The notes under the pieces were generated by a model. That model made no database searches and was not told the DNA's origin. It worked only from the letters and a program-made list of their open reading frames with translations. Both the position numbers and the translations under genes were made by a program. Positions 1 through 64,000 of a stretch of DNA of 64,000 nucleotides are shown here, in pieces. Origin of the DNA: Pycnococcus provasolii (taxonomy: Eukaryota; Chlorophyta; Pseudoscourfieldiophyceae; Pseudoscourfieldiales; Pycnococcaceae); NCBI GenBank assembly GCA_938743325.2, contig OW568865.1, positions 310,001 to 374,000 on the forward strand, in the 5' to 3' direction. Numbering within the stretch: the first letter of the stretch is position 1; each line of letters opens with the position of its first letter.

Positions 1-1
1 G

Positions 2-1780
2 GCTCAGCCTTGTGGCCTCTTAGAACCCTCCCAGAACACAGCAAACAACACAGCCTCGGCATACCTGCACCAGCAGAGACAGAGACAACAACACTCACCT
101 CCTAGCTCGCCAACGAAGGAGGCGGAGCTGCCGGGACTCGTCGCGAGCACGCTCGACTTGCTCGGCGATCGGGTGGACGAAACCACGCTCACGCCGAGCA
201 TGACGGAGTTCCTAGCAAACCCAAAGGTCGTCGCAAAGCTGTGCGAGTTCGTCGCGCAGAAACGAACGGAAACGGGGGAATTTCAAGACCAGAGTGCTGC
301 GGTCACACTAACCAGGGCTAGGCGTGCCGCGCAGCTGCTCAGCGAGCCACCGCGACCTATTGCACAGGTGGTGGTGCGAAGGGCTGGCCCAACAGCCGTG
401 ACGCTCTGCAGGCTGGCGCTTCCCGTGGAGCAGAACCACGGAGGCGACGCCGCGAACCGATGCACTGCACCGGCAGCAAACGCCGTGGGCGCGCTCCTGC
501 GAAGGGCGCCGAGACAGGTTGTGCGTGGTCTCGACGAGGCTGGACTGGTGCCGCAGCTACTTGCTTCTGTGGACGTCGCGCCGTGGGCTGACGGACTGCT
601 TCGCGCATTCGAGGCTATGCTCAGCACACTCGCGTCTGTCATCACGCAGCAGCGGCGTGCTGCCACCGCCGCGGCGGGCGGTGCAGGAACTCCCACCGCC
701 GTCGCCGCGACGCTCGCTCGCGTCGCGGCGCTCGTCGAGCACTCACCCATATCTGAGATGTGCCTGAGCGCCTCGAGATCGCTGTCGCTCGCCCGTGCCG
801 TGTCGCATGGCGGCGCTGACGCTCTCGCCTTCTGGGCGCGGCTGCTCTCTCTCACGACGAACGGGCCGGCGGGACCGCAGCCAGTGCTCACAGGTCGTCT
901 CGCGGGGTGCGACAACGACGCTCAGATCACCATCGCATCGTTCGTGGATCGCATCGCTCACTCCGCGCCCACGGAGACGCGAGCGCCGCTTGACCTGCTC
1001 AGCGCGCTGACGCACCTATGCAAGTTTGCCCACAACGAACTTTACGTGCGCCCGAGCTTGTCGTGCGACGCAAGGAATTCGGCTCGCGCCATCGCGGCGG
1101 CGATTCAGGAGCATGCTCGCACTCTTGTGGGCGGACTGCTTCGCTTCGTGGGTGCCACGCCACCTGAGCACCACCACCTCGGTGGCGAAAGCAAGCTGCC
1201 TACCACCTCCGTTCGCCGCATTGCTCTTCGCACGCTCGCCGCAGCCGCGGCACTTTCACCCGTCGCGGTGCTGAATGCGATTCCGGGTGTTTCTTGGAGA
1301 GCGATTGCGTCGGCATCCTTTGGGAGAGGGAAGGTCTCCGAGGCGCTTGCGGAGTCTGCCGCAAGTCTGTTCCGTGCGGCGCTGCTCGCCATGCCTGCAG
1401 ACGAGGCGATTCGACGACGCGTGCTGGCTGGTCGAGCCCCGGGCACCTCCCGACCTCGCTCCCGTCGAAGTTCCGCGTCGCCGTCGTGTTCGATGGGTCG
1501 TGAGCCTGGTTTGGTGACGCGGCTGTGCCGTTGCGTTCACTACGGGCATGGAACGGACTCGGGTGCGCACGCGCGTGCGCTTCTGCGCGACCTTACCGAT
1601 GCTGCGTACTCTGGCGACGCGCGTCTTGTGGAGGCGCTGGCGAGCAGCGGCGACTGGCGCGACTTGGTGAGCTCTAGCGAGTCTTCCGCCCGGAACGCGC
1701 TTCAGCCTTTGAATAGCAATAGCAATAGCACGACGACGACGACGGCGGCGCATAGGGCTGCAGGCACGACAAAGGCTTAA
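2..1780 (+). CDS. PP6 regulatory subunit-like (SAPS domain) protein, 5' partial
   Basis: The frame is open from the left edge to a stop at 1778-1780 (592 codons visible), so the true start lies outside the window. Around residues 62-72 the segment MTEFLANPKV followed by VAKLCEFV resembles the SAPS-domain core of PP6R/SIT4-associating proteins, which read roughly LIEFLTQPEVVEELVRYI. About 100 residues later ANAVGALLRRAPRQVV then LVPQLLASVDV resembles the SAPS segment FSKVMGLLIQRKTEQVLEFL. Family members bind the catalytic subunit of protein phosphatase 6. The rest is Ala/Arg-rich and helical-looking, with a low-complexity Ser/Asn/Thr tail. The visible N-terminal part (Gln/Ser/Pro-rich) looks disordered. 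The match is by eye only; a generic armadillo-like helical protein is the main alternative. Confidence 0.55.
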   Translation, partial: AQPCGLLEPSQNTANNTASAYLHQQRQRQQHSPPSSPTKEAELPGLVASTLDLLGDRVDETTLTPSMTEFLANPKVVAKLCEFVAQKRTETGEFQDQSAAVTLTRARRAAQLLSEPPRPIAQVVVRRAGPTAVTLCRLALPVEQNHGGDAANRCTAPAANAVGALLRRAPRQVVRGLDEAGLVPQLLASVDVAPWADGLLRAFEAMLSTLASVITQQRRAATAAAGGAGTPTAVAATLARVAALVEHSPISEMCLSASRSLSLARAVSHGGADALAFWARLLSLTTNGPAGPQPVLTGRLAGCDNDAQITIASFVDRIAHSAPTETRAPLDLLSALTHLCKFAHNELYVRPSLSCDARNSARAIAAAIQEHARTLVGGLLRFVGATPPEHHHLGGESKLPTTSVRRIALRTLAAAAALSPVAVLNAIPGVSWRAIASASFGRGKVSEALAESAASLFRAALLAMPADEAIRRRVLAGRAPGTSRPRSRRSSASPSCSMGREPGLVTRLCRCVHYGHGTDSGAHARALLRDLTDAAYSGDARLVEALASSGDWRDLVSSSESSARNALQPLNSNSNSTTTTTAAHRAAGTTKA

Positions 1781-2062
1781 AGCCTGTCGTGAAGTACATA
1801 GTAGAATACTAATACATAGACGTATATCGACGTATCCATACATAAAGGTAAGATAAGGTAGAGAGAAAAAAAAACCACCATCCATCCATCCATCATCCCA
1901 TCTCCCCCTGAACCCTACCCTAACCCTAACCCTAACTTCGCGCTTGTTTTTTCTTTTTCTTTTTTTAGTTTTTTTCTTTCGGTTCATCGTCGACGTGTCA
2001 TCCGCGTCGTCGTCGTTTTTATTTTTATTCAAAAACCTTTCGTGGCGGCGGCGGCGGCTTTC
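1781..2062. other. Intergenic region with poly-pyrimidine and telomeric motif
   Basis: No gene is visible between the PP6R-like gene and the plastid membrane protein. It holds a CATC microsatellite near 1880-1895, the telomere-type CCCTAA array at 1911-1936 and T-rich tracts up to 2040. It is the likely promoter of the gene starting at 2063. Confidence 0.6.
1911..1936. repeat. Interstitial telomere-type repeat (CCCTAA)
   Basis: About four units of CCCTAA, the first imperfect, lie 127-152 nt upstream of the ATG at 2063. Relative to that gene the motif reads CCCTAA; most other promoter copies in the window read TTAGGG. Confidence 0.8.
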
Positions 2063-3619
2063 ATGGCGCGTGCTTGCTCCTCCCCGTTCGGCTCCTTGGG
2101 TGGTCCCATAGGTCCTTCTCGTCGTGCCCGTGCTCCTTGCCTTCGTTCTGGGCTTGGGGGGCTTGCTGGCTTGCCCTTGCGCCGCGCAACAGCTCGTCTT
2201 CCTGGTCTTCGTGGTCTGGCCTCTTGCCCTTGCGTTTGCGTACCCTTGCGATCTTCTCCTTCCCGTACTCTTGGCCTGATAAGGAGGCGAAACTTGTTTG
2301 GGCCTTGTCGTGCGCTGCCTGAGAATGATAGGGAGAGTGGCGCGGGTCCATCATCACAATCTCCTGGTGGTGGTGCAACAGAGGGGAAAACAAAAACTCC
2401 GAAAGGGCCGCAAGGAAATGGCGACGACGACGACGACGACGACGATAACGAGGAAAAGCTTGCATTTCTCAAGTTCGAGACGCTCATTGGAACGATCGTC
2501 GCATCCGCAGGTGTCACTGGAACCATCGCTGTGGTATTGTCGCTGCTCTTTCGTGTCGACGTATACGGACACTTCAACGCACTTGACGTGGACGCTGGGA
2601 AACTTGGCATGATCTACTTTCTTCCCGTCTTCCTCTGGACCGCGTTCATCTTCGTTCCCAGCCACGATGAGAACACCACGATGAGAACATACAAAGAAAT
2701 CCAGTGTCGGAACAATCCAGCCATCGGATTCTCCTATCCCGAAGAGCTGCTCATCATCGTGCTGATCGAGCTCGCGGACAACATGCTGAACCGCGCAGTG
2801 ATTCTAGGCGGTGGCGGACAGTGGCTGTCCGACCGGCTGTCCGACGCCGGGTATCTCGCCTTCGACACCACGCTGGGCGACGACGCTCCCATCTGGCTAG
2901 GCTTGTCTGCGACGCAGGTGGCACAGGCGTTCGTGCTTACGTGCGCGGCTGGGTGGAAGGTTGGCACAGAGCTACGAACGAACCAGATGAGAAACGATCT
3001 CCTCGACCGCATGGCGGAAGCGCTCCGCAAACAGCCAGACTTGCTCGGCAAGGACAAGGATACGGCAAAAGTTTTCAAAAGTTTTGGCGACGACAAAAGT
3101 AAGGAGGAGGAGGAGAAGGAGGTGGTGCCGACAACGAGTGGAAGCGATGATCAGGAGACCGAGGTGGAGATTGGTGAAGATGGTTTGCCGCTGCCAGTGC
3201 GCCCTTTGACGAAGCTGCAGTACCAAGATGCGCAGGAAATCATTCAATTCCGGAGACGCGTGGATGCAGCCTCGAGTCTGGACGCAGTTGCCGACACTCT
3301 GAAGATTCTGTCGTGCGGAGCGAGCTACATCGCGACGCAGAATTTGTTTGCGCCATATGTAGCGTGCTGCGTGGGCCAAATCTTGTACTCGATTGGCCAG
3401 CGCTCTGGGCTTGACGAGTCACTCGGTCTTTTGTCCGATCGTGCGTACTTGAAGGCGACGATGTCAGATAATCCAAATCCGTTCGACAACGAATCATCAG
3501 AGACGACGAGCACATCCGACGACCCGGCGGCAGACTTCAAGCGAAAAACTATGGCAAAGTTGAAGGCTGATATGGACGCAAAGAATGCGGAGAAGAAGCG
3601 CGACGAAGATGGCGAGTGA
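2063..3619 (+). CDS. Predicted plastid-targeted membrane protein, unknown function
   Basis: 518 residues from the ATG at 2063; the in-frame GTG at 2042 is rejected as a start. The N-terminal ~75 residues are rich in Arg, Ser, Ala and Pro and poor in acids, as in a chloroplast transit peptide. An Asp run (about residues 125-135) precedes two hydrophobic segments (about residues 145-172 and 185-205). A further hydrophobic stretch lies near LSATQVAQAFVLTCAAG. A charged Lys/Glu linker follows, then a conserved-looking region with RVDAASSLDAVADTLKILSC and two more weakly hydrophobic helices. The C-terminal tail is Lys/Glu/Asp-rich. I do not recognise the family. It converges on the FKBP-like gene with only 61 nt between stop codons. 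Inner envelope or thylakoid location is inference. Confidence 0.7.
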   Translation: MARACSSPFGSLGGPIGPSRRARAPCLRSGLGGLAGLPLRRATARLPGLRGLASCPCVCVPLRSSPSRTLGLIRRRNLFGPCRALPENDRESGAGPSSQSPGGGATEGKTKTPKGPQGNGDDDDDDDDNEEKLAFLKFETLIGTIVASAGVTGTIAVVLSLLFRVDVYGHFNALDVDAGKLGMIYFLPVFLWTAFIFVPSHDENTTMRTYKEIQCRNNPAIGFSYPEELLIIVLIELADNMLNRAVILGGGGQWLSDRLSDAGYLAFDTTLGDDAPIWLGLSATQVAQAFVLTCAAGWKVGTELRTNQMRNDLLDRMAEALRKQPDLLGKDKDTAKVFKSFGDDKSKEEEEKEVVPTTSGSDDQETEVEIGEDGLPLPVRPLTKLQYQDAQEIIQFRRRVDAASSLDAVADTLKILSCGASYIATQNLFAPYVACCVGQILYSIGQRSGLDESLGLLSDRAYLKATMSDNPNPFDNESSETTSTSDDPAADFKRKTMAKLKADMDAKNAEKKRDEDGE

Positions 3620-3680
3620 TTGAAGCAAAATATGATGATATCTACAGTTATAGACTATGAAAATATTTTCTACATTGCAT

Positions 3681-5582
3681 TCACAACAATTCGTCCAGCC
3701 TCGCGCCGTTCAAACCCGTTTGGATAGTCTGCCAGGTACCCTCCGCAACACGGCGAACCCGCTCCTGCTCGCGCAGTGCCGCCGCCCGCTCCTCCTTCTC
3801 CGCTTCCGCCTGAGCGTGCTGGTCGAAGTAGTAATCGTTCATCTCCTTCGCCTCCCGCTTGCCAGATCGGTCCCACGGATTGCCCATGCTAGGTCGCACG
3901 TCACCGCGGACCTTGGACATCATGTCACGCATGCCAGCCTCGCGCTTCTCCTCAGCCTCGATTTCGGCATACTCCGCGTCAAGATCAACAGGCACCAGAC
4001 CGCGGCTGAGATCCGCGTCACGCCTGGCGGGAAATGCGTCGCGAGATGGCTGCGTCTCTTCATCGCTGTACAGGCGCACCGACGACGACTTCTTGTGCTT
4101 GTGCTTGTTCCCGTCGTCGTCCGCCGCAATCTCCTGGATCACCACGCCCCCGCTTCGTGTCGTTGGCGGTGGCGGCGGCGCGAATATGCCCTGCAGCCTC
4201 GCACGATCTTCCTTCTCACGCCGCGCCTTTTCATGAAGAAGCTTCTTGCGTTCAGAGGCGCAAGACGATGCAACACCTGGATCCGACTCTTTCGCACGAT
4301 CGAGCGATATTAGCGCGTCGTCCGTTTCGCCGAGTGCCGCAAGGCACTGCGCGCGGCGAAAGTGCACCTTCGCCACGAATGCGGCGGGCAACGCTCCTTC
4401 TCCATCAGAAAGGCGCATGCACACGTCCAGGCACGTCGCGCACGCCTGTTCACCAAGCTTGTGCCTCTCCATGCGCCTGTGGCATAGCGCGAGATTGCTG
4501 AGAATGGGCGCCCTCGCTCCATCAATGAGCCTCCTGTCCGCGGCTGCAGCGGCAGGCGTCTCGTAGTCGGCACTACGTATGCGCCGCTGTCGCCCGATGA
4601 GCAGCGCGTCTATGGCGGCGTACAGCGATGCCGCGCGCTGCGACGCCCCCGCGCCTTCGCCTGGTCGCTTCATCACGCCGTTTGCGACGGGCTTGAGCGT
4701 GGTGACGACAAAGTCCACGAGATTGGCGACGCTCTGCGCCATGTCAACATTCTCCACACCCGTGACGGTCACGTGCCACACGGCCGGCGACGACGGCGTG
4801 GGTTGAAAGTACTCCGGCACATCTCCGAGGTCGGTGGAAAGGCACGCGTGGTTGTCGTCGACGCGGAGGAGAAACGCGTCCCCTGCTTCAAGTCCAACGA
4901 GGCTCTCCTCGAGAGCAGCTGGGAACAGACCACGTCCAAGAGGAACGTCGAACGTCCGCACGTCGTTTTCCTGCCCTTCTTCGGGTATCGCTTCTGGCGT
5001 TTCCCACAAGGATGTGTTGATTCGTTGGGTGCGTACGGTGAATGTAGAGGTTGACGTGGTTGGTTCTTTCTGCGAAGTTTTTGTCGTGCTGTGCAGTCCG
5101 ACGGGTGCTGAGCGTCTCCTGCGTGCCGTTCCTGAGCATATGTTGACGACGTTGTCCACAGAAATCAGTTTGATTTGCGCGTGGTGGTTTCTCAGCCCGC
5201 CTCCCGGTGCGACGGGCGCGTCAATCATGACGTCAGCTTGTTCGCCGACGAGCATACTTCGTATGGCGATATCCAGTCCAGCACCAAACTCCGACGCATC
5301 GCGGTGAACGACGTACGAAAGGTTACGCTTATCCACGAGGACATCGCCCGTGCCGACGCAGTGTCCGACTCTGATCGTGAGGTCAAGTATGGCAGCTTCA
5401 AGAGATCGAGGCGTGAGCAGGGCGTTGGTGTAGCTTTCGGATGTGATGCGTTTGCGCACCCCTCCTGAGAGAGAGAGCCAAGGAGGTGGTGGAGGACGTA
5501 ATGAGGACTTTAACGCAGTTCGGTTGACGGTTCCGCTCAGCATGCCATCGCTGGCGCCGACGCCATTGACGACTTCGGACAT
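3681..5582 (-). CDS. FKBP-like/TPR protein (immunophilin relative)
   Basis: 633 residues. The N-terminal half carries two degenerate FKBP-like segments: about residues 60-150 contain LDIAIRSMLVGEQADVMID, matching the FKBP pattern in which a Met-x-x-Gly-Glu turn precedes a beta strand. About residues 205-285 contain FPAALEESLVGLEAGDAFLLRV. Plant multi-domain immunophilins of the FKBP42/62 type have FKBP domains followed by TPRs, and here a TPR region follows (about residues 315-460: SLYAAIDALL, APILSNLALCHRRM, KVHFRRAQCLAALGETDDAL). Canonical isomerase-site aromatics are not obvious, so catalysis is doubtful and a co-chaperone or scaffold role is more likely. The C-terminal third is charged and coiled-coil-like, ending in a conserved-looking WQTIQTGLNGARLDELL. 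The start ATG is at 5582. Confidence 0.65.
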   Translation of the reverse strand: MSEVVNGVGASDGMLSGTVNRTALKSSLRPPPPPWLSLSGGVRKRITSESYTNALLTPRSLEAAILDLTIRVGHCVGTGDVLVDKRNLSYVVHRDASEFGAGLDIAIRSMLVGEQADVMIDAPVAPGGGLRNHHAQIKLISVDNVVNICSGTARRRRSAPVGLHSTTKTSQKEPTTSTSTFTVRTQRINTSLWETPEAIPEEGQENDVRTFDVPLGRGLFPAALEESLVGLEAGDAFLLRVDDNHACLSTDLGDVPEYFQPTPSSPAVWHVTVTGVENVDMAQSVANLVDFVVTTLKPVANGVMKRPGEGAGASQRAASLYAAIDALLIGRQRRIRSADYETPAAAAADRRLIDGARAPILSNLALCHRRMERHKLGEQACATCLDVCMRLSDGEGALPAAFVAKVHFRRAQCLAALGETDDALISLDRAKESDPGVASSCASERKKLLHEKARREKEDRARLQGIFAPPPPPTTRSGGVVIQEIAADDDGNKHKHKKSSSVRLYSDEETQPSRDAFPARRDADLSRGLVPVDLDAEYAEIEAEEKREAGMRDMMSKVRGDVRPSMGNPWDRSGKREAKEMNDYYFDQHAQAEAEKEERAAALREQERVRRVAEGTWQTIQTGLNGARLDELL

Positions 5583-5931
5583 TTTGGAATGAACGCTTTT
5601 TCGAGGGAGCTTTTGTGTGTTTGGGGAAACGGAAACCCCGGGGTGCCCAGGTGCCAGGGGAGGGTTACAGAACTCCCTCTCTTCAGGGGAGGGAAGAAGA
5701 AAACGAAAAGTCTGAAAACTGAAAAGAGGAGAGCTTTTGTTTGGGGGTTGGGATCGAAGTCACACAAAGTGCGCCAAAACAGACAAAAAGTACCCCACTA
5801 AACCTTTACTTTTTACAGATCTGTCTGCCTCGCGCGCAATTCGGCACGCAGCAGGCAGGCAGCCAGGGTGAGTTACTTCCTAGGTCATTCGTAGTGAGTG
5901 TCTTTCATCAGCACGACGACATAGGGGATAC
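5583..5931. other. Intergenic region between divergent genes
   Basis: This 349-nt gap separates the divergent starts at 5582 (-) and 5932 (+). It holds a GC-rich GGGAGG-type stretch near 5640-5695 and an AT-richer stretch after 5790. I see no RNA gene. It probably contains both promoters. Confidence 0.5.
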
Positions 5932-7752
5932 ATGTCGTCGTCGCGTCGGTTCCTCCTGGCTCCTTTTTTCTCGCGCTCGTCATCTGCTTCCGGAGCTCAC
6001 GGTACCACCAATGACGACGACGATCATCAACTTCGCGAAGAAGAATCCGACTGGCCCGTTGCTGCGGACGTCACCGCGCACCTTTTTCAATCGGACGATG
6101 ATTCACCAAATAGATCAGATCAGAACACATCTTATGCCGATGTCTCTCATCAAGATCTCATGACAACGTCGTTGGCCTGGCGGCTCATCGAACAACAGCG
6201 TACCGCAAATTCAAATCGTCATCACATTAAAAAAACAACAAATATGACAGGAAGCGGCAGCAGGAGCGAAATGATAAAAGCCACGACGTCGTCGTGGGAG
6301 GAGGGGAGGAGGAGGAGGCGACAAGGACGGTGGTGGTGGAGAGGACGAGCTAGACGACACGACAACGACGATGACGACGATGACAACGGCAGCGGCGTCG
6401 AGGAGAACGCCAATCTCGCGACGATGGCTGGCGGTGAAAGCAGCAGGCGCGTAGAGACGTACGCATGTCTCGAAGCGTTGACGGCGGCGGCAAATAGACA
6501 CCACGTCATCGTCCAAATTGCGGAGGCGTGGCGACCGAGCGACCGTGGCGATGGCATGATCATTCCTGTGGACGCGCTCGTCTGGCCTGAGAATGTGCAG
6601 CGCAGTTGGAAGCACGATCGTCGCATGCGTATGCTCACGCCGCGTGACGTGCTCCTGGCACACAATCGTGCGCAGGATCGTGACAGTGTGCACGGCCACG
6701 GCTTGGCAGGAAGGACGATTGCGACTGGCGGAGGGGGCACGTGTTGCTACGTGCGTCGAGATGCTCTTCGGCGTAGCTTTTTCGCGACGCACTGCGACGA
6801 AACGGCTGATGAAAGGAGAGTCCCACGACTTCACGGCGAGAACGACGAGTGGATGCGCATCACGCTGCCGTTCGACACGGCGGAGATGCTCATATCGCGG
6901 CGCGAGGATGACGAGGCGGAAAGTGGCGCATCTCCCAGGCCCACAGGCATCTTCGGATCGAGTTCTTCACGTAGCAACAGCATGACGTCGCCTCTTGGCG
7001 ATCGGTGCGTCAGCCGATCAGACGCGCTCATGTCAATTCGACAGGCTCTCTACCTGGGCGCCTTCCCGATCGAGGCGGAGGCTGCAATTGTGAACGCCGC
7101 CATCGTGTCGGGGGAAACAACATCATCAACATCTGGCGGTCGTCGTTCGACCACGTCTCCGATCAACAACAATAGCAACAACAATCGCGCTGAGACCGAC
7201 GCTGAAATCGCTGAGTCTGCCGCCGTCACCGCCTCGGTGGCAGATAGTAGTAGCAGTACCATGCCTGACGTCGCCGCGGTGGTCCCTGTGTGGGATTTCG
7301 GAAAAGAGGGCGGCTTTTCATCAGCACGCGTCGCCGCCGTTCTCTTGTTCTTCGGAGGTTGCTCTGACGGTGGTGACACGTTCGCTCACACGGACTTTGT
7401 TCGCTTCTTGGAACGATTCTACCACCTTCCCGCCTTGGCACTTCAAGCTCCTGGAACCAACGACGACGTGACTACTGTGTGTGCAGGTTGCGGGAGGGAG
7501 CGCCTTGCGCCTCGATTTCTTCACCACAATGATTTTGGAGCGTCCATCAACAACAACGCCACTACTTCTGCTGGCCGTTTCCCTCCTCCTTTGCGCTTTC
7601 AGCGTGCGCTTGAATCTCTCAGGAGTGGACGTGGTGATGTCCGTGACGATGGCAACGGCACAAGCAAAATGCAACAGGCTCCGTGCTCGTGCGGTGTGCT
7701 CGCATATGACGCCATGAACAAAATGTGGGAGGGGAACAATAATAACTCTTGA
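5932..7752 (+). CDS. Unrecognised protein with C-terminal Cys pairs
   Basis: 606 residues from ATG 5932. The first ~160 residues are low complexity: a Ser/Arg-rich leader, then an Arg run and an Asp run. A structured block follows (about residues 170-330): YACLEALTAAANRHHVIVQI, MIIPVDALVWPENVQ and a short HGHGLAGRTIATGGGGTCC. A second block near residues 440-490 contains PVWDFGKEGGFSSARVAAVL then FFGGCSD. The C terminus has CAGCGRERLAPRF (near residue 516) and a CSC pair (near residue 585), which could form a zinc ribbon. No family is recognised. It converges on the first glycosyltransferase gene with 43 nt between stops. Base composition resembles the neighbours and I see no sign of transfer. 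Confidence 0.6.
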   Translation: MSSSRRFLLAPFFSRSSSASGAHGTTNDDDDHQLREEESDWPVAADVTAHLFQSDDDSPNRSDQNTSYADVSHQDLMTTSLAWRLIEQQRTANSNRHHIKKTTNMTGSGSRSEMIKATTSSWEEGRRRRRQGRWWWRGRARRHDNDDDDDDNGSGVEENANLATMAGGESSRRVETYACLEALTAAANRHHVIVQIAEAWRPSDRGDGMIIPVDALVWPENVQRSWKHDRRMRMLTPRDVLLAHNRAQDRDSVHGHGLAGRTIATGGGGTCCYVRRDALRRSFFATHCDETADERRVPRLHGENDEWMRITLPFDTAEMLISRREDDEAESGASPRPTGIFGSSSSRSNSMTSPLGDRCVSRSDALMSIRQALYLGAFPIEAEAAIVNAAIVSGETTSSTSGGRRSTTSPINNNSNNNRAETDAEIAESAAVTASVADSSSSTMPDVAAVVPVWDFGKEGGFSSARVAAVLLFFGGCSDGGDTFAHTDFVRFLERFYHLPALALQAPGTNDDVTTVCAGCGRERLAPRFLHHNDFGASINNNATTSAGRFPPPLRFQRALESLRSGRGDVRDDGNGTSKMQQAPCSCGVLAYDAMNKMWEGNNNNS

Positions 7753-7795
7753 AACAAAGTCTATAACCTTGAAAAGAGTTATGCTTACCTCATGC

Positions 7796-8995
7796 TTACC
7801 AAAGTCTTGATGCGAGCAAGACGTCTTTGAAAGGCACGATGATGACACTCCGATGTTTACTACCAGGTGTGAGTACCCTGCCACCTCGTTTCATCACAAG
7901 ATTTGCCATGAACCGCGAGTATCCCCCGCCACCCTGCACAAACACCTTGGCACTGGTGGCAAAGGCGAAATCGTCGTCCGCATCCCTGATGCCGCGGTAC
8001 ACTGGACACACACCAAGGCGCCTCAAGTATGCCATCACGTGGTTGATGTATTTCTCACTCCACGCTATTGTGCTTGGATTTGATAAGTGACTCGGGTTCG
8101 CCACGATGGTAATGGTGCCCAGGTCTTTTAGTTCATCACGGATGGTGTCGTAATCTTTCTCGGTAAATTGATACTGCAGCTTTAGCTTATTACCCGACCG
8201 TAGTTTCGATGATATGCAATCGTTTTTCCAGCAGTCGCCTTTGGCGATGTCGCCGAGTCGCAAGTGCATCACCGCTTCCGGCCGTGGTTCTACCAGTGGG
8301 GTCACTTCATCCAGCACTTCCATGTTCGGATATGTGCCACTGTGTCGGTACGTGCGTACGTACGAGCACGCGATGCTATGGTTGAAACGAGGAGAAGAAC
8401 ATGGTCGAATTCCGTTGGGCAATGTAAACGCGTGCTCTGATTCCGCTCCTCTGTAAAATTTGACAATATCCCCAAGCTGATATTTATTTCTGTGCGTGGT
8501 TGATGACACGTTTGAGAACGTGATTGGTTCTTGATGTTGAGGACAGGCGTAAATTGCGTCACGGAATGATTCTTCCATTGTTGTTGCCGCCAGCGAGGCT
8601 GTTGTGTTGTTGGCATTGATGGTGGGCGTGCGTTTGAGCCCGACAACAACATCTTGTTCGCGACGGCGTGTCGTGCTGTTTTGTCGGAACACGGAAGCAC
8701 GCAGTCTTCGAACGTGACGTCGTGATTGCCAGTTTGTCGTTGGTGCAGATTGCGCGCGTTCATATTTTTTGTTGGTCGCAATGATTGAGATTTGTTGTAT
8801 GATTGTCACCAAGAATAAACCAAGCGCAGCGATGAGCACGGCGTCTTTGAGAAAGCACCATCGCACAAGCCGAAGCACGCATGAACGATGAGATTGAGCT
8901 GAACCACCACGACGAGAGACAGAGCTGCCGCCTCCACCAGGATGATGACGATGGTGATGGTGGTGGGACTGACGAGGTGGGAGCGAAGGCGCCAT
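7796..8995 (-). CDS. Type-II membrane glycosyltransferase-like protein, array copy 1 (fucosyltransferase-like end)
   Basis: 399 residues. Residues 1-50 form a His-rich, basic cytoplasmic tail, residues 51-72 a single TM anchor, and residues 73-139 an Asn/Thr/Arg-rich stem. This is the Golgi type-II layout. Residues 1-139 are nearly identical to copies 2 and 3 apart from short indels. From residue 140 the sequence is unrelated to those copies. It contains AVMHLRLGDIAKGDCW, which resembles the HxRxGD motif of fucosyltransferases, and near the end AKVFVQGGGGYSRFMANLV, seen in several algal and plant glycosyltransferase-like proteins. An enzyme that adds sugar to glycoproteins or polysaccharides is inferred; donor and acceptor are unknown. 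Its upstream region is the repeated block described separately. Confidence 0.65.
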   Translation of the reverse strand: MAPSLPPRQSHHHHHRHHPGGGGSSVSRRGGSAQSHRSCVLRLVRWCFLKDAVLIAALGLFLVTIIQQISIIATNKKYERAQSAPTTNWQSRRHVRRLRASVFRQNSTTRRREQDVVVGLKRTPTINANNTTASLAATTMEESFRDAIYACPQHQEPITFSNVSSTTHRNKYQLGDIVKFYRGAESEHAFTLPNGIRPCSSPRFNHSIACSYVRTYRHSGTYPNMEVLDEVTPLVEPRPEAVMHLRLGDIAKGDCWKNDCISSKLRSGNKLKLQYQFTEKDYDTIRDELKDLGTITIVANPSHLSNPSTIAWSEKYINHVMAYLRRLGVCPVYRGIRDADDDFAFATSAKVFVQGGGGYSRFMANLVMKRGGRVLTPGSKHRSVIIVPFKDVLLASRLW

Positions 8996-9002
8996 GGATC
9001 AA

Positions 9003-9258
9003 CTACTAAATGTTAGACTATAAATGGACTTGCAAACGGGTGACTCAAAATTCAAACAGTCGAAGAAAGAAAATAACAACGGACAGATTTCCGAAGAGTA
9101 ACGGTCGAAAGAGGGTTCCAAAATCCCCTTGAAAAATCAGAAATCAGAAATCAGAAATCAGAAATCAGAAATCAGGGGGAGGGAGGGAGAGTTCGAAATG
9201 GAAATGACAACAGACGAGTTCGTTCTTATTACCGACCGGCACCTAGCCCAGCCCAGCC
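9003..9258. repeat. Repeated promoter block, copy 1
   Basis: About 256 nt directly upstream of the array copy 1 start. It is nearly identical to 10737-10992 and recurs at 13051-13290. It includes six perfect AAATCAG heptamers at 9134-9175, a GGGA-rich patch and a short TATAAA on the + strand. It belongs to the duplicated gene unit. Confidence 0.85.
9134..9175. repeat. Six-copy AAATCAG heptamer array (promoter of copy 1)
   Basis: Six perfect head-to-tail AAATCAG units, about 140-180 nt upstream of the start at 8995. The same array with the same copy number is found at 10868-10909 and 13182-13223, so it predates or was homogenised across the triplication. Confidence 0.9.
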
Positions 9259-9263
9259 GCCGC

Positions 9264-9414
9264 TCACCAAGATTTTGTCCAAAGGTGCATTGCATAGACG
9301 TCGTTGTCGTTCTCGTACAGGTCCGCCTTGCACAACGTTCTATCCGTATGATCACATGGAAAAAATGTACGAGCAGGCAATGTAGTGAACGATGTATTTG
9401 GTGACGTCGTCATT
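9264..9414 (-). pseudogene. Remnant of the glycosyltransferase C-terminal end (GT32 tail)
   Basis: This segment is nearly identical to the last ~150 nt of the full-length array copy 3 (10998-11148), including its stop codon. In copy 2 it is cut off from its gene by an internal deletion that shifts the frame and stops translation at 9410. It therefore lies as an untranslated relic in the 3' region of copy 2. Confidence 0.85.
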
Positions 9415-10729
9415 CCTGTAGTCCAAAGAAATCGTCGACCGGATCCACCTCGCATGGACCTCGCATGAATGGTTCGACGCTCGGATCCACCTTGGCTCTC
9501 TCAGCAATAGCCTGTTTATCACTTATGATTCTTCGATTCCATGCCCAAGCTGACCTTCTTTTGCAATTCCATGTGGAGGACCACGCGTACTCCGGATGGC
9601 GTATTAAAAGCGGCTCCACGGCGTAAATATTCCATCGCTCATTTCTGGCCAAGTTGTACCATTCCTTGTCGGGCGGAAAGGTCGTGCGGTCTTTGCCTTC
9701 CTCAAAAAGCCTCAGAACCGCATGCATGGCACTTGCGCTCGGCAGTCCAAATCCGTATGCGCCAAACGAGTGTGACACGCGAACTAGTTTCAAACGAGTT
9801 GAGAGGTGCGTGTCGACGTCGCTCCTGTACCTTGTACGAAAGGCATGTGCGCCAAAGAGGATGACAAGAGCCTCGGCAGGCGAGTTGGCGAATAGCTTGT
9901 CGTGTTCTTGGCAAAACGTGTGGTCTTGTTCGAAGTCTCGAGCGTCATCTTCCAGGAAAATGACCTGCTCGAAGCCATCCTCAAGGGCTGCACGGAGACA
10001 ACGTGCATATGCAGTCATCAAGCCAACACCGCTTCCAAGTTTTTCTGTCAGTACGCCACGGCACTCGTGAAACTCTACACCCTTACAGTATTTGTTCCAA
10101 TATGCTCGAAAGCGAGTCAACCTTCCCCCTGATTCTTTTGGAGCGCCAGGTACACCGTCGAGACTTACGACATAGTAGCGTCGACGAGACGGGCGAAAAG
10201 GTAAAGTATCACTTGAGTCAGATAAGATGACCTCGCAGTCATCACAGTCAGCAGCAGTGATAAGATGAACAGGTTCACTTAGTTCGCCGCTTGTGCTCAA
10301 TTCCTTCTTGTCGGTCGCAATGATTGAGATTTGTTGCGTTGTTGCCGCCAGCGAGGCTGTTGTGTTGTTGGCATTGATGGTGGGCGTGCGTTTGAGCCCG
10401 ACAACAACATCTTGTTCGCGACGGCGTGTCGTGCTGTTTTGTCGGAAAACGGAAGCACGGAGTCTTCGAACGTGACGTCGTGATTGCCAGTTTGTCGTTG
10501 GTGCAGATTGCGCGCGTTCATGTTTTTTGTTGGTCGCAATGATTGAGATTTGTTGTATGACAGTCACCAAGAATAAACCAAGCGCAGCGATGAGCAAGGC
10601 GTCTTTGAGAAAGCACCATCGCACAAGCCGAAGCACGCGAGCAAGACGAGAGACAGAGCTGCCGCCTCCACCAGGATGATGACGATGGTGATGGTGGTGG
10701 GACTGACGAGGTGGGAGCGAAGGCGCCAT
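9410..10729 (-). CDS. Type-II membrane glycosyltransferase, array copy 2, GT25-like domain only
   Basis: 439 residues. Anchor (TM at residues 43-63) and stem match copies 1 and 3. The catalytic part shows RRRYYVVSLDGVPGA, QVIFLEDDARDFE and SHSFGAYGFGLPSA, which fit GT25-type (LPS/procollagen) glycosyltransferases: an LEDD motif for metal and donor binding and a later SHSFGAYG-like motif. Compared with copy 3 the protein ends at DDFFGLQE, where a 592-nt deletion (absent bases correspond to 11149-11740 of copy 3) removes most of the second, GT32-type domain and brings a stop codon into frame. The GT25-like domain is complete, so a working single-domain enzyme is possible. Confidence 0.75.
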   Translation of the reverse strand: MAPSLPPRQSHHHHHRHHPGGGGSSVSRLARVLRLVRWCFLKDALLIAALGLFLVTVIQQISIIATNKKHERAQSAPTTNWQSRRHVRRLRASVFRQNSTTRRREQDVVVGLKRTPTINANNTTASLAATTQQISIIATDKKELSTSGELSEPVHLITAADCDDCEVILSDSSDTLPFRPSRRRYYVVSLDGVPGAPKESGGRLTRFRAYWNKYCKGVEFHECRGVLTEKLGSGVGLMTAYARCLRAALEDGFEQVIFLEDDARDFEQDHTFCQEHDKLFANSPAEALVILFGAHAFRTRYRSDVDTHLSTRLKLVRVSHSFGAYGFGLPSASAMHAVLRLFEEGKDRTTFPPDKEWYNLARNERWNIYAVEPLLIRHPEYAWSSTWNCKRRSAWAWNRRIISDKQAIAERAKVDPSVEPFMRGPCEVDPVDDFFGLQE

Positions 10730-10736
10730 GGATCAA

Positions 10737-10992
10737 CTACTAAATGTTAGACTATAAATGGACTTGCAAACGGGTGACTCAAAATTCAAACAGTCGAAGA
10801 AAGAAAATAACAACGGACAGATTTCCGAAGAGTAACGGTCGAAAGAGGGTTCCAAAATCCCCTTGAAAAATCAGAAATCAGAAATCAGAAATCAGAAATC
10901 AGAAATCAGGGGGAGGGAGGGAGAGTTCGAAATGGAAATGACAACAGACGAGTTCGTTCTTATTACCGACCGGCACCTAGCCCAGCCCAGCC
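10737..10992. repeat. Repeated promoter block, copy 2
   Basis: Nearly identical to 9003-9258. It lies between the start of array copy 2 (10729) and the 3' end of copy 3 (10998), with the AAATCAG array at 10868-10909. It must act as both the promoter of copy 2 and the 3' flank of copy 3. Confidence 0.85.
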
Positions 10993-10997
10993 GCCGC

Positions 10998-13043
10998 TCA
11001 CCAAGATTTTGTCCAAAGGTGCATTGCATAGACGTCGTTGTCGTTCTCGTACAGGTCCGCCTTGCACAACGTTCTATCCGTATGATCACATGGAAAAAAT
11101 GTACGAGCAGGCAATGTAGTGAACGATGTATTTGGTGACGTCGTCATTTGTGACCAGAACATTGGGCCAGTCAGATTTAAGTCGTATGTCGCATTCGGAT
11201 GATTTTGAAGACGTCTTTGGGTGCGAATCAGTGCTGCCAATGCCACGGCTTGCATTTCAACGTTTTCTCGGGGGGAGCCAATCACTGCATTGCAAGCGAC
11301 GGTGCAACGACCGCCGTCTCTTGGACGTTCACACACTGTGAATGGCGCGTTCCGTAATTTCGACGGCAAAGGGCGCAGCGGAACAATGTCGGTGTCGAGG
11401 TAGACGCCCCCATACCGTGCAATCACATGATATCGTAAAATATCGGAGGCCCACGCTGCGGTACGAAGTTTCTTAAGAACACGGAAGACGGACGGAAAGT
11501 GGTGTTGGGCCAGGGCATTGGTCCATAACACCACGTACCAGCGTGGGTGCAGTCGCTTCCATTTGGAAATTCGTTGCAGAATATGTTCCGGTATGGGCGG
11601 TTGCTCCTGATCCCAATCAACGGAGAGCCAAATGAAATGGAAAGTCGTTGGAATCTGGGTCACGTCATACGCGACGGCGGTATCAATCGCCCACGACTTC
11701 CATGGGATAGTTGTATCAACCACCAATGAGGGGGGATGGTCCTGTAGTCCAAAGAAATCGTCGACCAGATCCACCTCGCATGGACCCTGGGATGGTTCGA
11801 CGCTCGGATCCACCTTGGCTCTCTCAGCAATAGCCTGTTCATCACTTATGATTCTTCGATTCCATGCCCAAGCTGACCTTCTTTTGCAATTCCATGTGGA
11901 GGACCACGCGTACTCCGGATGGCGTATTAAAAGCGGCTCCGCGGCGTAAATCTTCCATCGCTCATTTCTGGCCAAGTTGTACCATTCCTCGTCGGGCGGA
12001 AACGACGTACGGTCTTTTCCCTCCTCAAACAGCCTCAGAACCGCATGCATGGCACTTGCGCTCGGTAGACCAAATCCGTATGCGCCAAACGAGTGTGACA
12101 CGCGAACTAGTTTCAAACGAGTTGAGAGGTGCGTGTCGACGTCGCTCTCGTACCTTGTGTGAAAGGCATGTGCGCCAAAGAGGATGACAAGAGCCTCGGC
12201 AGGCGAGTTGGCGAATAGCTTGTCGTGTTCTTGGCAAAACGTGTGGTCTTGTTCGAAGTCTCGAGCGTCATCTTCCAGGAAAATGACCTGCTCGAAGCCA
12301 TCCTCAAGGGCTGCACGGAGACAACGTGCATATGCAGTCATCAAGCCAACACCGCTTCCTGGTTTTTCTGTCAGTACGCCAGGGCACTCGTGAAACTCTA
12401 CACCCTTACAGTATTTGTTCCAATATGCTCGAAAGCGAGTCAACCTTCCCCCTGATTCTTTTGGAGCGCCAGGTACACCGTCGAGACTTACGACATAGTA
12501 GCGTCGACGAGACGGGCGAAAAGGTAAAGTATCACTTGAGTCAGATAAGATGACCTCGCAGTCATCACAGTCAGCAGCAGTGATAAGATGAACAGGTTCA
12601 CTTAGTTCGCCGCTTGTGCTCAATTCCTTCTTGTCGGTCGCAATGATTGAGATTTGTTGCGTTGTTGCCGCCAGTGAGGCTGTTGTGTTGTTGGCATTGT
12701 TGGCGTGCGTGCGTTTGAGCCCGACAACAACATCTTGTTCGCGACGGCGTGTCGTGCTGTTTTGTCGGAACACGGAAGCACGCAGTCTTCGAACGTGACG
12801 TCGTGATTGCCAGTATGTCGTTGTCGCGCGTTCGTATTTGCTGTTGGTCGCAATGATTGAGATTTGTTGTATGACAGTCACCAAGAATAAACCAAGCGCA
12901 GCGATGAGCAAGGCGTCTTTGAGAAAGCACCATCGCACAAGCCGAAGCACGCGAGCAAGACGAGAGACAGAGCTGCCGCCTCCACCAGGATGATGACGAT
13001 GGTGATGGTGGTGGGACTGACGAGGTGGGAGCGAAGGCGCCAT
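10998..13043 (-). CDS. Two-domain membrane glycosyltransferase (GT25-like plus GT32-like), array copy 3
   Basis: 681 residues. TM anchor at residues 43-63. The GT25-like domain spans about residues 150-430 with LEDD at 256-259 and SHSFGAYGFG at 316-325. A second domain from about residue 440 contains TTFHFIWLSVDWDQE, WYVVLWTN, AAWASDILRYHVIARYGG and the DXD-bearing GGVYLDTD at residues 545-552. This is the signature of GT32 (OCH1/sugar-binding DXD) enzymes. The protein therefore carries two putative active sites, as bifunctional polymerising or sequential Golgi glycosyltransferases do. The segment QQISIIATDKKE (129-140) repeats the end of the TM segment, suggesting a recombination joint. It is the longest, intact member of the array; substrates are unknown. 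Confidence 0.8.
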   Translation of the reverse strand: MAPSLPPRQSHHHHHRHHPGGGGSSVSRLARVLRLVRWCFLKDALLIAALGLFLVTVIQQISIIATNSKYERATTTYWQSRRHVRRLRASVFRQNSTTRRREQDVVVGLKRTHANNANNTTASLAATTQQISIIATDKKELSTSGELSEPVHLITAADCDDCEVILSDSSDTLPFRPSRRRYYVVSLDGVPGAPKESGGRLTRFRAYWNKYCKGVEFHECPGVLTEKPGSGVGLMTAYARCLRAALEDGFEQVIFLEDDARDFEQDHTFCQEHDKLFANSPAEALVILFGAHAFHTRYESDVDTHLSTRLKLVRVSHSFGAYGFGLPSASAMHAVLRLFEEGKDRTSFPPDEEWYNLARNERWKIYAAEPLLIRHPEYAWSSTWNCKRRSAWAWNRRIISDEQAIAERAKVDPSVEPSQGPCEVDLVDDFFGLQDHPPSLVVDTTIPWKSWAIDTAVAYDVTQIPTTFHFIWLSVDWDQEQPPIPEHILQRISKWKRLHPRWYVVLWTNALAQHHFPSVFRVLKKLRTAAWASDILRYHVIARYGGVYLDTDIVPLRPLPSKLRNAPFTVCERPRDGGRCTVACNAVIGSPRENVEMQAVALAALIRTQRRLQNHPNATYDLNLTGPMFWSQMTTSPNTSFTTLPARTFFPCDHTDRTLCKADLYENDNDVYAMHLWTKSW

Positions 13044-13050
13044 GGATCAA

Positions 13051-13290
13051 CTACTAAATGTTAGACTATAAATGGACTTGCAAACGGGTGACTCAAAATT
13101 CAAACAGTCGAAGAAAGAAAATAACAACGGACAGATTTCCGAAGAGTAACGGTCGAAAGAGGGTTCCAAAATCCCCTTGAAAAATCAGAAATCAGAAATC
13201 AGAAATCAGAAATCAGAAATCAGGGGGAGGGAGGGAGAGTTCGAAATGGAAATGACAGACGAGTTCGTTCTTACCGACCGGCACCTAGCC
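13051..13290. repeat. Repeated promoter block, copy 3
   Basis: The third copy of the upstream block, with small internal losses near 13255-13275. Heptamers lie at 13182-13223. Similarity stops near 13290, which marks the right border of the tandem array. Confidence 0.8.
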
Positions 13291-13335
13291 CAGAAAGATC
13301 CCTAACCCTTACTACAGAAGCACGTACATGTGCCG

Positions 13336-14526
13336 TTACTTCTTCCTCTCCCACGGCAACCTGATGCCGACACCAAAGCAAGAGTCGTGCTCCTTGACCA
13401 CATCCGAGAGACCCGTTGAGCTGCGTTTGAAACTCCGCGATGCAAGCAAGAAAGAGCGACATGGTGGCGCGTTCGGCTCATCGTGTTTTCGGTCGTCATC
13501 TTCCTCCGCCGAGTTGCAAGCGTCGTGTGAGGCGGCCGCGCCTCTCAAAGCGAGCGGGGTAGACGCAGTTGGTGGAGGCGCGGCGGCTGGTGTTAAGGAG
13601 GATGCGTAGTGATGCTCAAGTACGTTGCGAAAGTAGTACCGGTTAGCGACCGCACAAGACAAGATCAAGAGTGTCGGAATCAAGGAAATGGCACATGCCC
13701 CGTTCATTGCAACAAACGTAAAGCCGTGCGTGCAAGACGGCGCAGGCAAGAATCTGCCTGAGCTTCCCCAGAGGATGCTATCACAAAGTCCTTCTTGCTG
13801 GGCGTCTAGTCGATCAACATCTTGTTTGTACGTATCTGGAAATCTCGCTTCCACTGTGACAGAAACTAGCACATATGTCGCAGCAAAGCCGTACATGGTG
13901 AATAAAGTTTGAGCCAGGACAAGCCAACGCACATACTTCCAAAACGCTTTCATGAGAATGTGTTGAGCCCCCGTGTTCACTTCACTTCTCGGAACGAGAG
14001 AACTGGACGCCACTATATAGCACAATACGATACTTAAAAAGCTTGCGCTAAGAGAAGCTGAGGCAACAACAAAGAAGTACACGATTCGACTCGAGAAGAG
14101 ACCTCGATAAGTCAAGTAGTTATCCCGACCGTCAGGAGAATACATATCCTTATTGTTGTCAAGTTTTGCAAACGAATCACCATACCCGTTCTGTTCATTT
14201 CCATACCGCTCGTTGATTTCTAGTAGTTCGTCATACTCGAACGCCATTGGAACTTGAAAGACGACGGTGAGAAGCAGGGCGTCAACAAGCGCGAGCAAGT
14301 TCCATGCCTTCTCCACGCCATCCCATGAGGGTATTTCGTCGAACCCGAGCATATCCACGAAGAGGTTAATCACCGGAAACCACTCGAACCACCGCAGCGG
14401 CTTTCGTTCGTCGTCAGTGGTAGCATCACCGCCACGAGCAATGCACATGCGCAGCTTTTGGGCCAAGTTGTTCGTCACCGGCACTGACCTTGGTGAAGCG
14501 CCCTCCTCCTCCTCCGCCAGTGTCAT
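13336..14526 (-). CDS. Four-TM membrane protein, unknown function
   Basis: 396 residues from ATG 14526. A short acidic N terminus is followed by WFEWFPVINLFVDMLGF. Four hydrophobic segments follow: LLALVDALLLTVVFQV; a long one in RIVYFFVVASASLSASFL; WLVLAQTLFTMYGFAATYV; and ACAISLIPTLLILSCAV. The loop between TM1 and TM2 holds an Asn/Asp/Tyr-rich stretch, and the loop before TM4 has two Cys (LCDS, SCTHG) that could form a lumenal disulfide. The C-terminal ~90 residues are Ser/Pro/Asp-rich and disordered. I do not recognise the family. It abuts the glycosyltransferase array but does not carry the repeated promoter. Confidence 0.7.
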   Translation of the reverse strand: MTLAEEEEGASPRSVPVTNNLAQKLRMCIARGGDATTDDERKPLRWFEWFPVINLFVDMLGFDEIPSWDGVEKAWNLLALVDALLLTVVFQVPMAFEYDELLEINERYGNEQNGYGDSFAKLDNNKDMYSPDGRDNYLTYRGLFSSRIVYFFVVASASLSASFLSIVLCYIVASSSLVPRSEVNTGAQHILMKAFWKYVRWLVLAQTLFTMYGFAATYVLVSVTVEARFPDTYKQDVDRLDAQQEGLCDSILWGSSGRFLPAPSCTHGFTFVAMNGACAISLIPTLLILSCAVANRYYFRNVLEHHYASSLTPAAAPPPTASTPLALRGAAASHDACNSAEEDDDRKHDEPNAPPCRSFLLASRSFKRSSTGLSDVVKEHDSCFGVGIRLPWERKK

Positions 14527-15042
14527 GTTTGTCGCCCTTCAAGATTCTTGTTTGTGCCCGGACGTCGGACGTCGATCGATGGTGGAGACCAAAAAAAGGA
14601 TGGGCTTGCCGACGAAGGCACCACGACGAAGGAGAGCAAGCCAGATGAGGCGGAGAGGTGCAAAGCTCATACCACTAGACTAGAGAACTATGGATACCAC
14701 ACTGGTCACGACCACAGGAGACGGGTCCCCCAAGATGGACCTTCTCCTACCACTACCAAACAGTAAAGTAATTGACCAGGTCGTTCTACGGTGAAATAAA
14801 CTGGACCGGCAATAAATCATAAATGCCTTGCACCACAATTGATTGGCACCTTGGAACAGGTCCTTGGAACACCTCCATATGGCACCTCCATCTTGCCGAA
14901 TCCCTTCCCTTGAATAGTCTACTTTTTAGTTATCAATCAGGGCAAGGAAGGAATCACGTGATCACTTTTCACTCCAGCAACTTGCCAGACGTCGGCCCAA
15001 TAATACTTTACACCTCCTCCTGCCGCTCCTGTCGCTCCTGCC
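14527..15042. other. Intergenic region, nothing recognised
   Basis: 516 nt between the divergent starts at 14526 (-) and 15043 (+). The middle (about 14760-14940) is AT-richer. It contains ACAGTAAAGTA at 14760-14770, part of a motif that recurs in other spacers, and short CTTGGAAC / GGCACCT repeats near 14845-14900. No RNA gene or conserved ORF is apparent. Confidence 0.5.
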
Positions 15043-16122
15043 ATGCCGCGCGCTCCTGCTCCTGGGATGTTGCGGGTGGTGAACATCCCGTCATGTAGCT
15101 GCTCCTGGGCCACTCCCTCTCGGATGGGTGCAGGTACTACAGGGAGGCCTGTTCGATCCTCCGTGCTTTCGCACACAGTCACGAACGGACCCGTAGAACG
15201 TGTCATCAGGCCGTGGCAAGGCGCCAACAGAGGGCCGCACATCATCACCGCCATCGTCCTCTTCTTCGTCGCCACGTCGCCTGTCGCATTTTACGAAATA
15301 GGATACGCAAGCGCACTCGCCATCGCCTTTTACGTGCTCGCAACGTCCGCCGTCGCGAACCTATGGACGTGCCGATCTGTTGACCCGGGAGCCATCGATC
15401 CGAAGGAGGAACACGACGATGTCGTCGTAGCACTGTGGCGAGGCGAGTGCGTGCTACCCCAGAAATACCACGGATACACGAAAGATTACACAGGCCAGTT
15501 CTGTCGCGCGGATGCCGCGCTAGGTTCCGTGCCCAGACCACTGCACGTGCAAGGCGTACACGCACGGTACTGTGCCACGTGCCATATCTGGAGACCTGTC
15601 GGCACGAGCCACTGCTCCCTCTGCGGCTACTGCATGCGACGCTTCGACCACCACTGCGGTGTCATCGGCGCGTGTGTTGCTTTGCACAACCACCGCTTCT
15701 TCGCCTCCTTTCTTGTTAGCGCCGGCCTTGGAGCCATGACATATGCCGCGGGGTGCGGAATCAACCTGGCAAGGACAGGCTGGCCAACCGCGCAAGACTC
15801 GTGGAACGCGATTGGCATCACTAGCATAGTACTCTGCGCAATTGGTGTCTACGCTAGCACCGTCGTCTTCTTCGGGTGTGCGCACTGCTATCTCACCATC
15901 GCCGGATCGACGACCAAGGCACATCTCACCTCCAACACGCGAAATCTGTCGAAGAGCATCTCTTGGCTCACCCGCTTGTTCGAACTATGGTGTGCACCCA
16001 TTCGCCCAAAGACGTCCGTACCCCCGCCAAACTTAAGTCCAGAGCCTACTGTGCCAAGGGCAACGACCGCGTACGCGTACGTTCCGCCACCGGCTGAGGT
16101 TCCAGCTGACTCGCCCGTGTAA
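15043..16122 (+). CDS. DHHC-type protein S-palmitoyltransferase
   Basis: 359 residues. Family members attach palmitate to Cys of target proteins through a cysteine autoacylated in the DHHC motif. Visible features in order: a Pro/Arg-rich N terminus; TM1-TM2 at about residues 67-108; a DPG motif (residues 114-116); and the Cys-rich domain with CATC, CSLCGYC and DHHC at residues 202-205, then GACVALHNHRFF. TM3 lies at about 220-240 and TM4 at about 255-285 (SIVLCAIGVYASTVVFF). The C-terminal tail is Pro-rich. All zinc-ligand Cys/His positions expected for the family seem present. A Golgi, ER or plasma-membrane location is inferred. It converges on MSH6 with a 42-nt gap between stops. Confidence 0.92.
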   Translation: MPRAPAPGMLRVVNIPSCSCSWATPSRMGAGTTGRPVRSSVLSHTVTNGPVERVIRPWQGANRGPHIITAIVLFFVATSPVAFYEIGYASALAIAFYVLATSAVANLWTCRSVDPGAIDPKEEHDDVVVALWRGECVLPQKYHGYTKDYTGQFCRADAALGSVPRPLHVQGVHARYCATCHIWRPVGTSHCSLCGYCMRRFDHHCGVIGACVALHNHRFFASFLVSAGLGAMTYAAGCGINLARTGWPTAQDSWNAIGITSIVLCAIGVYASTVVFFGCAHCYLTIAGSTTKAHLTSNTRNLSKSISWLTRLFELWCAPIRPKTSVPPPNLSPEPTVPRATTAYAYVPPPAEVPADSPV

Positions 16123-16164
16123 AACCAACTAAAGCATTGTATGATCTCAGAAAAATTCCTCTCG

Positions 16165-19100
16165 TTACATCGCAGCACCCGCAGCCTCCAAGCTCGCTCG
16201 TGCACGCGCCACCACGGCGCTGGGAACGCCTGCAAGGCGCGCGACGTTGACTCCATAGCTCGAAGGGCAGAGCCCCTCCACGAGCTTGTACAAAAATGTA
16301 ATTTGCTCCTCACCATCCGCGCCGTCCGCGACACGGCAAGCCATGTGACGTGTGCCAATTTCATTCATCTCGCCGAGCTCGCTGGCAGCATCGTGGAAGT
16401 GCGTCGAAAAGAGGCAGCGGGCGCGCACGCGCGTCGCCAGGTACCTGGCAACCGCGAACGCCACCGCGCTTCCATCGGCGGTGCTCGTTCCACGCCCAAG
16501 CTCGTCGAGCGCAACGAGCGAGCGAGACGTCGCGCGGCGCAGAACCGAAGACGTCTCCTGCAGCTCCACCATGAACGTGCTCTGCCCACTCACGAGGTTG
16601 TCTCGCGCGCCCATGCGAACGAGAATGTGGTCCACTGCCGTGAGGCGCAGGCGAGAGCATGGAACGGCGCATCCAATCTGCGCGTACAGCACGCAGAGGC
16701 ACACGCTCCTCAGAAGTGTGGACTTGCCTCCCATATTCGGGCCGGTGAGCAGAAGGAAGCGAGGCTGTGCAAGGTCGACGCTGTTCGGAACGTGTCCCGC
16801 GCCGCAGCACGGGTGCCTCATCGACGTCGACTGGAACACTGCAGCATCCTCCTCGCCGCCCTTTTCTCCGTCAGCAAAATCGGGAACGCACACAGGGCCG
16901 TCCATTGCCATGGCGTCACTCGCCTTTGCGAGCGCACTGAGCGCGTCGAGCTGCGCACAGGCGTCGCAGGCAGCCTCCCACACATTTTGGAAGCTCGCAA
17001 ACACGGAGACGAGCTCATTGAGCACCGCCTTCTTCACCTCCTCATTTTGGGATTCCGAGGCTTCGTGGCGGCGCAGCAGCTCGATGATGGCATCGTTGTA
17101 GAATCGACTAACCTTCTGCGTCTGCGTCGTCTTCGTCCACGAAGATGGAACCTTTTTCACAAATTCCACGGGAACCTCGAGCTGGTGAGAGTCCTTGTTG
17201 ATTGACGCGAATCGAACGGGAACGTTTTTGCCTAGCACAGCGCGCGCATTCGCGAGCTCCTCCTGCAGCAGAGCCTCCACTTCCGCCGACTCGGCATTCG
17301 CCGATTCGCGCAGCGCGCGCAGCCTGCGGGCGTCGACACCCTTTGCAGCCGCGGCCGCTTCGCCGCCTTCCTGCAGGATGTCGGGATGGAGCGTGACGTG
17401 ACCGTCCGACTCCGCCCGACTCCAATCGAACAGAGTGTGCATCGCCTCCAACGCGTCAGCAAGCGTAGCGCCGAACGCCTGGACGCACTCTGACAGCGGA
17501 AGCGGAAGCGCGTCGAGGCCCTCGCCGCCGCTCGCACACATTCCCTGCAGCAGCTCGCCCACAGCCCTGGTCGCCTCGAGGGCACGCAGCGTCGCGACGA
17601 GCTGGCATGTCCTCTTCTTCATCATATCCTCGTACAGCACGACGTGGCCGGCATCGCGTCCCGCGCCCGAGCCAATGCTGAGAGCTCGGCTCACCATACG
17701 CCGCAGCTCTCCAGAGTCGCGCAGAACGGCGTAGAGAGAGCGCGCATTGGACGACGACCCTCCACTGTCGCGGCGAAGCAGGCTGACGGCGGCGTGGCGC
17801 TCTCGCGCGTCGGCGGCCCGCGCGAGAGGACGGCACAGCCACGAGCGCAGGAGCACCTTGCCCTGGCTTGTTGCACACTCGCGACTCAGCTTTGCGAACG
17901 TCGTGCCTGTCAGCCCACCATCCTCGTTCTCGAGCACCTCGAGCGCCCCGAGCGCGGCGGCGTCGAGCGAGAATGTCGGCGCACAGCTCGTCGGTGACAC
18001 CGCGGCACCGTTGGAGGCATTCGAAGCTGCAGCGGCGGCGGAAGCAGCCGCCGCCGCGAGCATTGCAGACTGATTGGCAGCTGAATCATCCTCACCAAGG
18101 TGGCACAGAGGCAGATTGCCCAGACGGCACGTTGGAAGCACGCGCTTGTCGAGCAGCATGTCGCGCAGGTACTGCACAGCACCTCCTAGGACGCACAAGC
18201 TCGCGATTGCGGCGGCATCGCCTTTCGAGGCGGAGGCATGCAGCTTCTCAACAAATGCGACATTCTCTTTCGAGAAGCCAAAATCCTCCCCCTTCTCTAG
18301 AAGCCCAACCTTGAGCGCGGTGTGCGCGGCATCCGCATCCCACATATTTGCACCCCGTCCTGCGGCGGCACGCGTCGCACTCAGCATTGGCGAAGGGTGA
18401 ATTTCCAGGCTTGCGAGACGTCGCGCAGAAGCAGATCGTCCACCCTCGTCCTCGAACAGCGGGCGCGTGACGAGCTCGGCAGGACGCCTCTCCTGAAGCA
18501 GCGTCTTGAAGCTCGCTCGGCTCGCGGCATCGTCGATTGCGGACGATACGTGCACAGCTCCGGTGGAGGCGTCCACCAAACACACGGCGTACAGCACACC
18601 AGGCTGTCCGCCAGCAGCCCTCGCGGGCGTGTTCGACTCATGGTACACGCAAAGCAGGCAGTTTTCGTCGAGGTCAGCACCCCCAGCGGGCATGGACGAG
18701 CTCTGCGATCCACCCGCGGCGGCGGCGTCGTCGCCACCCGCCGATGCGCCGCCGCCGCCGCCACGGAGGCGCTTGCCGGCGAGGTCGGAACCCATGAAAG
18801 TTCCCTTGGTCAGAATTGAAACCGCCTCGCGGTTCACCACCATGCATTGCTTGGTTCCCTTGGGCCGCATCGCGTTCCGCGCCTTGAGCATATCAGGTGT
18901 CTCCGTTTGCTCCACGACGACGACGCGATGTCCCAGGCGCACAAGCTGCTCGGCGTACCGCGGGTACGCCTTCTCCGGAAATCCGCAGTGCGGCTGATCG
19001 CCCTTCATGTACAGCAAGCCAAGGTCACGAACGCCCGTGTGGCAGTCCATCTCGAACATCTCGTAGAACTTGCCCATCTTGAACAGGTGCACGGCGTCGA

Positions 19101-20169
19101 AATCTTTCGACTTGAACGTCCACCACTGCTGCTGGCCGGGTGAGGTTTTATTATCCTGGAAGAAGCGCTTCAAGTCCGGCTCATACAGCGTGCGCGCGTC
19201 AAAGTCACTGTCAGCCACGGTGCGTCCATTTGCATCCTTGCGCCGCTTCGGATCTAGCAGCCATTTTCCAAAGAGGTTCGTCTCACGCGCCAAGAATCGC
19301 TCCTCTCCGCACGCCATTTCTGCAAGCTTTTCCTTCGCCTCAGCAGTCGACGGCGGCGTTGGCCGCGGCGCACTCGCCCCCACGATCGAGCTTCGGTTTG
19401 CCGGTGCCGGTGTGCGTGCGGAGTTGGGCGATGGTGCCTTGAGGTTGAAGTTTGCAAGCTGCTTCTTTGGGGCGGCAGAAGCTTTTGCTGGCGGCGTAGA
19501 CTTGGCACGTTTCCTCGGTGGCGGCTCCTCCGACAACTCCTCCGAGACGTCGTCGTCATCAGATTCGTCGTCATCAGACTCTTCTTCTTCTTCGTCTTCG
19601 TCGTCGGACGCATCGTCGTCGTTGTCGTCGTCGTCGTCGTCGATCACCATCCGCCTGCGTTTTTGAACGGAGGCGACAGCCGCCTTTCGCTTCGACCGCG
19701 TCGCCGTCGTCGCCACCCGCTTCACCTGCTTGATTGCCTCGTCGTGTTCATCTTCGTCGACGTGCATGCGAGCCGGTGCCTCAGGCGCCGGCGGTGTTGC
19801 TTTCGGGGGCGTTGGCACAATCGTGCCATCTTCGTGGGACCTTGCGGGATCCACCACCTGATCCTCGGTGGCTGGTTTGCTTCTGACTTTGTTTGCTGAG
19901 GGCGGCACCACCTCTTTTGTCGTTGGAGGAGGAGGAGTGTGAGCTGACACAGCATTAGCGCGTACTTGAACCACAGCATTCACCGATGATGGCGCCGCTG
20001 GCGCATTAACACCTGCACTACCCCCTGAAATAGCCCCAGACCCCAAGGCAGAGGATGGCGTCTTTTTGATGAAGAACGCGCTGATGGATCGTTGCTTGAG
20101 GAGTGAGCCGCCCGTGGGTCCCATGGAGGTGCCTCCCGTGCCGCCTCCTGACGCAGGCTTCGGAGGCAT
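16165..20169 (-). CDS. MSH6: DNA mismatch repair protein MSH6
   Basis: 1334 residues from ATG 20169, close to plant MSH6 length. The reading frame runs on to 20385 but that part crosses a telomeric repeat and is rejected. Residues 26-33 (QRSISAFF) are a PCNA-interacting PIP box, as at MSH6 N termini. A long acidic, Lys/Pro-rich linker follows, without a visible PWWP or Tudor domain. The mismatch-binding motif KFYEMFE lies near residue 367. The ATPase domain has Walker A GPNMGGKSTLL near residue 1140, the signature GQSTFMVELQETSSVL, Walker B LDELGRGTSTADG near residue 1225, and FSTHFHD. It is expected to pair with MSH2 to recognise base-base mismatches and short loops in the nucleus. Confidence 0.96.
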   Translation of the reverse strand: MPPKPASGGGTGGTSMGPTGGSLLKQRSISAFFIKKTPSSALGSGAISGGSAGVNAPAAPSSVNAVVQVRANAVSAHTPPPPTTKEVVPPSANKVRSKPATEDQVVDPARSHEDGTIVPTPPKATPPAPEAPARMHVDEDEHDEAIKQVKRVATTATRSKRKAAVASVQKRRRMVIDDDDDDNDDDASDDEDEEEEESDDDESDDDDVSEELSEEPPPRKRAKSTPPAKASAAPKKQLANFNLKAPSPNSARTPAPANRSSIVGASAPRPTPPSTAEAKEKLAEMACGEERFLARETNLFGKWLLDPKRRKDANGRTVADSDFDARTLYEPDLKRFFQDNKTSPGQQQWWTFKSKDFDAVHLFKMGKFYEMFEMDCHTGVRDLGLLYMKGDQPHCGFPEKAYPRYAEQLVRLGHRVVVVEQTETPDMLKARNAMRPKGTKQCMVVNREAVSILTKGTFMGSDLAGKRLRGGGGGASAGGDDAAAAGGSQSSSMPAGGADLDENCLLCVYHESNTPARAAGGQPGVLYAVCLVDASTGAVHVSSAIDDAASRASFKTLLQERRPAELVTRPLFEDEGGRSASARRLASLEIHPSPMLSATRAAAGRGANMWDADAAHTALKVGLLEKGEDFGFSKENVAFVEKLHASASKGDAAAIASLCVLGGAVQYLRDMLLDKRVLPTCRLGNLPLCHLGEDDSAANQSAMLAAAAASAAAAASNASNGAAVSPTSCAPTFSLDAAALGALEVLENEDGGLTGTTFAKLSRECATSQGKVLLRSWLCRPLARAADARERHAAVSLLRRDSGGSSSNARSLYAVLRDSGELRRMVSRALSIGSGAGRDAGHVVLYEDMMKKRTCQLVATLRALEATRAVGELLQGMCASGGEGLDALPLPLSECVQAFGATLADALEAMHTLFDWSRAESDGHVTLHPDILQEGGEAAAAAKGVDARRLRALRESANAESAEVEALLQEELANARAVLGKNVPVRFASINKDSHQLEVPVEFVKKVPSSWTKTTQTQKVSRFYNDAIIELLRRHEASESQNEEVKKAVLNELVSVFASFQNVWEAACDACAQLDALSALAKASDAMAMDGPVCVPDFADGEKGGEEDAAVFQSTSMRHPCCGAGHVPNSVDLAQPRFLLLTGPNMGGKSTLLRSVCLCVLYAQIGCAVPCSRLRLTAVDHILVRMGARDNLVSGQSTFMVELQETSSVLRRATSRSLVALDELGRGTSTADGSAVAFAVARYLATRVRARCLFSTHFHDAASELGEMNEIGTRHMACRVADGADGEEQITFLYKLVEGLCPSSYGVNVARLAGVPSAVVARARASLEAAGAAM

Positions 20170-20337
20170 CAAGGAGAGCACAGCAAGGCACAGCAAGGCC
20201 AGGCACGAAGCAGGCCAAAGAAAGCGGAAGTGAAATTGTGGGAGGGAAGGGAAGGGGGAAGGGGGAAGGGGGAGGGGGACACAAAGAGACTGAGTTACGG
20301 TTTCGCGCGCGCTTTGCCCAGACAAAGTTCGAATCAT

Positions 20338-20366
20338 AACCCTAGACCTAACCCTAACCCTATTCG
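20338..20366. repeat. Interstitial telomere-type repeat upstream of MSH6
   Basis: About three CCCTAA units on the + strand with one CCTAGA variant. In the sense of MSH6 they read TTAGGG, about 170-200 nt upstream of the start at 20169. Confidence 0.8.
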
Positions 20367-20436
20367 AATACCCTATCGTAATCACAGCTGTGTTTTTCTT
20401 TTCGTCGGTCGGTCGGGTTCAAACTTTTTACACGTC

Positions 20437-20462
20437 TCAAAATATCTCCTCCTCCTCCATCG

Positions 20463-20493
<31 letters not shown>

Positions 20494-22719
20494 CTCCTCC
20501 TCCTCCTCCTCAGAGTCGTCCTCCGCCCAACGATCGCCGAGCGGGGGTGGAGTGTGGCCAGCCATGGAGGCGCCGCGAACGTCGCGAAGCAGAGCCTTCG
20601 CCTTCTCCTTCGCAGCACCGCCGCATACGAGAAGGCGGCTGGCGAAACGCTCGGAGAGCTCGAGAGCGCCGCACGTGCGCCAGTGCTTCGCAAGGTGAAG
20701 CAACGCCTCCTCCGCGCCTCTGCCCGATGCCACATCCTCCGAAAGAAGCGTGCCGCACGTCGACACGTCGCTCGCGAGCGCGAGCGCCGCCTCAGCCGCA
20801 CGACTCACCTCGCCCGCATCTGGCGTCGTTCGGGATCCCGCACCGTCCTCGGCAAATGCAAGGCCAGGCGCGCACCCTCCATTGGCGGCGGCGTGCAGCG
20901 CAAGTGCGTAGAAACGCGCGGCACCCATCACGTCCCCGATGCGCTGGTACAGTCTCGCAAGGCGAAGCACCGCGAGACCCTCCGGATCGCCCGTTGCGAT
21001 CGCGCGACGGTAGCAGAGTGCCGCCTCGTCCCGGCGGTCGACGGTCGGGCTCTCGAGGCATTGCGCCATCGCGCACCACATCCTGCCGTCGTTCGGGCGC
21101 AAGGCTGTTGCCTTGCGGAAGTAGTACAGCGCATGCTGAGGCAAGCTGAGAACCTCGTACGTCTGTCCCAGTCCGTACCAAGCTCGGTAGTCATCCGGGC
21201 GAGCCGCGACGGCGTTGCGGTACGCGCTCACCGCAGCCGCGGGATTCTTCATCTCCACAAACTCGTGGCCGAGGAGCGTCCACGCTGACACGCAACGCCG
21301 GTCGAGGCGCAGGGCACGCTGGAACGATCTAGCCGCCTTCTCGTGGTGACCGCGAAGACTGTAGTAGTTGCCAATCACGCAGCACGACTCCGGCGCGTAT
21401 CGGTGCCACAGCTGGCATCGGTGCGCGACATGGCTGAGCTCCTCGTAGCGCTCCTTGACGTACAGGATGTTTGAGTACGTGTCCACGCCCGTGAGATTGT
21501 GCTCGTCGCGCGAGTACAGCGACTCGTAGATGCCCTGGGCACCGTCGTAGTCCTGCGCGGCGTACAGTGCCCTCGCCATTGCCTCGAGCAGAAAGTCCGA
21601 CTCGGGGAAGTACCGACTGCGCACGGATGACAGAACCTCGTACGCTTCCCGCGCCTCGTGCCTATGTGCGAGCTGCGCGCATCTGTAAATTTCCGCCATC
21701 ACCGGATGGTGCGCAGCCGTGCCGCACGCGTGCAGAGCCGCGGCGGCAGCAGCATCTCCCGCAACCGCGTCGCGCGTCAGCGCGCCGTCCAGAGGCACGA
21801 GCATTTCCCAAGCTTCCCAATTCCATGGGAAGTGCAGAGTGCTCGTGGCGAGCGCCTTGGCGGCGTCCGACGAGCGCCCTGCGGCGCTGGCGAGGCAAGC
21901 GTGCGCGTAGCACAGGAACGCGCCGTCCCAGTACACCATTGCCCACGGGTTGGCTGGCGCCGTGCCTGCGGCCCTTGCGATGGCGTCTCTTGCGCGCTGC
22001 GCCACCATCCTCTCAACGTCGGCGAGCTCATCTTCGGACGGACTTCCGAATCTGTCGTGTGGAAAAGCTCTCGCGGGAAGGCGACCTGGTGCGCCTGGAG
22101 TGCCTGCTGTCGCCGCGGCGGTCGGGTCGGCGGTCGGCACCGTCGTCACGCCACCCGCGGCGTGCGCCGCGACGGGCGGCGGCGCGTTGGGCGCGACGTC
22201 CCCTCGCGCGGCGATCGCGGCAGCCGCGGCGGCGGCGATAGGTGCCGATGCAGGTGCAGGCGTCGCCGTCGCGTCGGTGTAAGCAGCCTCGGCAGCTGCC
22301 GCCTCCGCTCTCGCCTTTTCCGCGGCGAGGTGCATGCTGTACGCGTGCATGAACATAGCACGGTCGTCCGTCTCTGCAAGTTTTCTCGTCGCCTCGCACG
22401 CCCTCATGTACTCCGCGTGCTCGACGTGCCCTCTTGCCAGCATGACTGTCGTAGGCTCGCTGGCGTGCGCGAGTGCAACCTGCACGCGCATGGACGACGC
22501 CGCCGCCGGCGAGTTTGTTGTTATACTGTCGTCGACGTTCGTGGCGAGAGCCATGGACGCACACCATCTGGAAGCTCCTGGTAGCGCTCGCGCTTTGAGT
22601 TCGAGCGAGGATGCGAGCAGGGCATCGTGGAGCGTGTCTGCAGAGTTTGATAATGGTGGTGGAGACGATCCGTGTGGAGTGCCATGCATCTTCATGGGTG
22701 ACGCCAACGAGCCGCGCAT
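20437..22719 (-). CDS. APC8: Anaphase-promoting complex subunit 8 (CDC23)
   Basis: 760 residues from ATG 22719. The TPR region is unmistakably CDC23-like: DTYSNILYVKERYEELSHVA; CCVIGNYYSLRGHHEKAA; FQRALRLDRR; AWTLLGHEFVEMKN; and DYRAWYGLGQTYEVLSLPQ followed by HALYYFRKATALRPNDGRMW. These correspond to the family's most conserved block (about residues 390-560). APC8 is a TPR scaffold subunit of the APC/C ubiquitin ligase, which drives cyclin and securin destruction. The N-terminal third carries Ala-rich insertions (about residues 145-215) not expected in the core fold. The C terminus is an acidic Asp/Glu tail. Its stop lies 267 nt upstream of the MSH6 start on the same strand. Confidence 0.93.
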
Positions 22720-23051
22720 GGGATGTTATGTGCGTTGGTTGTGACGCAGACGCAGACGCAGACGCAGACGCACGCGCGGCGCGTTGTCGATCCGTGTTTT
22801 TTTTTCCGGTGGGAGTAAGTCCCTGTTGTGGCGCGCACAGTTCAGGTATTTGAAACAACTCGCGGGAAGGACGGGCGAAGCGTTTCGGGGTTTGGGGATG
22901 GGGTTTTGTTTTCATTTCGGGGATGGGAAAATCGTTCGGGGGGAGAGGTCGGGGAGGGTCTGGTTTGTTTGAGGTGTTTGTTTGTAACGTTCCCGCATTA
23001 CTGTAAGAGTGTAAGTTCACTCATAAGTGCTCCCGTTCATGCCGTCAGCCC
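22720..23051. other. Intergenic region with (CAGACG)n and G/T-rich tract
   Basis: About 332 nt. It holds an imperfect CAGACG hexamer repeat (22745-22772), an 8-T run near 22798-22805 and a GGGGTTTGGGG-like patch near 22890-22925. No gene is seen. It is the likely promoter of APC8. Confidence 0.5.
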
Positions 23052-24565
23052 TCACGCGCTGCCCAAGTCCACCTCCGGCAGGTTGTCGCCCATCTCGTTC
23101 GGTTCGTCGCCGCGACTGATCGAGTCGCCGTAGCCGAGAAAGCCAAACAAATTTTCTCCCCAGCACTTCACCGCGTCGTTGTCGAGAAGTGCGCACGTGT
23201 GACCAGCCGCTGGTGACATTTTTAAAGATGCGAGGACAACTGCCGTGCGTCCCGTGCCCAGGTCCACGTATGGCAAGCTATCCCCCATCGAATTCGGAAG
23301 GTCGCCGCGGGCGTTCGTGTCGCCGTATCCGAGTACGCGACCCATTCCCCAGCACTTCACCTTGTCGTTGTCGAGGATTGCGCACGTGCAAGGTTGTCCC
23401 ACTGAGATCTGCTTGACCGTGCGTCCCGTGCCGACGTCGACGTACGGCAGGTTGTCGCCCATCTCGTTCGGTCCGTCGCCGCGGTTGATCGTGTCGCCGT
23501 AGCCGAGTTGGCCATAATAGTTCCCTCCCCAGCACTTAACCTTGTCGTTGTCGAGGATCGCGCACGTGGCACTGCCTCCCAAAGAGATCTGCTTGGCCGT
23601 GCGCCCCGTGCCGAGATCGACGTACGGCAGGTTGTCGCCCATCTCGTTCGGTCCGTCGCCGCGGTGGTTATAATTTGGATATGTGCCGGAGCTCTCGCCG
23701 TAGCCGAGTACGCCATTCCAGTTCCCTCCCCAGCACTTCACCTTGTCGTTGTCGAGGATCGCGCACGTGGACGTACCGCCTCCCAAAGAGATCTGCTTGA
23801 CTGTGCGTCCCGTGCCGACATCGATGTACGGCAGGTTCTCGCCCATCTGGTTTGGTCCGTTGCCGCGTGTGGTCGTATCGCCGTAGCCGAGATAATTTCC
23901 ACCTCCCCAGCACTTCAGCTTGTCGTTGTCGAGGATCGCGCACGTGTGGTCGTGTCCCGCTGAGATCTGCTTGACCGTGCGTCCCGTGCCGACGTCGACG
24001 TACGGCAGGTTGTCGCCCATCTCGTTCGGTCCGTCGCCGCGGTTGATCGTATCGCCGTACCCGAGTTGGCCATTACCATTATATCCCCAGCACTTCAGCT
24101 TGTTATTATTAGAAAGAATCTTGCACGTCGCCCCAAACTGGCAGTGATTGTGCCCCTCACACTTTGGGCGCTGACGTCGCACGTCGTCCCACTCCACCCT
24201 TCCAGGCAGTCGCACTCGAACCCACCGGTTGGAAGGCCAACCATGGAGTCCGTTCCCGGTTCGTGGCACACGGGCACGTCGGTTATGAGCATGCTATTTT
24301 TGTTCGTGGCGGCTGGTTCTCCGTTGACGAATACACCTCCCGTGGCGTGTACATCCCCCAGAACCGTCAAAGTGTCTGCAGTCGATGCGCCGGCGTTCAC
24401 CTTAAGATCCTTGGAAGGCGCGACGGCGGATATGCTGACGGTTCCGTTATCTTGCAGCCTCACGGGGAACTCTGCGGTTGACACCGCCGATGACAGGCGG
24501 CCAACTAGTAGTAGAAGCACGGGTGGTACCCAACAAGTGCTTAAGCGTCGTGTGCGTTCCTCCAT
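23052..24565 (-). CDS. Secreted EGF-like / RCC1-repeat protein, likely two exons
   Basis: Two reading frames fit one protein: 24161-24565 and 23052-24137, with a 23-nt GT..AG segment between them (496 residues in total). Exon 1 begins with a signal peptide (PPVLLLLVGRLSSAVS). Next comes a short beta-rich block (FPVRLQDNGTVSISAV, DTLTVLGDVHATGGVFVNG) and an EGF-like motif FECDCLEGWSGTTCD. Exon 2 holds six RCC1/alpha-tubulin-suppressor-like repeats, each with a TCAILDNDK element followed by KCWG and LGYGD, which would form a beta-propeller. Repeats are about 55 residues and very similar, so they probably spread recently by unequal exchange. A cell-surface or secreted binding protein is inferred, not a nuclear RCC1 exchange factor. 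A frameshift or sequencing error instead of an intron cannot be excluded. Confidence 0.65.
24138..24160 (-). other. Candidate 23-nt micro-intron
   Basis: On the minus strand the segment begins GTGAGG and ends GCCAG. Removing it joins DVSAQS to FGATCKIL, which matches the RCC1 consensus seen in the later repeats (V..ISAG..HTCAIL). A 41-nt alternative ending at GCAAG also restores the frame but loses the conserved Cys. Confidence 0.4.
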
Positions 24566-25185
24566 GTTTGCACAACAAGGCTTGCAAGCTTTGAACTCTC
24601 AAATAACCTTCTTAATAGTGGCAAGGAGTGATGAACTGGAAGTTCAAGTTCAAGTTGTACTACGTTGTCGTCGACGACGTTCAATGACTGTGAAATGAAT
24701 GCTGGACAGTTTCACAGTGAATGTGATGGCCAGCCAGGACAGTTCACGCAGGGCGGCGTGCAGGGGCCCCACCCCACCACCGTAAGGCGTAAGCGGGTTG
24801 TCTGTCACGTGCAGCGAGCACGGTGAGCCGACACGCACTCCAGCAGGGCAGCAGGCAGTCAGGCACGCACTCGTATCCCCTACCACTCTGGCTGGACAAG
24901 GCAAGGATTTCCCGTGCAAGTACTGCATAACACAGCCCAATCATGCCATAACGCGATCATCCCTTCAATCACCAATTCACCAAATCACTCACTTCCGATG
25001 GGATGATGGAAAATTGGAAATGTGAAAAATCAATCACCAAGGGAAACCTGGATGGAGGGAGGGAGGGAATCCGGGAACCCACTTTAAAATGGGTGTTTAT
25101 ATCCCTCCTCTCCCTCCCCCCTCCTTCACTCCTCCTTCCCAACCACTTGTCTTCGTCCTCCTCCTGCAACAACCGCCTGGTGCTG
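24566..25185. other. Intergenic region, nothing recognised
   Basis: 620 nt between divergent starts. It contains short ACTTGAA/AGTTCAA repeats near 24632-24652, a CACCAATTCACC-type tract near 24965-24990 and pyrimidine-rich DNA at 25095-25175, close to the J-domain gene. No RNA gene or conserved frame is apparent. Confidence 0.5.
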
Positions 25186-26046
25186 ATGGCGCACCAGTGC
25201 GTCTCCGTGAACACCCGCCCTGCCGCGCCAGTGCGTCTTTGTCGACGTCGGCGCCACTTGCCTTATAGGAAACCGGCGTTTGCTCGCGCGAACGCGTCGT
25301 CGTCGTCGCCGTCGCAACTCACCACCGACGACGCCGTCAAAATATTAGGCATACCCCCGAACGCGTCGCTGGACGAAGTCAACGCCGCGTACCGCACGAA
25401 AATCAAAAGCACGCACCCAGACGTCCTGCGTGGCAGCGGCGACGCCGACGACGACGACGACGATCCTGAAAACGCAGCGGACGCACGCCTCGTCATCGCA
25501 GCTGCACAGGTGCTCCGCGACGCCATCGAGAGGAGAGGGGGAGATACCCTTAGCCTCGTGGATGTCCCGGTGTACGACGTGTTTGACGCACCTCCGGACG
25601 GCGCACCAGACGCGTTCGTCGCGCCGTTCGTCAACCCATTCCTATGCACGGGCATCGACCTCTTCGCCTGGCGTGACCTCGACGATGCCGTGTGCGCAGC
25701 ACTCGGCGACGACGACGACGCGGCGGCGCGGCGCGGCGACCCGTCCGATATCAATGCGGCGGCACGTGCCGTTGGAGCTGCACCACTGCCCGGCTCGTGC
25801 GCATGGCTGACACCCTGCCAGAAGGCGAGCTTGGGTGACATCCTCGACGAGGCGGTGAACGAGGCGCGCATCTTGGATGACGCCGTCGCCGCACGTGTGG
25901 AGAATGCGCTAATAAGAGCTCGCATGTGCGAGATGCGTGGAGGCGCACCACCAAAAGGTGCCTCGGAGCGCCGCGGCGCTCGCAACAATACCGTCTCGGA
26001 TGACGCGTTTGCAAATGAGCGCTACAGAAAAGATGGGTACAGATAA
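25186..26046 (+). CDS. Plastid-targeted J-domain (DnaJ-like) protein
   Basis: 286 residues from ATG 25186; an upstream in-frame extension to 25003 has no protein-like features. Residues 1-40 are Arg/Ala/Ser-rich and almost free of acids, fitting a chloroplast transit peptide. A J-domain follows (about residues 45-120): DDAVKILGIPPNASLDEVNA, AYRTKIKSTHPDVL, with the HPD tripeptide at 77-79 needed to stimulate Hsp70 ATPase. An Asp run interrupts the end of the domain. The C-terminal part (FVAPFVNPFLCTGIDLFAW) resembles the region after the J-domain in plant chloroplast J-like proteins, but no ferredoxin Cys cluster is present. It converges on the next gene with 39 nt between stops. Confidence 0.78.
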   Translation: MAHQCVSVNTRPAAPVRLCRRRRHLPYRKPAFARANASSSSPSQLTTDDAVKILGIPPNASLDEVNAAYRTKIKSTHPDVLRGSGDADDDDDDPENAADARLVIAAAQVLRDAIERRGGDTLSLVDVPVYDVFDAPPDGAPDAFVAPFVNPFLCTGIDLFAWRDLDDAVCAALGDDDDAAARRGDPSDINAAARAVGAAPLPGSCAWLTPCQKASLGDILDEAVNEARILDDAVAARVENALIRARMCEMRGGAPPKGASERRGARNNTVSDDAFANERYRKDGYR

Positions 26047-26085
26047 ATAGAAAATTCATATATTTATTGTGTAATCATATGTAAT

Positions 26086-27129
26086 TCAAGATGCTGTCAC
26101 GTCGTTCGCCTCTTCGGGAGTACCACCTCCAGCCTCACGCACACGCCGGTGATGTGCAAGCCTTTCGAGTGCCACGAGGGCTGGCTGATCGTCGCCACGC
26201 ACGCCTGCGACGGTCACATCTCCTCGACTTGCAGCTATTGCGTCGAGTGCGTCCGCGGCAGCAGCGCCGTCGTCCGCCGCGTCGACAACAATGCCAAGTC
26301 GCACGTTGTGGTCCGCGAGACGGGCAGTGGCGCTCGCATCGAGTGCCGCCGCCGCCGTGTTGGCGTCCGCCGCCACGGCGACGATTCCGGCGACGTGGCT
26401 GGGATCAGCCAAGGTGGCATTTACCACCGCCTCGACGGCGGCTACATTACCAGCTTCGCACTCGACGAAGAACCACACCTGACGGTTGTGTTTCGTGGAT
26501 GCGTCGCGAAGGGCGGCAAACACGGCGCGCGCCGCCTCGGCACTCCACGCGCCGATGGGAAACGCCATTTGGTCTGTGTATGGTTTGTTTGCCTTGACAG
26601 CGGCGGCGGCGGCGTCGAGCGCGTCGGGGTGCACATGATCGCCTTCCATCGGCGCGGCCACCCACGCGGGTGCCGCCGCGAGTATGGCATGCCTGTGCGC
26701 CGCCGAGAGCCGCATGGAACCACCCGCTTCCTGCCTGGCCCTGAAAGCGAGTCCTCCTGCGGTGGATGCCAGTCTTCTCGTCGTCTTCACGCACGGCGGT
26801 GCAGGCGTCACAAGCACTCCTTCTGATGAGTCCGAGGAATCGGGTGAGGCGGCGGAGAGGGAGATGGATGCGCCAATGGCGTACGTGACGATTCCGTCGA
26901 CTAAGGCGAGCGAGCGTTCGTGTCGCGCGAGGATCGCGGCGTGGTGTTTCGAGTGTATTAGTGATGAGGCGACTGACGACGACGACGACGCATCTTCCGA
27001 TTCTGTGGAGAGATTGTTGTTGTTGTTCGTAAGACTACTACTGCTGCTGGTGGTGGTGCAGTCATCCGGAAGCGGTCCGGCGTCGAGCAGGAGCAGAGGA
27101 GCAGCAGCAGCAGAGGAGGAGGACGCCAT
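26086..27129 (-). CDS. Unrecognised Ala-rich alpha/beta protein
   Basis: 347 residues from ATG 27129. The N-terminal ~60 residues are Ser/Asn/Thr low complexity. The rest alternates short hydrophobic strands and Ala-rich helices (LALVDGIVTYAIGASISL; LAAAPAWVAAPMEGDHVHP; VWFFVECEAGNVAAVEAVV; VAGIVAVAADANTAA; VRLGIVVDAADDGAAAADAL), in a pattern compatible with a TIM-barrel or Rossmann-like fold. A distant resemblance to the tRNA-guanine transglycosylase barrel (QTRT2-like) crossed my mind but no diagnostic motif supports it. Base composition equals its neighbours. Confidence 0.6.
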   Translation of the reverse strand: MASSSSAAAAPLLLLDAGPLPDDCTTTSSSSSLTNNNNNLSTESEDASSSSSVASSLIHSKHHAAILARHERSLALVDGIVTYAIGASISLSAASPDSSDSSEGVLVTPAPPCVKTTRRLASTAGGLAFRARQEAGGSMRLSAAHRHAILAAAPAWVAAPMEGDHVHPDALDAAAAAVKANKPYTDQMAFPIGAWSAEAARAVFAALRDASTKHNRQVWFFVECEAGNVAAVEAVVNATLADPSHVAGIVAVAADANTAAAALDASATARLADHNVRLGIVVDAADDGAAAADALDAIAASRGDVTVAGVRGDDQPALVALERLAHHRRVREAGGGTPEEANDVTAS

Positions 27130-27597
27130 TGGCAGATTGGGGGAGAACGAGAAGGAGAAGGAGACCTTCCATCCCCTAATAAAAAAAGGCTTTTTAGGGG
27201 TTCAGGATTCGGGGTTCCTGTTTTCGATTGTTTCATTTGTTTTCGAGATTCCCGTTCATTCCGAGTTTCAGTTTTGCAAGTCCAGTTCAGTTCGACAGCT
27301 CCCGAGGAGGAATATTCGACCGTCGGCAAACATGTCCGTGTGTGTGACAGATGTCAGGCGTGCGTGCGTGCATGCGTGTGCTGCTGCTAGCAGGTCTCTT
27401 TGCTCTTCATGCTTTTAGCTTAGCTTTGTGTTAACTGTGGTTATTCACCTGCCCTCTCTCCTTTGTCTGTCTTGGCTCTTTTGCCTGCTGCTTTTGGCTT
27501 TGGGAATTCCGCGCAGAATCACCAGGTGCCCCCTTTTCGTCGTCATCAGTTCATCAACGTCATAGGCGCTCGTACTTTGTTCGTCCCCTAGTTCGCC
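27130..27597. other. Intergenic region, nothing recognised
   Basis: 468 nt between divergent starts. It has an A-run followed by GGCTTTTTAGGGG near 27180, a TGCGTGCGTGCATGCG alternating tract near 27360-27376 and pyrimidine-rich DNA up to 27500. No RNA gene is seen. Confidence 0.5.
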
Positions 27598-28005
27598 ATG
27601 ATGATGTACTTCACGCGCATGCTCGCCACCGCCACTGCCGTCGTCGCCTTCGCGCAGAACGCGCACGCCGCCGAATATTCCGGAAAAGGTGGATATGGAT
27701 ACCATGAAGTTCCCAAGACGTATTATGGTGGCGCGTCGATTCCAATCGGATGGAACGCATACAAGCAGAACACCTACTACACGAAGGTCGTGCCGCCGAT
27801 CTACGTCCGACGTATTCCGAACCCTACAAAGCATGAGCCGTACCTGACGAAGCATGAACTTGAGAAAGCAGTCGCAATCAAGGACTGGTACAAATATCCG
27901 AACAAGGACTACGGGCCGGATTTCTACGTCCACGATGACCACTTCGTGGGCAAGCACTTCAAAGACTACAAAGAAGACCCGTGTTCCTTTAACTGGGGTT
28001 GTTAA
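27598..28005 (+). CDS. Small secreted Tyr/Lys/Gly-rich protein
   Basis: 135 residues. The N terminus (TRMLATATAVVAFAQNAHAA) is a clear signal peptide with cleavage probably after AHA. The mature part is rich in Tyr, Lys, Pro and His (KGGYGYHEVPKTYYGGAS, NTYYTKVVPPIYVRRIP, FVGKHFKDYKED) and has two Cys at the very end (CSFNWGC). Composition recalls the mature N termini of the tandem secreted pair at 30801 and 32542, but no long alignment is visible. A structural extracellular or wall-associated role is inferred. It converges on ALG9. Confidence 0.7.
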   Translation: MMMYFTRMLATATAVVAFAQNAHAAEYSGKGGYGYHEVPKTYYGGASIPIGWNAYKQNTYYTKVVPPIYVRRIPNPTKHEPYLTKHELEKAVAIKDWYKYPNKDYGPDFYVHDDHFVGKHFKDYKEDPCSFNWGC

Positions 28006-28140
28006 GACCCGTGCTTCTTGCTGAGAATGAAGCAGGTGAAGTGAATTGGTTGGGAAGAGAAAGAGAGAGGAGAAACAAATGAGAATTGCAATCTTTGGAT
28101 GCATAAAAGTTGATAGTTATCAAAACAATAAATACATTCT

Positions 28141-30218
28141 TTACATTTCAAACAGTACATATTTATCCCACACAATCCTCTTCTCAGTCAAGCCGCCAGG
28201 TAAAAACCACCCACGCGCCCAGCTTGGGGATTGTGCAGCATTTGCATAAGGCAGGCTAGCAAGCAGTTTCCTCGGCTTTCTTGCACCCGCAGCCATCACG
28301 GCATCTGCCGCCTCCACATCGTCCTTCGCACGCACGACAAAGTACGCGCACGACGAAGGGCTGTCGATATATTGCTCGGGAGTCTCCTCGTTGTTTCTGT
28401 TGAACGGCCGACCGACTGTGGACGTCCCCTCGAAGCGCAGTGGCATCAGTGGACCCTTCGCACCACCGGGCATCGGCAGGAACGCAAGCTGAGCACGCTC
28501 CGGCAAGTGAAGCGAGCTGGGGAAGGTGTGCCACTCGGTGTGCACGCACACATTGCCCGTCGCACCGCTCGGCATGTATGCATACAAGTCCACCGCCGAG
28601 CCGTAGTGCAGGCGAAGCGCCACGACGCGTGACACCGACAGAACGGCAAATGCAATCAGTAGCACGGCACCGGCGACGGACGCCAGCATACGGCAGGCGT
28701 ATCGAAGCTTGCGCCACGTGGACGGAAGTATGCCGCTCACAGCATCCGGGAGGAGCGCAAGAGTCAGTGCACCGCCGACGTGAGCGGCGGGATAGACGAC
28801 GTACAGGAAGCGCTCCTCCTTGTGCGGGAGGCGTGAAAGCAGCGCGAACCAAAGGGGGAAGGGCACGGCAGCCGCGAGTGCGCCTAGCGCATCCACGCGA
28901 CGGGCAGCGAAAGCCACGACGAGCGGCGACACGAACGCAAGCGGGAACAGGACGTTCAGCTGCAGGATCGCGTTTCGTACGTAGTAGAGTGCCCCTTCGA
29001 CGCCGTACAGGTCGCTCGCACCGCCGAGGAAATTGTAAGCCAGAAGATTCAGCGGTGACAAATGCGAAAATGGAGTGATCGAAGTTGGTTGCAGTGATTT
29101 GAAGCCATAGTAGTGTGCGTCGACGGCAAATGTGGAGGCGATGGAGGCGAAGGAGGCAACGAGTCCGACGACAACTTTCGAAACGAGCGAGCGACTTGGA
29201 CAGTCAATCAGCACGAGAAGTGCCAGCGGCACAGCAGCGGGCAGAGCGACAGGCCAGCCTGTGTGTGTGTGTGCGTGTGTGTTTGTATGGTGAGTTGAGG
29301 TCCGTCGTTGTGCAAGCGAAACCAAACGAAAGAATGTGATGTTGACGCCGACGTTGGGTAAGGAACGAAACGAAACAGGGTGCTCAGATTGGCTAGGGCG
29401 GATGCGTCGAAGTGAAAGTCCACACGCGTTGGTTTCAGAACCCAGTGCTCTGTTATACTTCGTACAGTCTCTTCCTTGCTCCCTTGTTTGCTTCCCTCCA
29501 ACGTCGGGTACGAAATATCACATCCAAAACACAAAAAAGACGCACCTAGTATGGAACCCACGGCAACACAAGCAATCACACCCAGCGGTTTTCTCTCGAT
29601 GGCAAGTGCCGTGGCGGCGGTAAATCCCAGAGCGGTGAGTGTTCCTGGCAGAAGCTGCGTGGTAGACGTAAACAGCCCCCCTGAGATTAGGAAGAGAAAG
29701 TATGCGTTCGACCCGACGATACGTCCGAATCGGCGGTAGCACGCGGTGATAAGCATAGCCTCCGCGAAACTCGCCCAGAACGCGAGGTGCAGTCTCACGG
29801 CGTGGAACGCGACGCGAGAAGGTGGTAGGAGAGCCGCGGGCCAACCTGCGAGCCAGAGGAAGAGGTACGAACGCAGTGCGTTTTCCGGTGCATATTCCCA
29901 CGTTTGCAAGGCCCTCGAGTTCGCACTTTCTTCCGCATCGTCACCTGCTGTGATGTGCATGAGCGGTTCCCAGTAGTTGTACGTTTCATCGCAGTCGTGG
30001 ATCCCGTTCAAGAATGACGACGGTATGGCTCTGATGATGATAAGCGCGACGAGGACTTTCACGAAAGGCACATTGGAGGCGGCACCATCAGCATCAGCAC
30101 CACCACCATCAGCACCACGGCCGTTACTCTTCTTATTCTTATTCTTATGAGTAGGAGGAGGAGCAGCAGGAGGAGCAGGAGGAGGAGGAGGAGGAGGAGG
30201 AGGGCGACGCGAACGCAT
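28141..30218 (-). CDS. ALG9: ALG9-type alpha-1,2-mannosyltransferase (GT22), two exons
   Basis: Two frames join across an intron at 29259-29545: exon 1 is 29546-30218 and exon 2 is 28141-29258, giving 596 residues, the usual ALG9 size. The splice joins VAVGSIL to GWPVALPAA, matching the family's AGAILGWPF region. Exon 1 has a Pro-rich N terminus then IHDCDETYNYWEPLMHI, the lumenal acidic motif of GT22 enzymes. Exon 2 has HKEERFLYVVYPA, the second hallmark (KEERF). About ten hydrophobic segments fit an ER polytopic enzyme. ALG9 adds mannose from dolichol-P-mannose to the growing lipid-linked oligosaccharide for N-glycosylation. The glycan machinery could serve the many secreted proteins nearby. 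Confidence 0.9.
29259..29545 (-). other. Spliceosomal intron of ALG9
   Basis: 287 nt, GT..AG. The donor reads CTAG|GTGCGT. The acceptor follows a (CA)n run and reads ACACACAG|GCTGG. Splicing rebuilds a Gly codon in the conserved SILGWP segment. It is one of only two introns I can support in the window. Confidence 0.88.
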
Positions 30219-30800
30219 CAAGCCACAAAGACGAAGACGAAGCGCGTGAACGAATATTCGCAGAATGAAGAGGGAAGAGGAGGAGAGCAGGTATGGGCGG
30301 CGCCGCCAGGGTTCCCAAAAGCCTCCCTCAAATCACCTCCTCAAATCTATCCGCAAACAAGAAGTTTAGTTTAGGGGTTCCCTCAACCTCAGAGGGTTCC
30401 CTCCCGGCTCCCGGAGAGTTCGGGGTTTGGGTTCGTTCGGGGTTTGGATTCGTAAATTGTTTTTCAAGCTTCTTCTTCCCTTCTTTCGAATGCCTCCTAG
30501 GAGCCAGCCCAGCCAGCTCTGATTTGCCGACCCTCCCTGACCCTAACCCTCCCTGAAGTCCTGACTGCCTGACGTGCGTGCAACGCCTTCCCAACCCGTG
30601 CGTTGCGTTCGACGCTCCGAGGAATGTTCCCTCTTCTGATCTTTTCATCTCTTTTCTTTCGAACTCTTCGCATGTTTATGTCATGTCATGTCGCGGGTCA
30701 TGAGTCCTAGGGAGCATGTTGGTTTGGTTGGTTTGGTTTGGTCTCCTCGGCGTCTACTTCCTGGGGGCACTGCACGCCTCTTAGATTCATTCTTTGAATC
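30219..30800. other. Intergenic region between ALG9 and the secreted pair
   Basis: 582 nt. The left part is GGGGTTTGG/GGTTCCC-rich, with one CCCTAACCCT telomeric motif at 30541-30550. From about 30607 to the gene start it is the promoter copy shared with the second secreted gene. Confidence 0.6.
30607..30800. promoter_or_regulatory. Duplicated promoter of secreted gene copy 1
   Basis: This stretch is nearly identical to 32331-32541 upstream of copy 2, apart from small indels. Shared elements are TTCGACGCTCCGAGG, ATGTCATGTCATGTCGCGG, the GGTTTGGTTGGTTTGG tract, and ATTCATTCTTTGAATC just before the ATG. Confidence 0.75.
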
Positions 30801-31760
30801 ATGGCGACGAAAATTGTCGCACTAGTAGGTCTTTCAGTGGTAACACTCGGCGCGAATGCGAAGCCGTATGGTGGTGGCGGCTACTACGGAAAGTACGGTG
30901 GTGGCAAGTACGGCGGCGTCTCGGACTCGTACGATGACGGCTACTACAAAGGAAGCAAGTACGGCGGCGTCTCGGACTCGTACGATGACGGCTACTACAA
31001 AGGAAGCAAGTACGGCGGGTACGGGTACAATGCGCCGAAGCCGAAGGTCAGTTGGTGGAAGCCTTGGTCGTGGAAGTACGCGAAGAAGAGCTACAGCTAC
31101 GGCGACGAGTACGAGTACGGCTACGACAACGGCTTGACGAAGGCGGACTTGAGGGAGGCGGCGCACGCGTACGTCGGACTGAGTGAGACGCTCAAACTAG
31201 ATGAGTTCAGGGCTGTTCCTATGCCTCCGAATACTACTACTACAGAGGCGGCTATTCCGAATCAAGCCCCTAACCAGTTTGAGTGCACGTGCGGTTGCAA
31301 CGTCGGACATCAAGCCTTTGCGTGCATATCGTTCGTCTTTGACAAGGATGGCAACGAGCTTCCCCCTCCTGATGTTGGAGAGCTTTCCGCTCTTCAGAAT
31401 GTCTACCAGCCAGTGGAAAATAATAAGTTCATTGGCACATCGCAGACAATTCTCACCAATACTAGTCCCTCAAATATAACAGTAAAATCAACAACAAGGC
31501 TCCAGGGCAATTCAATGCCGCACTATGCTGGTGGCATGCGCATCAACACGATCACGGCAACGTCCGTTCAGTTCACCGACCCTAACGCCCCTATGGACTT
31601 TCAAAGGGCGCCCCTCACGCAGGTGCAGAAGCAGAGTAAAGTGTTTTGTGACGGTCCGCAGGCTGTGATTGTCGAATGCTCATTGCGTTGCGATCAGGCG
31701 GTGGACGATGAGCTGTTGGAGGAGAACGAGTTTGCGCAGAAGTGCCTTGTTTCACCTTAG
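30801..31760 (+). CDS. Secreted Gly/Tyr-rich Cys-containing protein, tandem copy 1
   Basis: 319 residues. Signal peptide 1-20 (VALVGLSVVTLGANA). A Gly/Tyr/Lys segment (21-78) contains a perfect 17-residue tandem repeat (KYGGVSDSYDDGYYKGS at 36-52 and 53-69). A basic Trp-rich patch follows (VSWWKPWSWKYAKKSYSYG). From about residue 115 a folded-looking domain has Cys in ECTCGCN, FAC, VFCDG, VECSLRC and QKC, likely disulfide-bonded, and three N-glycosylation sequons in its middle (NTS, NIT and similar). The N-terminal part recalls structural extracellular proteins with Tyr cross-linking. No family is recognised. Copy 2 starts 1741 nt downstream and is almost identical over about 870 nt. Confidence 0.8.
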   Translation: MATKIVALVGLSVVTLGANAKPYGGGGYYGKYGGGKYGGVSDSYDDGYYKGSKYGGVSDSYDDGYYKGSKYGGYGYNAPKPKVSWWKPWSWKYAKKSYSYGDEYEYGYDNGLTKADLREAAHAYVGLSETLKLDEFRAVPMPPNTTTTEAAIPNQAPNQFECTCGCNVGHQAFACISFVFDKDGNELPPPDVGELSALQNVYQPVENNKFIGTSQTILTNTSPSNITVKSTTRLQGNSMPHYAGGMRINTITATSVQFTDPNAPMDFQRAPLTQVQKQSKVFCDGPQAVIVECSLRCDQAVDDELLEENEFAQKCLVSP

Positions 31761-32252
31761 GCGCTTCTTCAATCGTACTTGGAGCATCGTTGCATCATTT
31801 TTTTAATTTTTAGGAGTGCGGCACTTGGAATGTGTGGTATGTGTTGCGTCGAACGCAGGGGCTTGAAGGGAAATAGGATTAGAAACTTTTTTTGGAATAT
31901 TTGTTTATAATGTATTTATAATATTTATTTTGGAATCGTCCTGCTCTAAGTGCACTTTAGTTTACTTTGTCCAATCACATCACTCACATTCACTGGTCAT
32001 TCAGGCCTTTTGAGTCCTGAGCGCGTATTTATATTTTACATTCTCCGCACGCTTTCTGTGTGGGTGGTGGACCAGCTCCAATTAACACGCAAATAGCGGT
32101 GTTGTTTTTCTCAGTGACTTTATGTGACTTACTTCGTGACGGAGGTGGGAGGGTGAGGTGAAGCGAGGGTCCGTCTGGTGTTGAGTTGTTAGGGTTTTAC
32201 GGGCTAGGGTTAGTGAGGGTGAGGGGGGGCGCAGTGGTTTCTTCTCTTCTCT

Positions 32253-32255
<3 letters not shown>

Positions 32256-32284
<29 letters not shown>
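32256..32284. repeat. Poly-C run of 29
   Basis: An uninterrupted run of 29 C between the tandem secreted genes, about 260 nt upstream of copy 2. The opposite strand is G29, which could form a quadruplex. The length should be treated as approximate because such runs slip during sequencing. Confidence 0.85.
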
Positions 32285-32285
<1 letters not shown>

Positions 32286-32330
32286 CTTCCAAGGCCCAAA
32301 CCAACCGCCCTGGAGGCTGGAACCAGACCG

Positions 32331-32541
32331 TTCGACGCTCCGAGGAATGCACGTTCCTGTTCCTGTTCCCTCTTCTCTTTTCATCTCTTTTCTTTCGAAC
32401 TCTTCGCATGTTTACAGTATGTCATGTCATGTCGCGGGTCATGAGTCCTAGGGAGCATGTTGGTTTGGTTGGTTTGGTTTGGTCTCCTCGGCGTCTACTT
32501 CCTGGGGGCACTGCACGCCTCTTAGATTCATTCTTTGAATC
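32331..32541. promoter_or_regulatory. Duplicated promoter of secreted gene copy 2
   Basis: The counterpart of 30607-30800. It differs mainly by an extra GTTCCTGTTCC segment and an ACAGT insertion. The conservation continues without a break into the coding sequence. Confidence 0.75.
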
Positions 32542-33570
32542 ATGGCGACGAAAATTGTCGCACTAGTAGGTCTTTCAGTGGTAACACTCGGCGCGAATGC
32601 GAAGCCGTATGGTGGTGGCGGCTACTACGGAAAGTACGGTGGTGGCAAGTACGGCGGCGTCTCGGACTCGTACGATGACGGCTACTACAAAGGAAGCAAG
32701 TACGGCGGCGTCTCGGACTCGTACGATGACGGCTACTACAAAGGAAGCAAGTACGGCGGGTACGGGTACAATGCGCCGAAGCCGAAGGTCAGCTGGTGGA
32801 AGCCTTGGTCGTGGAAGTACGCGAAGAAGAGCTACAGCTACGGCGACGAGTACGAGTACGGCTACGACAACGGCTTGACGAAGGCGGACTTGAGGGAGGC
32901 GGCGCACGCGTACGTCGGACTGAGTGAGACGCTCAAACTAGATGAGTTCAGGGCTGTTCCTATGCCTCCGAATACTACTACTACAGAGGCGGCTATTCCG
33001 AATCAAGCCCCTAACCAGTTTGAGTGCACGTGCGGTTGCAACGTCGGACATCTAGCCTTTGCGTGCATATCGTTCGTCTTTGACAAGGATGGCAACGAGC
33101 TTCCCCCTCCTGATGTTGGAGAGCTTTCCGCTCTTCAGAATGTCTACCAGCCAGTGGAAAATAATAAGTTCATTGGCACATCGCAGACAATTCTCACCAA
33201 TACTAGTCCCTCAAATATAACAGTAAAATCAACAACAAGGCTCCAGGGCAATTCAATGCCGCACTATGCTGGTGGCATGCGCATCAACACGATCACGGCA
33301 ACGTCCGTTCAGTTCACCGACCCTAACGCCCCTATGGACTTTCAAAGGGCGCCCCTCACGCAGGTGCAGAAGCAGAGTAAAGTGTTTTGTGACGGTCCGC
33401 AGGCTGTGATTGACGAATGCAAATTGCGTTGCAATAAGGCGGTGGACGATGAGCTGTTGGAGAGGAACGAGTTTGAGCAGAAGTGCTGGTTCCTACCACG
33501 CAATATCCCCGTTATTGGGGATACCGTTTTCCGGGGGCCGTTCTTTTTCGGAGGTATCGGGTTGAGATAG
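32542..33570 (+). CDS. Secreted Gly/Tyr-rich Cys-containing protein, tandem copy 2 with different tail
   Basis: 342 residues. Almost identical to copy 1 through residue ~290, with only a handful of changes noticed (for example Gln to Leu in the GHQAFAC segment, here GHLAFAC). The C-terminal part then differs: VIDECKLRCNKAVDDELLE is followed by CWFLPRNIPVIGDTVFRG and a hydrophobic FFFGGIGLR end. Copy 1 stops at KCLVSP. The new tail is encoded by sequence that shares short repeats (ATACCGTT, CCCCGTTATTGGGG) with the following spacer. It therefore looks like a read-in of non-coding DNA after the duplication border. Signal peptide, tandem 17-mers and Cys are kept. Confidence 0.8.
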   Translation: MATKIVALVGLSVVTLGANAKPYGGGGYYGKYGGGKYGGVSDSYDDGYYKGSKYGGVSDSYDDGYYKGSKYGGYGYNAPKPKVSWWKPWSWKYAKKSYSYGDEYEYGYDNGLTKADLREAAHAYVGLSETLKLDEFRAVPMPPNTTTTEAAIPNQAPNQFECTCGCNVGHLAFACISFVFDKDGNELPPPDVGELSALQNVYQPVENNKFIGTSQTILTNTSPSNITVKSTTRLQGNSMPHYAGGMRINTITATSVQFTDPNAPMDFQRAPLTQVQKQSKVFCDGPQAVIDECKLRCNKAVDDELLERNEFEQKCWFLPRNIPVIGDTVFRGPFFFGGIGLR

Positions 33571-33928
33571 GTGGATGAGATACCGTTCTTTTTTTAATTT
33601 TGGTTAGGAGGTATTAGCGAAAATTCCGGTGAAGCGACATTACAGTAACTAAGGTAGGAAGCCTAGGGAAACCTCCTAATCATATTAACCTTACTACCCG
33701 GTCAGCCGGTAGGGAAACCTCCTATTACTTCCTACCGCTCTTTCTCAGTAACTTGTCGCGTTTTCTCCTTCTTCCGCTTCCGAAATCCAAACTAAACTTC
33801 TCCTTCTTCCTTCTTCCTTCTTTGCTTCGCGCCTCCCAAACTGAAACCTGAAACCTCCCTCCCCCCCGGTCCCGGTCCCGACAGCCCAGCCCGAGTCCGA
33901 CCGACGTGGAGTTGCATCCCACGCATTT
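33571..33928. other. Intergenic region with short inverted and direct repeats
   Basis: 358 nt. GGTAGGAAG at 33652-33660 is the exact inverse complement of CTTCCTACC at 33730-33738. Inside lie two direct copies of a 15-nt TAGGGAAACCTCCTA near 33663 and 33709. The right part is CTTCTTC-rich and leads to RAD51B. Confidence 0.6.
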
Positions 33929-35038
33929 ATGGCGCACCACCCGGCTCTGCCCCCTCCGTCCGGCGACCGCGCACTCAAGCGCATCGCCGCGACGTGGACA
34001 CCACGCGTGTCAATGTCCGACGACGCGCACGTGGAACAACCACACCTAGCGCGCATCGTCGACCGACTCGCCATTAGGGGAGTCACCATGGCGTCGGACG
34101 TCCTGTGCCGATCGTGGCTCGACATCGCGCACCTCGCAGACGTCGACCGAACGACGGCGAAACTGCTGCAAACGGAAGTCGCACAGGCAATATGCCCCAG
34201 ACCGCAGTGCGCGCTCGACATCGTCAAGGGCAAGAGGATCACAATACCAACGCAAATACCCACGCTCGACGACAGCCTGAGGGGGGGCATTCACGTCGGA
34301 CACGTCACAGAACTCGTCGGGCCTGCAGGCGCAGGCAAGACGCAGTTCTGCCTAAGCCTGGCAGCCACCGCGGCGGCACCAGCCACACACAACGGGCTCG
34401 AAACGGGCGTGCTGTACGTAGACACGGAGCGGCGATTCTCTGCGAGCCGCGTGCTTGAAATTGCCCGCACGAGGCTCAACGTCACAGACCACCAAGACGC
34501 CACGTCGCTCGCGGATCGCATCGCCGTCGTGCGCACGGAAAATATTGAAGACCTGCGAAGCCGAGTGGCATGGCTCCAGACAAGCCTCGGCGCGGTGGAA
34601 GGTGGCGTGCGCCTCGTCGTCATCGACAGCGTCGCAGCCATGGCGCGCTGCTCGTCGAAGAACGACGCGGGGATTCCTGACACGGAGACGCTCGGCGTGC
34701 TCGCAGCGTCTCTCAAGAGGCTTGCCGACGTGTTCGGCGTCGCGGTCGTCGTGACGAATCAGGTGGCGTCGCGAGCGACGAGCAGCGCTCGCGTTGGCGC
34801 GTGCGACGACGAGGACATTGTCGCGGCTCTGGGAATTCAGTGGGCACACGGCGTCAACGTGCGAGTTGCCATGGACTTTCAGGGTGCACTCGCGGAGCAG
34901 CGTGCATGCACCGCGGCGACAGGATTGGAGTTGCACCGAGGACGACAGCGATGGCTTGAGGTGGCGAAGTGTCCACATGCGCACTGCGCACGTGTTGCGT
35001 ATCGAGTGACGGAGCGTGGCGTCGAGGAGATTGTGTGA
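33929..35038 (+). CDS. RAD51B: RAD51 paralogue RAD51B
   Basis: 369 residues. The order of motifs matches plant RAD51B: helical N-terminal domain; IPTLDDSLRGGI; VTELVGPAGAGKTQFCL (Walker A, residues 131-138); VLYVDTERRFSASRVLEIA; RLVVIDSVAAM (Walker B, 229-234); VAVVVTNQV; then VAALGIQWAHGVNVRV and the terminal WLEVAKCPHAHCARVAYRV. The tract before the Walker A (ICPRPQCALDIV) also matches the RAD51B linker. RAD51B acts in the BCDX2 paralogue complex that helps RAD51 load during homologous recombination. A Cys/His-containing insertion near the end is unusual. It converges on the flavoprotein gene with a 166-nt gap. Confidence 0.88.
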   Translation: MAHHPALPPPSGDRALKRIAATWTPRVSMSDDAHVEQPHLARIVDRLAIRGVTMASDVLCRSWLDIAHLADVDRTTAKLLQTEVAQAICPRPQCALDIVKGKRITIPTQIPTLDDSLRGGIHVGHVTELVGPAGAGKTQFCLSLAATAAAPATHNGLETGVLYVDTERRFSASRVLEIARTRLNVTDHQDATSLADRIAVVRTENIEDLRSRVAWLQTSLGAVEGGVRLVVIDSVAAMARCSSKNDAGIPDTETLGVLAASLKRLADVFGVAVVVTNQVASRATSSARVGACDDEDIVAALGIQWAHGVNVRVAMDFQGALAEQRACTAATGLELHRGRQRWLEVAKCPHAHCARVAYRVTERGVEEIV

Positions 35039-35204
35039 TCTGCCGCAGGCGCTAGGTAGTTGTAACTTTTGTTGTAACATTTGTGTGATAGAACAACATT
35101 TTGTACCAAGAACATTGTGGCTGGGCTGCGTGGGCAACAATTTTTGAACTCCAACTTTGTCTCACGCCAAGCCTCATAGGATGATGACGGATGGACGGTC
35201 ATAT

Positions 35205-36887
35205 TTAGCGGTTGGTGTATCCCGGCGCGGCTGGGCAATCACTGCGGCGTCCTCCCGCTTGGCACTGGCAGCCAGGTCCGTGCTGGTACTTGTGCTCGGC
35301 AGAGCAGCAGCTCTCCAAGTTGCTTCCCTGCCAGCTAAACACCGCACCGGAATCCGCGAACTTGTTCTTCGGATCGAGCGCCATCGCCGCACATCCAAAG
35401 TCGCACCACGTGTTGGGATACTCCTCGGCGCCATCCCAGCATCCGGCATCTGGCCAGCCAGCTTTACCCCAGTGAAGGCGCGAGCCAGCGCAACGTTCGT
35501 CACTGCGGAAGTACGCCATCACCTGCTTAAAGCCGGTATTAATTATGCGCCCTTGCACATAGAAGAGATAGTCCTCGATGTTGATGTAGAGACGCGGCCC
35601 GTCCTCCGTCTGCGACAGCAGGCCTTCCTCCTGGCTGACGAAGCGCACAAGTGCCGGTGAAAAGAAGCTCTGCGAAATAGCAATATTGCGACGAAGCAAG
35701 TCGCGCAGCCCATTGAAGCAGTTTCCCATCGTGGAGAAGGGCACGGAAATCTCGTACTGGTCGTACATGTTCACGCGGTGCATCTCGTACAGCGGCTCGG
35801 TCATCGTGATGAACGAGTCCCTCGCCTCGGCGACGCTCGTCGATACCACGCTGCGAATCGCAGGATCCAGGAACGTGCTGAAACCTTGGCTCTGCAGAAT
35901 CAGCGGTCCCGGATTCGGCACCTGTGGGATGACCATGGGTGCCCTCTCAGCCTTGCTTCGATCCTGCCTCGTTGCCTCGAGTCGCTCAAACTGCACGTGG
36001 AACACGCGTCCCTGCTGGATCCACCAAAGGAACTGCGTTTCGTTGAGTGCCGGCGACAGCTTGCCCTCCTCATTCCAAAGGCGCTGACCTTCGTTGATGG
36101 CGTTGAACATCACGGACTGCAGCCGGTCGTTCATCTCACGTCGCACGCGCATCTCCGGAACAAGCCTGAGCTTCACCTTCGTGATGACGCCAAGTCGTCC
36201 GGCTGAGACGCGAGCGGCGCGCATGAGCTGCGGGTGCGTATCTGGCGTGAGGTTCACGAGCGTTCCGTTCGCGAGTACCATCTCAACACCAAGGAGTTGC
36301 TTTTCGGAGCTGAAGCTTCCGTACTCGAGGCTGCTGCCGTGCGTTCCTGTGGCGACCGCCCCTCCGATGGTCTGGTCGATGAACCACGAGAATGCTGGCA
36401 GCGTGTATCCGGACCCATCTCCAAATTCGCTGAGGTAGTTGAGTAGATCGCGCGTCTTTACGCCGGCGTCGACTAACACGGTGAGGTTCTCCTCATCGAC
36501 GATAATCTGTTTGGGTGAGATGGTTCGCAGTTGAACGTTGACGCTATCTTTTCCACCACCACCATTGCTTGTGAAGACTGTGTTCGCTTCCGCTTCCGGA
36601 GCAGCAGCAGCACTTTGTGCGGACGCGGGGCAGAAGTGCTGCGTGTTCCAGCTGTGTCCGAGTCCATTGGCACGCACGTGTTTAGCTTGTTTGACGAGCG
36701 TTTGCAGTTGTTCGATTGTGCGCGGTCGTCCTATGTAGACATCCGACGGGCACTGCCAAACGTTCTGGAAGTTACTGAGATCGCGAGGGACGGTCGCCAG
36801 CGAGACTTCGGCGAAGGAAGATGAGAGCAGAACGACCATCATCATCATCATCATCGAGAAGGTCATCTTCATCATCATCATCTTCAT
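35205..36887 (-). CDS. Secreted FAD-linked sugar-lactone oxidase-like protein
   Basis: 560 residues from ATG 36887; the upstream in-frame extension to 37049 is rejected. A Met-rich hydrophobic signal peptide ends near residue 32. The VAO/PCMH fold is shown by RPRTIEQLQTLVKQA, ANGLGHSWN (His78 is where gulonolactone/arabinonolactone oxidases bind FAD covalently), FIDQTIGGAVATGTHGSS and GRLGVITKVKL. The C-terminal ALO-type domain has RLHWGKAGWP, the HWGK motif of the L-gulonolactone/D-arabinono-lactone oxidase family. A Cys-rich tail (CCSAEHKYQHGPGCQCQ) is an addition of unknown use. Ascorbate-type synthesis or extracellular sugar oxidation producing peroxide are both possible; the substrate is not decided by sequence. 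Confidence 0.82.
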   Translation of the reverse strand: MKMMMMKMTFSMMMMMMVVLLSSSFAEVSLATVPRDLSNFQNVWQCPSDVYIGRPRTIEQLQTLVKQAKHVRANGLGHSWNTQHFCPASAQSAAAAPEAEANTVFTSNGGGGKDSVNVQLRTISPKQIIVDEENLTVLVDAGVKTRDLLNYLSEFGDGSGYTLPAFSWFIDQTIGGAVATGTHGSSLEYGSFSSEKQLLGVEMVLANGTLVNLTPDTHPQLMRAARVSAGRLGVITKVKLRLVPEMRVRREMNDRLQSVMFNAINEGQRLWNEEGKLSPALNETQFLWWIQQGRVFHVQFERLEATRQDRSKAERAPMVIPQVPNPGPLILQSQGFSTFLDPAIRSVVSTSVAEARDSFITMTEPLYEMHRVNMYDQYEISVPFSTMGNCFNGLRDLLRRNIAISQSFFSPALVRFVSQEEGLLSQTEDGPRLYINIEDYLFYVQGRIINTGFKQVMAYFRSDERCAGSRLHWGKAGWPDAGCWDGAEEYPNTWCDFGCAAMALDPKNKFADSGAVFSWQGSNLESCCSAEHKYQHGPGCQCQAGGRRSDCPAAPGYTNR

Positions 36888-37688
36888 CACAGGCAGTGAT
36901 TGAGGTGTTGTGATTGACAAAACACGAACAAAAACAGTTACGTGACGGAGGGGAGGGGACAGGCAGACAGGGGAGGGGGTGTGGCTCAGATCAGAGGGAA
37001 AACCAAACGTTCCTAAACGACCCTTTCCACCGTACAAACTTGACATCACAAAAAATAACGACGATTAACCGTCTCCTTCTACCCTGGGTGGGGATCTGTC
37101 CCAGAGACACCTTTTAAATCACATTCTTCCCCTTGTTTGGTTTTGTTTTTGGGTCCCCTTCGTTTGGGGGGGGAGTTCCCCTTCCCTTCCCTTCCCTTCC
37201 CAGAAGGAAGGGGGAGGGAGGCTCAGGGAGTCGTCCGAGGATTCCCACTTTCCCAGTACCCTGTAACCGACTCGTCACGCACTTTCCGCTCCGAAGGTAA
37301 GAGTAAACTTTACTGTAGTCGTCGATTTCTTCCTACTATCGTAATGCAGTGTTTTGTCACAGTCTTTGCGATGTATGTACCGGGTGGTATGGAGTTGTGG
37401 TAGTTACTTACAGTTGGTACGGACATGTATGTGTTGACCAGGCTGCTCGGGATCATATTCTTACAGGTACAAGTTGCAACTGCGCATTGGGAGACCTGTG
37501 CGCAAGAGAGAGTCGTTGCTTATTGTCCTTTTTTATTCAAAAACGCGCAGTGAATGGCACCGGTGAATGGGCTGAATGGTGAACGTGAATGGTGTGAATG
37601 GACGACCGTTGGACAAACTAAAGTGCAACTTCATTCCTGAATGAGGGATCTCAGAAAAAAAAAAAAGTTCAGACGTACAGTTACGTCC
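36888..37688. other. Intergenic region with (CTTCC)n and a recurrent 15-mer
   Basis: 801 nt with no credible gene. It has a CTTCC pentamer run near 37180-37200 followed by its inverted GGAAGG counterpart. GTAAACTTTACTGTA at 37303-37317 is the exact complement of a 15-mer at 42197-42211. TGAATGG repeats occur near 37550-37600. Confidence 0.6.
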
Positions 37689-39212
37689 TCAAGGAGATTG
37701 CTGCGCCGCGTACTGCTCGTTGATGCGTTTGAACTCCTCCCGATCCGCGTCAAGCTTCTTATTCGCAGCCTCGATTTCCGCCCTTCTCTCCGCTTCCCTC
37801 TCCGCGCGCGCGCGCTTACCATCCTCAATCTTTCTGCTCTTGATGATTTCGTCCATGATTCCACCCTGATTAATATCCTCATTCAGCTCCATCTCCTCCA
37901 GCACAGCCTTCAAGTCGCGCTGCGTTCCCTGGAATCGCTCCTTATACTCCGTGATCTTCGTGCGATCGTTTGCCGTGGTGTACAGATTTCGGAACGTCGA
38001 CAAAAACTCTCGCCGAGCCTGCGTCGCATCCTCGTCTGTGCCCGTAGAAACGTTCGCCTGCAAAAAGTTGTCCGCCGTCTCGCGTGCCGACTCGCTGAGC
38101 AGCTTACCGTAGTACGTCTTGTTGCGCGTCACATTCTGGAAGAACAGGCTCTCGCCACCGTACTCGACAGACTTCACCGGAGGGCCGCACGACTCCTCGT
38201 CAAACGCCATCTTTTGAGTTTTCAGGCTCACCACACCCGGCGGCACGTTATTCATGTTGTTCTGCACCTGCTCGCTGATGAACGACGGGTTGTCTTTGGG
38301 GTACCTCCCGCGACCCGCGTCCGCCGCCTTTTTGTACAGCAAAGGATTCTCGTCGATCATCCCATACGTTGACTGGTTCGACGTCAACAGTCCGCCTAGT
38401 CCCATCGACATCTCCATCTTTTCCTGGTACTCGTGCTCGTCCGCGGATACGTGGTACTGTTTTTCTGCCAGCAAGTCCAACTGCTGGTTCACGTAAGTGT
38501 GATTCTCGAGCTCCGCGAGCTCCTCCTCTGACATTGACCGCTCTGTCCCTAAGCCCTTTCGCGGAGATGAGTGATGCGAACTTTTTCCCAAGGCTGCAAA
38601 GTGAACAGCCGCGTTGACAACAGTGTAGTTAGAAGGCTTTTGCGTCTTCTTCTTTTTCTTTGGCGCTGATTTCAGCGCAGCGAGCTTCATTTCCAGCGTG
38701 CCGAACATACCTGGTTGCCCAGTTGCCTGCACGAGCTTTGCACTTGACCTGTGCTGCACCAACCCTGGAAGCACTCCACCAGCATCCGTAGCAAGTGGTG
38801 GAGGGCCACGCACACCTGGCGCCATGGTTTTTCGTGCCATGGTCACACCAAGGTGCGGCTGCGGTGCCTGATACGTGCGGTACTGGGCGCGCTGCAAGGT
38901 GAAGGCGCCCGGGCCGTTCGTCGCCGCGGCCATCTCTTGCGAAGCCTTTGTCACGGAAGGCAGGATTGTTCTTATGCGAGTAGGCACGTGTGCAACAGGC
39001 TGCTCCTTTTTCTCTTCTCTCGGGACTGGCGTCGCTCTGTCGAGCCCGAGCGTTCCTCCGAATACGTGAAGGAAGGCTTCCTTTTCGTGGGACGACGCAC
39101 GGTTCCCGTACCACGTTTGCACGCTGTCGCGCACTTCGTTACTGTTGAACACGCCGGCGCCCACGTCGCCGCCCGTGAAGATGCGGCGTTCCAGCGTAGC
39201 TGCCGACGCCAT
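37689..39212 (-). CDS. Coiled-coil protein, unknown function
   Basis: 507 residues from ATG 39212; an in-frame extension upstream lies within the large inverted repeat and is rejected. The N terminus (ASAATLERRIFTGGDVGAGV, SVQTWYGNRASSHEKEAFL) looks conserved. The middle is Pro/Lys/Ser-rich. The segment from about residue 320 (SMSEEELAELENHTYVNQQL) has mixed polar helices, and the last ~110 residues form a strongly charged coiled coil (KAVLEEMELNEDINQGGIMD; RARAEREAERRAEIEA). It resembles cytoskeletal or cilium-associated proteins in style. Given the CFAP43-like gene 10 kb away a ciliary role is tempting, but nothing specific supports it. Confidence 0.65.
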   Translation of the reverse strand: MASAATLERRIFTGGDVGAGVFNSNEVRDSVQTWYGNRASSHEKEAFLHVFGGTLGLDRATPVPREEKKEQPVAHVPTRIRTILPSVTKASQEMAAATNGPGAFTLQRAQYRTYQAPQPHLGVTMARKTMAPGVRGPPPLATDAGGVLPGLVQHRSSAKLVQATGQPGMFGTLEMKLAALKSAPKKKKKTQKPSNYTVVNAAVHFAALGKSSHHSSPRKGLGTERSMSEEELAELENHTYVNQQLDLLAEKQYHVSADEHEYQEKMEMSMGLGGLLTSNQSTYGMIDENPLLYKKAADAGRGRYPKDNPSFISEQVQNNMNNVPPGVVSLKTQKMAFDEESCGPPVKSVEYGGESLFFQNVTRNKTYYGKLLSESARETADNFLQANVSTGTDEDATQARREFLSTFRNLYTTANDRTKITEYKERFQGTQRDLKAVLEEMELNEDINQGGIMDEIIKSRKIEDGKRARAEREAERRAEIEAANKKLDADREEFKRINEQYAAQQSP

Positions 39213-40104
39213 CACGAACTGATGGCTGGCAAAAACTTGCAGTACAGTACAAGCTCTTGTACTGTGTAAGACTTGTAAGACCGGACAGGACGCTCCCGGG
39301 AAGTCCCACTCCTTTACCACTACGGGTATTCGTTCCGCAGAACAGTGCGGAACGAAGTGGGAAAAGTTCAAGTTACGGGACATCCGGGCCCGGGGGGGAG
39401 GGTGGCCCACCTGGAGAAAGAGTAGCTCAGGCAAGGTTTTCCAGGGCCTGGCAAGAGGTGCCTGGACCATTTCGTCCACCTACCAGGCCCTGGGAACCAG
39501 GGCAACTACTCGTTCTCCTGGCCCACCCTCCCCGGGCCCGGGCGGGGGACCGATGCCACAGCGATGCCACAGCCGAACAGAACAGCCGAACAGAACAGCC
39601 GGACAGCCGGACGATGCAAGACACACATGACACACATTTACTGCACAGGCAGACAGGTTGAGTTTCGTTTATTTGGGGGGAGACTTGGTTTCGTTTGGTT
39701 TCGTTGCCCATTTATGCAAGCGGCCGGCCTCCGGTGGTGGACTCCGCCTGAAAGTAACCGTGGTGGGATCCCGTTCTAACGGTGATGACATGCACTGTAG
39801 TGGTACCCTTACTACTTTTTTAAGTTAGCCTAGGCTCTCCAGTCCCACCTTGGCTTGGGATCAACCACCTAGCTGCCTAGATTAGGTGGTGAGCTGCCAG
39901 CCATAGGATGGTAGTTTGGTAACTTAGGGTAAAGTTTGGGGGAGTGTAACCCTACAGTAAGTTACGTTGACCGGTCGAAAGGAAGTGAAGGGCGAAATCA
40001 AAAGACAGCCTGGATTGAGTTTATATATACCCTCGGGTAGTGTGCGTTGGGTCAAAGTGATTGGTATTTTATAAAAAATGTACTGTTGTTGCGCCTCTAA
40101 TAAG
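39213..40104. other. Intergenic region with large inverted repeat
   Basis: 892 nt. It holds the ~158-nt imperfect hairpin at 39385-39542, AACAGCCG repeats near 39570-39605, and an 8-bp perfect hairpin at 39864-39890 (ACCACCTA / TAGGTGGT). No RNA gene of known class and no credible CDS are seen. Confidence 0.6.
39385..39542. repeat. Long imperfect inverted repeat (foldback)
   Basis: The left arm begins CGGGCCCGGGGGG and continues AGGGTGGCCCACCTGG, GAGAAAGAGTAG, then TCCAGGGCCTGG. The right arm reads, in reverse complement, CCCGGGCCCGGGGAGGG, TGGGCCAGGAGAACGAGTAG, then TCCCAGGGCCTGG. Arms are about 70 nt and the loop about 10-15 nt. No coding capacity is seen. It could be a foldback/MITE-type element or the stem of a hairpin RNA. 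Confidence 0.7.
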
Positions 40105-41466
40105 TTACTCCCAGCTGTGCTCTTGCAGCAGTTTAGAGTTCGCCTCACGTGCACGAAGGAGCGAAGCGTCGAATGCTTGCGCGGAGGAGCGGCCGAGGAC
40201 TGCGCCGTGGGCAAAATCAACGCAAGCCTCGAGGAGGCGCGACGCACTTGCCCGACGACGCCGGCGCTTCGCCTGACGCTTGAGAGGGTGTGCGCGTGCT
40301 CTGTCGCTCCAGCCAATCTTCAGCGGGAAGTCGCTGTGCGCCGTGTGCGTTGCGCCCTTCAGCTCGAGTGTCAGAATGCGATTCTTTCGCCTCTCCTGGA
40401 TCGCGCGCCACACGTCGCAGTTCCAGCCGGACCCACCGAGGTGCGCGGGAAGCTCTGGATTCCAGCTGTCCGAGTTGAGGGCAAATGCCGGTTTGTTGAA
40501 ACCCTCCGCCGCGAGCGACTTCGGCTCGATGGATAGCAGCCACGGGTCGAACAAGATGGCCGCAGTCCACGGAGAGTCGCCAAGACACCTCAGCACGGTC
40601 GCCGCGCCAAACGAGTGCCCCGCGAGCAGCGGTGCTTCGGCGTCTAGATTGTTCCAGAATGTGTGCACGACGTTTTTGTCTGCGACGAACTTGGGCGAGT
40701 ACGCGCAGTTGAGCGGAGTGAGTTTTGCGATTGCCCACCTGCTGATGACTTTTTCCCAAGCGAAAGCCACCTCCTCCGCGCGCTGCTCGAGTTGCTCCTG
40801 GCGTATGTGTCTCATCCCACTCGTGTGTCTGTACGGCCTCCAGTTGGGGAATACGTGCTTACCGTCGCACACGGCCGACATGGACGCGGATCCGTCCATG
40901 TGTTCGAGCGCCGCGACAAACACTCCTCTCGACGCGAGTCTTGTGCATATTTCTGAGTAGCTCGCCCTGTGTCCCGCGAGTCCGTGGCTGAACACGACGA
41001 TCGGCCACTTTTTGATGTGTGGTGGTGGTTCCATGCAGTGCATGTGCGGTATCGCGTCGATGGGCTTGGTGAAGTACGCCATTGCAATTCTCATGATGGG
41101 CGATACGACGAGCAGGAAGAAGAATTCGATGAGGAATCTCGGCAGCCCTTGTCTCTCGTTTCCTTCGTTTCCTGACATGTTGAATATGAACTGCTGGTAT
41201 CCGTAAACGTTCATGCCGTGTGGCACCCACGGTACGCCTCCGTGTGGTAGTCCCCACAGCCATCCCCAGTACTTGAACATGAACCCACCCCCTCCGTAGA
41301 CGCCCGCCGTTTCTATGTGCTTTCGCACGCATAAGGACTGGTCTTCGCGGCGTCCGCACGGGTAGTACGCACGCAGCACGCACCCAGGCGTCGCGTAGTC
41401 GTACACGGAGACGACGTACTCGCCAGGCGGGCTGTTGCTTGTTGTGCGCGCGCGTTTCGACGCCAT
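40105..41466 (-). CDS. PAF-acetylhydrolase-like serine lipase
   Basis: 453 residues. An alpha/beta hydrolase of the plasma/type-II platelet-activating factor acetylhydrolase family. Strand WPIVVFSHGLAGHRASYSEI carries the oxyanion region. GHSFGAAT places the nucleophile at Ser285 (family: GHSFGG). ILFDPWLLSIEP gives Asp308. LKGATHTAHSDFP gives His374, equivalent to the family's GSVHQNFADF. The N terminus holds YDYATPGCVLRAYYPC, typical of the family's start (lipid entry strand), and one hydrophobic helix at about residues 112-130 that may contact membrane. It hydrolyses short or oxidised acyl chains from phospholipids in known members. No cleavable signal is evident. Upstream lies a telomeric-type array. 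Confidence 0.88.
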   Translation of the reverse strand: MASKRARTTSNSPPGEYVVSVYDYATPGCVLRAYYPCGRREDQSLCVRKHIETAGVYGGGGFMFKYWGWLWGLPHGGVPWVPHGMNVYGYQQFIFNMSGNEGNERQGLPRFLIEFFFLLVVSPIMRIAMAYFTKPIDAIPHMHCMEPPPHIKKWPIVVFSHGLAGHRASYSEICTRLASRGVFVAALEHMDGSASMSAVCDGKHVFPNWRPYRHTSGMRHIRQEQLEQRAEEVAFAWEKVISRWAIAKLTPLNCAYSPKFVADKNVVHTFWNNLDAEAPLLAGHSFGAATVLRCLGDSPWTAAILFDPWLLSIEPKSLAAEGFNKPAFALNSDSWNPELPAHLGGSGWNCDVWRAIQERRKNRILTLELKGATHTAHSDFPLKIGWSDRARAHPLKRQAKRRRRRASASRLLEACVDFAHGAVLGRSSAQAFDASLLRAREANSKLLQEHSWE

Positions 41467-41549
41467 AAGTTGCTTGGGAAGATCTAAGGGGGGATGCGAT
41501 GCGTTACGGGGGGGGGGGAGTTCCAGGGGGAGGGGAGAGAAAACAAGAT

Positions 41550-41598
41550 CCGAACCCGAACCCGAACCCTAACCCTAACCCTAACCCCGAACCCTAAT
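41550..41598. repeat. Interstitial telomere-type repeat with CCCGAA variants
   Basis: CCCGAA units grade into three CCCTAA units and back to CCCGAA and CCCTAA. In the sense of the PAF-AH-like gene they read TTAGGG/TTCGGG, about 85-130 nt upstream of its start at 41466. Confidence 0.85.
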
Positions 41599-41630
41599 TG
41601 ACTGATGCAGACAGTGCACTATCCTACTGT

Positions 41631-41688
41631 GGGGAAATCTACCTATTTCCCCGAGACCAACGGCTAGTTCGGGCTTCCCGCCCGAACT
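41631..41688. other. Two adjacent perfect hairpins
   Basis: GGGGAAAT / ATTTCCCC (41631-41652, 6-nt loop) is followed 13 nt later by AGTTCGGGC / GCCCGAACT (41666-41688, 5-nt loop). They could be a structured RNA, an element end or a transcription-stop structure. Confidence 0.6.
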
Positions 41689-42878
41689 CGCCTGTTTGAG
41701 TCTCCTTTTTGCCTTATTTCGAATTCATTCTTTATTCTTAATTTACTTTTTCTATTTACTCGCCTACGTCTCCCACACTACTACTGTATTCGTATTCTTG
41801 ACCACCTTAATCGACGTCTTATAAAACCGGCCAATTCCAATTGGAAGGAGCGACCGTGCGTTTGTCGTGCAAGCACCTCGCTCGTGCAAGCACCTCGTGT
41901 CCTCGTGCAAGAGGGACACCTAAACTTTACCATCCATTTAAAAAGGTAAAAGGGACTGCAAGACCTGCCTGCAAGACCTGCCAAGACCAGGGTGTAGCCA
42001 ACTAGCCGTTTGATGAGGAATTGGAATTCTTCAAGGTTAACCCGCGTACCGGCAGGCGGGGGGATGGTTGGGACAGAGGTCACGTCTACAGTGCGATGAA
42101 AAAAACAATCTCCATCCCGTTTGACTTCACTTCACCGTAGTTTCTTCTCGCGTTGATTCCACCGTCTGCCCGTTGATGATTTCCTGCAACGTTACATACA
42201 GTAAAGTTTACGTGTGACTTGAACAGGTGGTTTGAACAGGTTTGAACGCGTCGTAGGAAGTAAACGTCTTCTTGCCGGCCGGCCTGAAGTCAAACAAAAA
42301 CTGAAAAACTGAAACACGTTCACTTGCACTCGAGTCCTCCAAAGCTTTCCGCTTTCTGTTTCTTTTCTGGTGGTTCCATTGCATTGCACTCCAGTGTGTC
42401 TTGACTTCGCGAACGACTTCTGGACTCCTAACTTAAGGTTAGGAGCTTTCAAGTTTCAAGTACACACAGTCAGTAGGTGTCTTGTGTGTCACCTTTCGAA
42501 ACCTTAAGACACCTTACCTTAAGACCTTAAGACCTCCACCTTAAGACGTCTTAAGAGTGTGTTTGTTTGCTTTTTATTTATTGTTTTGAATAAAAAGCTT
42601 TTTCATTTTCAGTAAACTTTTTCATACTGCTGTGTGTGTTCAGGCTTCAGGCTTCAGGCTACTTCATCTTCATCTTCGTCGTTCAGAAGGAAGGAAGCTT
42701 GCTTAGTAGGGGCACCAACCAACCCACCGTGAGTGAGTGAGTGAGTGAGTTTGCGATCGTACTTCAGGTGTCTCACACGTCAACTTGTCAAGCACATACG
42801 GGAAATCAGGGATCTACCACTCTAAGTTAAGGAACGCCTGTTTGAGATATTTAAAAAAGACTTGACAAGAACAGGACA

Positions 42879-45800
42879 ATGCAGAGACACGCGAACGCGA
42901 GGCACTCGAGCCTTCTCGGCGCTGCCGTGGTGGTGATCCTTGCGGTCGCGACAACTTCTCTGCACCAACCTGCACGCGCAGAGACGGCGTTTTCGCCGCC
43001 GCCACCGCCGCCGCCGATGCCGCCCAGGCCGCCGCCGCCGCCGCCTCCGCCGCCGAGCCCACCGCCGTCGCCACCGCCACCGCCACCACCTCCGCCGCCG
43101 CCAAGTCCACCACCTTCGCCGCCGTTTCCACCTTTCAACGCCACGGCTCTGGACGCACGACCTGCCACGACGTGCACGGGCGTCACGGACGGAGTGCGGC
43201 ACGCAAGAGAAACAACGGACCTGGGCGAGTACGACGTGACGTACGGTACTGTACAAGACGGACGCATGAGCTTCGCGAACGCCGGAACGGAAATCAAGTA
43301 CAGAAGGCGCGTGAAGCGGGGCGAGGCTGTTGTCATCCAATACAACACGCCGCTCACCGCAGGCATGCCGTGCGACGCATGGCTGCGCGCGAGGTCGCAG
43401 TTCAGCCTCGGAACTGCACAAGGCAACAGCGATTTCACGATGTTTGGGCAGGTAGATGTTGAGACGGTGGATGGATTCTCCGGCTTCGACGCGACGGTCA
43501 ACTTCCAAAAGTCCTCCGACGTGCCAGTCACGCACAGGTACGATAGCGCCGATCCCGTCAGCCTGCTTATCGGCGACGCGCTCACGCCAGCCGCCCTAGA
43601 GCTTCAGTGGCGAAGCACGGGTGAAATCTACGCGCTCGTCGCCGTGCCGGGCAGCGGCAAGGTACCCGTGGATGCAAACGGAGCGGGCGTTTACGTTCTT
43701 GTGGGATTTAGCCTGCACGACGAATTGCCGCTCTACCAGATGGCACGCGCCGCGTCGCCTCGTGCTGCCGCGTACGCCAGCGAGCGGCTAGATGGTACGC
43801 CAATCATTCGCGTGAGTTTGCGCAAGATCGTCGAGCCGGTGCATGTGCTGTTTCGCGGCGCGGTCTTGCCAACTCAGTCGGTTTTCCTTGCGAATGGAGT
43901 GAAGTGGTTTCAAGAGCGTGTCACCGCAATAAACGTCGATCAGGCGAGCGCGTTTCGCGCCGCGGGTGGCGAAGCGTGGAGCATGTCATTCTACCTTCGG
44001 TGGTACGACATCGGGCTTGGCGCGTCTGACGCCGTGCCACTCGTGCGCGTCGGCGGAGGAGCCGCGTCGAGCCGCGGCGATCACATCTATTGGAGGAAAA
44101 GCAGTCGGCAGTTCCAGTCGGGCAGTGGCAGCGCAAGCCAAATCACTTCCAAGCCGGGTGGATTCGACGCCGAGCAGTGGGTGCACGTCTGCTGGGTGGT
44201 AAGCAATGCACAGCAGTCTTCCGTATTCTTCCGCACTCCCTCAGATTCAAGCGTGCTTGAGAAGCTCGACGGTGCGGCTACGGCTGATTTCAAAAACATC
44301 TTCGAGTATGTTTCTGTGGGCGATGTCAACTACAAGGGTGAGCTGCGAAATGTGCGCCTCTTCCATCGCGTACTTCTACCCAGCGAGTGCCGGAGCTTCG
44401 CATCCAGCGATACTCCGTCGGCGGTGGCGGATACGTGTACCACGCCGCCGAGCCCGCCTCCTGCACCGCCTCTGAACCCGCCGACGCCGCCTTGCAGCCC
44501 ACCTCCACCTCCGTCACCGCCGCCAAATCCGCCGAGCCCACCGCCTCCTCCTCCGCCACCTCCTCCTCCGCCAAGCCCGCCACCGCCTCCTCCTCCGCCG
44601 CCGAGCCCACCGCCAAGCCCGCCGCCGCCTCTCCCGCCGCCACCGAATCCGCCGCCGCCGATGCCTCCGCTACCAACACCGACGCATCCGCCGAGCCCGT
44701 CACCCCCCCCTCCAAGCCCGCCGCCGCCCAGCCCGCCACCGAAACCACCGAGCCCGCCGACACCGCCAGATGCACCTTATGTGGCACCAAGCCCGCCACC
44801 CCCGAGTCCCCCACCGCCCTTTCCACCGCCGCCGCCACCCCCGAGCCCACCGCCGCCGCCGCCGAGCCCACCACCACCGCCGTCACCTCCACCGTCCCCA
44901 TCGCCGCCACTGCCCCCTCCACCTCCATGGCCGCAGGCGCCTGATGTCCATCAGCCTCAACCAATCCTGCAGCTCGTCTCGGGGTCAGCTCCTGTGTCTT
45001 CTACGAGCACCGCGCAGGCACCCGTACTCGCCAGCGAGGATGTGATTGTACTGCAGCTCACGTTCACAGACTCGCAAAGCGGGAGCGTCGAAGAAGTGGA
45101 TGGGCTCCAGGAGTCGTGCTACAACGTTGAAAGTAATCAAGTTGATGGGCTCGTGCAGAGCAATTTAGCTTGGTACACAAAAACAAGCAAAGTGGCGCGT
45201 GCAGGTGGCTCAACGCTGTACAGCATCACACTGCGACCAAGGCTTCTGGCTGGAGTATGCACCACTGCTGCAAGCGGAGATATTCTGGTTGACCTCACGG
45301 TCGACATCCCTGTGGGGTGCGTGCGCGACATGGCTGGGAATGCGAATGCAGAGTCACGAACGCTGTTTGTGCGCTGGAAACCTCCATCCGGCGCGATCCC
45401 CGTGTGCTCACCCCCAAGACCGCCGCCATCACCGCCTTGCGGCATGGACGGGGCGCCCCCTTGTGGATCTCCGCCACCATCGCCGCCATCGCCGCCATCG
45501 CCGCCAACATCGCCGCCGAGGTACAAGGCAAAAGATCTGCCGAGCTTCAGCGACGAGTACGACGGCGACTATGGACTGTACATTGACGACGAAGGCACGC
45601 TCGCAGCCCCGCACATTCCCGATGCAACGTCAACAGGCACCGTCGTAGCAATTTCATTCATAATCGTACTTTATGCCATTAGCACGCTTGTCTTCGGATT
45701 TTCGCCTCTACGCCTGTTGCCTCGTCTGCAGGTGATTGGCGCAGCCGCGTGGCTCTTCCGCATATACCGTCGCACCGGTCGACGACGACCGATTCTGTAC

Positions 45801-48026
45801 GACGGCGCTATGAACTTTTACGATGCAATGAGCATTCTGAATGGAGCGAGCCCTTCGTCTACGACATTCTACGAAGATGCAGGCGTGCTTTTGGAACGAG
45901 TTCTCGTCATGGCCGTCGTGGCTGTTGGGGCGGCGCTGGTTGTGCGTGGCTTGCTTAAGATTGCGACCCTTCCCGAACCTGGGGCGAATGAGGCCGGGCG
46001 GAAGATTGGGATGCGAATGCAGCGCCTGCTCACCGTACCCCGTCTAGAGCTCAGTGCTGTCACGCTAGCCGCCTTGCCGTGCGCCGTCGCCGTGGCACAT
46101 TATCTTGCGGACGTCAGCTGCTGTGCGTCCGAGCTGAAGTATAAGAGGCACCATGCAAATGCGAATGGACTTGTTGAGGCAGTTATCGCTCTCATTGTAC
46201 CGTGTATAGTCTTGACGTGGTGTGTTCACGTGATCGTGTACAGCCGCGTCTATGCAACGTACGATATTGTGAAGAAGAGGTGGGATACTCTCCGAAAGGA
46301 CGCCACAGCGGAGAAGTTTGTTTTCATGGAGGAAGGCGAAGATTCGACATCGAAGGAAGTCAAGGATACGAAGGCCGGCTTCGTGGAACAGTTCGGAGTT
46401 TGCCTTGAGCCATATCGTGGCCCGCAGATCAAGGCGCAATTTCTCTCGCCTCTTGATCGCGCCGTGACTCTGTGCATGGTGCGCGAGCGACGCTCGATGA
46501 CAGAAACATGGCCACTGGGCATTCACATGCTTTGGTTGGGATATCTGCTTCAGATTGGCGCGGGTGTATCGTGCGCCATTGCTGGGACAGCCAAGCCTGG
46601 CGATTCAAGGTTGGCGGGAGTCGGTGCTATCGTGTCGGGCATATTTGTTGGCACCGAGGCCCTGGCTGTTGCAAGCACTCTCCCATACCACGCGATGACT
46701 GACAATGTTTGCGGTTGTCTCTCAGCTGCACTATCTGCCGCAGGATTTTTCGTATTGTCGGCTGTCTTCTATGACGATAAATCACAAGCTGGTGGAATGA
46801 ATGGTGCGATTAAGATCAGCGTCGCCTTGCATGCCTTCTCGGTTTGCGTTGAAGCAATCGCGATCCTCGCGTTGATGGCAAAGGACGCACAAGCTCGGCT
46901 ATCGTGCTTGCGTCCACAGATCAAGTCAACAAAGGAAAAGATTGCGATGAGTCCAACGCCCCTAATGACTGCCATTGGTGATGACAAGTCGATCAAGGAG
47001 TTTGATGATGACAAGGTGACGAAGCTCGGAATCGAGCCTTTGACCCCTCTTCCATTTGGCGGGTGGGGTTATCCGGTGATTCGCGAGGCGAACAAACAGA
47101 ATCGTTTGGTCGAAGAGGAAGACGTTGCGGTCAACATCATGCCATATGAGAAGCCGGAGATGGATGCAGTGTACTTCAAAGAAAATGGTTTGCTGTTGCC
47201 AGAGAAAGAGCTGATGTACAGAGAAAGAGTTGAGGAGCCCGAAGAGGTTGGCAAGAGCGAGGGCACGTCGCCATCTGATGGGCCTGCTGACAAACTGTAC
47301 GAGCCAAGCTGGTTGCGTGCCAATGACAATGATATGAAGGACAGAGCGCAAAGTGCAAGCGGCAGTAATTCGGATAAGCGGAAAGAAAAGCTGAAGTCTC
47401 TATTCAGAAAGCTTGATTTCCTCAACGTCGACGAGGACTTGGCGTCCCAGCCGGCTGGAGTGGTGGAACCAGAAGTACCGCCTTCGAAACGAAGCCCCAC
47501 AAAGCTGCACTCGCCGTCAAACCCAATAAATTCTCCGAGCCGCTTTGGTGAGTTTGGCGTAAAGAGCGAAGAAGAAGCGCTAAGTGCTACTCCATCGCAG
47601 ACGAAGTCGCCGAAATCCTTCCAGCCCTTGCTAAGCCCTTCGCCGAAATCCTTTCAGCCCTTGCTCAGCCCTCCACCACCAACTTCGCCGATGTTGCCTC
47701 CAACGATGGATGCTCGCCGAATTGGCATGCAGATTGCGTCGAGTCCGTCACTTAAGGCTACCGCAAAGCAGCAAGGGCAGACATCTGTCGCATCGCAGTC
47801 CACCTCCACGAAGGAGAAGCAGGAGGAGGAGGGAAAACCGCCATCAGAGACAGCTGGCGCATCGCAGTCCACCTCCACGAAGGAGAAGCAGGAGGAGGAG
47901 GGAAAACCGCCATCAGAGACAGCTGGCGCATCGCAGCCCACCTCCACCAAGGAGAAGCAGGAGGAGAAGGTCAAACCGAGCTCGTTGTCTTCTTTCAGGA
48001 TCAAATTTGACCCGAACGACGAATAA
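42879..48026 (+). CDS. Giant wall-type (SPPP-rich) ectodomain fused to a polytopic membrane domain
   Basis: 1715 residues. Signal peptide (AAVVVILAVATTSLHQPARA). Pro-rich tract 1 at about 30-85. A globular domain of unknown family follows (about 86-345), then a LamG/concanavalin-like domain (about 347-507: SMSFYLRWYDIG, EQWVHVCWVVSN, YVSVGDVNYKGELRNVRLFH). Pro-rich tract 2 (about 520-686) is of SPPPPP type, as in pherophorins and extensins, and is likely hydroxylated and arabinosylated. An Ig-like adhesin-type domain (about 690-840) contains VGCVRDMAGNANAES. After Pro-rich tract 3, about eight TM segments span residues 918-1340. The cytoplasmic tail (~375 residues) is charged and includes three 21-23-residue repeats (QSTSTKEKQEEEGKPPSE, about 1638-1700). 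The TM arrangement recalls TRP/Flc-like channels, but no pore motif is recognised. A wall-anchored sensor or adhesin is inferred. Confidence 0.8.
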   Translation: MQRHANARHSSLLGAAVVVILAVATTSLHQPARAETAFSPPPPPPPMPPRPPPPPPPPPSPPPSPPPPPPPPPPPSPPPSPPFPPFNATALDARPATTCTGVTDGVRHARETTDLGEYDVTYGTVQDGRMSFANAGTEIKYRRRVKRGEAVVIQYNTPLTAGMPCDAWLRARSQFSLGTAQGNSDFTMFGQVDVETVDGFSGFDATVNFQKSSDVPVTHRYDSADPVSLLIGDALTPAALELQWRSTGEIYALVAVPGSGKVPVDANGAGVYVLVGFSLHDELPLYQMARAASPRAAAYASERLDGTPIIRVSLRKIVEPVHVLFRGAVLPTQSVFLANGVKWFQERVTAINVDQASAFRAAGGEAWSMSFYLRWYDIGLGASDAVPLVRVGGGAASSRGDHIYWRKSSRQFQSGSGSASQITSKPGGFDAEQWVHVCWVVSNAQQSSVFFRTPSDSSVLEKLDGAATADFKNIFEYVSVGDVNYKGELRNVRLFHRVLLPSECRSFASSDTPSAVADTCTTPPSPPPAPPLNPPTPPCSPPPPPSPPPNPPSPPPPPPPPPPPPSPPPPPPPPPSPPPSPPPPLPPPPNPPPPMPPLPTPTHPPSPSPPPPSPPPPSPPPKPPSPPTPPDAPYVAPSPPPPSPPPPFPPPPPPPSPPPPPPSPPPPPSPPPSPSPPLPPPPPWPQAPDVHQPQPILQLVSGSAPVSSTSTAQAPVLASEDVIVLQLTFTDSQSGSVEEVDGLQESCYNVESNQVDGLVQSNLAWYTKTSKVARAGGSTLYSITLRPRLLAGVCTTAASGDILVDLTVDIPVGCVRDMAGNANAESRTLFVRWKPPSGAIPVCSPPRPPPSPPCGMDGAPPCGSPPPSPPSPPSPPTSPPRYKAKDLPSFSDEYDGDYGLYIDDEGTLAAPHIPDATSTGTVVAISFIIVLYAISTLVFGFSPLRLLPRLQVIGAAAWLFRIYRRTGRRRPILYDGAMNFYDAMSILNGASPSSTTFYEDAGVLLERVLVMAVVAVGAALVVRGLLKIATLPEPGANEAGRKIGMRMQRLLTVPRLELSAVTLAALPCAVAVAHYLADVSCCASELKYKRHHANANGLVEAVIALIVPCIVLTWCVHVIVYSRVYATYDIVKKRWDTLRKDATAEKFVFMEEGEDSTSKEVKDTKAGFVEQFGVCLEPYRGPQIKAQFLSPLDRAVTLCMVRERRSMTETWPLGIHMLWLGYLLQIGAGVSCAIAGTAKPGDSRLAGVGAIVSGIFVGTEALAVASTLPYHAMTDNVCGCLSAALSAAGFFVLSAVFYDDKSQAGGMNGAIKISVALHAFSVCVEAIAILALMAKDAQARLSCLRPQIKSTKEKIAMSPTPLMTAIGDDKSIKEFDDDKVTKLGIEPLTPLPFGGWGYPVIREANKQNRLVEEEDVAVNIMPYEKPEMDAVYFKENGLLLPEKELMYRERVEEPEEVGKSEGTSPSDGPADKLYEPSWLRANDNDMKDRAQSASGSNSDKRKEKLKSLFRKLDFLNVDEDLASQPAGVVEPEVPPSKRSPTKLHSPSNPINSPSRFGEFGVKSEEEALSATPSQTKSPKSFQPLLSPSPKSFQPLLSPPPPTSPMLPPTMDARRIGMQIASSPSLKATAKQQGQTSVASQSTSTKEKQEEEGKPPSETAGASQSTSTKEKQEEEGKPPSETAGASQPTSTKEKQEEKVKPSSLSSFRIKFDPNDE
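47793..47985 (+). repeat. 69-nt tandem repeats in the tail of the wall-type membrane protein
   Basis: Two almost perfect 69-nt units and a diverged third encode STSTKEKQEEEGKPPSETAG-type repeats. They lie in the predicted cytoplasmic tail and are likely variable in number. Confidence 0.85.
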
Positions 48027-48478
48027 ATCAACACGTTTATATACAAGGGGAGACAATGTCACGCGTGTCACACTGCAAATATTACATACCATCCTAGAAG
48101 TCGTACCACCCTTAACCACAGTGAAGTCTACCCGGTAGTGGTATGCACCTCGCCGGAAGTAGGAAGTACGTGATGGCAAGGTAGTAGTCTATGGCAAGGA
48201 CGAGATCGCCCGTTTGTTTTACGATGCGAGCGATGGCAAGCTGCATTTGATATCGAGACGAGCGATCGCGAACCTTGCGAACATTTACGGACGTCCCGTG
48301 CAATTAGGTGGTGATCACTCGCCGCTCCAAGATACGTGAACGACACTTCTCTGAACAACAACAACAACAACAATCTCTACGATGTAAAAAGCACTTGTAA
48401 AATTTCTTGTTTTCACTTTGTAATAATCTTTGACCCATCAAATCGCCTCAGGCGACAGCATCTTTTATATGCCTACAG
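48027..48478. other. Intergenic region with a coding-like fragment
   Basis: 452 nt between convergent genes. It contains a (CAA)n microsatellite near 48355-48374 and a 58-codon open stretch at 48163-48339 without an ATG, described separately. Confidence 0.55.
48163..48339 (+). pseudogene. Coding-like 58-codon fragment without start
   Basis: Between an in-frame TAG at 48160 and a TGA at 48337, the + strand reads VRDGKVVVYGKDEIARLFYD, then GKLHLISRRAIANLANIYGRP and VQLGGDHSP (three adjacent pieces). The even, non-repetitive composition looks like real protein rather than chance. There is no ATG. It could be a last exon or a gene relic. No family is recognised. Confidence 0.3.
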
Positions 48479-51400
48479 TCACATCCCAGCCACTGCCTCA
48501 TCGGGCGGGTACTCGCCCTCAGTTATGTAAGGCGCCCCAAAGGTGGGGAAGGTGCGCATTCTCAGCCTCTCAAGTTCGGCACGCAGAAGCATCGATTCCT
48601 CGGCTTGCGCCTCCGCAATGTCGCGAAGCTTGCGGTTCGTCACCAAGCTTCTCATTCGCCTGCGAATCATCATCTGCTTTCGTTCCTCGCGCTCCCTTGG
48701 TGGCTCAGGGCGAACTTTCGTCGCCGTGGGACGGCCCATAGTCACATCAGCCACGGCATCACCATCTGCACCTCCGATAGAGTCGGCATGTGCACGCACG
48801 GTATCCGTGGAATTGCGCATCTGCCCAATGCGGCGAACCACCCCACGCTCCTTTGAGCGCATCTCCGCCAATCTCCTCGCGTGAACTTCGCGGCTGAACT
48901 CGATTCGTGCCTCAATCTCCTGGACCTCTGCATTTCGGTTCTGATCCGCGCTCTCTCCCTCGCGCATGAGCACCTGTAAGTCTTTGGTCACCCTGAGAAG
49001 CTGGAGGTCCCTCGCCTGCGTGATCAAGTCCTCTGCTTCCAAGTCCAATCGCTTGTTCTCCCACATCAGCTCGTAAATACCCCTCTTAAAGTTCTTAATT
49101 TTTTGAAGGACCTCAAGCTTCTTGTCGCCGCGGTCGCGAACCACCTCGTTGACATCCTCCACCGATGGTATCGGCATAAGGATTCGGTCGAGGTCGTGCC
49201 CCATGGGGGGTTTGTAAGCTGTGAAGGTTAGCTGCTTCTCCGTTTCCGTCGGATCCTGCAGGCTCATTTGCCCCGAACCAGCATCCAGAAGTGTGTGTCG
49301 ACTCGGCACAGGCGCAGACGGCGCGCCAAGCTCGGAACCACCCGCACCCGTACCGAACGTCTCCACGAAACCCTGCGTGAGGCGGAACGGAATGTCAAGG
49401 TCCATCGTGTCACTTGCGAACTGTTTTTGTGCGCCTTCCAGCACCCGCTGAAGGCAGACATTGTGTCCAAAAGCCTGCAGCTCCTCCTCGTTAGCGTGAG
49501 TAGTGCGAATCTCAGCCAGTCTCAGTTGAGCGGCACATCGCTTGCTTTGAACTTCCAGCATGTACTTTTTCCGCCGACTAGCAATCAGCTTCTCCCAGAA
49601 GTTCTCTTCCAGACCCTCCGGGAAGTCGCGCACACGAAGCATCGGATCAATGTCGTCGATGTCGCCTGACATCGCCGATGCGGCTGCCAAGTGCTCCAGG
49701 GCAGTCGACTCAGACATCGGGTTACTCCCGCTCGGTGCCTGAGCAATCGAGTTGCTCCTGCTCCGGCTTCGTTCTTCAGCGGGCATGGCCGGCTTCAGCG
49801 GACTGCTCAAGACCGACTTCTTCGGGGCTGGAAGTTCGGGGTATGGATCGTCGGTAGGTATCTGCGGCGAAGCTTCCAATTCTACGCTGCGACGTGGTTC
49901 CACCAGCGCAGGCATAGCAGCGGACACGGAAGCTGCGTGATTTGCGGCGTCCTGGTTGTCCACTGGCTTTGTGCTTGCCGACCTCGATACGCCTTGCTGT
50001 GACACCGAGCTTGCACGCTTCTGCGCCACCCCATTCATGCTTGAGCGCTTCGTACTCGTCTGCGCCTGCATGACTTGAACCTTCGGTGGCACCCTGCGCC
50101 GGTACAGCTTCATGAGGACATCTATGTAACCCTCAGCCTCGGCAATGTCCTTCTTGAATGAGCGGTCAGCCTCCTTATCATCGTGAGACGCCTGTTCTGC
50201 AATGTCACGCAGACGAGACTCCTCGCGACGACAGGCTGAATGCCTCGCCTGCGCCGCGGTGCACAGCGCATTCGAGTCGACGAGCGAATGTTCAAGAGCC
50301 GTGACGAGCTCCACCGCCAACCTCGTGTTCTCCTCTACGCGCACCAACAGCCGAGATGCCATCGCCTCGAGCTCGCCCTGTCCGGCGAGGCTTCGCAAAC
50401 GGTACCTCGAAAGTTGGCTTAGCGTGGCGTCAAACTTCTGCGCCAGATCAACACGGTCTCCATCGAGTTTGCGGAATTCTCCTTCCAGAGCCTTGCGCTT
50501 CTTCTCGCGCTCCTCGTTGTGGAGCTTGTTAGCTACCTCCCATTCCTTCAACGCCTTGTTTTGTTCATCGGTATATTCCTTCGGACTAACGGTCAGCATC
50601 CACTCTGGCTTCTCCATCGGAGCATTTTCCGCGTACTTGTCCTTCTGTGCATCCAGTCTGCCGTCCATCATCTGCTTCAGCGCGCGCTGATTCAGCTCCT
50701 GCGCCCCACCGCTGTTCGCTCCGTCCTCCTTTTTAGCGAGGCGCTCGCGCTCCTCAGGCGATACCCACTTCTCAGCCTCGATTTCATCGTCACGGACATT
50801 CATGCTCTCGTCTTTCTGCTCCTCCATGGAATATTGAGGATCGACAAGATGAGAAAGATTCATCTCCTCTCCATCCAGAGTCGGCAATTCGTCCGCAACC
50901 TCACGCATACGAGAGTGCGCATCTGCAATCTTGTCCATATGAAGCGTCTTCACCTCACGCACCTTATCGTGTATCTTGTTAAAGCTCACACGAATTTCTC
51001 TGCCAATCGCAACGAGAATCTCAGACTGTGTGACACGGCGCATCGGCGGCGAGAGGTCGAATGGGGAGTAGAGTAGGTCGCAAAGCTCTGGTGAATTCGT
51101 GGATGCGCTGTAGGCGTCACCGACGTTCCCTTGAGGAAGATTTGGCGGCCCCTGCGTAGGCGCGTCGGCATCAGGAACGACGGACGATGAGGCAGCACGA
51201 CCGCCTGCCGCCGCCGCTGCTCCGGCTCCCGCAGCGGCACCGCCACCTCCTGCAGAACTGTCGCCCGCGTCACCGCCGCCGCTGTCGCCACCGCCCGCGG
51301 CACCGCTCGCCGCCGCCCCGCCAGCGGCTATTCCCTCTTCACCGTCTGCAGCCTCATCCACAACCAGGTCAGACTTCACCGTAACACCCATGCTCTCGTG

Positions 51401-54148
51401 ATGTGCGTGTTCCATGAGCTCAACACGGCGCAGCAAGATGAGCTTATTGCGCATCTCCTCGCGCCTGCCGGACTTTTTGAGCGTAAATGCGTGTACAGTT
51501 TGGCTTTTCGATTCGAGAAGAGGTTGGATGGGTGGCTTGATCGTTTCCATCGGTTCGTAGCAAAGAGTTCGAACGCGGTCGTAAATGATGTCAGCCTCGG
51601 CATTCTCGCGCACCATGCTGTCACGCAGCTCTCTCGCCTTCTGCACGCCCTCCTCTTCAAGGCTAGCTTTGAGAGGCAGGTTGACGAACAGCTCTTCCGC
51701 AGTCAGGCGCTCGCGATCGTCCGCAACCTCGTTCTTTGCCACGGCGTTCTCAAGACTATGCTTGATTTCCTCAATCTGGTCTCGGATCGCACGGACCGCG
51801 GCATCGGTTAAGCCGCTCGATTGATGCATCATCACCGGCGTCGAAACTGCCGCCGCCGATGTCTTGGCATCCGTCCCAAGTACTGGGTCAATATCCTCGT
51901 GTGGATCGTCTACGATATCCACATCGGCATCCTCAGCAGCATTCATGGGCGTGATCGATGAAGCGATGTCCGCCTCTTTGCCAAGAGCACGAGACACCTC
52001 CGCTGGGACGTCGAACACGAACACCGACCCATCGTCGCCACACGTGAAAATGCTCTTACCACTTCCTGACAGGCATGCTGAGGTGGGGGCGCCCGTGCGC
52101 GTGTCGTGCACGCGCTCGCTCACAGCGATCTCCTCCACGGAAGGGCCGGACGTATTCATCACGCGCAGCGTGCCATCATTCAGTGCGCAGATCAGCAGGC
52201 CTTTCGTACTCCCGGCTACCGCGGATGCCATAATACCGCCAGCCATTTCGCTGATGCCACCAGTGTGGTGCTCCGCCTTGATTGGCTTTGGGGCGGGTGC
52301 GCCAACTTTCTGCGCCTTCGGAGGTGCTGGGAATGTTGCACGGTCGCAATTAATGCCATAGCGCTTGAGCGTCCGGTCGCCGTTCATCACGAGCAGAGAA
52401 CCCTTTCCATTTCCAAAGCTGCCTGCGACGCTCGCGGGAGCAGGACCATCGACGCGCGCGCGGCGCACCTTTTCGCCTGAGGACGTGGGGATGCTCAGGA
52501 GCTCTCCGCCGCCAAAGTCACTAAGAACGACAGGCGCATTGCCCCCTGCAGCCTCGTCGGAGGCATCTGCCGCGCCACCGCCGATACCCCAGGTCAACCC
52601 CAGTACGTTTCCCGTCGTCACAGGCTCGCCGCCAAGAGCGATACTGAGGTGCTTGAAGGGAGGGACGTTCGCGTCCGCTGACGTGCGCGTGGAGAAAATG
52701 TGAAGCAGATTGTCTTCCATGAGCACGCAGGCACGCGAGCCAGACGGGCTGTGCTTGATCGCCTTAATGCCCACCTGGCTTCCGGCGGCAGACAGCTTGC
52801 ATCGACCGGTAACGACGAGTTCGAGGCTGGCATTGAATCGATCCTCGAGCGTCGTGGGGTTGATAGCTGCCTTGTTGTAGCGACTTGTGATTGCACGCAG
52901 CACGCCGTACTTCGACCCGACGAGGATGTCGTGTGCTCCGGCACTGACGCACGACATTGGCGCGGCAAGCATGCGCTTCGTGATGCACCGGCCGGACGAC
53001 GCGTCCCACGCTCGAATGTAGCCATCCTGACCTGCGGTAAAGACCGTCTCGGGGAATCCGGGCAACGCGCACGCAATGGCGCCCGCACTGTGCGCGTCCG
53101 CGACGGGGATGCACGGCGGCGGCGACTCGGCCATTGCAGTATTTTCGCACACCACGAGGTTTTCAACCATGCGCATGCTGCCCTCCGAAGTGGTGATGAG
53201 CAGCTTGTCGTAGGTTGGGTTAAACGCCAGGCTTGTCACGGCCGAGTCGACGAGCACCTCGACGGTGCACAGCGGCACCAGAACGCCCGCTTCCACCGAG
53301 TATGCGACGAGCCCGTTGTCGCTCCCTACCCACAGGCGTCGCTTACTTACTGCAATTGCACGCACGGCAACTGCATCCTGCGGAGCTGCAAGCGCCGAGT
53401 TGAACGAGGCTGTGTAGCTCCCGACGTCGTCTTCCGTAGGAACAACGAGCGTAACCTCGCCGGTAGCCAAGCCCGCCCAAATGCCAGTCGCTCCAGCGGT
53501 CCACGCCATGGAGGTCACATCACTACCCATGAGTCCGCCCACAAGCGTCGACGTTAGCTTCGGGCTCGCCCCTGGCGGACTTGTGAGCTTGAGCGTGTAA
53601 AGCCCGCCTCGGCTTGTGAGGACGACACACAGGCTCGGGTCGTGAGGGTGGAAGGCGGCACTCACGGCAGGCGCTCCACCAGGCAGAAGTGTGCTTGCGA
53701 GCACGTTTGTCTCACCTTCGGCCCACCCGCCAACCACCGAAACGAGGTGGTCTGGCTCGTCGTACGCGATGATGAGCTGTGTGCCGTCTGCGGTGAACGC
53801 CAAGCTCGTGATCCCGATCTGCTCTCCTGGCGCCGCCACCGTCGCGAGCGTGCGCGCCTGGTTGCCTGCTCCGGCTATGCTTTGCACATACACGGTTGGC
53901 ACCGCGTCCTTGGTGGCCACCGCCATAAGTCCCGCGCGTGTGTTCACGGCAACCGCCGCAACGCCCACCGCGCTCTTCGAGAACGCCGATACGGGCGCGA
54001 GGCGCGCCGTGCTTGACGACGCGACGTCGAACGTGCGCAGGCACGCGCCCGCGACGTGAACCGCATCGCTGGCGCTGAGGAAGAGCGCGGTTGGCGCCGT
54101 GCGTCCGAGCGCGAGGCGAGGCGGCACCACCACAGGCGTCGCCACCAT
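48479..54148 (-). CDS. CFAP43: CFAP43-like cilia/flagella-associated WD-repeat coiled-coil protein
   Basis: 1889 residues from ATG 54148 (the upstream in-frame GTG is rejected). Residues 1 to ~730 form degenerate WD40 repeats (AIACALPGFPETVFTAGQDG, YIRAWDASSGRC; later KSIFTCGDDGSVFVFDVP). The long C-terminal part is Ala/Gly-rich linkers plus extended coiled coils. NEVADDRERLTAEELFVNLP, GVQKARELRDSMV and LCYEPMETIKPPI follow the order of conserved segments in CFAP43/CFAP44. LMWENKRLDLEAEDLITQ near the end fits the terminal coiled coil. CFAP43/44 form a tether at the inner dynein arm f and are needed for flagellar beating. CFAP44 is the main alternative. The gene implies that this lineage has, or recently had, a flagellate stage. 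Confidence 0.75.
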   Translation of the reverse strand: MVATPVVVPPRLALGRTAPTALFLSASDAVHVAGACLRTFDVASSSTARLAPVSAFSKSAVGVAAVAVNTRAGLMAVATKDAVPTVYVQSIAGAGNQARTLATVAAPGEQIGITSLAFTADGTQLIIAYDEPDHLVSVVGGWAEGETNVLASTLLPGGAPAVSAAFHPHDPSLCVVLTSRGGLYTLKLTSPPGASPKLTSTLVGGLMGSDVTSMAWTAGATGIWAGLATGEVTLVVPTEDDVGSYTASFNSALAAPQDAVAVRAIAVSKRRLWVGSDNGLVAYSVEAGVLVPLCTVEVLVDSAVTSLAFNPTYDKLLITTSEGSMRMVENLVVCENTAMAESPPPCIPVADAHSAGAIACALPGFPETVFTAGQDGYIRAWDASSGRCITKRMLAAPMSCVSAGAHDILVGSKYGVLRAITSRYNKAAINPTTLEDRFNASLELVVTGRCKLSAAGSQVGIKAIKHSPSGSRACVLMEDNLLHIFSTRTSADANVPPFKHLSIALGGEPVTTGNVLGLTWGIGGGAADASDEAAGGNAPVVLSDFGGGELLSIPTSSGEKVRRARVDGPAPASVAGSFGNGKGSLLVMNGDRTLKRYGINCDRATFPAPPKAQKVGAPAPKPIKAEHHTGGISEMAGGIMASAVAGSTKGLLICALNDGTLRVMNTSGPSVEEIAVSERVHDTRTGAPTSACLSGSGKSIFTCGDDGSVFVFDVPAEVSRALGKEADIASSITPMNAAEDADVDIVDDPHEDIDPVLGTDAKTSAAAVSTPVMMHQSSGLTDAAVRAIRDQIEEIKHSLENAVAKNEVADDRERLTAEELFVNLPLKASLEEEGVQKARELRDSMVRENAEADIIYDRVRTLCYEPMETIKPPIQPLLESKSQTVHAFTLKKSGRREEMRNKLILLRRVELMEHAHHESMGVTVKSDLVVDEAADGEEGIAAGGAAASGAAGGGDSGGGDAGDSSAGGGGAAAGAGAAAAAGGRAASSSVVPDADAPTQGPPNLPQGNVGDAYSASTNSPELCDLLYSPFDLSPPMRRVTQSEILVAIGREIRVSFNKIHDKVREVKTLHMDKIADAHSRMREVADELPTLDGEEMNLSHLVDPQYSMEEQKDESMNVRDDEIEAEKWVSPEERERLAKKEDGANSGGAQELNQRALKQMMDGRLDAQKDKYAENAPMEKPEWMLTVSPKEYTDEQNKALKEWEVANKLHNEEREKKRKALEGEFRKLDGDRVDLAQKFDATLSQLSRYRLRSLAGQGELEAMASRLLVRVEENTRLAVELVTALEHSLVDSNALCTAAQARHSACRREESRLRDIAEQASHDDKEADRSFKKDIAEAEGYIDVLMKLYRRRVPPKVQVMQAQTSTKRSSMNGVAQKRASSVSQQGVSRSASTKPVDNQDAANHAASVSAAMPALVEPRRSVELEASPQIPTDDPYPELPAPKKSVLSSPLKPAMPAEERSRSRSNSIAQAPSGSNPMSESTALEHLAAASAMSGDIDDIDPMLRVRDFPEGLEENFWEKLIASRRKKYMLEVQSKRCAAQLRLAEIRTTHANEEELQAFGHNVCLQRVLEGAQKQFASDTMDLDIPFRLTQGFVETFGTGAGGSELGAPSAPVPSRHTLLDAGSGQMSLQDPTETEKQLTFTAYKPPMGHDLDRILMPIPSVEDVNEVVRDRGDKKLEVLQKIKNFKRGIYELMWENKRLDLEAEDLITQARDLQLLRVTKDLQVLMREGESADQNRNAEVQEIEARIEFSREVHARRLAEMRSKERGVVRRIGQMRNSTDTVRAHADSIGGADGDAVADVTMGRPTATKVRPEPPREREERKQMMIRRRMRSLVTNRKLRDIAEAQAEESMLLRAELERLRMRTFPTFGAPYITEGEYPPDEAVAGM

Positions 54149-54982
54149 CACCAGCTTCCACTACCCTGGGCCTGGGAGCAGGGGCCGGACGGACGGACTG
54201 GGAGGGGGACCCCAACCACTTCAATGCCCTTCCCTTCCCCCTTCCCTTCCCCTTCCCATCACTTCCCCACTTCACCGGACAGCCGGACGGGACGGGACGG
54301 GCTTCAAGCTTTCAAGGTGTGTGCCCGCTCATCAAGGCTCACGCTCAAGCTCTCGCTCAAGGCCTCAAAACCAAAACGCCGTTTCTTGGATGGAAACTTG
54401 GTGGCCCCATCACTTGCCATCCTGCTTTGAAGTTTGAGCTTTCAGCAAAACCCGTGAAACCGTCTTTGAGCTTTCCCGTAAAGGCTTGATTCTTACCGGC
54501 AACCGGCCTCTTCTCTTCGCCTCTCTTCGCTCTCCGTTCTACGATTTCGTGAAGTGAAGTGGGGGAGGGCCTGAGCTGGGCCTGAGGGACATCTTTGAGG
54601 CTCTGCTCAAGAGGCTCTGCTAAAGTTTACGGTAGAGACTCGGTTTATGTAGACACGGCTCATCCAGAGAAAGGAGAATGAATGTGCAACGCGTCGCGTG
54701 AATGGTGACTGGTGAGGTGCACCCTTCTGTCGTCACCGGTTCTCGCAGCCAGTGAGTGAGCCATCGGGCTGTCAGTGCCATGGCCGTTAAAAACCCAAAG
54801 GAGAAACGTGATGTCAAGCAAGCTCTCTCAATCATGTTTACCATGTCATGGCCAAGTGATGGACATGGCGCGATGAAAGTGATTAGGGTTAGGGTTAGGG
54901 CTATCCCGTTGCGCACAATTTGAACATCAGCGATTAATTAAGTTATTTTATCGTTGTGGTACAGTACCTTTAAAAACAAGGA
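54149..54982. other. Intergenic region, partly repetitive, with telomeric motif
   Basis: 834 nt. The CFAP43 side is rich in CCCTTCCCCTTCCC repeats (54225-54260). CTCAAG/GCTTTGAGC-type repeats follow (54300-54480). A TTAGGG array lies at 54883-54901, about 85-100 nt before the next ATG. No gene is supported. Confidence 0.55.
54883..54901. repeat. Interstitial telomere-type repeat (TTAGGG)3
   Basis: Three perfect TTAGGG units in sense orientation to the secreted protein gene starting at 54983. Confidence 0.85.
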
Positions 54983-56317
54983 ATGGCGCCCACGTTAAGA
55001 CGCTTGCTCCTTGCCGCGGGCCTACTCGCGCTCGTCGGCGGAATCGGCCTGAGAAGAATAGACGCCTTTCCTGTACTTGTCACGACGGACGGAGATACTG
55101 CCGTGCACGCGATGCGAGACGTGCACCTCGCGCCAGAAGGAGACCACGGCGTAATTGTTGGCGCGGAGGCTGGTGCGGAAAGTGCCATCACGTTCTTGGG
55201 ACGCGCGAACGTAAGGGTGGCAGACCCCGTTGGCGCGAATGCCGATGGCAAGGACCTCATTCTACAGCCAGGGTCGCCGTCGGGAAGCGGAACACCAGGT
55301 GGACTCGAGGTGTGGACACCGCGCAGCGGCGCAAACGAACCCGTGCGCGTGCTTCGTGTCTCCGAGGCAAAGGCGAAACTTGACGGCGCGCTCGTCGCTG
55401 ACGCCAACGTAAACACAAACGCAGGCGAGCACACGCTTGCTGTCACAGACGGCGCGTATCTTACCTCGCCTGCGGCGCTGACTGTGTCGCACCGCCTCGC
55501 GAACGGCGTGAGTGCACCTGCGCCGGGCATCGGAGTCGGCGTGTCGTTCGCCGCGCCGTTGCAAGGCGCACACCGCGTCTCGCCCCCCGAAATTGCGCGT
55601 CTTGACGCTACGCTGCCACAATCCACAGCCGCGACAGCGGAGGCGGAGCTGGCAGTTTCGCTGCGCACTTCTGCAGGCGCGGTCGCGAACGCGCTCACCG
55701 TTTCGCACGGTGGGACGACCGCGCGCAAGGCTCTCATCGCCGCGCGGCCGGGTTCGGGATCTTCCTCCGTTCCATACGTGGAGCTTCAGTCGCAGTCGCC
55801 TGGAGCGCCAAGCGCATTCCTATTCGCCGGCGCTGATGGACGGCTGAGAGTGCTGACCGGTTCGGCGCCGACGTCGTCGGCAGATGGTAACGCGGTTGTG
55901 CTCGGGTCGCGAAGGCGGAGGCGAGTCCTCCTTGAGGAGGAGGGGGAGGAGGAGAAGCCCAAGTCAAAGATGGGCGACGAAGACCTTGCTGGCGATGCGC
56001 CATCCTCCGACGAGGCAGAGAGCGCGCCGGAAGAGGTGATTACGTCGAAGGATGATGAGGGTGCCGAGGAAGAAACGGATTCTGGCGAAAGCTCGCTCGC
56101 TCCCCAAGAGATGCACCGCTCGCGCACTTCTGCAGGCGTCGATGACGCAGTGGAGGATGGTTTGGCGACATTTGCCAAGGAGGAGAGCGCGGCCGCTTCG
56201 AAGTCGCACGAGCTCTTGCACTTGAAAGCAGAGCACGCGAAGCTCGAGCAGCTGGTGGCGCGCTTACGCGAGGCGTTCTGCGCCGTCAGCCCTCACGACG
56301 AGACTCTCTGCAAGTGA
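54983..56317 (+). CDS. Secreted beta-repeat protein with C-terminal coiled coil
   Basis: 444 residues. Signal peptide (RLLLAAGLLALVGGIG). The body (about 30-320) is made of short Gly/Ala/Val/Asp strands with patterns such as GLEVWTPRSGANEPVRVLRV, SEAKAKLDGALVADANVN, LQSQSPGAPSAFLFAGADGR and LRVLTGSAPTS. These resemble repetitive beta-helical fibre proteins: phage tail-fibre-like or intramolecular-chaperone-associated repeats that also occur in algal secreted proteins. RRRRR near residue 314 could be a proprotein-cleavage site. An acidic Glu/Ser/Asp linker and a C-terminal coiled coil (SHELLHLKAEHAKLEQLVAR) follow, then two Cys. The N-terminal block of the RCC1-repeat protein at 24161-24565 shows the same style of repeat. 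Function is unknown. Confidence 0.65.
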   Translation: MAPTLRRLLLAAGLLALVGGIGLRRIDAFPVLVTTDGDTAVHAMRDVHLAPEGDHGVIVGAEAGAESAITFLGRANVRVADPVGANADGKDLILQPGSPSGSGTPGGLEVWTPRSGANEPVRVLRVSEAKAKLDGALVADANVNTNAGEHTLAVTDGAYLTSPAALTVSHRLANGVSAPAPGIGVGVSFAAPLQGAHRVSPPEIARLDATLPQSTAATAEAELAVSLRTSAGAVANALTVSHGGTTARKALIAARPGSGSSSVPYVELQSQSPGAPSAFLFAGADGRLRVLTGSAPTSSADGNAVVLGSRRRRRVLLEEEGEEEKPKSKMGDEDLAGDAPSSDEAESAPEEVITSKDDEGAEEETDSGESSLAPQEMHRSRTSAGVDDAVEDGLATFAKEESAAASKSHELLHLKAEHAKLEQLVARLREAFCAVSPHDETLCK

Positions 56318-56375
56318 GTCAGTTCTGAGTGTACAGTAAAGTATCGTACCTGTCACGGTTAAGATCGTAGTACAA

Positions 56376-56426
56376 GGGTATTAGGGTTAGGGTTCGCCCC
56401 TCCCCCGGGTTAGGGCTAGGGTTAGC
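56376..56426. repeat. Interstitial telomere-type repeat (interrupted)
   Basis: TTAGGGTTAGGG, a short C-rich break, then GGGTTAGGGCTAGGGTTAG. Sense orientation, about 115-165 nt upstream of the U1-C start at 56543. Confidence 0.8.
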
Positions 56427-56542
56427 CCCCTCCAGGTGGCGCTAAGCCTTAGTCCCTCCTCCATCTTTGTCGCCGCCGCCTCACCACTACGTACGACCAC
56501 ACACCGCCGCTGCGCTGCGTGGTGTAGCTCAGCCTCTCGGCC

Positions 56543-56905
56543 ATGCCTCGCTACTTCTGCGCGTTCTGCGACGCGTACCTGACCCACGACAGCGCGTCGG
56601 TGCGTCAGCAGCACAACTTGGGGTTCAAGCACAAGGCGAACGTGCGTGCGTACTACGCGGCGTTCGACGCGCAAATCACGTCGTGCACACTGACTCCTCG
56701 GGGTGTCGTCGCCGGGTCCATCTATGCGCCAATCACTCCTGCGGCTGGCGGGGTTGGTGGTGGGTACCACCAGCCGGGTCAAAGATTTAGTGCTCCTCCA
56801 CCTCCTCGCGCACCGCCAGGTATCATGCCGCCGCTTCCGCCGCCGGGTGTGCGCCCACCCGCGATGCCGCCACCACCCGGTGTGCGCCCACCCGCGATGC
56901 CGTGA
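56543..56905 (+). CDS. SNRPC: U1 small nuclear ribonucleoprotein C
   Basis: 120 residues. The N terminus ([20 protein letters not shown]) is the matrin-type C2H2 zinc finger of U1-C, with C6, C9, H24 and H30 and the LTHDS loop that contacts the U1 snRNA-5' splice site duplex. [13 protein letters not shown] completes the conserved domain. The rest is a Gly/Pro-rich tail with [11 protein letters not shown]-type repeats, as in other U1-C proteins. Length is somewhat shorter than animal orthologues. It stabilises 5' splice-site recognition, and so supports the presence of spliceosomal introns even in this intron-poor window. Confidence 0.95.
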
Positions 56906-56992
56906 CTCACCTGCTCAAGGCAACGCGCACTGGAGGAGGCTTTCTGTGTAAAAATAATTACAGTGATCAAAAGTTCGTCAAATACTTCGTTG

Positions 56993-58402
56993 TTATTGCT
57001 CCTCTTCGTCCTCCTCGAACCGTCGCTCATCTGCCCCACCGCCGCTTCGTCGAGCTTGCGACCCAGTGAGCAAAGCTTCGGCGTGGTCGACGTCACCAGT
57101 CATGCCCAACGCGATCGTGGCAATCGAACGATTGATGGCGCGATCAAAGCGTCTCTTCACAGCATTCCACCTGCTGTCAAAGCTGGACAAAAAGTCTCTG
57201 TTCGCTTGTATAACGGCGTCGAAGTTTGTCGTTGTACTGTTCGTGGGTGTGGCTGAGGCGCCCGCTGACGTTGTTGCGACATCATGTTCTTCCACCGCAG
57301 TCGTCTCACGATTATCCTCGTCATCTTCATCATCCTGAATACCCATAGCATGCAGGAGTCGGCGTTGGTCTTCGTCTCGCTTCTCCAAGATTTCCGCAAT
57401 CGCATTCTTCATCTCCAATGGTGACCGTACTTCTGGCATGGGTAAGCCACAATTGTAAGCCAGCGCCTCCGCCTTCTGCGCGTCCACGGAGATGGCAAGA
57501 TTAGCATCGTCCATGCAAGAATCCTCGCCCTCGGGCTGAAGCTGCCACGACGCGGCAACTGCCCAGCAACTCTCAAGATATGGTGACCACGTATCTCGGT
57601 GAAACGACACGACGAACGATGGGAATTCACGCACGCCATCGCTCAGCCTAACGAACGCTCCAAGGGGGCCGCCACGACCTCCACCAGTTTCAGAAAACCG
57701 CCACTTCCGGCGCGTCGACACCGCGCCCGGCGGTGGGTGTAGTTGAGCGAGCGTTGTCGGTGCGCCGTTATCGACAGCCGCGTCAGCGCGTTCGTTCGCA
57801 CCCTCGTCGTTTGTTGGCACTGCTGCCTCTGAGACTTGCTCGCCAGACGTTTCCGCATGGCCGTCGTCAAGAAATCGCATGGTCGCGCAACGCGCACCGT
57901 GCGTGACCCAATATGGGTCACGCAACAGCCATGCGTCACCGGCACACTTTTTCATGCGCTTGTGAAAGTTGATCGAGCAGAGCTCACCCTGAGTCAAGCG
58001 CGGCTCGCGCACGCGCCTGCACGCCGCAAAATAAGCCTTTCTCCACTTGCCCTCTTCTTTGAGCTTGAGCGCTTCCGTGCACACGAACGCCTTCTCTTCG
58101 AAGAGTCTGTGCACGGCCGGTTTCCAGAGCGCATCTGCGGTCGCCACGGAGCGTGCGAGGTGGGAGACGTGAGACATTGTGCGCAGGAGAGAGATTGCGC
58201 GGTTCCAAGGTTGTTGACAGTGACGTGCACCATCATCATCATCGCCATCACTCCTCTCCTCCGCAGGAAAGAGGGCGGGCCACGCGTCGGGGTTCGCGAC
58301 GGTCGTCCTGAGCACTTCGTGGAGTACGACGTGTCCGAGCGGCGACGAGTGGCAGAGCTCCATCACGAGGCTGACATCCACGCCTGTGGACATGGACTTC
58401 AT
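56993..58402 (-). CDS. F-box-like protein
   Basis: 469 residues from ATG 58402 (58393 is an alternative). The in-frame upstream ORF would translate a telomeric array as Leu-Gly repeats and is rejected. Residues ~18-105 (HSSPLGHVVLHEVLRTTV; then ISLLRTMSHVSHLARSVATA and DALWKPAVHRLFEE) resemble an F-box interrupted by an Asp-rich insertion. The next block (QGELCSINFHKRMKKCAGDA, LLRDPYWVTHGARCATMRFL) matches a region found after the F-box in a plant F-box subfamily whose pattern is roughly ELC..WNFRFK..AG..W...DPWW. F-box proteins recruit substrates to SCF ubiquitin ligases. The C-terminal part is acidic and ends in a Glu/Asp tail. Confidence 0.6.
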   Translation of the reverse strand: MKSMSTGVDVSLVMELCHSSPLGHVVLHEVLRTTVANPDAWPALFPAEERSDGDDDDGARHCQQPWNRAISLLRTMSHVSHLARSVATADALWKPAVHRLFEEKAFVCTEALKLKEEGKWRKAYFAACRRVREPRLTQGELCSINFHKRMKKCAGDAWLLRDPYWVTHGARCATMRFLDDGHAETSGEQVSEAAVPTNDEGANERADAAVDNGAPTTLAQLHPPPGAVSTRRKWRFSETGGGRGGPLGAFVRLSDGVREFPSFVVSFHRDTWSPYLESCWAVAASWQLQPEGEDSCMDDANLAISVDAQKAEALAYNCGLPMPEVRSPLEMKNAIAEILEKRDEDQRRLLHAMGIQDDEDDEDNRETTAVEEHDVATTSAGASATPTNSTTTNFDAVIQANRDFLSSFDSRWNAVKRRFDRAINRSIATIALGMTGDVDHAEALLTGSQARRSGGGADERRFEEDEEEQ

Positions 58403-58683
58403 GGATTGATATGCCTGCCCTTCAAGGTACGACGACAGGTGACAGGAGGAAGGACGGACGACACGTGTTCTTAGCACTATGAATTCGGCGCCTAACCCTA
58501 ACCCTAACCCTAACCCTAACCCTAACCCTAATCCGGAGTCTTCCCTTATAAGGAGCCCCAGTCTAGCTAGGGGATCCCCTTGTTGAACCAAAGATCCACC
58601 CGTTTTGCTTTTGGGACTTTTCCCACCTACTTTTCCCCTCCGCTTTTCATTCCTCGCCGGCATAGTTGGTACCTCTCATTTCT
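58403..58683. promoter_or_regulatory. Bidirectional promoter containing a 7-unit telomeric array
   Basis: 281 nt separate the divergent starts of the F-box-like gene (58402, -) and the exonuclease (58684, +). Seven CCTAAC units (58491-58532) lie about 90-130 nt from the former and 150-190 nt from the latter. No other motif is obvious. Confidence 0.65.
58491..58532. repeat. Interstitial telomere-type repeat, 7 units
   Basis: Seven uninterrupted CCTAAC hexamers, the longest perfect telomeric array in the window, placed inside a divergent promoter. Confidence 0.95.
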
Positions 58684-58959
58684 ATGTCCGCCGCCGCATG
58701 TCAAACCATGCTGCGGCATGGAAACCACGTTTCCACAAGTTTCCAGAAGAATCTCTATCGGCAGTGGTTACGACAAGTGAATACCTGCGGTCAGGCTGTG
58801 GACAGCTGTAAGCAGCGAAGTTGCAGTCTGGCACTCGCCAACGGCCCGGGTGGCGGAATAGCTGGGGTGAGCTGGGCCATCTCAGGGCCAGTGCGTGGCA
58901 CTTGCACTTGCGGTGTGCCCCTTCGAACGCGAGTTAACAGCAGGCTCGCTGTCACGCGT

Positions 58960-58995
<36 letters not shown>

Positions 58996-60207
58996 GATAC
59001 GCTCGGCGCACAACCCATCACATCAACAACCACTGATGTTGAACGCACTGACGCTCTGCAGCCGCACGCACTGCTCATCGACGCCATGGCCATGGCGTAC
59101 CGAGCGCACCACGTCATGGCGAAGCAGAACCTCACCAACCAGACGGGCGACGTCAACACAGGACTCCTGCACAGCTTCATCTCATCCGTGCTCTCGCTCC
59201 TCGAGCACACGAACGCAACACACCTGCTTCTCGTCTTCGACGCGAAGGGTGCGACGTTTCGACACCAGATGTGGCCCGAGTACAAGGCGAATAGGCCGAG
59301 CTTCCCAGACGAACTCGCGATAGCACTACCGCGCCTCAAAGACCTTCTCGGAAAGCTCGGCTGGCCCCTTGCGGAGGTGCCAGGCGTCGAGGCGGACGAC
59401 GTCATAGGCACGGCGGCGGTCAAGCTTGCGGCGCACTGGAGGGAGACGTGCTTGCCAGAGCAATACGACGTCACCATCGTATCGCCGGACAAAGACTTCT
59501 TCCAGCTCCTATCAGACGACATTCAGATCGTGCGCCCAATCCAGTCACGCAGCGTGGCGAAGCTTCGAAAGGAGGCGGAGGAGGAGGGACGTCCACAACC
59601 TAACATTCTAGGATCGACGTTTCACGTCTACACGATGGCGGACTTCGAGGCGGCGTACCCAGGTCTTAAGCCACGGCAATTCATAGACTTGCTCGCGCTG
59701 AGCGGAGACTCAAGCGACAACGTGCCCGGCGTGCGCAACATAGGTGTGAAGACCGCACCCGCAATCGTCGCGGCATTTGGGTCTGCAGAAGAGGCGGTCG
59801 AAGCGTGCGCTCGTGGCGACGTGAATGTGCCAGATGGCGTGCCAAAAAGAGCGGTGAAGGCGCTCTTGGCGGAAGGTGCTAAAGAGGCTGTGTCTGTGTC
59901 CAAGGAGCTCGTCACGATTCGTACTGATTTGAAGATACCGCCCGTGCGGTACGGGCTGCACGGATCGAGGTGCGAAATTGACGAAGTGACGGGAGACTTT
60001 AACTTGATTACCCCTTCGCGCGTTTCTTCGGCTTCCGGCGACGATGGCAGCGCCGCATTCGTACAGAGCTTCCAATGGCCTATGCCAGGCGAAAATCCTG
60101 AGGAGGCGAGGGCTGCCGCCATCGATGCGCTCAGCGATTACAGCATGACAAACGCCATCAAGCGGTGGCGTGCCGAGTACGACCTCAGAGCGCAAAACTA
60201 CGTGTAG
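58684..60207 (+). CDS. Organellar 5'-3' exonuclease (Pol I 5' nuclease/FEN family)
   Basis: 507 residues from ATG 58684 (the in-frame TTG at 58666 is rejected). The first ~125 residues form a Ser/Arg-rich leader with a Ser run, suggesting organelle targeting. The nuclease core holds the metal-binding acids: HALLIDAMAMAYRA (Asp133), LLLVFDAKGATFRHQ (FDA 185-187), the arch YKANRPSFPDEL (200-211), GVEADDVIGT (235-243) and VTIVSPDKDFFQLL (264-276). The helix-hairpin-helix region LSGDSSDNVPGVRNIGVKTA fits DNA binding. It lacks polymerase and 3'-5' exonuclease domains, as do the free-standing plant organellar exonucleases (OEX type). A role in primer removal or repair in plastids or mitochondria is expected. 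Confidence 0.88.
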
Positions 60208-60268
60208 TTCGACTACCAACTACAGCTGATTTGTTGTAAAATTTGGAGTATTGTTACAGCGTTAACAG

Positions 60269-61126
60269 TCACCATCGCCCGCCTCCTCCGTCACGCGCAC
60301 CGTATCTGCCTCCTCCTCCTCCATATCCGCCTCCCCCTCCTCCTCCATATCCGCCTCCCCCTCCTCCTCCATAGCCGCCGCCGCCTCCTCCTCCATATCC
60401 GCCTCCTCCACGCGCACCATAACCACCCCTCCCACCTCCACCATGTCCGCCACCGTAACCGCCACCGTATCCGCCCCGCCCGCCATTATACCCGCCACCG
60501 CCACGTCCACCGCCGCCACGTCCGCCACCAAATCTCCCACCACCACCACCACCACCACCACCACCACGGCCGCCGCCGCCCCCTCCGTACCCACCGCCTC
60601 CCTCTGACGAAGGTGGTGGCTCGCGTTGGTTCGTTCGCGCCATCTCCACGCTTATGGTTGCGCCGTTGAGCACAGCGCCGTTAAAGAACCCTGGAGCTGA
60701 CTGAGCGGCGCACGGGTCCTCGTACGTGACGACGGCGTCACCCTTCGGCTGTCCGTCTTGGTTGGTGTAAATTTTGATGGCCCAAGGCCACTGGTCCTTG
60801 AATCCTCTCTTTTGCCTGACCCTTGCAATGACGCCGACTCCTCCGAAGAGTTCTCGCACGTCATCTTCGGTGGTTGTTGGTGCGAGTCCGCTGAGGTAGA
60901 CACGCGTGTTATTCATCGTCGCGCCCGCGGTTCCGATGGAGGCTGGTGGCGGTAGGTCCTGCGCGTACTTGTGCGCGCGCTCTGACTTCCAGTCGCGCCG
61001 GCCTCCCGCGAGATGGGGTGCCCCCCCCTGTTCGTGACGCTCACCACCAGGACCATTTGCCGCGTACGATTCGTGGCGTCGAGGCGGCGAGCGCGAGCGG
61101 GAGCGCGACCGCGGCGCGTCGGCCAT
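60269..61126 (-). CDS. TAF15/FUS-like RNA-binding protein (RRM + RGG)
   Basis: 285 residues. An SR-like N terminus (PRSRSRSRSPPRR) is followed by one RRM at about 74-165: TRVYLSGLAPTTTEDDVREL; FKDQWPWAIKIYTNQDGQPK; GDAVVTYEDPCAAQSA. The YTNQDGQPKGDAVVTYEDP segment is diagnostic of the FUS/EWS/TAF15 RRM. The last ~115 residues are Gly-rich with GGYGGGYGG and RGG-type repeats, a low-complexity region that in relatives drives phase separation and RNA binding. No RanBP2-type zinc finger is seen, unlike most TAF15 proteins. It converges on the exonuclease gene with 61 nt between stops. A single TAACCCTAAC motif lies near 61183. Confidence 0.85.
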   Translation of the reverse strand: MADAPRSRSRSRSPPRRHESYAANGPGGERHEQGGAPHLAGGRRDWKSERAHKYAQDLPPPASIGTAGATMNNTRVYLSGLAPTTTEDDVRELFGGVGVIARVRQKRGFKDQWPWAIKIYTNQDGQPKGDAVVTYEDPCAAQSAPGFFNGAVLNGATISVEMARTNQREPPPSSEGGGGYGGGGGGRGGGGGGGGGGRFGGGRGGGGRGGGGYNGGRGGYGGGYGGGHGGGGRGGYGARGGGGYGGGGGGGYGGGGGGGYGGGGGGGYGGGGGRYGARDGGGGRW

Positions 61127-61364
61127 GGCGCAAAACGGAACGGGTTTTGGAAAATGCGGAGAGGAGGAGGAACAACGAGCCGTAACCCTAACAGCCCAAA
61201 AAATCAGATTGATACCCTAATGCATTTTGAGTTTCCCCGTCTGTTGACTCCCGTTGGTTTCGAGCACACGTCCTTGACAGCCGGCCATGCCGATGGCCAC
61301 GCACGCGAGAAGGCCAAGGCTTGAGAAGGGGTTATCAGCTTCTCGGTGACGGTGCTCGGTGACG
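61127..61364. promoter_or_regulatory. Short divergent intergenic region
   Basis: 238 nt between the RRM/RGG protein (-) and the large secreted protein (+). A short TAACCCTAAC telomeric motif lies at about 61183-61192, and a GACGATGATGACGATG tract overlaps the second gene's start. Confidence 0.5.
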
Positions 61365-64000
61365 ATGATGACGATGATTTGGAGGGTACTGTTGTTGTTA
61401 CTACTCAACCTTGGTAGGCCAACCTTAACCTTAGTGGTGGTTGGCCAACCAACGTCGACGTCCTCGACGCAAAACTTGCAACAAGCGGCGTTCTATGGTG
61501 TACTCTACGGACTTGGAACGACTCCTCCAAACTCATACGACAGCGATAGTGACGCGGCAACTACCTCCGGTGCGAACGACGCAACTTCGACGATGCGCGA
61601 AGACGACAAGTGGTGCAAACACGGAGAATACGCGTGCTTGCCAACACCAGGAGTGCTTCCTGAAGGTACGGCTGTGCTCACGTTCGAGCGAACGCACGTA
61701 GGCGCATTCTACGGCCTTGGTCCATTCGCCGTGAGAACGAAAGGGGACGTCGTGCACGCACCTGCACCGCTCGTCGCGCCGGACACGGGCGACGTCTTCG
61801 ACGCCGTTGAAGTGCACAGTGCGGCGAGCGACGGCCTCGCGTTTCTGGCACCCGCGGCGCCGCCAACAATCAACGGAGCGTTTGACGCCGCGGCTATGCC
61901 AACGCCACCCGAAGCTCAGGCGGGTGCGCCGCCTGCGTACGTCGTCTCAGCTGCTGCCCGTGCTAACCTCGCGTCGGCGCGAATTGTCGCGCACGCGCAC
62001 TGTGGACGAGGAACGACACGCGCTGACGCACACGCCGTGGCACTCGTGCCAGGGAAGGGCCTGCGTCTGCTGCACATCACTTCCACGCTCAACGCCGAAG
62101 ACGCGCTTGGCGATAGCGCGCCCGTGCACGCCACGGATGTCGGAAGTGCAATGCCAGAACCAAGGCACGCGGCGTGCGATGCAATCGCGGCGGGGATCAT
62201 GGCATGCGATGCCGCGTCCGCGAGTGCCGTTTTCGTATGCCAGCCGACGTTTGGAAGGACACCTCGAAGCGCCATTCCGTACGCAGTTCACGTCAACACA
62301 GCGTCCAGCCAAATTGTCGGTGCTACGGCACTACGCCGACCGTCGCGCGGGAATGCAAATGACAACGCACGCGAACACGTAAGCCCGCCTGACAGCACTC
62401 CCACGCAAAGGTGGCCGGTGGCTGTCGCCATGCATGCCGGTGATCCGGGTGCGATCTACGGCATATTTCATGCAGCGCCAGTGCCAGCACCGGCGACGAG
62501 TGGAAAGCGCCCACCACCATTCTCGCGGGGAATGCGCCTGCTGCTCGAGGCTGGTCGGGTCGATGGTACGACAAGGAGATACGTCGCACTTACGCCGGTA
62601 TTCGCCGATGCAGCTCATGTGAGCTTTGCAGCACCGTCGCGGCTCGGAACTGTCTTCGCATTCCGTGACTCGATGGGAAGCAGTTTGCCGGCGCCACTTC
62701 TACAGAATCCTTGGTGGGTGCGTCGCAACGGAGGGGCTACGATTGTCGATGTTCTGCCGCTCCAAAGCCCTGGCAGTCCTGCCGCGTCGCCGCCGCCAGT
62801 TGGTTACACTTGGCAAAGACGCCACCCCCGTGATCGCATAGGCTTCGGGCTGGTGCGACCGTACGCGCATGCCAGGCCCGTTGACGCGACCACTGACGTG
62901 CTTTCCGGTGGTCGAGATGCTCACGCGGAGGCTCCTGCACGCTTCGTGCAGGGCTTCCCTCGCGTGCGGCGCATCGGTGGATTTGGCTTCGACCTTGAGC
63001 TAAGTGCAACAGCTCCATGTGAGGTGGTAATTGCACTGTATCCCGGAGCTGCGTATGCGCAGAGCCCCCAGCAGCAGCGGTCGAGGCGCGCGCAAGCATC
63101 CTTCTATGGCATGATGCTTGGCTTAGAGGACGTCGATGAAGCGAGTGGCGAAAAAGACCGGAGCTCGTCGCAAACCTCTGCCGTAGAGCCTGACGATGCG
63201 GCTGCGATCGCATGGAATCTCGTGCATGCGCTGCGTCACGACCGTGCCGAGCCACGTTCCACCCGTTATCTCGATGAACCGCCGGTGCGCGCTCCAGTGT
63301 CCGCTTCGCCGGAATCGCTGTATGGAATCAATGCGCAAGAATGGCTCCCTTACCATCTATACAGCCGTCGCTTAATGCATCTTCCCTCGCATGCAATGGC
63401 TGCCTATGCCATGCGTGTTTCAAGCCTCGCGGCACTCGGCGACCATGCAGAGGCAGTTGGTATCAGTGCCGTGCGCTTGGGAGCTCCTCTCGACCCGGCA
63501 GAGCCTGCGGAGCAGCATGCGCCGATCGATCGTCGTGCCGCTGAGTCTATTCTTCGCCAGGCGGCTTACGATGCAGCAAGAGGTCGACTACCCACGGGGT
63601 CGCTCGCACCGGAGACGGATTACCTCGTGTGTGCCGTCATCGTTGACGCCGATGCCGCCGCCACGCCGGACGAGGAGCCGATGCCATATGCAGACCGCGC
63701 GGCGACATGCGTACGCACGAGCACTAGCCGAATGCATACAGACTCGGCGCTTGGCTCACTTCGGGTACAATCCCGAGCGAATGGCTGCCATCCGGAGCGT
63801 CACGCCCTGTACCGCGGTGTGAGCGTGCTGATCGAGTCAGCTCTTCGCGTCCCAACGGCGGCGCACTGCTGTGCACTGTGCCACGATCATGCGCGCGTGA
63901 GCTTGCGCACGGGGCGTCTTCCGTGCAATGTTTGGTCCTTCTGCGATCCGGCGAATGCCCTTATTCCGGGAAGTAGCTGTACGACGAGCAGCCGGGAATT
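61365..64000 (+). CDS. Large secreted protein with PAN/Apple-like Cys motif, 3' partial
   Basis: The frame from ATG 61365 stays open for 878 codons to the right edge; the preceding in-frame stop is TGA at 61347. A signal peptide is evident (MIWRVLLLLLLNLGRPTLTL). A short motif recurs (AAFYGVLYGLG, GAFYGLGPF, GAIYGIFHAA, SFYGMMLGLE, SLYGINAQEW) at the heads of longer domains. One domain has ETDYLVCAVIVDADAA, similar to the end of FN3-like modules. Near the visible end, AHCCALCHDHARV followed by PCNVWSFCDP matches the CC..C...C..W..C spacing of PAN/Apple domains, which bind protein or sugar in the extracellular matrix. Smaller ORFs in other frames of this region are shadows. Overall family unknown. 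Confidence 0.72.
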   Translation, partial: MMTMIWRVLLLLLLNLGRPTLTLVVVGQPTSTSSTQNLQQAAFYGVLYGLGTTPPNSYDSDSDAATTSGANDATSTMREDDKWCKHGEYACLPTPGVLPEGTAVLTFERTHVGAFYGLGPFAVRTKGDVVHAPAPLVAPDTGDVFDAVEVHSAASDGLAFLAPAAPPTINGAFDAAAMPTPPEAQAGAPPAYVVSAAARANLASARIVAHAHCGRGTTRADAHAVALVPGKGLRLLHITSTLNAEDALGDSAPVHATDVGSAMPEPRHAACDAIAAGIMACDAASASAVFVCQPTFGRTPRSAIPYAVHVNTASSQIVGATALRRPSRGNANDNAREHVSPPDSTPTQRWPVAVAMHAGDPGAIYGIFHAAPVPAPATSGKRPPPFSRGMRLLLEAGRVDGTTRRYVALTPVFADAAHVSFAAPSRLGTVFAFRDSMGSSLPAPLLQNPWWVRRNGGATIVDVLPLQSPGSPAASPPPVGYTWQRRHPRDRIGFGLVRPYAHARPVDATTDVLSGGRDAHAEAPARFVQGFPRVRRIGGFGFDLELSATAPCEVVIALYPGAAYAQSPQQQRSRRAQASFYGMMLGLEDVDEASGEKDRSSSQTSAVEPDDAAAIAWNLVHALRHDRAEPRSTRYLDEPPVRAPVSASPESLYGINAQEWLPYHLYSRRLMHLPSHAMAAYAMRVSSLAALGDHAEAVGISAVRLGAPLDPAEPAEQHAPIDRRAAESILRQAAYDAARGRLPTGSLAPETDYLVCAVIVDADAAATPDEEPMPYADRAATCVRTSTSRMHTDSALGSLRVQSRANGCHPERHALYRGVSVLIESALRVPTAAHCCALCHDHARVSLRTGRLPCNVWSFCDPANALIPGSSCTTSSRE

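Follow-up and report, generated by a model that had tools for sequence, protein, structure and literature searches.

A shared upstream-and-anchor cassette joined to different catalytic modules in Pycnococcus provasolii: one array within a probable genome-wide modular gene family

Structure of the array

Three adjacent genes on chromosome 5 of Pycnococcus provasolii CCAP190/2 begin alike and end differently. All lie on the minus strand of the 64,000-nucleotide (nt) stretch of DNA analyzed here (the window). Copy 1 (positions 7796 to 8995; 399 amino acids [aa]) consists of the coding part of the shared segment, here called cassette A (residues 1 to 139, 8579 to 8995; a His/Gly tail, a predicted signal anchor near residues 54 to 72, and a stem), and a catalytic module (7796 to 8578) that is fucosyltransferase-like on a motif reading. 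Copy 2 (9410 to 10729; 439 aa) joins cassette A (residues 1 to 131, 10337 to 10729) to a LEDD-type domain that is GT25-like by motif only. Copy 3 (10998 to 13043; 681 aa) carries cassette A (residues 1 to 128, 12660 to 13043), a LEDD-type domain (11739 to 12659; likewise GT25-like by motif), and a GT32-like end (10998 to 11738). The upstream block common to the copies lies at 8996 to 9251 (copy 1), 10730 to 10985 (copy 2), and 13044 to 13293 (copy 3).

The original prediction that upstream block, anchor, and stem are nearly identical in the three genes holds, coordinates included: a 300-nt block spanning upstream DNA and N terminus is 100% identical in 3 of 3 copies (8908 to 9207, 10642 to 10941, and 12956 to 13255). 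As had also been read, copy 1 diverges from copies 2 and 3 after SLAATT at residue 139. Since none of the array's 3,716 distinct 25-mers recurs elsewhere in the window on either strand, similarity by chance is excluded. The G+C content of the array is low. Hydropathy peaks at 2.29 to 2.31 within residues 46 to 72 of each copy, with nothing above 1.6 beyond residue 130, and the 15 residues that precede the peak carry a net charge of +2 or +3, as against +1 or +2 after it. The predicted layout, a single N-terminal signal anchor with a positive N side followed by a stem, fits a type II architecture.

Upstream similarity common to copies 1 to 3 extends for about 250 nt; farther out, copies 1 and 2 are each preceded by the 3' end of a gene of the copy 3 type. 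Positions 9064 to 9414 equal 10798 to 11148 over at least 351 nt (100% identical). Copy 2 corresponds to a gene of the copy 3 type from whose GT32 end 592 bp has been lost; 151 nt of that end is left as a relic (9264 to 9414, minus strand, equal to 10998 to 11148) downstream of copy 2 and overlapping its end. The octapeptide QQISIIAT is present twice in copies 2 and 3, at the anchor and at the cassette border. The array had been attributed to module swapping, an account that stands only in part: domain loss plus about 4% substitutions separates copies 2 and 3, and copy 1 may be an ancestral pairing (see below).

Catalytic modules

Among the family names first given to the modules, only GT32 was borne out by profile search. 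The end of copy 3 matched PF04488 (Gly_transf_sug) at residues 485 to 562 (9.4e-13; 49.1 bits against a cut-off of 23). For GT25, no Pfam, NCBIfam, or PDB match of weight was found in the corresponding region of copies 2 and 3; the sole basis of that label is the LEDD motif, which we take to point to the family. Likewise, neither profile nor PDB sequence searches matched copy 1 to a fucosyltransferase or GT11, and its label follows from an HxRxGD motif. Foldseek searches with two predicted models (mean pLDDT 41.5, copy 1, and 42.3, too poor to use) returned nothing at E <= 0.001.

Relatives of the copy 1 module were found on C6 (83%), C8 (68%), and C7 (64%) and as a piece with one stop on C25 (63%), with two further weak matches (C8:811437, with stops, and C31). 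A viral origin of the modules was considered and set aside: no protein relative was found in viral contigs, and none of 109 and 121 pattern stretches was confirmed, although the patterns are narrow and the test is weak. The exact cassette DNA was likewise absent from the viral contigs searched, again a weak test with narrow patterns. No bacterial or archaeal relative of the copy 1 module was confirmed among 70 pattern stretches.

Cassette A elsewhere in the genome

Cassette A occurs on four other chromosomes (twice on C24, and on C7, C2, and C23), and there the idea of one upstream-plus-anchor cassette with different catalytic modules is borne out genome-wide. Its partners include genes with Sulfotransfer_2 and HtrL_YibB profile matches, the HtrL/YibB gene also carrying the catalytic module of copy 1, and genes with subthreshold matches to GT11 and Sulfotransfer_3; a GT47 adjoins one cassette copy in a shifted frame. 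A 105-nt upstream core (8996 to 9100 in the array, minus strand) is also present at C24a, C24b, and C7, with 98 nt at C2. Core and anchor occur together in the array, at C24a, and at C7, and at C2 with the shorter core; at C23, homology starts at about the start codon. At C24b, the upstream part is kept but cut before the anchor and joined to a weakly sulfotransferase-like gene. An upstream region with a putative promoter role is thus shared together with a targeting sequence, as in a dispersed promoter-plus-signal-sequence family.

The similarities of cassette and module disagree between loci when their sequences are compared. By cassette, copy 1 groups with copies 2 and 3, yet its module DNA is 87% identical to that of C6, where the anchor is a different one. 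C7 and C24 have their cassette in common, yet the copy 1 type module of C7 shows 89% identity to that of C8, which sits behind a second anchor (anchor B). One reading, which we consider rather unlikely and less probable than shuffling, takes the array for an ordinary tandem family: the pairing of anchor and module in copy 1 would be ancestral, and the LEDD/GT32 gene alone would have captured the cassette. The C6 gene, whose module is of the copy 1 type, has an N terminus that distantly resembles cassette A (score 77, against a mean of 30.1, standard deviation of 5.3, and maximum of 51 in 500 shuffles), so the cassette parent may be a copy 1 type gene and the pairing in copy 1 ancestral rather than a swap. 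A 957-aa relative of copy 3 (P0015) has a different anchor, as this reading would expect. However, it leaves the cassette on sulfotransferase, HtrL, and GT11-like genes unexplained, as well as anchor B, and it is compatible with shuffling as the first step of that process.

Two further candidates were dropped. In the first, a module of the copy 1 type would have been inserted into HtrL, and C7b would show the prior state; this is disfavored relative to a deletion in C7b (by eye), since the module runs on into the shared tail just as it does in C8. Interstitial TTAGGG-type repeats (the telomere unit was taken from contig ends) lie near some cassette limits, but also elsewhere in the window.

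Second anchor cassette and junctions

Anchor B heads nine genes, at loci on C5, C8, C10, C14, C20, and C40 (1 of the 2 C10 genes was scanned). Its partners are GT8 (twice), a CAP59-type gene, GT17, a methyltransferase, a polyketide synthase, the module of copy 1 in a shifted frame, and two genes without a family. The polyketide synthase counts against the shuffling explanation. The two GT8 genes, B1 and B2, form a before/after pair: a 153-bp stem block is present in one and absent from its tandem neighbor, and it matches the C7 stem at 99.4%. Loci of both cassettes are spread over many chromosomes and not gathered on a single outlier of the Ostreococcus type. The four resolved junctions have overlaps of 1, 1, 1, and 3 nt; together with one judged by eye (n = 5), they are too few for naming a repair pathway. 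One Chlamydomonas study reportedly concerns POLQ and repair.

Strain comparison

An exchange between strains is supported by one gene model of strain NIES-2893 (P0011), in which the cassette of copy 3 heads a methyltransferase. This methyltransferase is 100% identical over 251 aa to that of CCAP190/2 C30, where the N terminus is different. Residues 37 to 114 of copy 3 are identical to P0011 (78/78), which has a short preceding stretch that copy 3 lacks. Thus, judged from predicted proteins, the pairing of cassette and module appears to differ between the two strains at the level of one gene model. NIES-2893 models may err, since another of them, P0007, lacks the anchor segment of C6 (identity at 294 of 300 aligned residues, over a span of 341 in C6). 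C30 is probably chromosome 30, for which half coverage was reported.

On a short contig, P0005 is of the C7 type at residues 1 to 100 (100/100) and of the copy 1 type at residues 96 to 140 (45/45). The cassette-LEDD fusion is also present in an mmetsp transcript protein (P0013; n = 1). A further match, to P0016, had an E value of 0.39 and is not significant alone.

Selection, decay, and origin of the joins

Point estimates of dN/dS, for which no significance test was made, ranged from 0.29 to 0.66 for modules of the copy 1 type (four pairs computed); the estimate for copy 2 versus copy 3, of the same kind, was 0.37. Values near 1 were obtained for the sulfotransferase module (1.05), several cassette pairs, and GT8 B1 versus B2 (0.92; four differences), and some members may therefore be under little constraint. 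Broken or partial members include frames at C8 and C23, C7b, and pieces at C6:1018674, C25, and C5:813817. Such decay, the near-neutral pairs, and the presence of a polyketide synthase among the partners would suit a by-product of genome churn, in which segmental duplication and illegitimate joining yield random chimeric genes, mostly neutral or dying, with no system and no selected role. We regard this as unlikely, slightly more so than the tandem-family reading. Apart from the polyketide synthase, all partners above the Pfam cut-off are glycosyltransferases, sulfotransferases, methyltransferases, or HtrL; the lower dN/dS values seen for modules of the copy 1 type and for the domains of copies 2 and 3 point the other way, and a cassette-sulfotransferase fusion is conserved in both strains (533/547).

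Copies of cassette A in separate contexts have the same sharp 5' limit, TACTCTTCGG, which lies 105 nt upstream of the start codon (98 nt at C2); their 3' limits differ between loci. This constancy, with frames that are long and uninterrupted, would also be expected if reverse transcription with template switching had put the 5' ends of cassette mRNAs onto other transcripts, the 5' limit being the transcription start. An origin at the RNA level is nevertheless improbable. C7 and C24a share 358 nt at 99.4%, covering the sulfotransferase tail and the intergenic DNA upstream of the C7 cassette; because both travel with the cassette, the C7 block was copied as DNA. The array repeats also include intergenic DNA, so at least these copies arose at the DNA level, and a TATA-like stretch (by eye) lies inside the 105 nt.

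An assembly artefact or misjoin, a danger that the original prediction had itself raised, has a negligible probability: highly similar repeats are a known assembly hazard and half coverage is reported for chromosomes 30 and 39, but the assembly rests on 444-fold HiFi reads and Hi-C (QV 58.2), and both copy 1 (P0004, 13.5-kb contig) and the C24a fusion (P0012, 462-kb contig) are seen in independent sequences.

We therefore consider it probable that expression-and-targeting modules have been shuffled at the DNA level onto carbohydrate-modifying enzymes and that this array belongs to a modular family spread over the genome. The 5' module would comprise an upstream segment of about 105 nt, a signal anchor whose N side is positive, and a low-complexity stem. 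It would have been copied as DNA and joined to unrelated modules: glycosyltransferases, a sulfotransferase, and, judging from the NIES-2893 gene model, a methyltransferase. The sequences show directly that the array contains tandem duplications, that domains have been lost, and that a second anchor cassette has been treated likewise. Break repair, by end joining or template switching, may have made the joins, which stems presumably tolerate. By sharing the 5' module, new enzymes would be expressed and placed in the Golgi in a similar way, and the outcome could be turnover of cell-surface glycans; a role of shuffling in diversifying these glycans is what we infer. More tentatively, and with considerable doubt, at least two anchor cassettes and mobile stem blocks might be continually recombined with carbohydrate-modifying modules, differently per strain, in an open-ended combinatorial system that makes the surface-glycan enzyme set a rapidly varying trait, perhaps under virus pressure.

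Comparison with known systems

Chimeric genes are known to arise by partial duplication or exon shuffling, when a copied 5' part is joined to another coding sequence; in P. provasolii, two 5' modules are used repeatedly and mostly on one functional class. Type II Golgi glycosyltransferases have a short cytosolic tail, a signal anchor, a stem, and a catalytic domain, whereas here anchor and stem are nearly identical across unrelated catalytic families. No report of this Pycnococcus cassette family was found in the open-access literature searched. Most reconstructions of domain and 5'-end shuffling concern ancient events. In Pycnococcus, the events look recent: there are before/after pairs, and the two strains appear to differ. 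They affect genes that likely set the cell surface, in an alga that is small and can be cultured. How genes come by new parts for expression and targeting can be tested here, as can the question of whether the surface glycans of algae evolve through enzyme recombination.

In Schistosoma japonicum, the relevant passages describe genes with a similar core promoter and signal sequence, for which no homolog or similar domain elsewhere was reported; the copies were flanked by repeats, and on the 3' side a retrotransposon marked a uniform end of homology (PMC3434034). As there, one 5' module, with a putative promoter and a targeting part, is dispersed in the Pycnococcus genome at the DNA level; unlike in those passages, the 3' limits vary with no uniform retrotransposon limit, the partners are named enzyme families, two cassettes are in use, shuffling extends to the stems, and the pairing appears to differ between strains (PMC3434034). 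Chromosome 19 of Ostreococcus tauri, another marine green picoalga, is rich in glycosyltransferases, and the passages on it propose surface glycans in virus resistance (PMC5082852). Duplicated or shifted glycosyltransferases near methyltransferases are common to both algae, but in O. tauri these are whole genes on one chromosome, with no shared anchor cassette described in those passages, whereas the Pycnococcus loci lie on many chromosomes (PMC5082852).

Three adjacent genes with one 5' part

The array genes (copies 1, 2 and 3; minus strand, 7796-8995, 9410-10729 and 10998-13043) encode products of 399, 439 and 681 aa. The original observation of a common upstream and N-terminal part was borne out, as all three copies are 100% identical over a 300-nt block of upstream DNA and first codons; likewise, the similarity of copy 1 to copies 2 and 3 stops after residue 139, as had been noted. 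None of the 3,716 distinct array 25-mers was found elsewhere in the window. All three N-termini have a hydropathy peak of 2.29 to 2.31 with a positive N-side, and nothing exceeds 1.6 past residue 130, as expected for a predicted signal anchor. The catalytic names proposed earlier held only for the GT32-like end of copy 3 (PF04488, 9.4e-13); the fucosyltransferase-like and GT25-like names of copies 1 and 2 found no backing in Pfam, which returned no match for copy 1 and a single match (E 0.26) for copy 2.

At 50.4% G+C, the array (7796-13290) falls below every one of 118 equally long sliding windows across the 64 kb (mean, 57.4%); elsewhere, 12 of the 14 loci measured that carry a cassette or module stay under 57.5%. 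About 3 kb from the array, at 16165-20385, is an MSH6-like mismatch repair gene, and a Rad51-like frame is present at 33929-35038. Interstitial TTAGGG/CCCTAA runs occur at 1918-1950, 41567-41590, 54883-54905 and 58496-58540; the same unit is found at three of four contig ends inspected (contig C5 at both ends and C24 at its start; the exception is the beginning of C2).

Reuse of cassette A across the genome

The searched genome of strain CCAP190/2 comprises 32,333,900 bases in 46 contigs, the window being bases 310001-374000 of C5. Its assembly is reported to have 444-fold HiFi coverage, Hi-C scaffolding, a QV of 58.2, a longest scaffold of 1,490,684 bases and an N50 of 757,545 (PMC11130579). 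Match counts from searches of this genome are minimum values. Searching with the protein of the shared 5' part (cassette A) gave at least 13 matches at E <= 1: the three array genes; loci on C24 (C24a and C24b), C7, C2 and C23 (E 3e-69 to 4e-19); one internal C2 repeat; and four weaker matches (C18, C16, C5:411800 and C39; E 3.5e-8 to 0.04). At the DNA level, 15 pieces were recovered, some short.

The cassette has different partners at these loci: Sulfotransfer_2 at C24a (24.8 bits; cut-off, 22), a sub-threshold Sulfotransfer_3 at C24b (17.6; cut-off, 27), HtrL_YibB and then a module of the copy 1 type at C7 (HtrL_YibB, 40.3; cut-off, 24.1), a sub-threshold GT11 at C2 (15.7; cut-off, 23.9) and GT47 at C23 (72.6; cut-off, 33.4). 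C24b retains about 50 cassette residues and has a hydrophobic stretch of its own. The GT47 domain lies in a frame other than that of its cassette, which may reflect a short intron or an indel. Shared upstream DNA starts at TACTCTTCGG, 105 nt 5' of the start codon, at the array, C24a, C24b and C7, and 98 nt 5' of it at C2; at C23, homology starts at about the start codon. Beyond this limit the contexts diverge, apart from repeats within arrays and C7, which is array-like for about 25 nt and then C24b-like. The weak match L011 (C18:470037) shares 56 identical nt with the C5:411689 GT8 gene, and a nearby frame matches a DDE_1 endonuclease.

Catalytic modules with other anchors

The copy 1 module (7796-8578) had seven matches: itself, C6 (83%), C8 (68%), C7 (64%), a C25 piece with a stop and two weak ones. 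The C6 and C8 modules sit behind other anchors, that of C8 out of frame. Copy 1 has a cassette like those of copies 2 and 3 and a module like that of C6 (87% DNA), while C7 has a cassette like C24 and a module like C8 (89% DNA); on these identities, module and cassette relationships conflict. A relative of the C24a sulfotransferase with a different N-terminus (C6b) occurs at C6:399201-400646 (86-87%), and partial HtrL and GT11-like copies occur at C7:643700 and C6:1018674, respectively. The LEDD domain, GT25-like by motif only, was found in this genome in copies 2 and 3 only. As the C6 N-terminus distantly resembles cassette A (score, 77; maximum in 500 shuffles, 51), the cassette may have descended from a copy 1 type gene.

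A second anchor and moving stem blocks

B1 (C5:411689), a GT8 gene with tandem neighbor B2, carries a separate anchor (MRPKANPGT...), anchor B. Used as a query, it returned 20 matches at E <= 1, one being B1 itself. Nine of these start at residue 1 or 2 of the query and bear anchor B; the remaining 11 involve the stem alone or cassette A, or are weak. Besides GT8 (B1, B2), its partners are CAP59_mtransfer, Methyltransf_24, GT17, the out-of-frame copy 1 type module of C8 (protein P0009 is an intact relative), the adjacent, divergent genes L070 and L071 (C10:496711-497460), whose C-termini are alike by eye, and, with a cut anchor, a polyketide synthase (L073, C40:9988). The one C10 gene scanned, as a cut frame, gave no Pfam family above cut-off. 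In L073, about 43 anchor B residues head a 3,113-aa open frame with polyketide synthase domains in the first 544.

A 153-bp block present in B1 and absent from B2 matches the C7 stem (154 bp at 99.4%), with a 1-nt overlap at either end. Stem blocks evidently move independently. L072 (C5:409521), with FkbM-type and further methyltransferase matches, has a third anchor and part of this block.

Other strains and environmental sequences

Protein searches returned 11, 6 and 8 proteins, which together amount to 13 distinct ones (P0004 to P0016); P0016 (E = 0.39) is not significant alone. PPROV_ proteins were assigned, as a working assumption, to a second strain, NIES-2893 (22.7 Mb in 43 scaffolds as reported in PMC8209157). 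One of these, P0012, matches C24a at 533/547 residues, by which the cassette-sulfotransferase fusion is common to both strains. In P0011 (P. provasolii, NCBI; 594-kb contig), the cassette of copy 3 heads a Methyltransf_12 domain: it is identical to copy 3 residues 37-114 (78/78), preceded by a short stretch absent from copy 3 and similar in form in copy 1. In CCAP190/2, this methyltransferase (100% over 251 aa) lies at C30:231264-232016 with a different N-terminus, and the three further matches are all weak. The pairing of cassette and enzyme apparently differs between strains, as seen from this one NIES-2893 gene model. Because model P0007 is without the anchor segment of C6, NIES-2893 gene models may be wrong.

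P0005 is C7-like over residues 1-100 (100/100) and copy 1-like over residues 96-140 (45/45). P0014 has a C23-type cassette and stem on a GT31 domain (PF01762, 6.2e-14); in CCAP190/2, the match at C23 covers only the first 57 residues of the searched part, and one weak match lies at C11. P0005, P0010, P0014 and P0016 could be assembly chimeras (contigs, 1.3-2.3 kb).

Origin of the array and constraint

Copies 1 and 2 are each preceded by the 3' end of a gene of the copy 3 type (at least 351 nt, 100%). Copy 2 itself is such a gene minus 592 bp of the GT32 end, with a 1-nt junction overlap. P0015, a 957-aa relative with a different anchor, has a LEDD domain, a methyltransferase, a GT32 domain and a sub-cut-off sulfotransferase match. 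In an alignment with it, the LEDD domain of copy 3 is directly followed by the final residues of the methyltransferase and then by GT32, so that copy 3 looks like a P0015-type gene that has lost its middle. QQISIIAT occurs twice in copies 2 and 3, first at the anchor and then at the border of the cassette, and once in the transcript-derived P0013, where the intervening stem is absent.

These comparisons show DNA duplicated in tandem and segmentally, intergenic sequence included. Junction overlaps were 1, 1, 1 and 3 nt, and about 1 nt by eye for C24a/C6b; end joining or template switching would fit these few junctions better than homologous exchange.

Simple Nei-Gojobori counting, without significance tests, put the dN/dS of copy 1 at 0.55 versus C6, 0.34 versus C7 and 0.29 versus C8. 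Values were 0.66 for C7 versus C8, 0.37 for copy 2 versus copy 3, 1.05 for C24a versus C6b and 0.92, from four differences, for B1 versus B2. The 15 cassette A pairs gave 0.33-1.10; among ten cassette B pairs, four were undefined (zero synonymous changes) and six gave 0.93-3.01. Judged by these ratios, constraint is present on some modules and weak on anchors and stems.

Proposed role and comparison with known systems

We infer that the shared 5' DNA would drive expression and that the anchor would place the enzymes in the Golgi, where they would alter surface glycans. The system resembles two reported cases: dispersal of a promoter-plus-signal sequence is already known in Schistosoma japonicum (PMC3434034), and duplication and shifting of glycosyltransferase genes in Ostreococcus tauri (PMC5082852). 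As far as our searches of the open-access literature show, the reuse of two anchors with a large number of carbohydrate-enzyme families, the mobile stem blocks and the apparent difference in pairing between strains are new.
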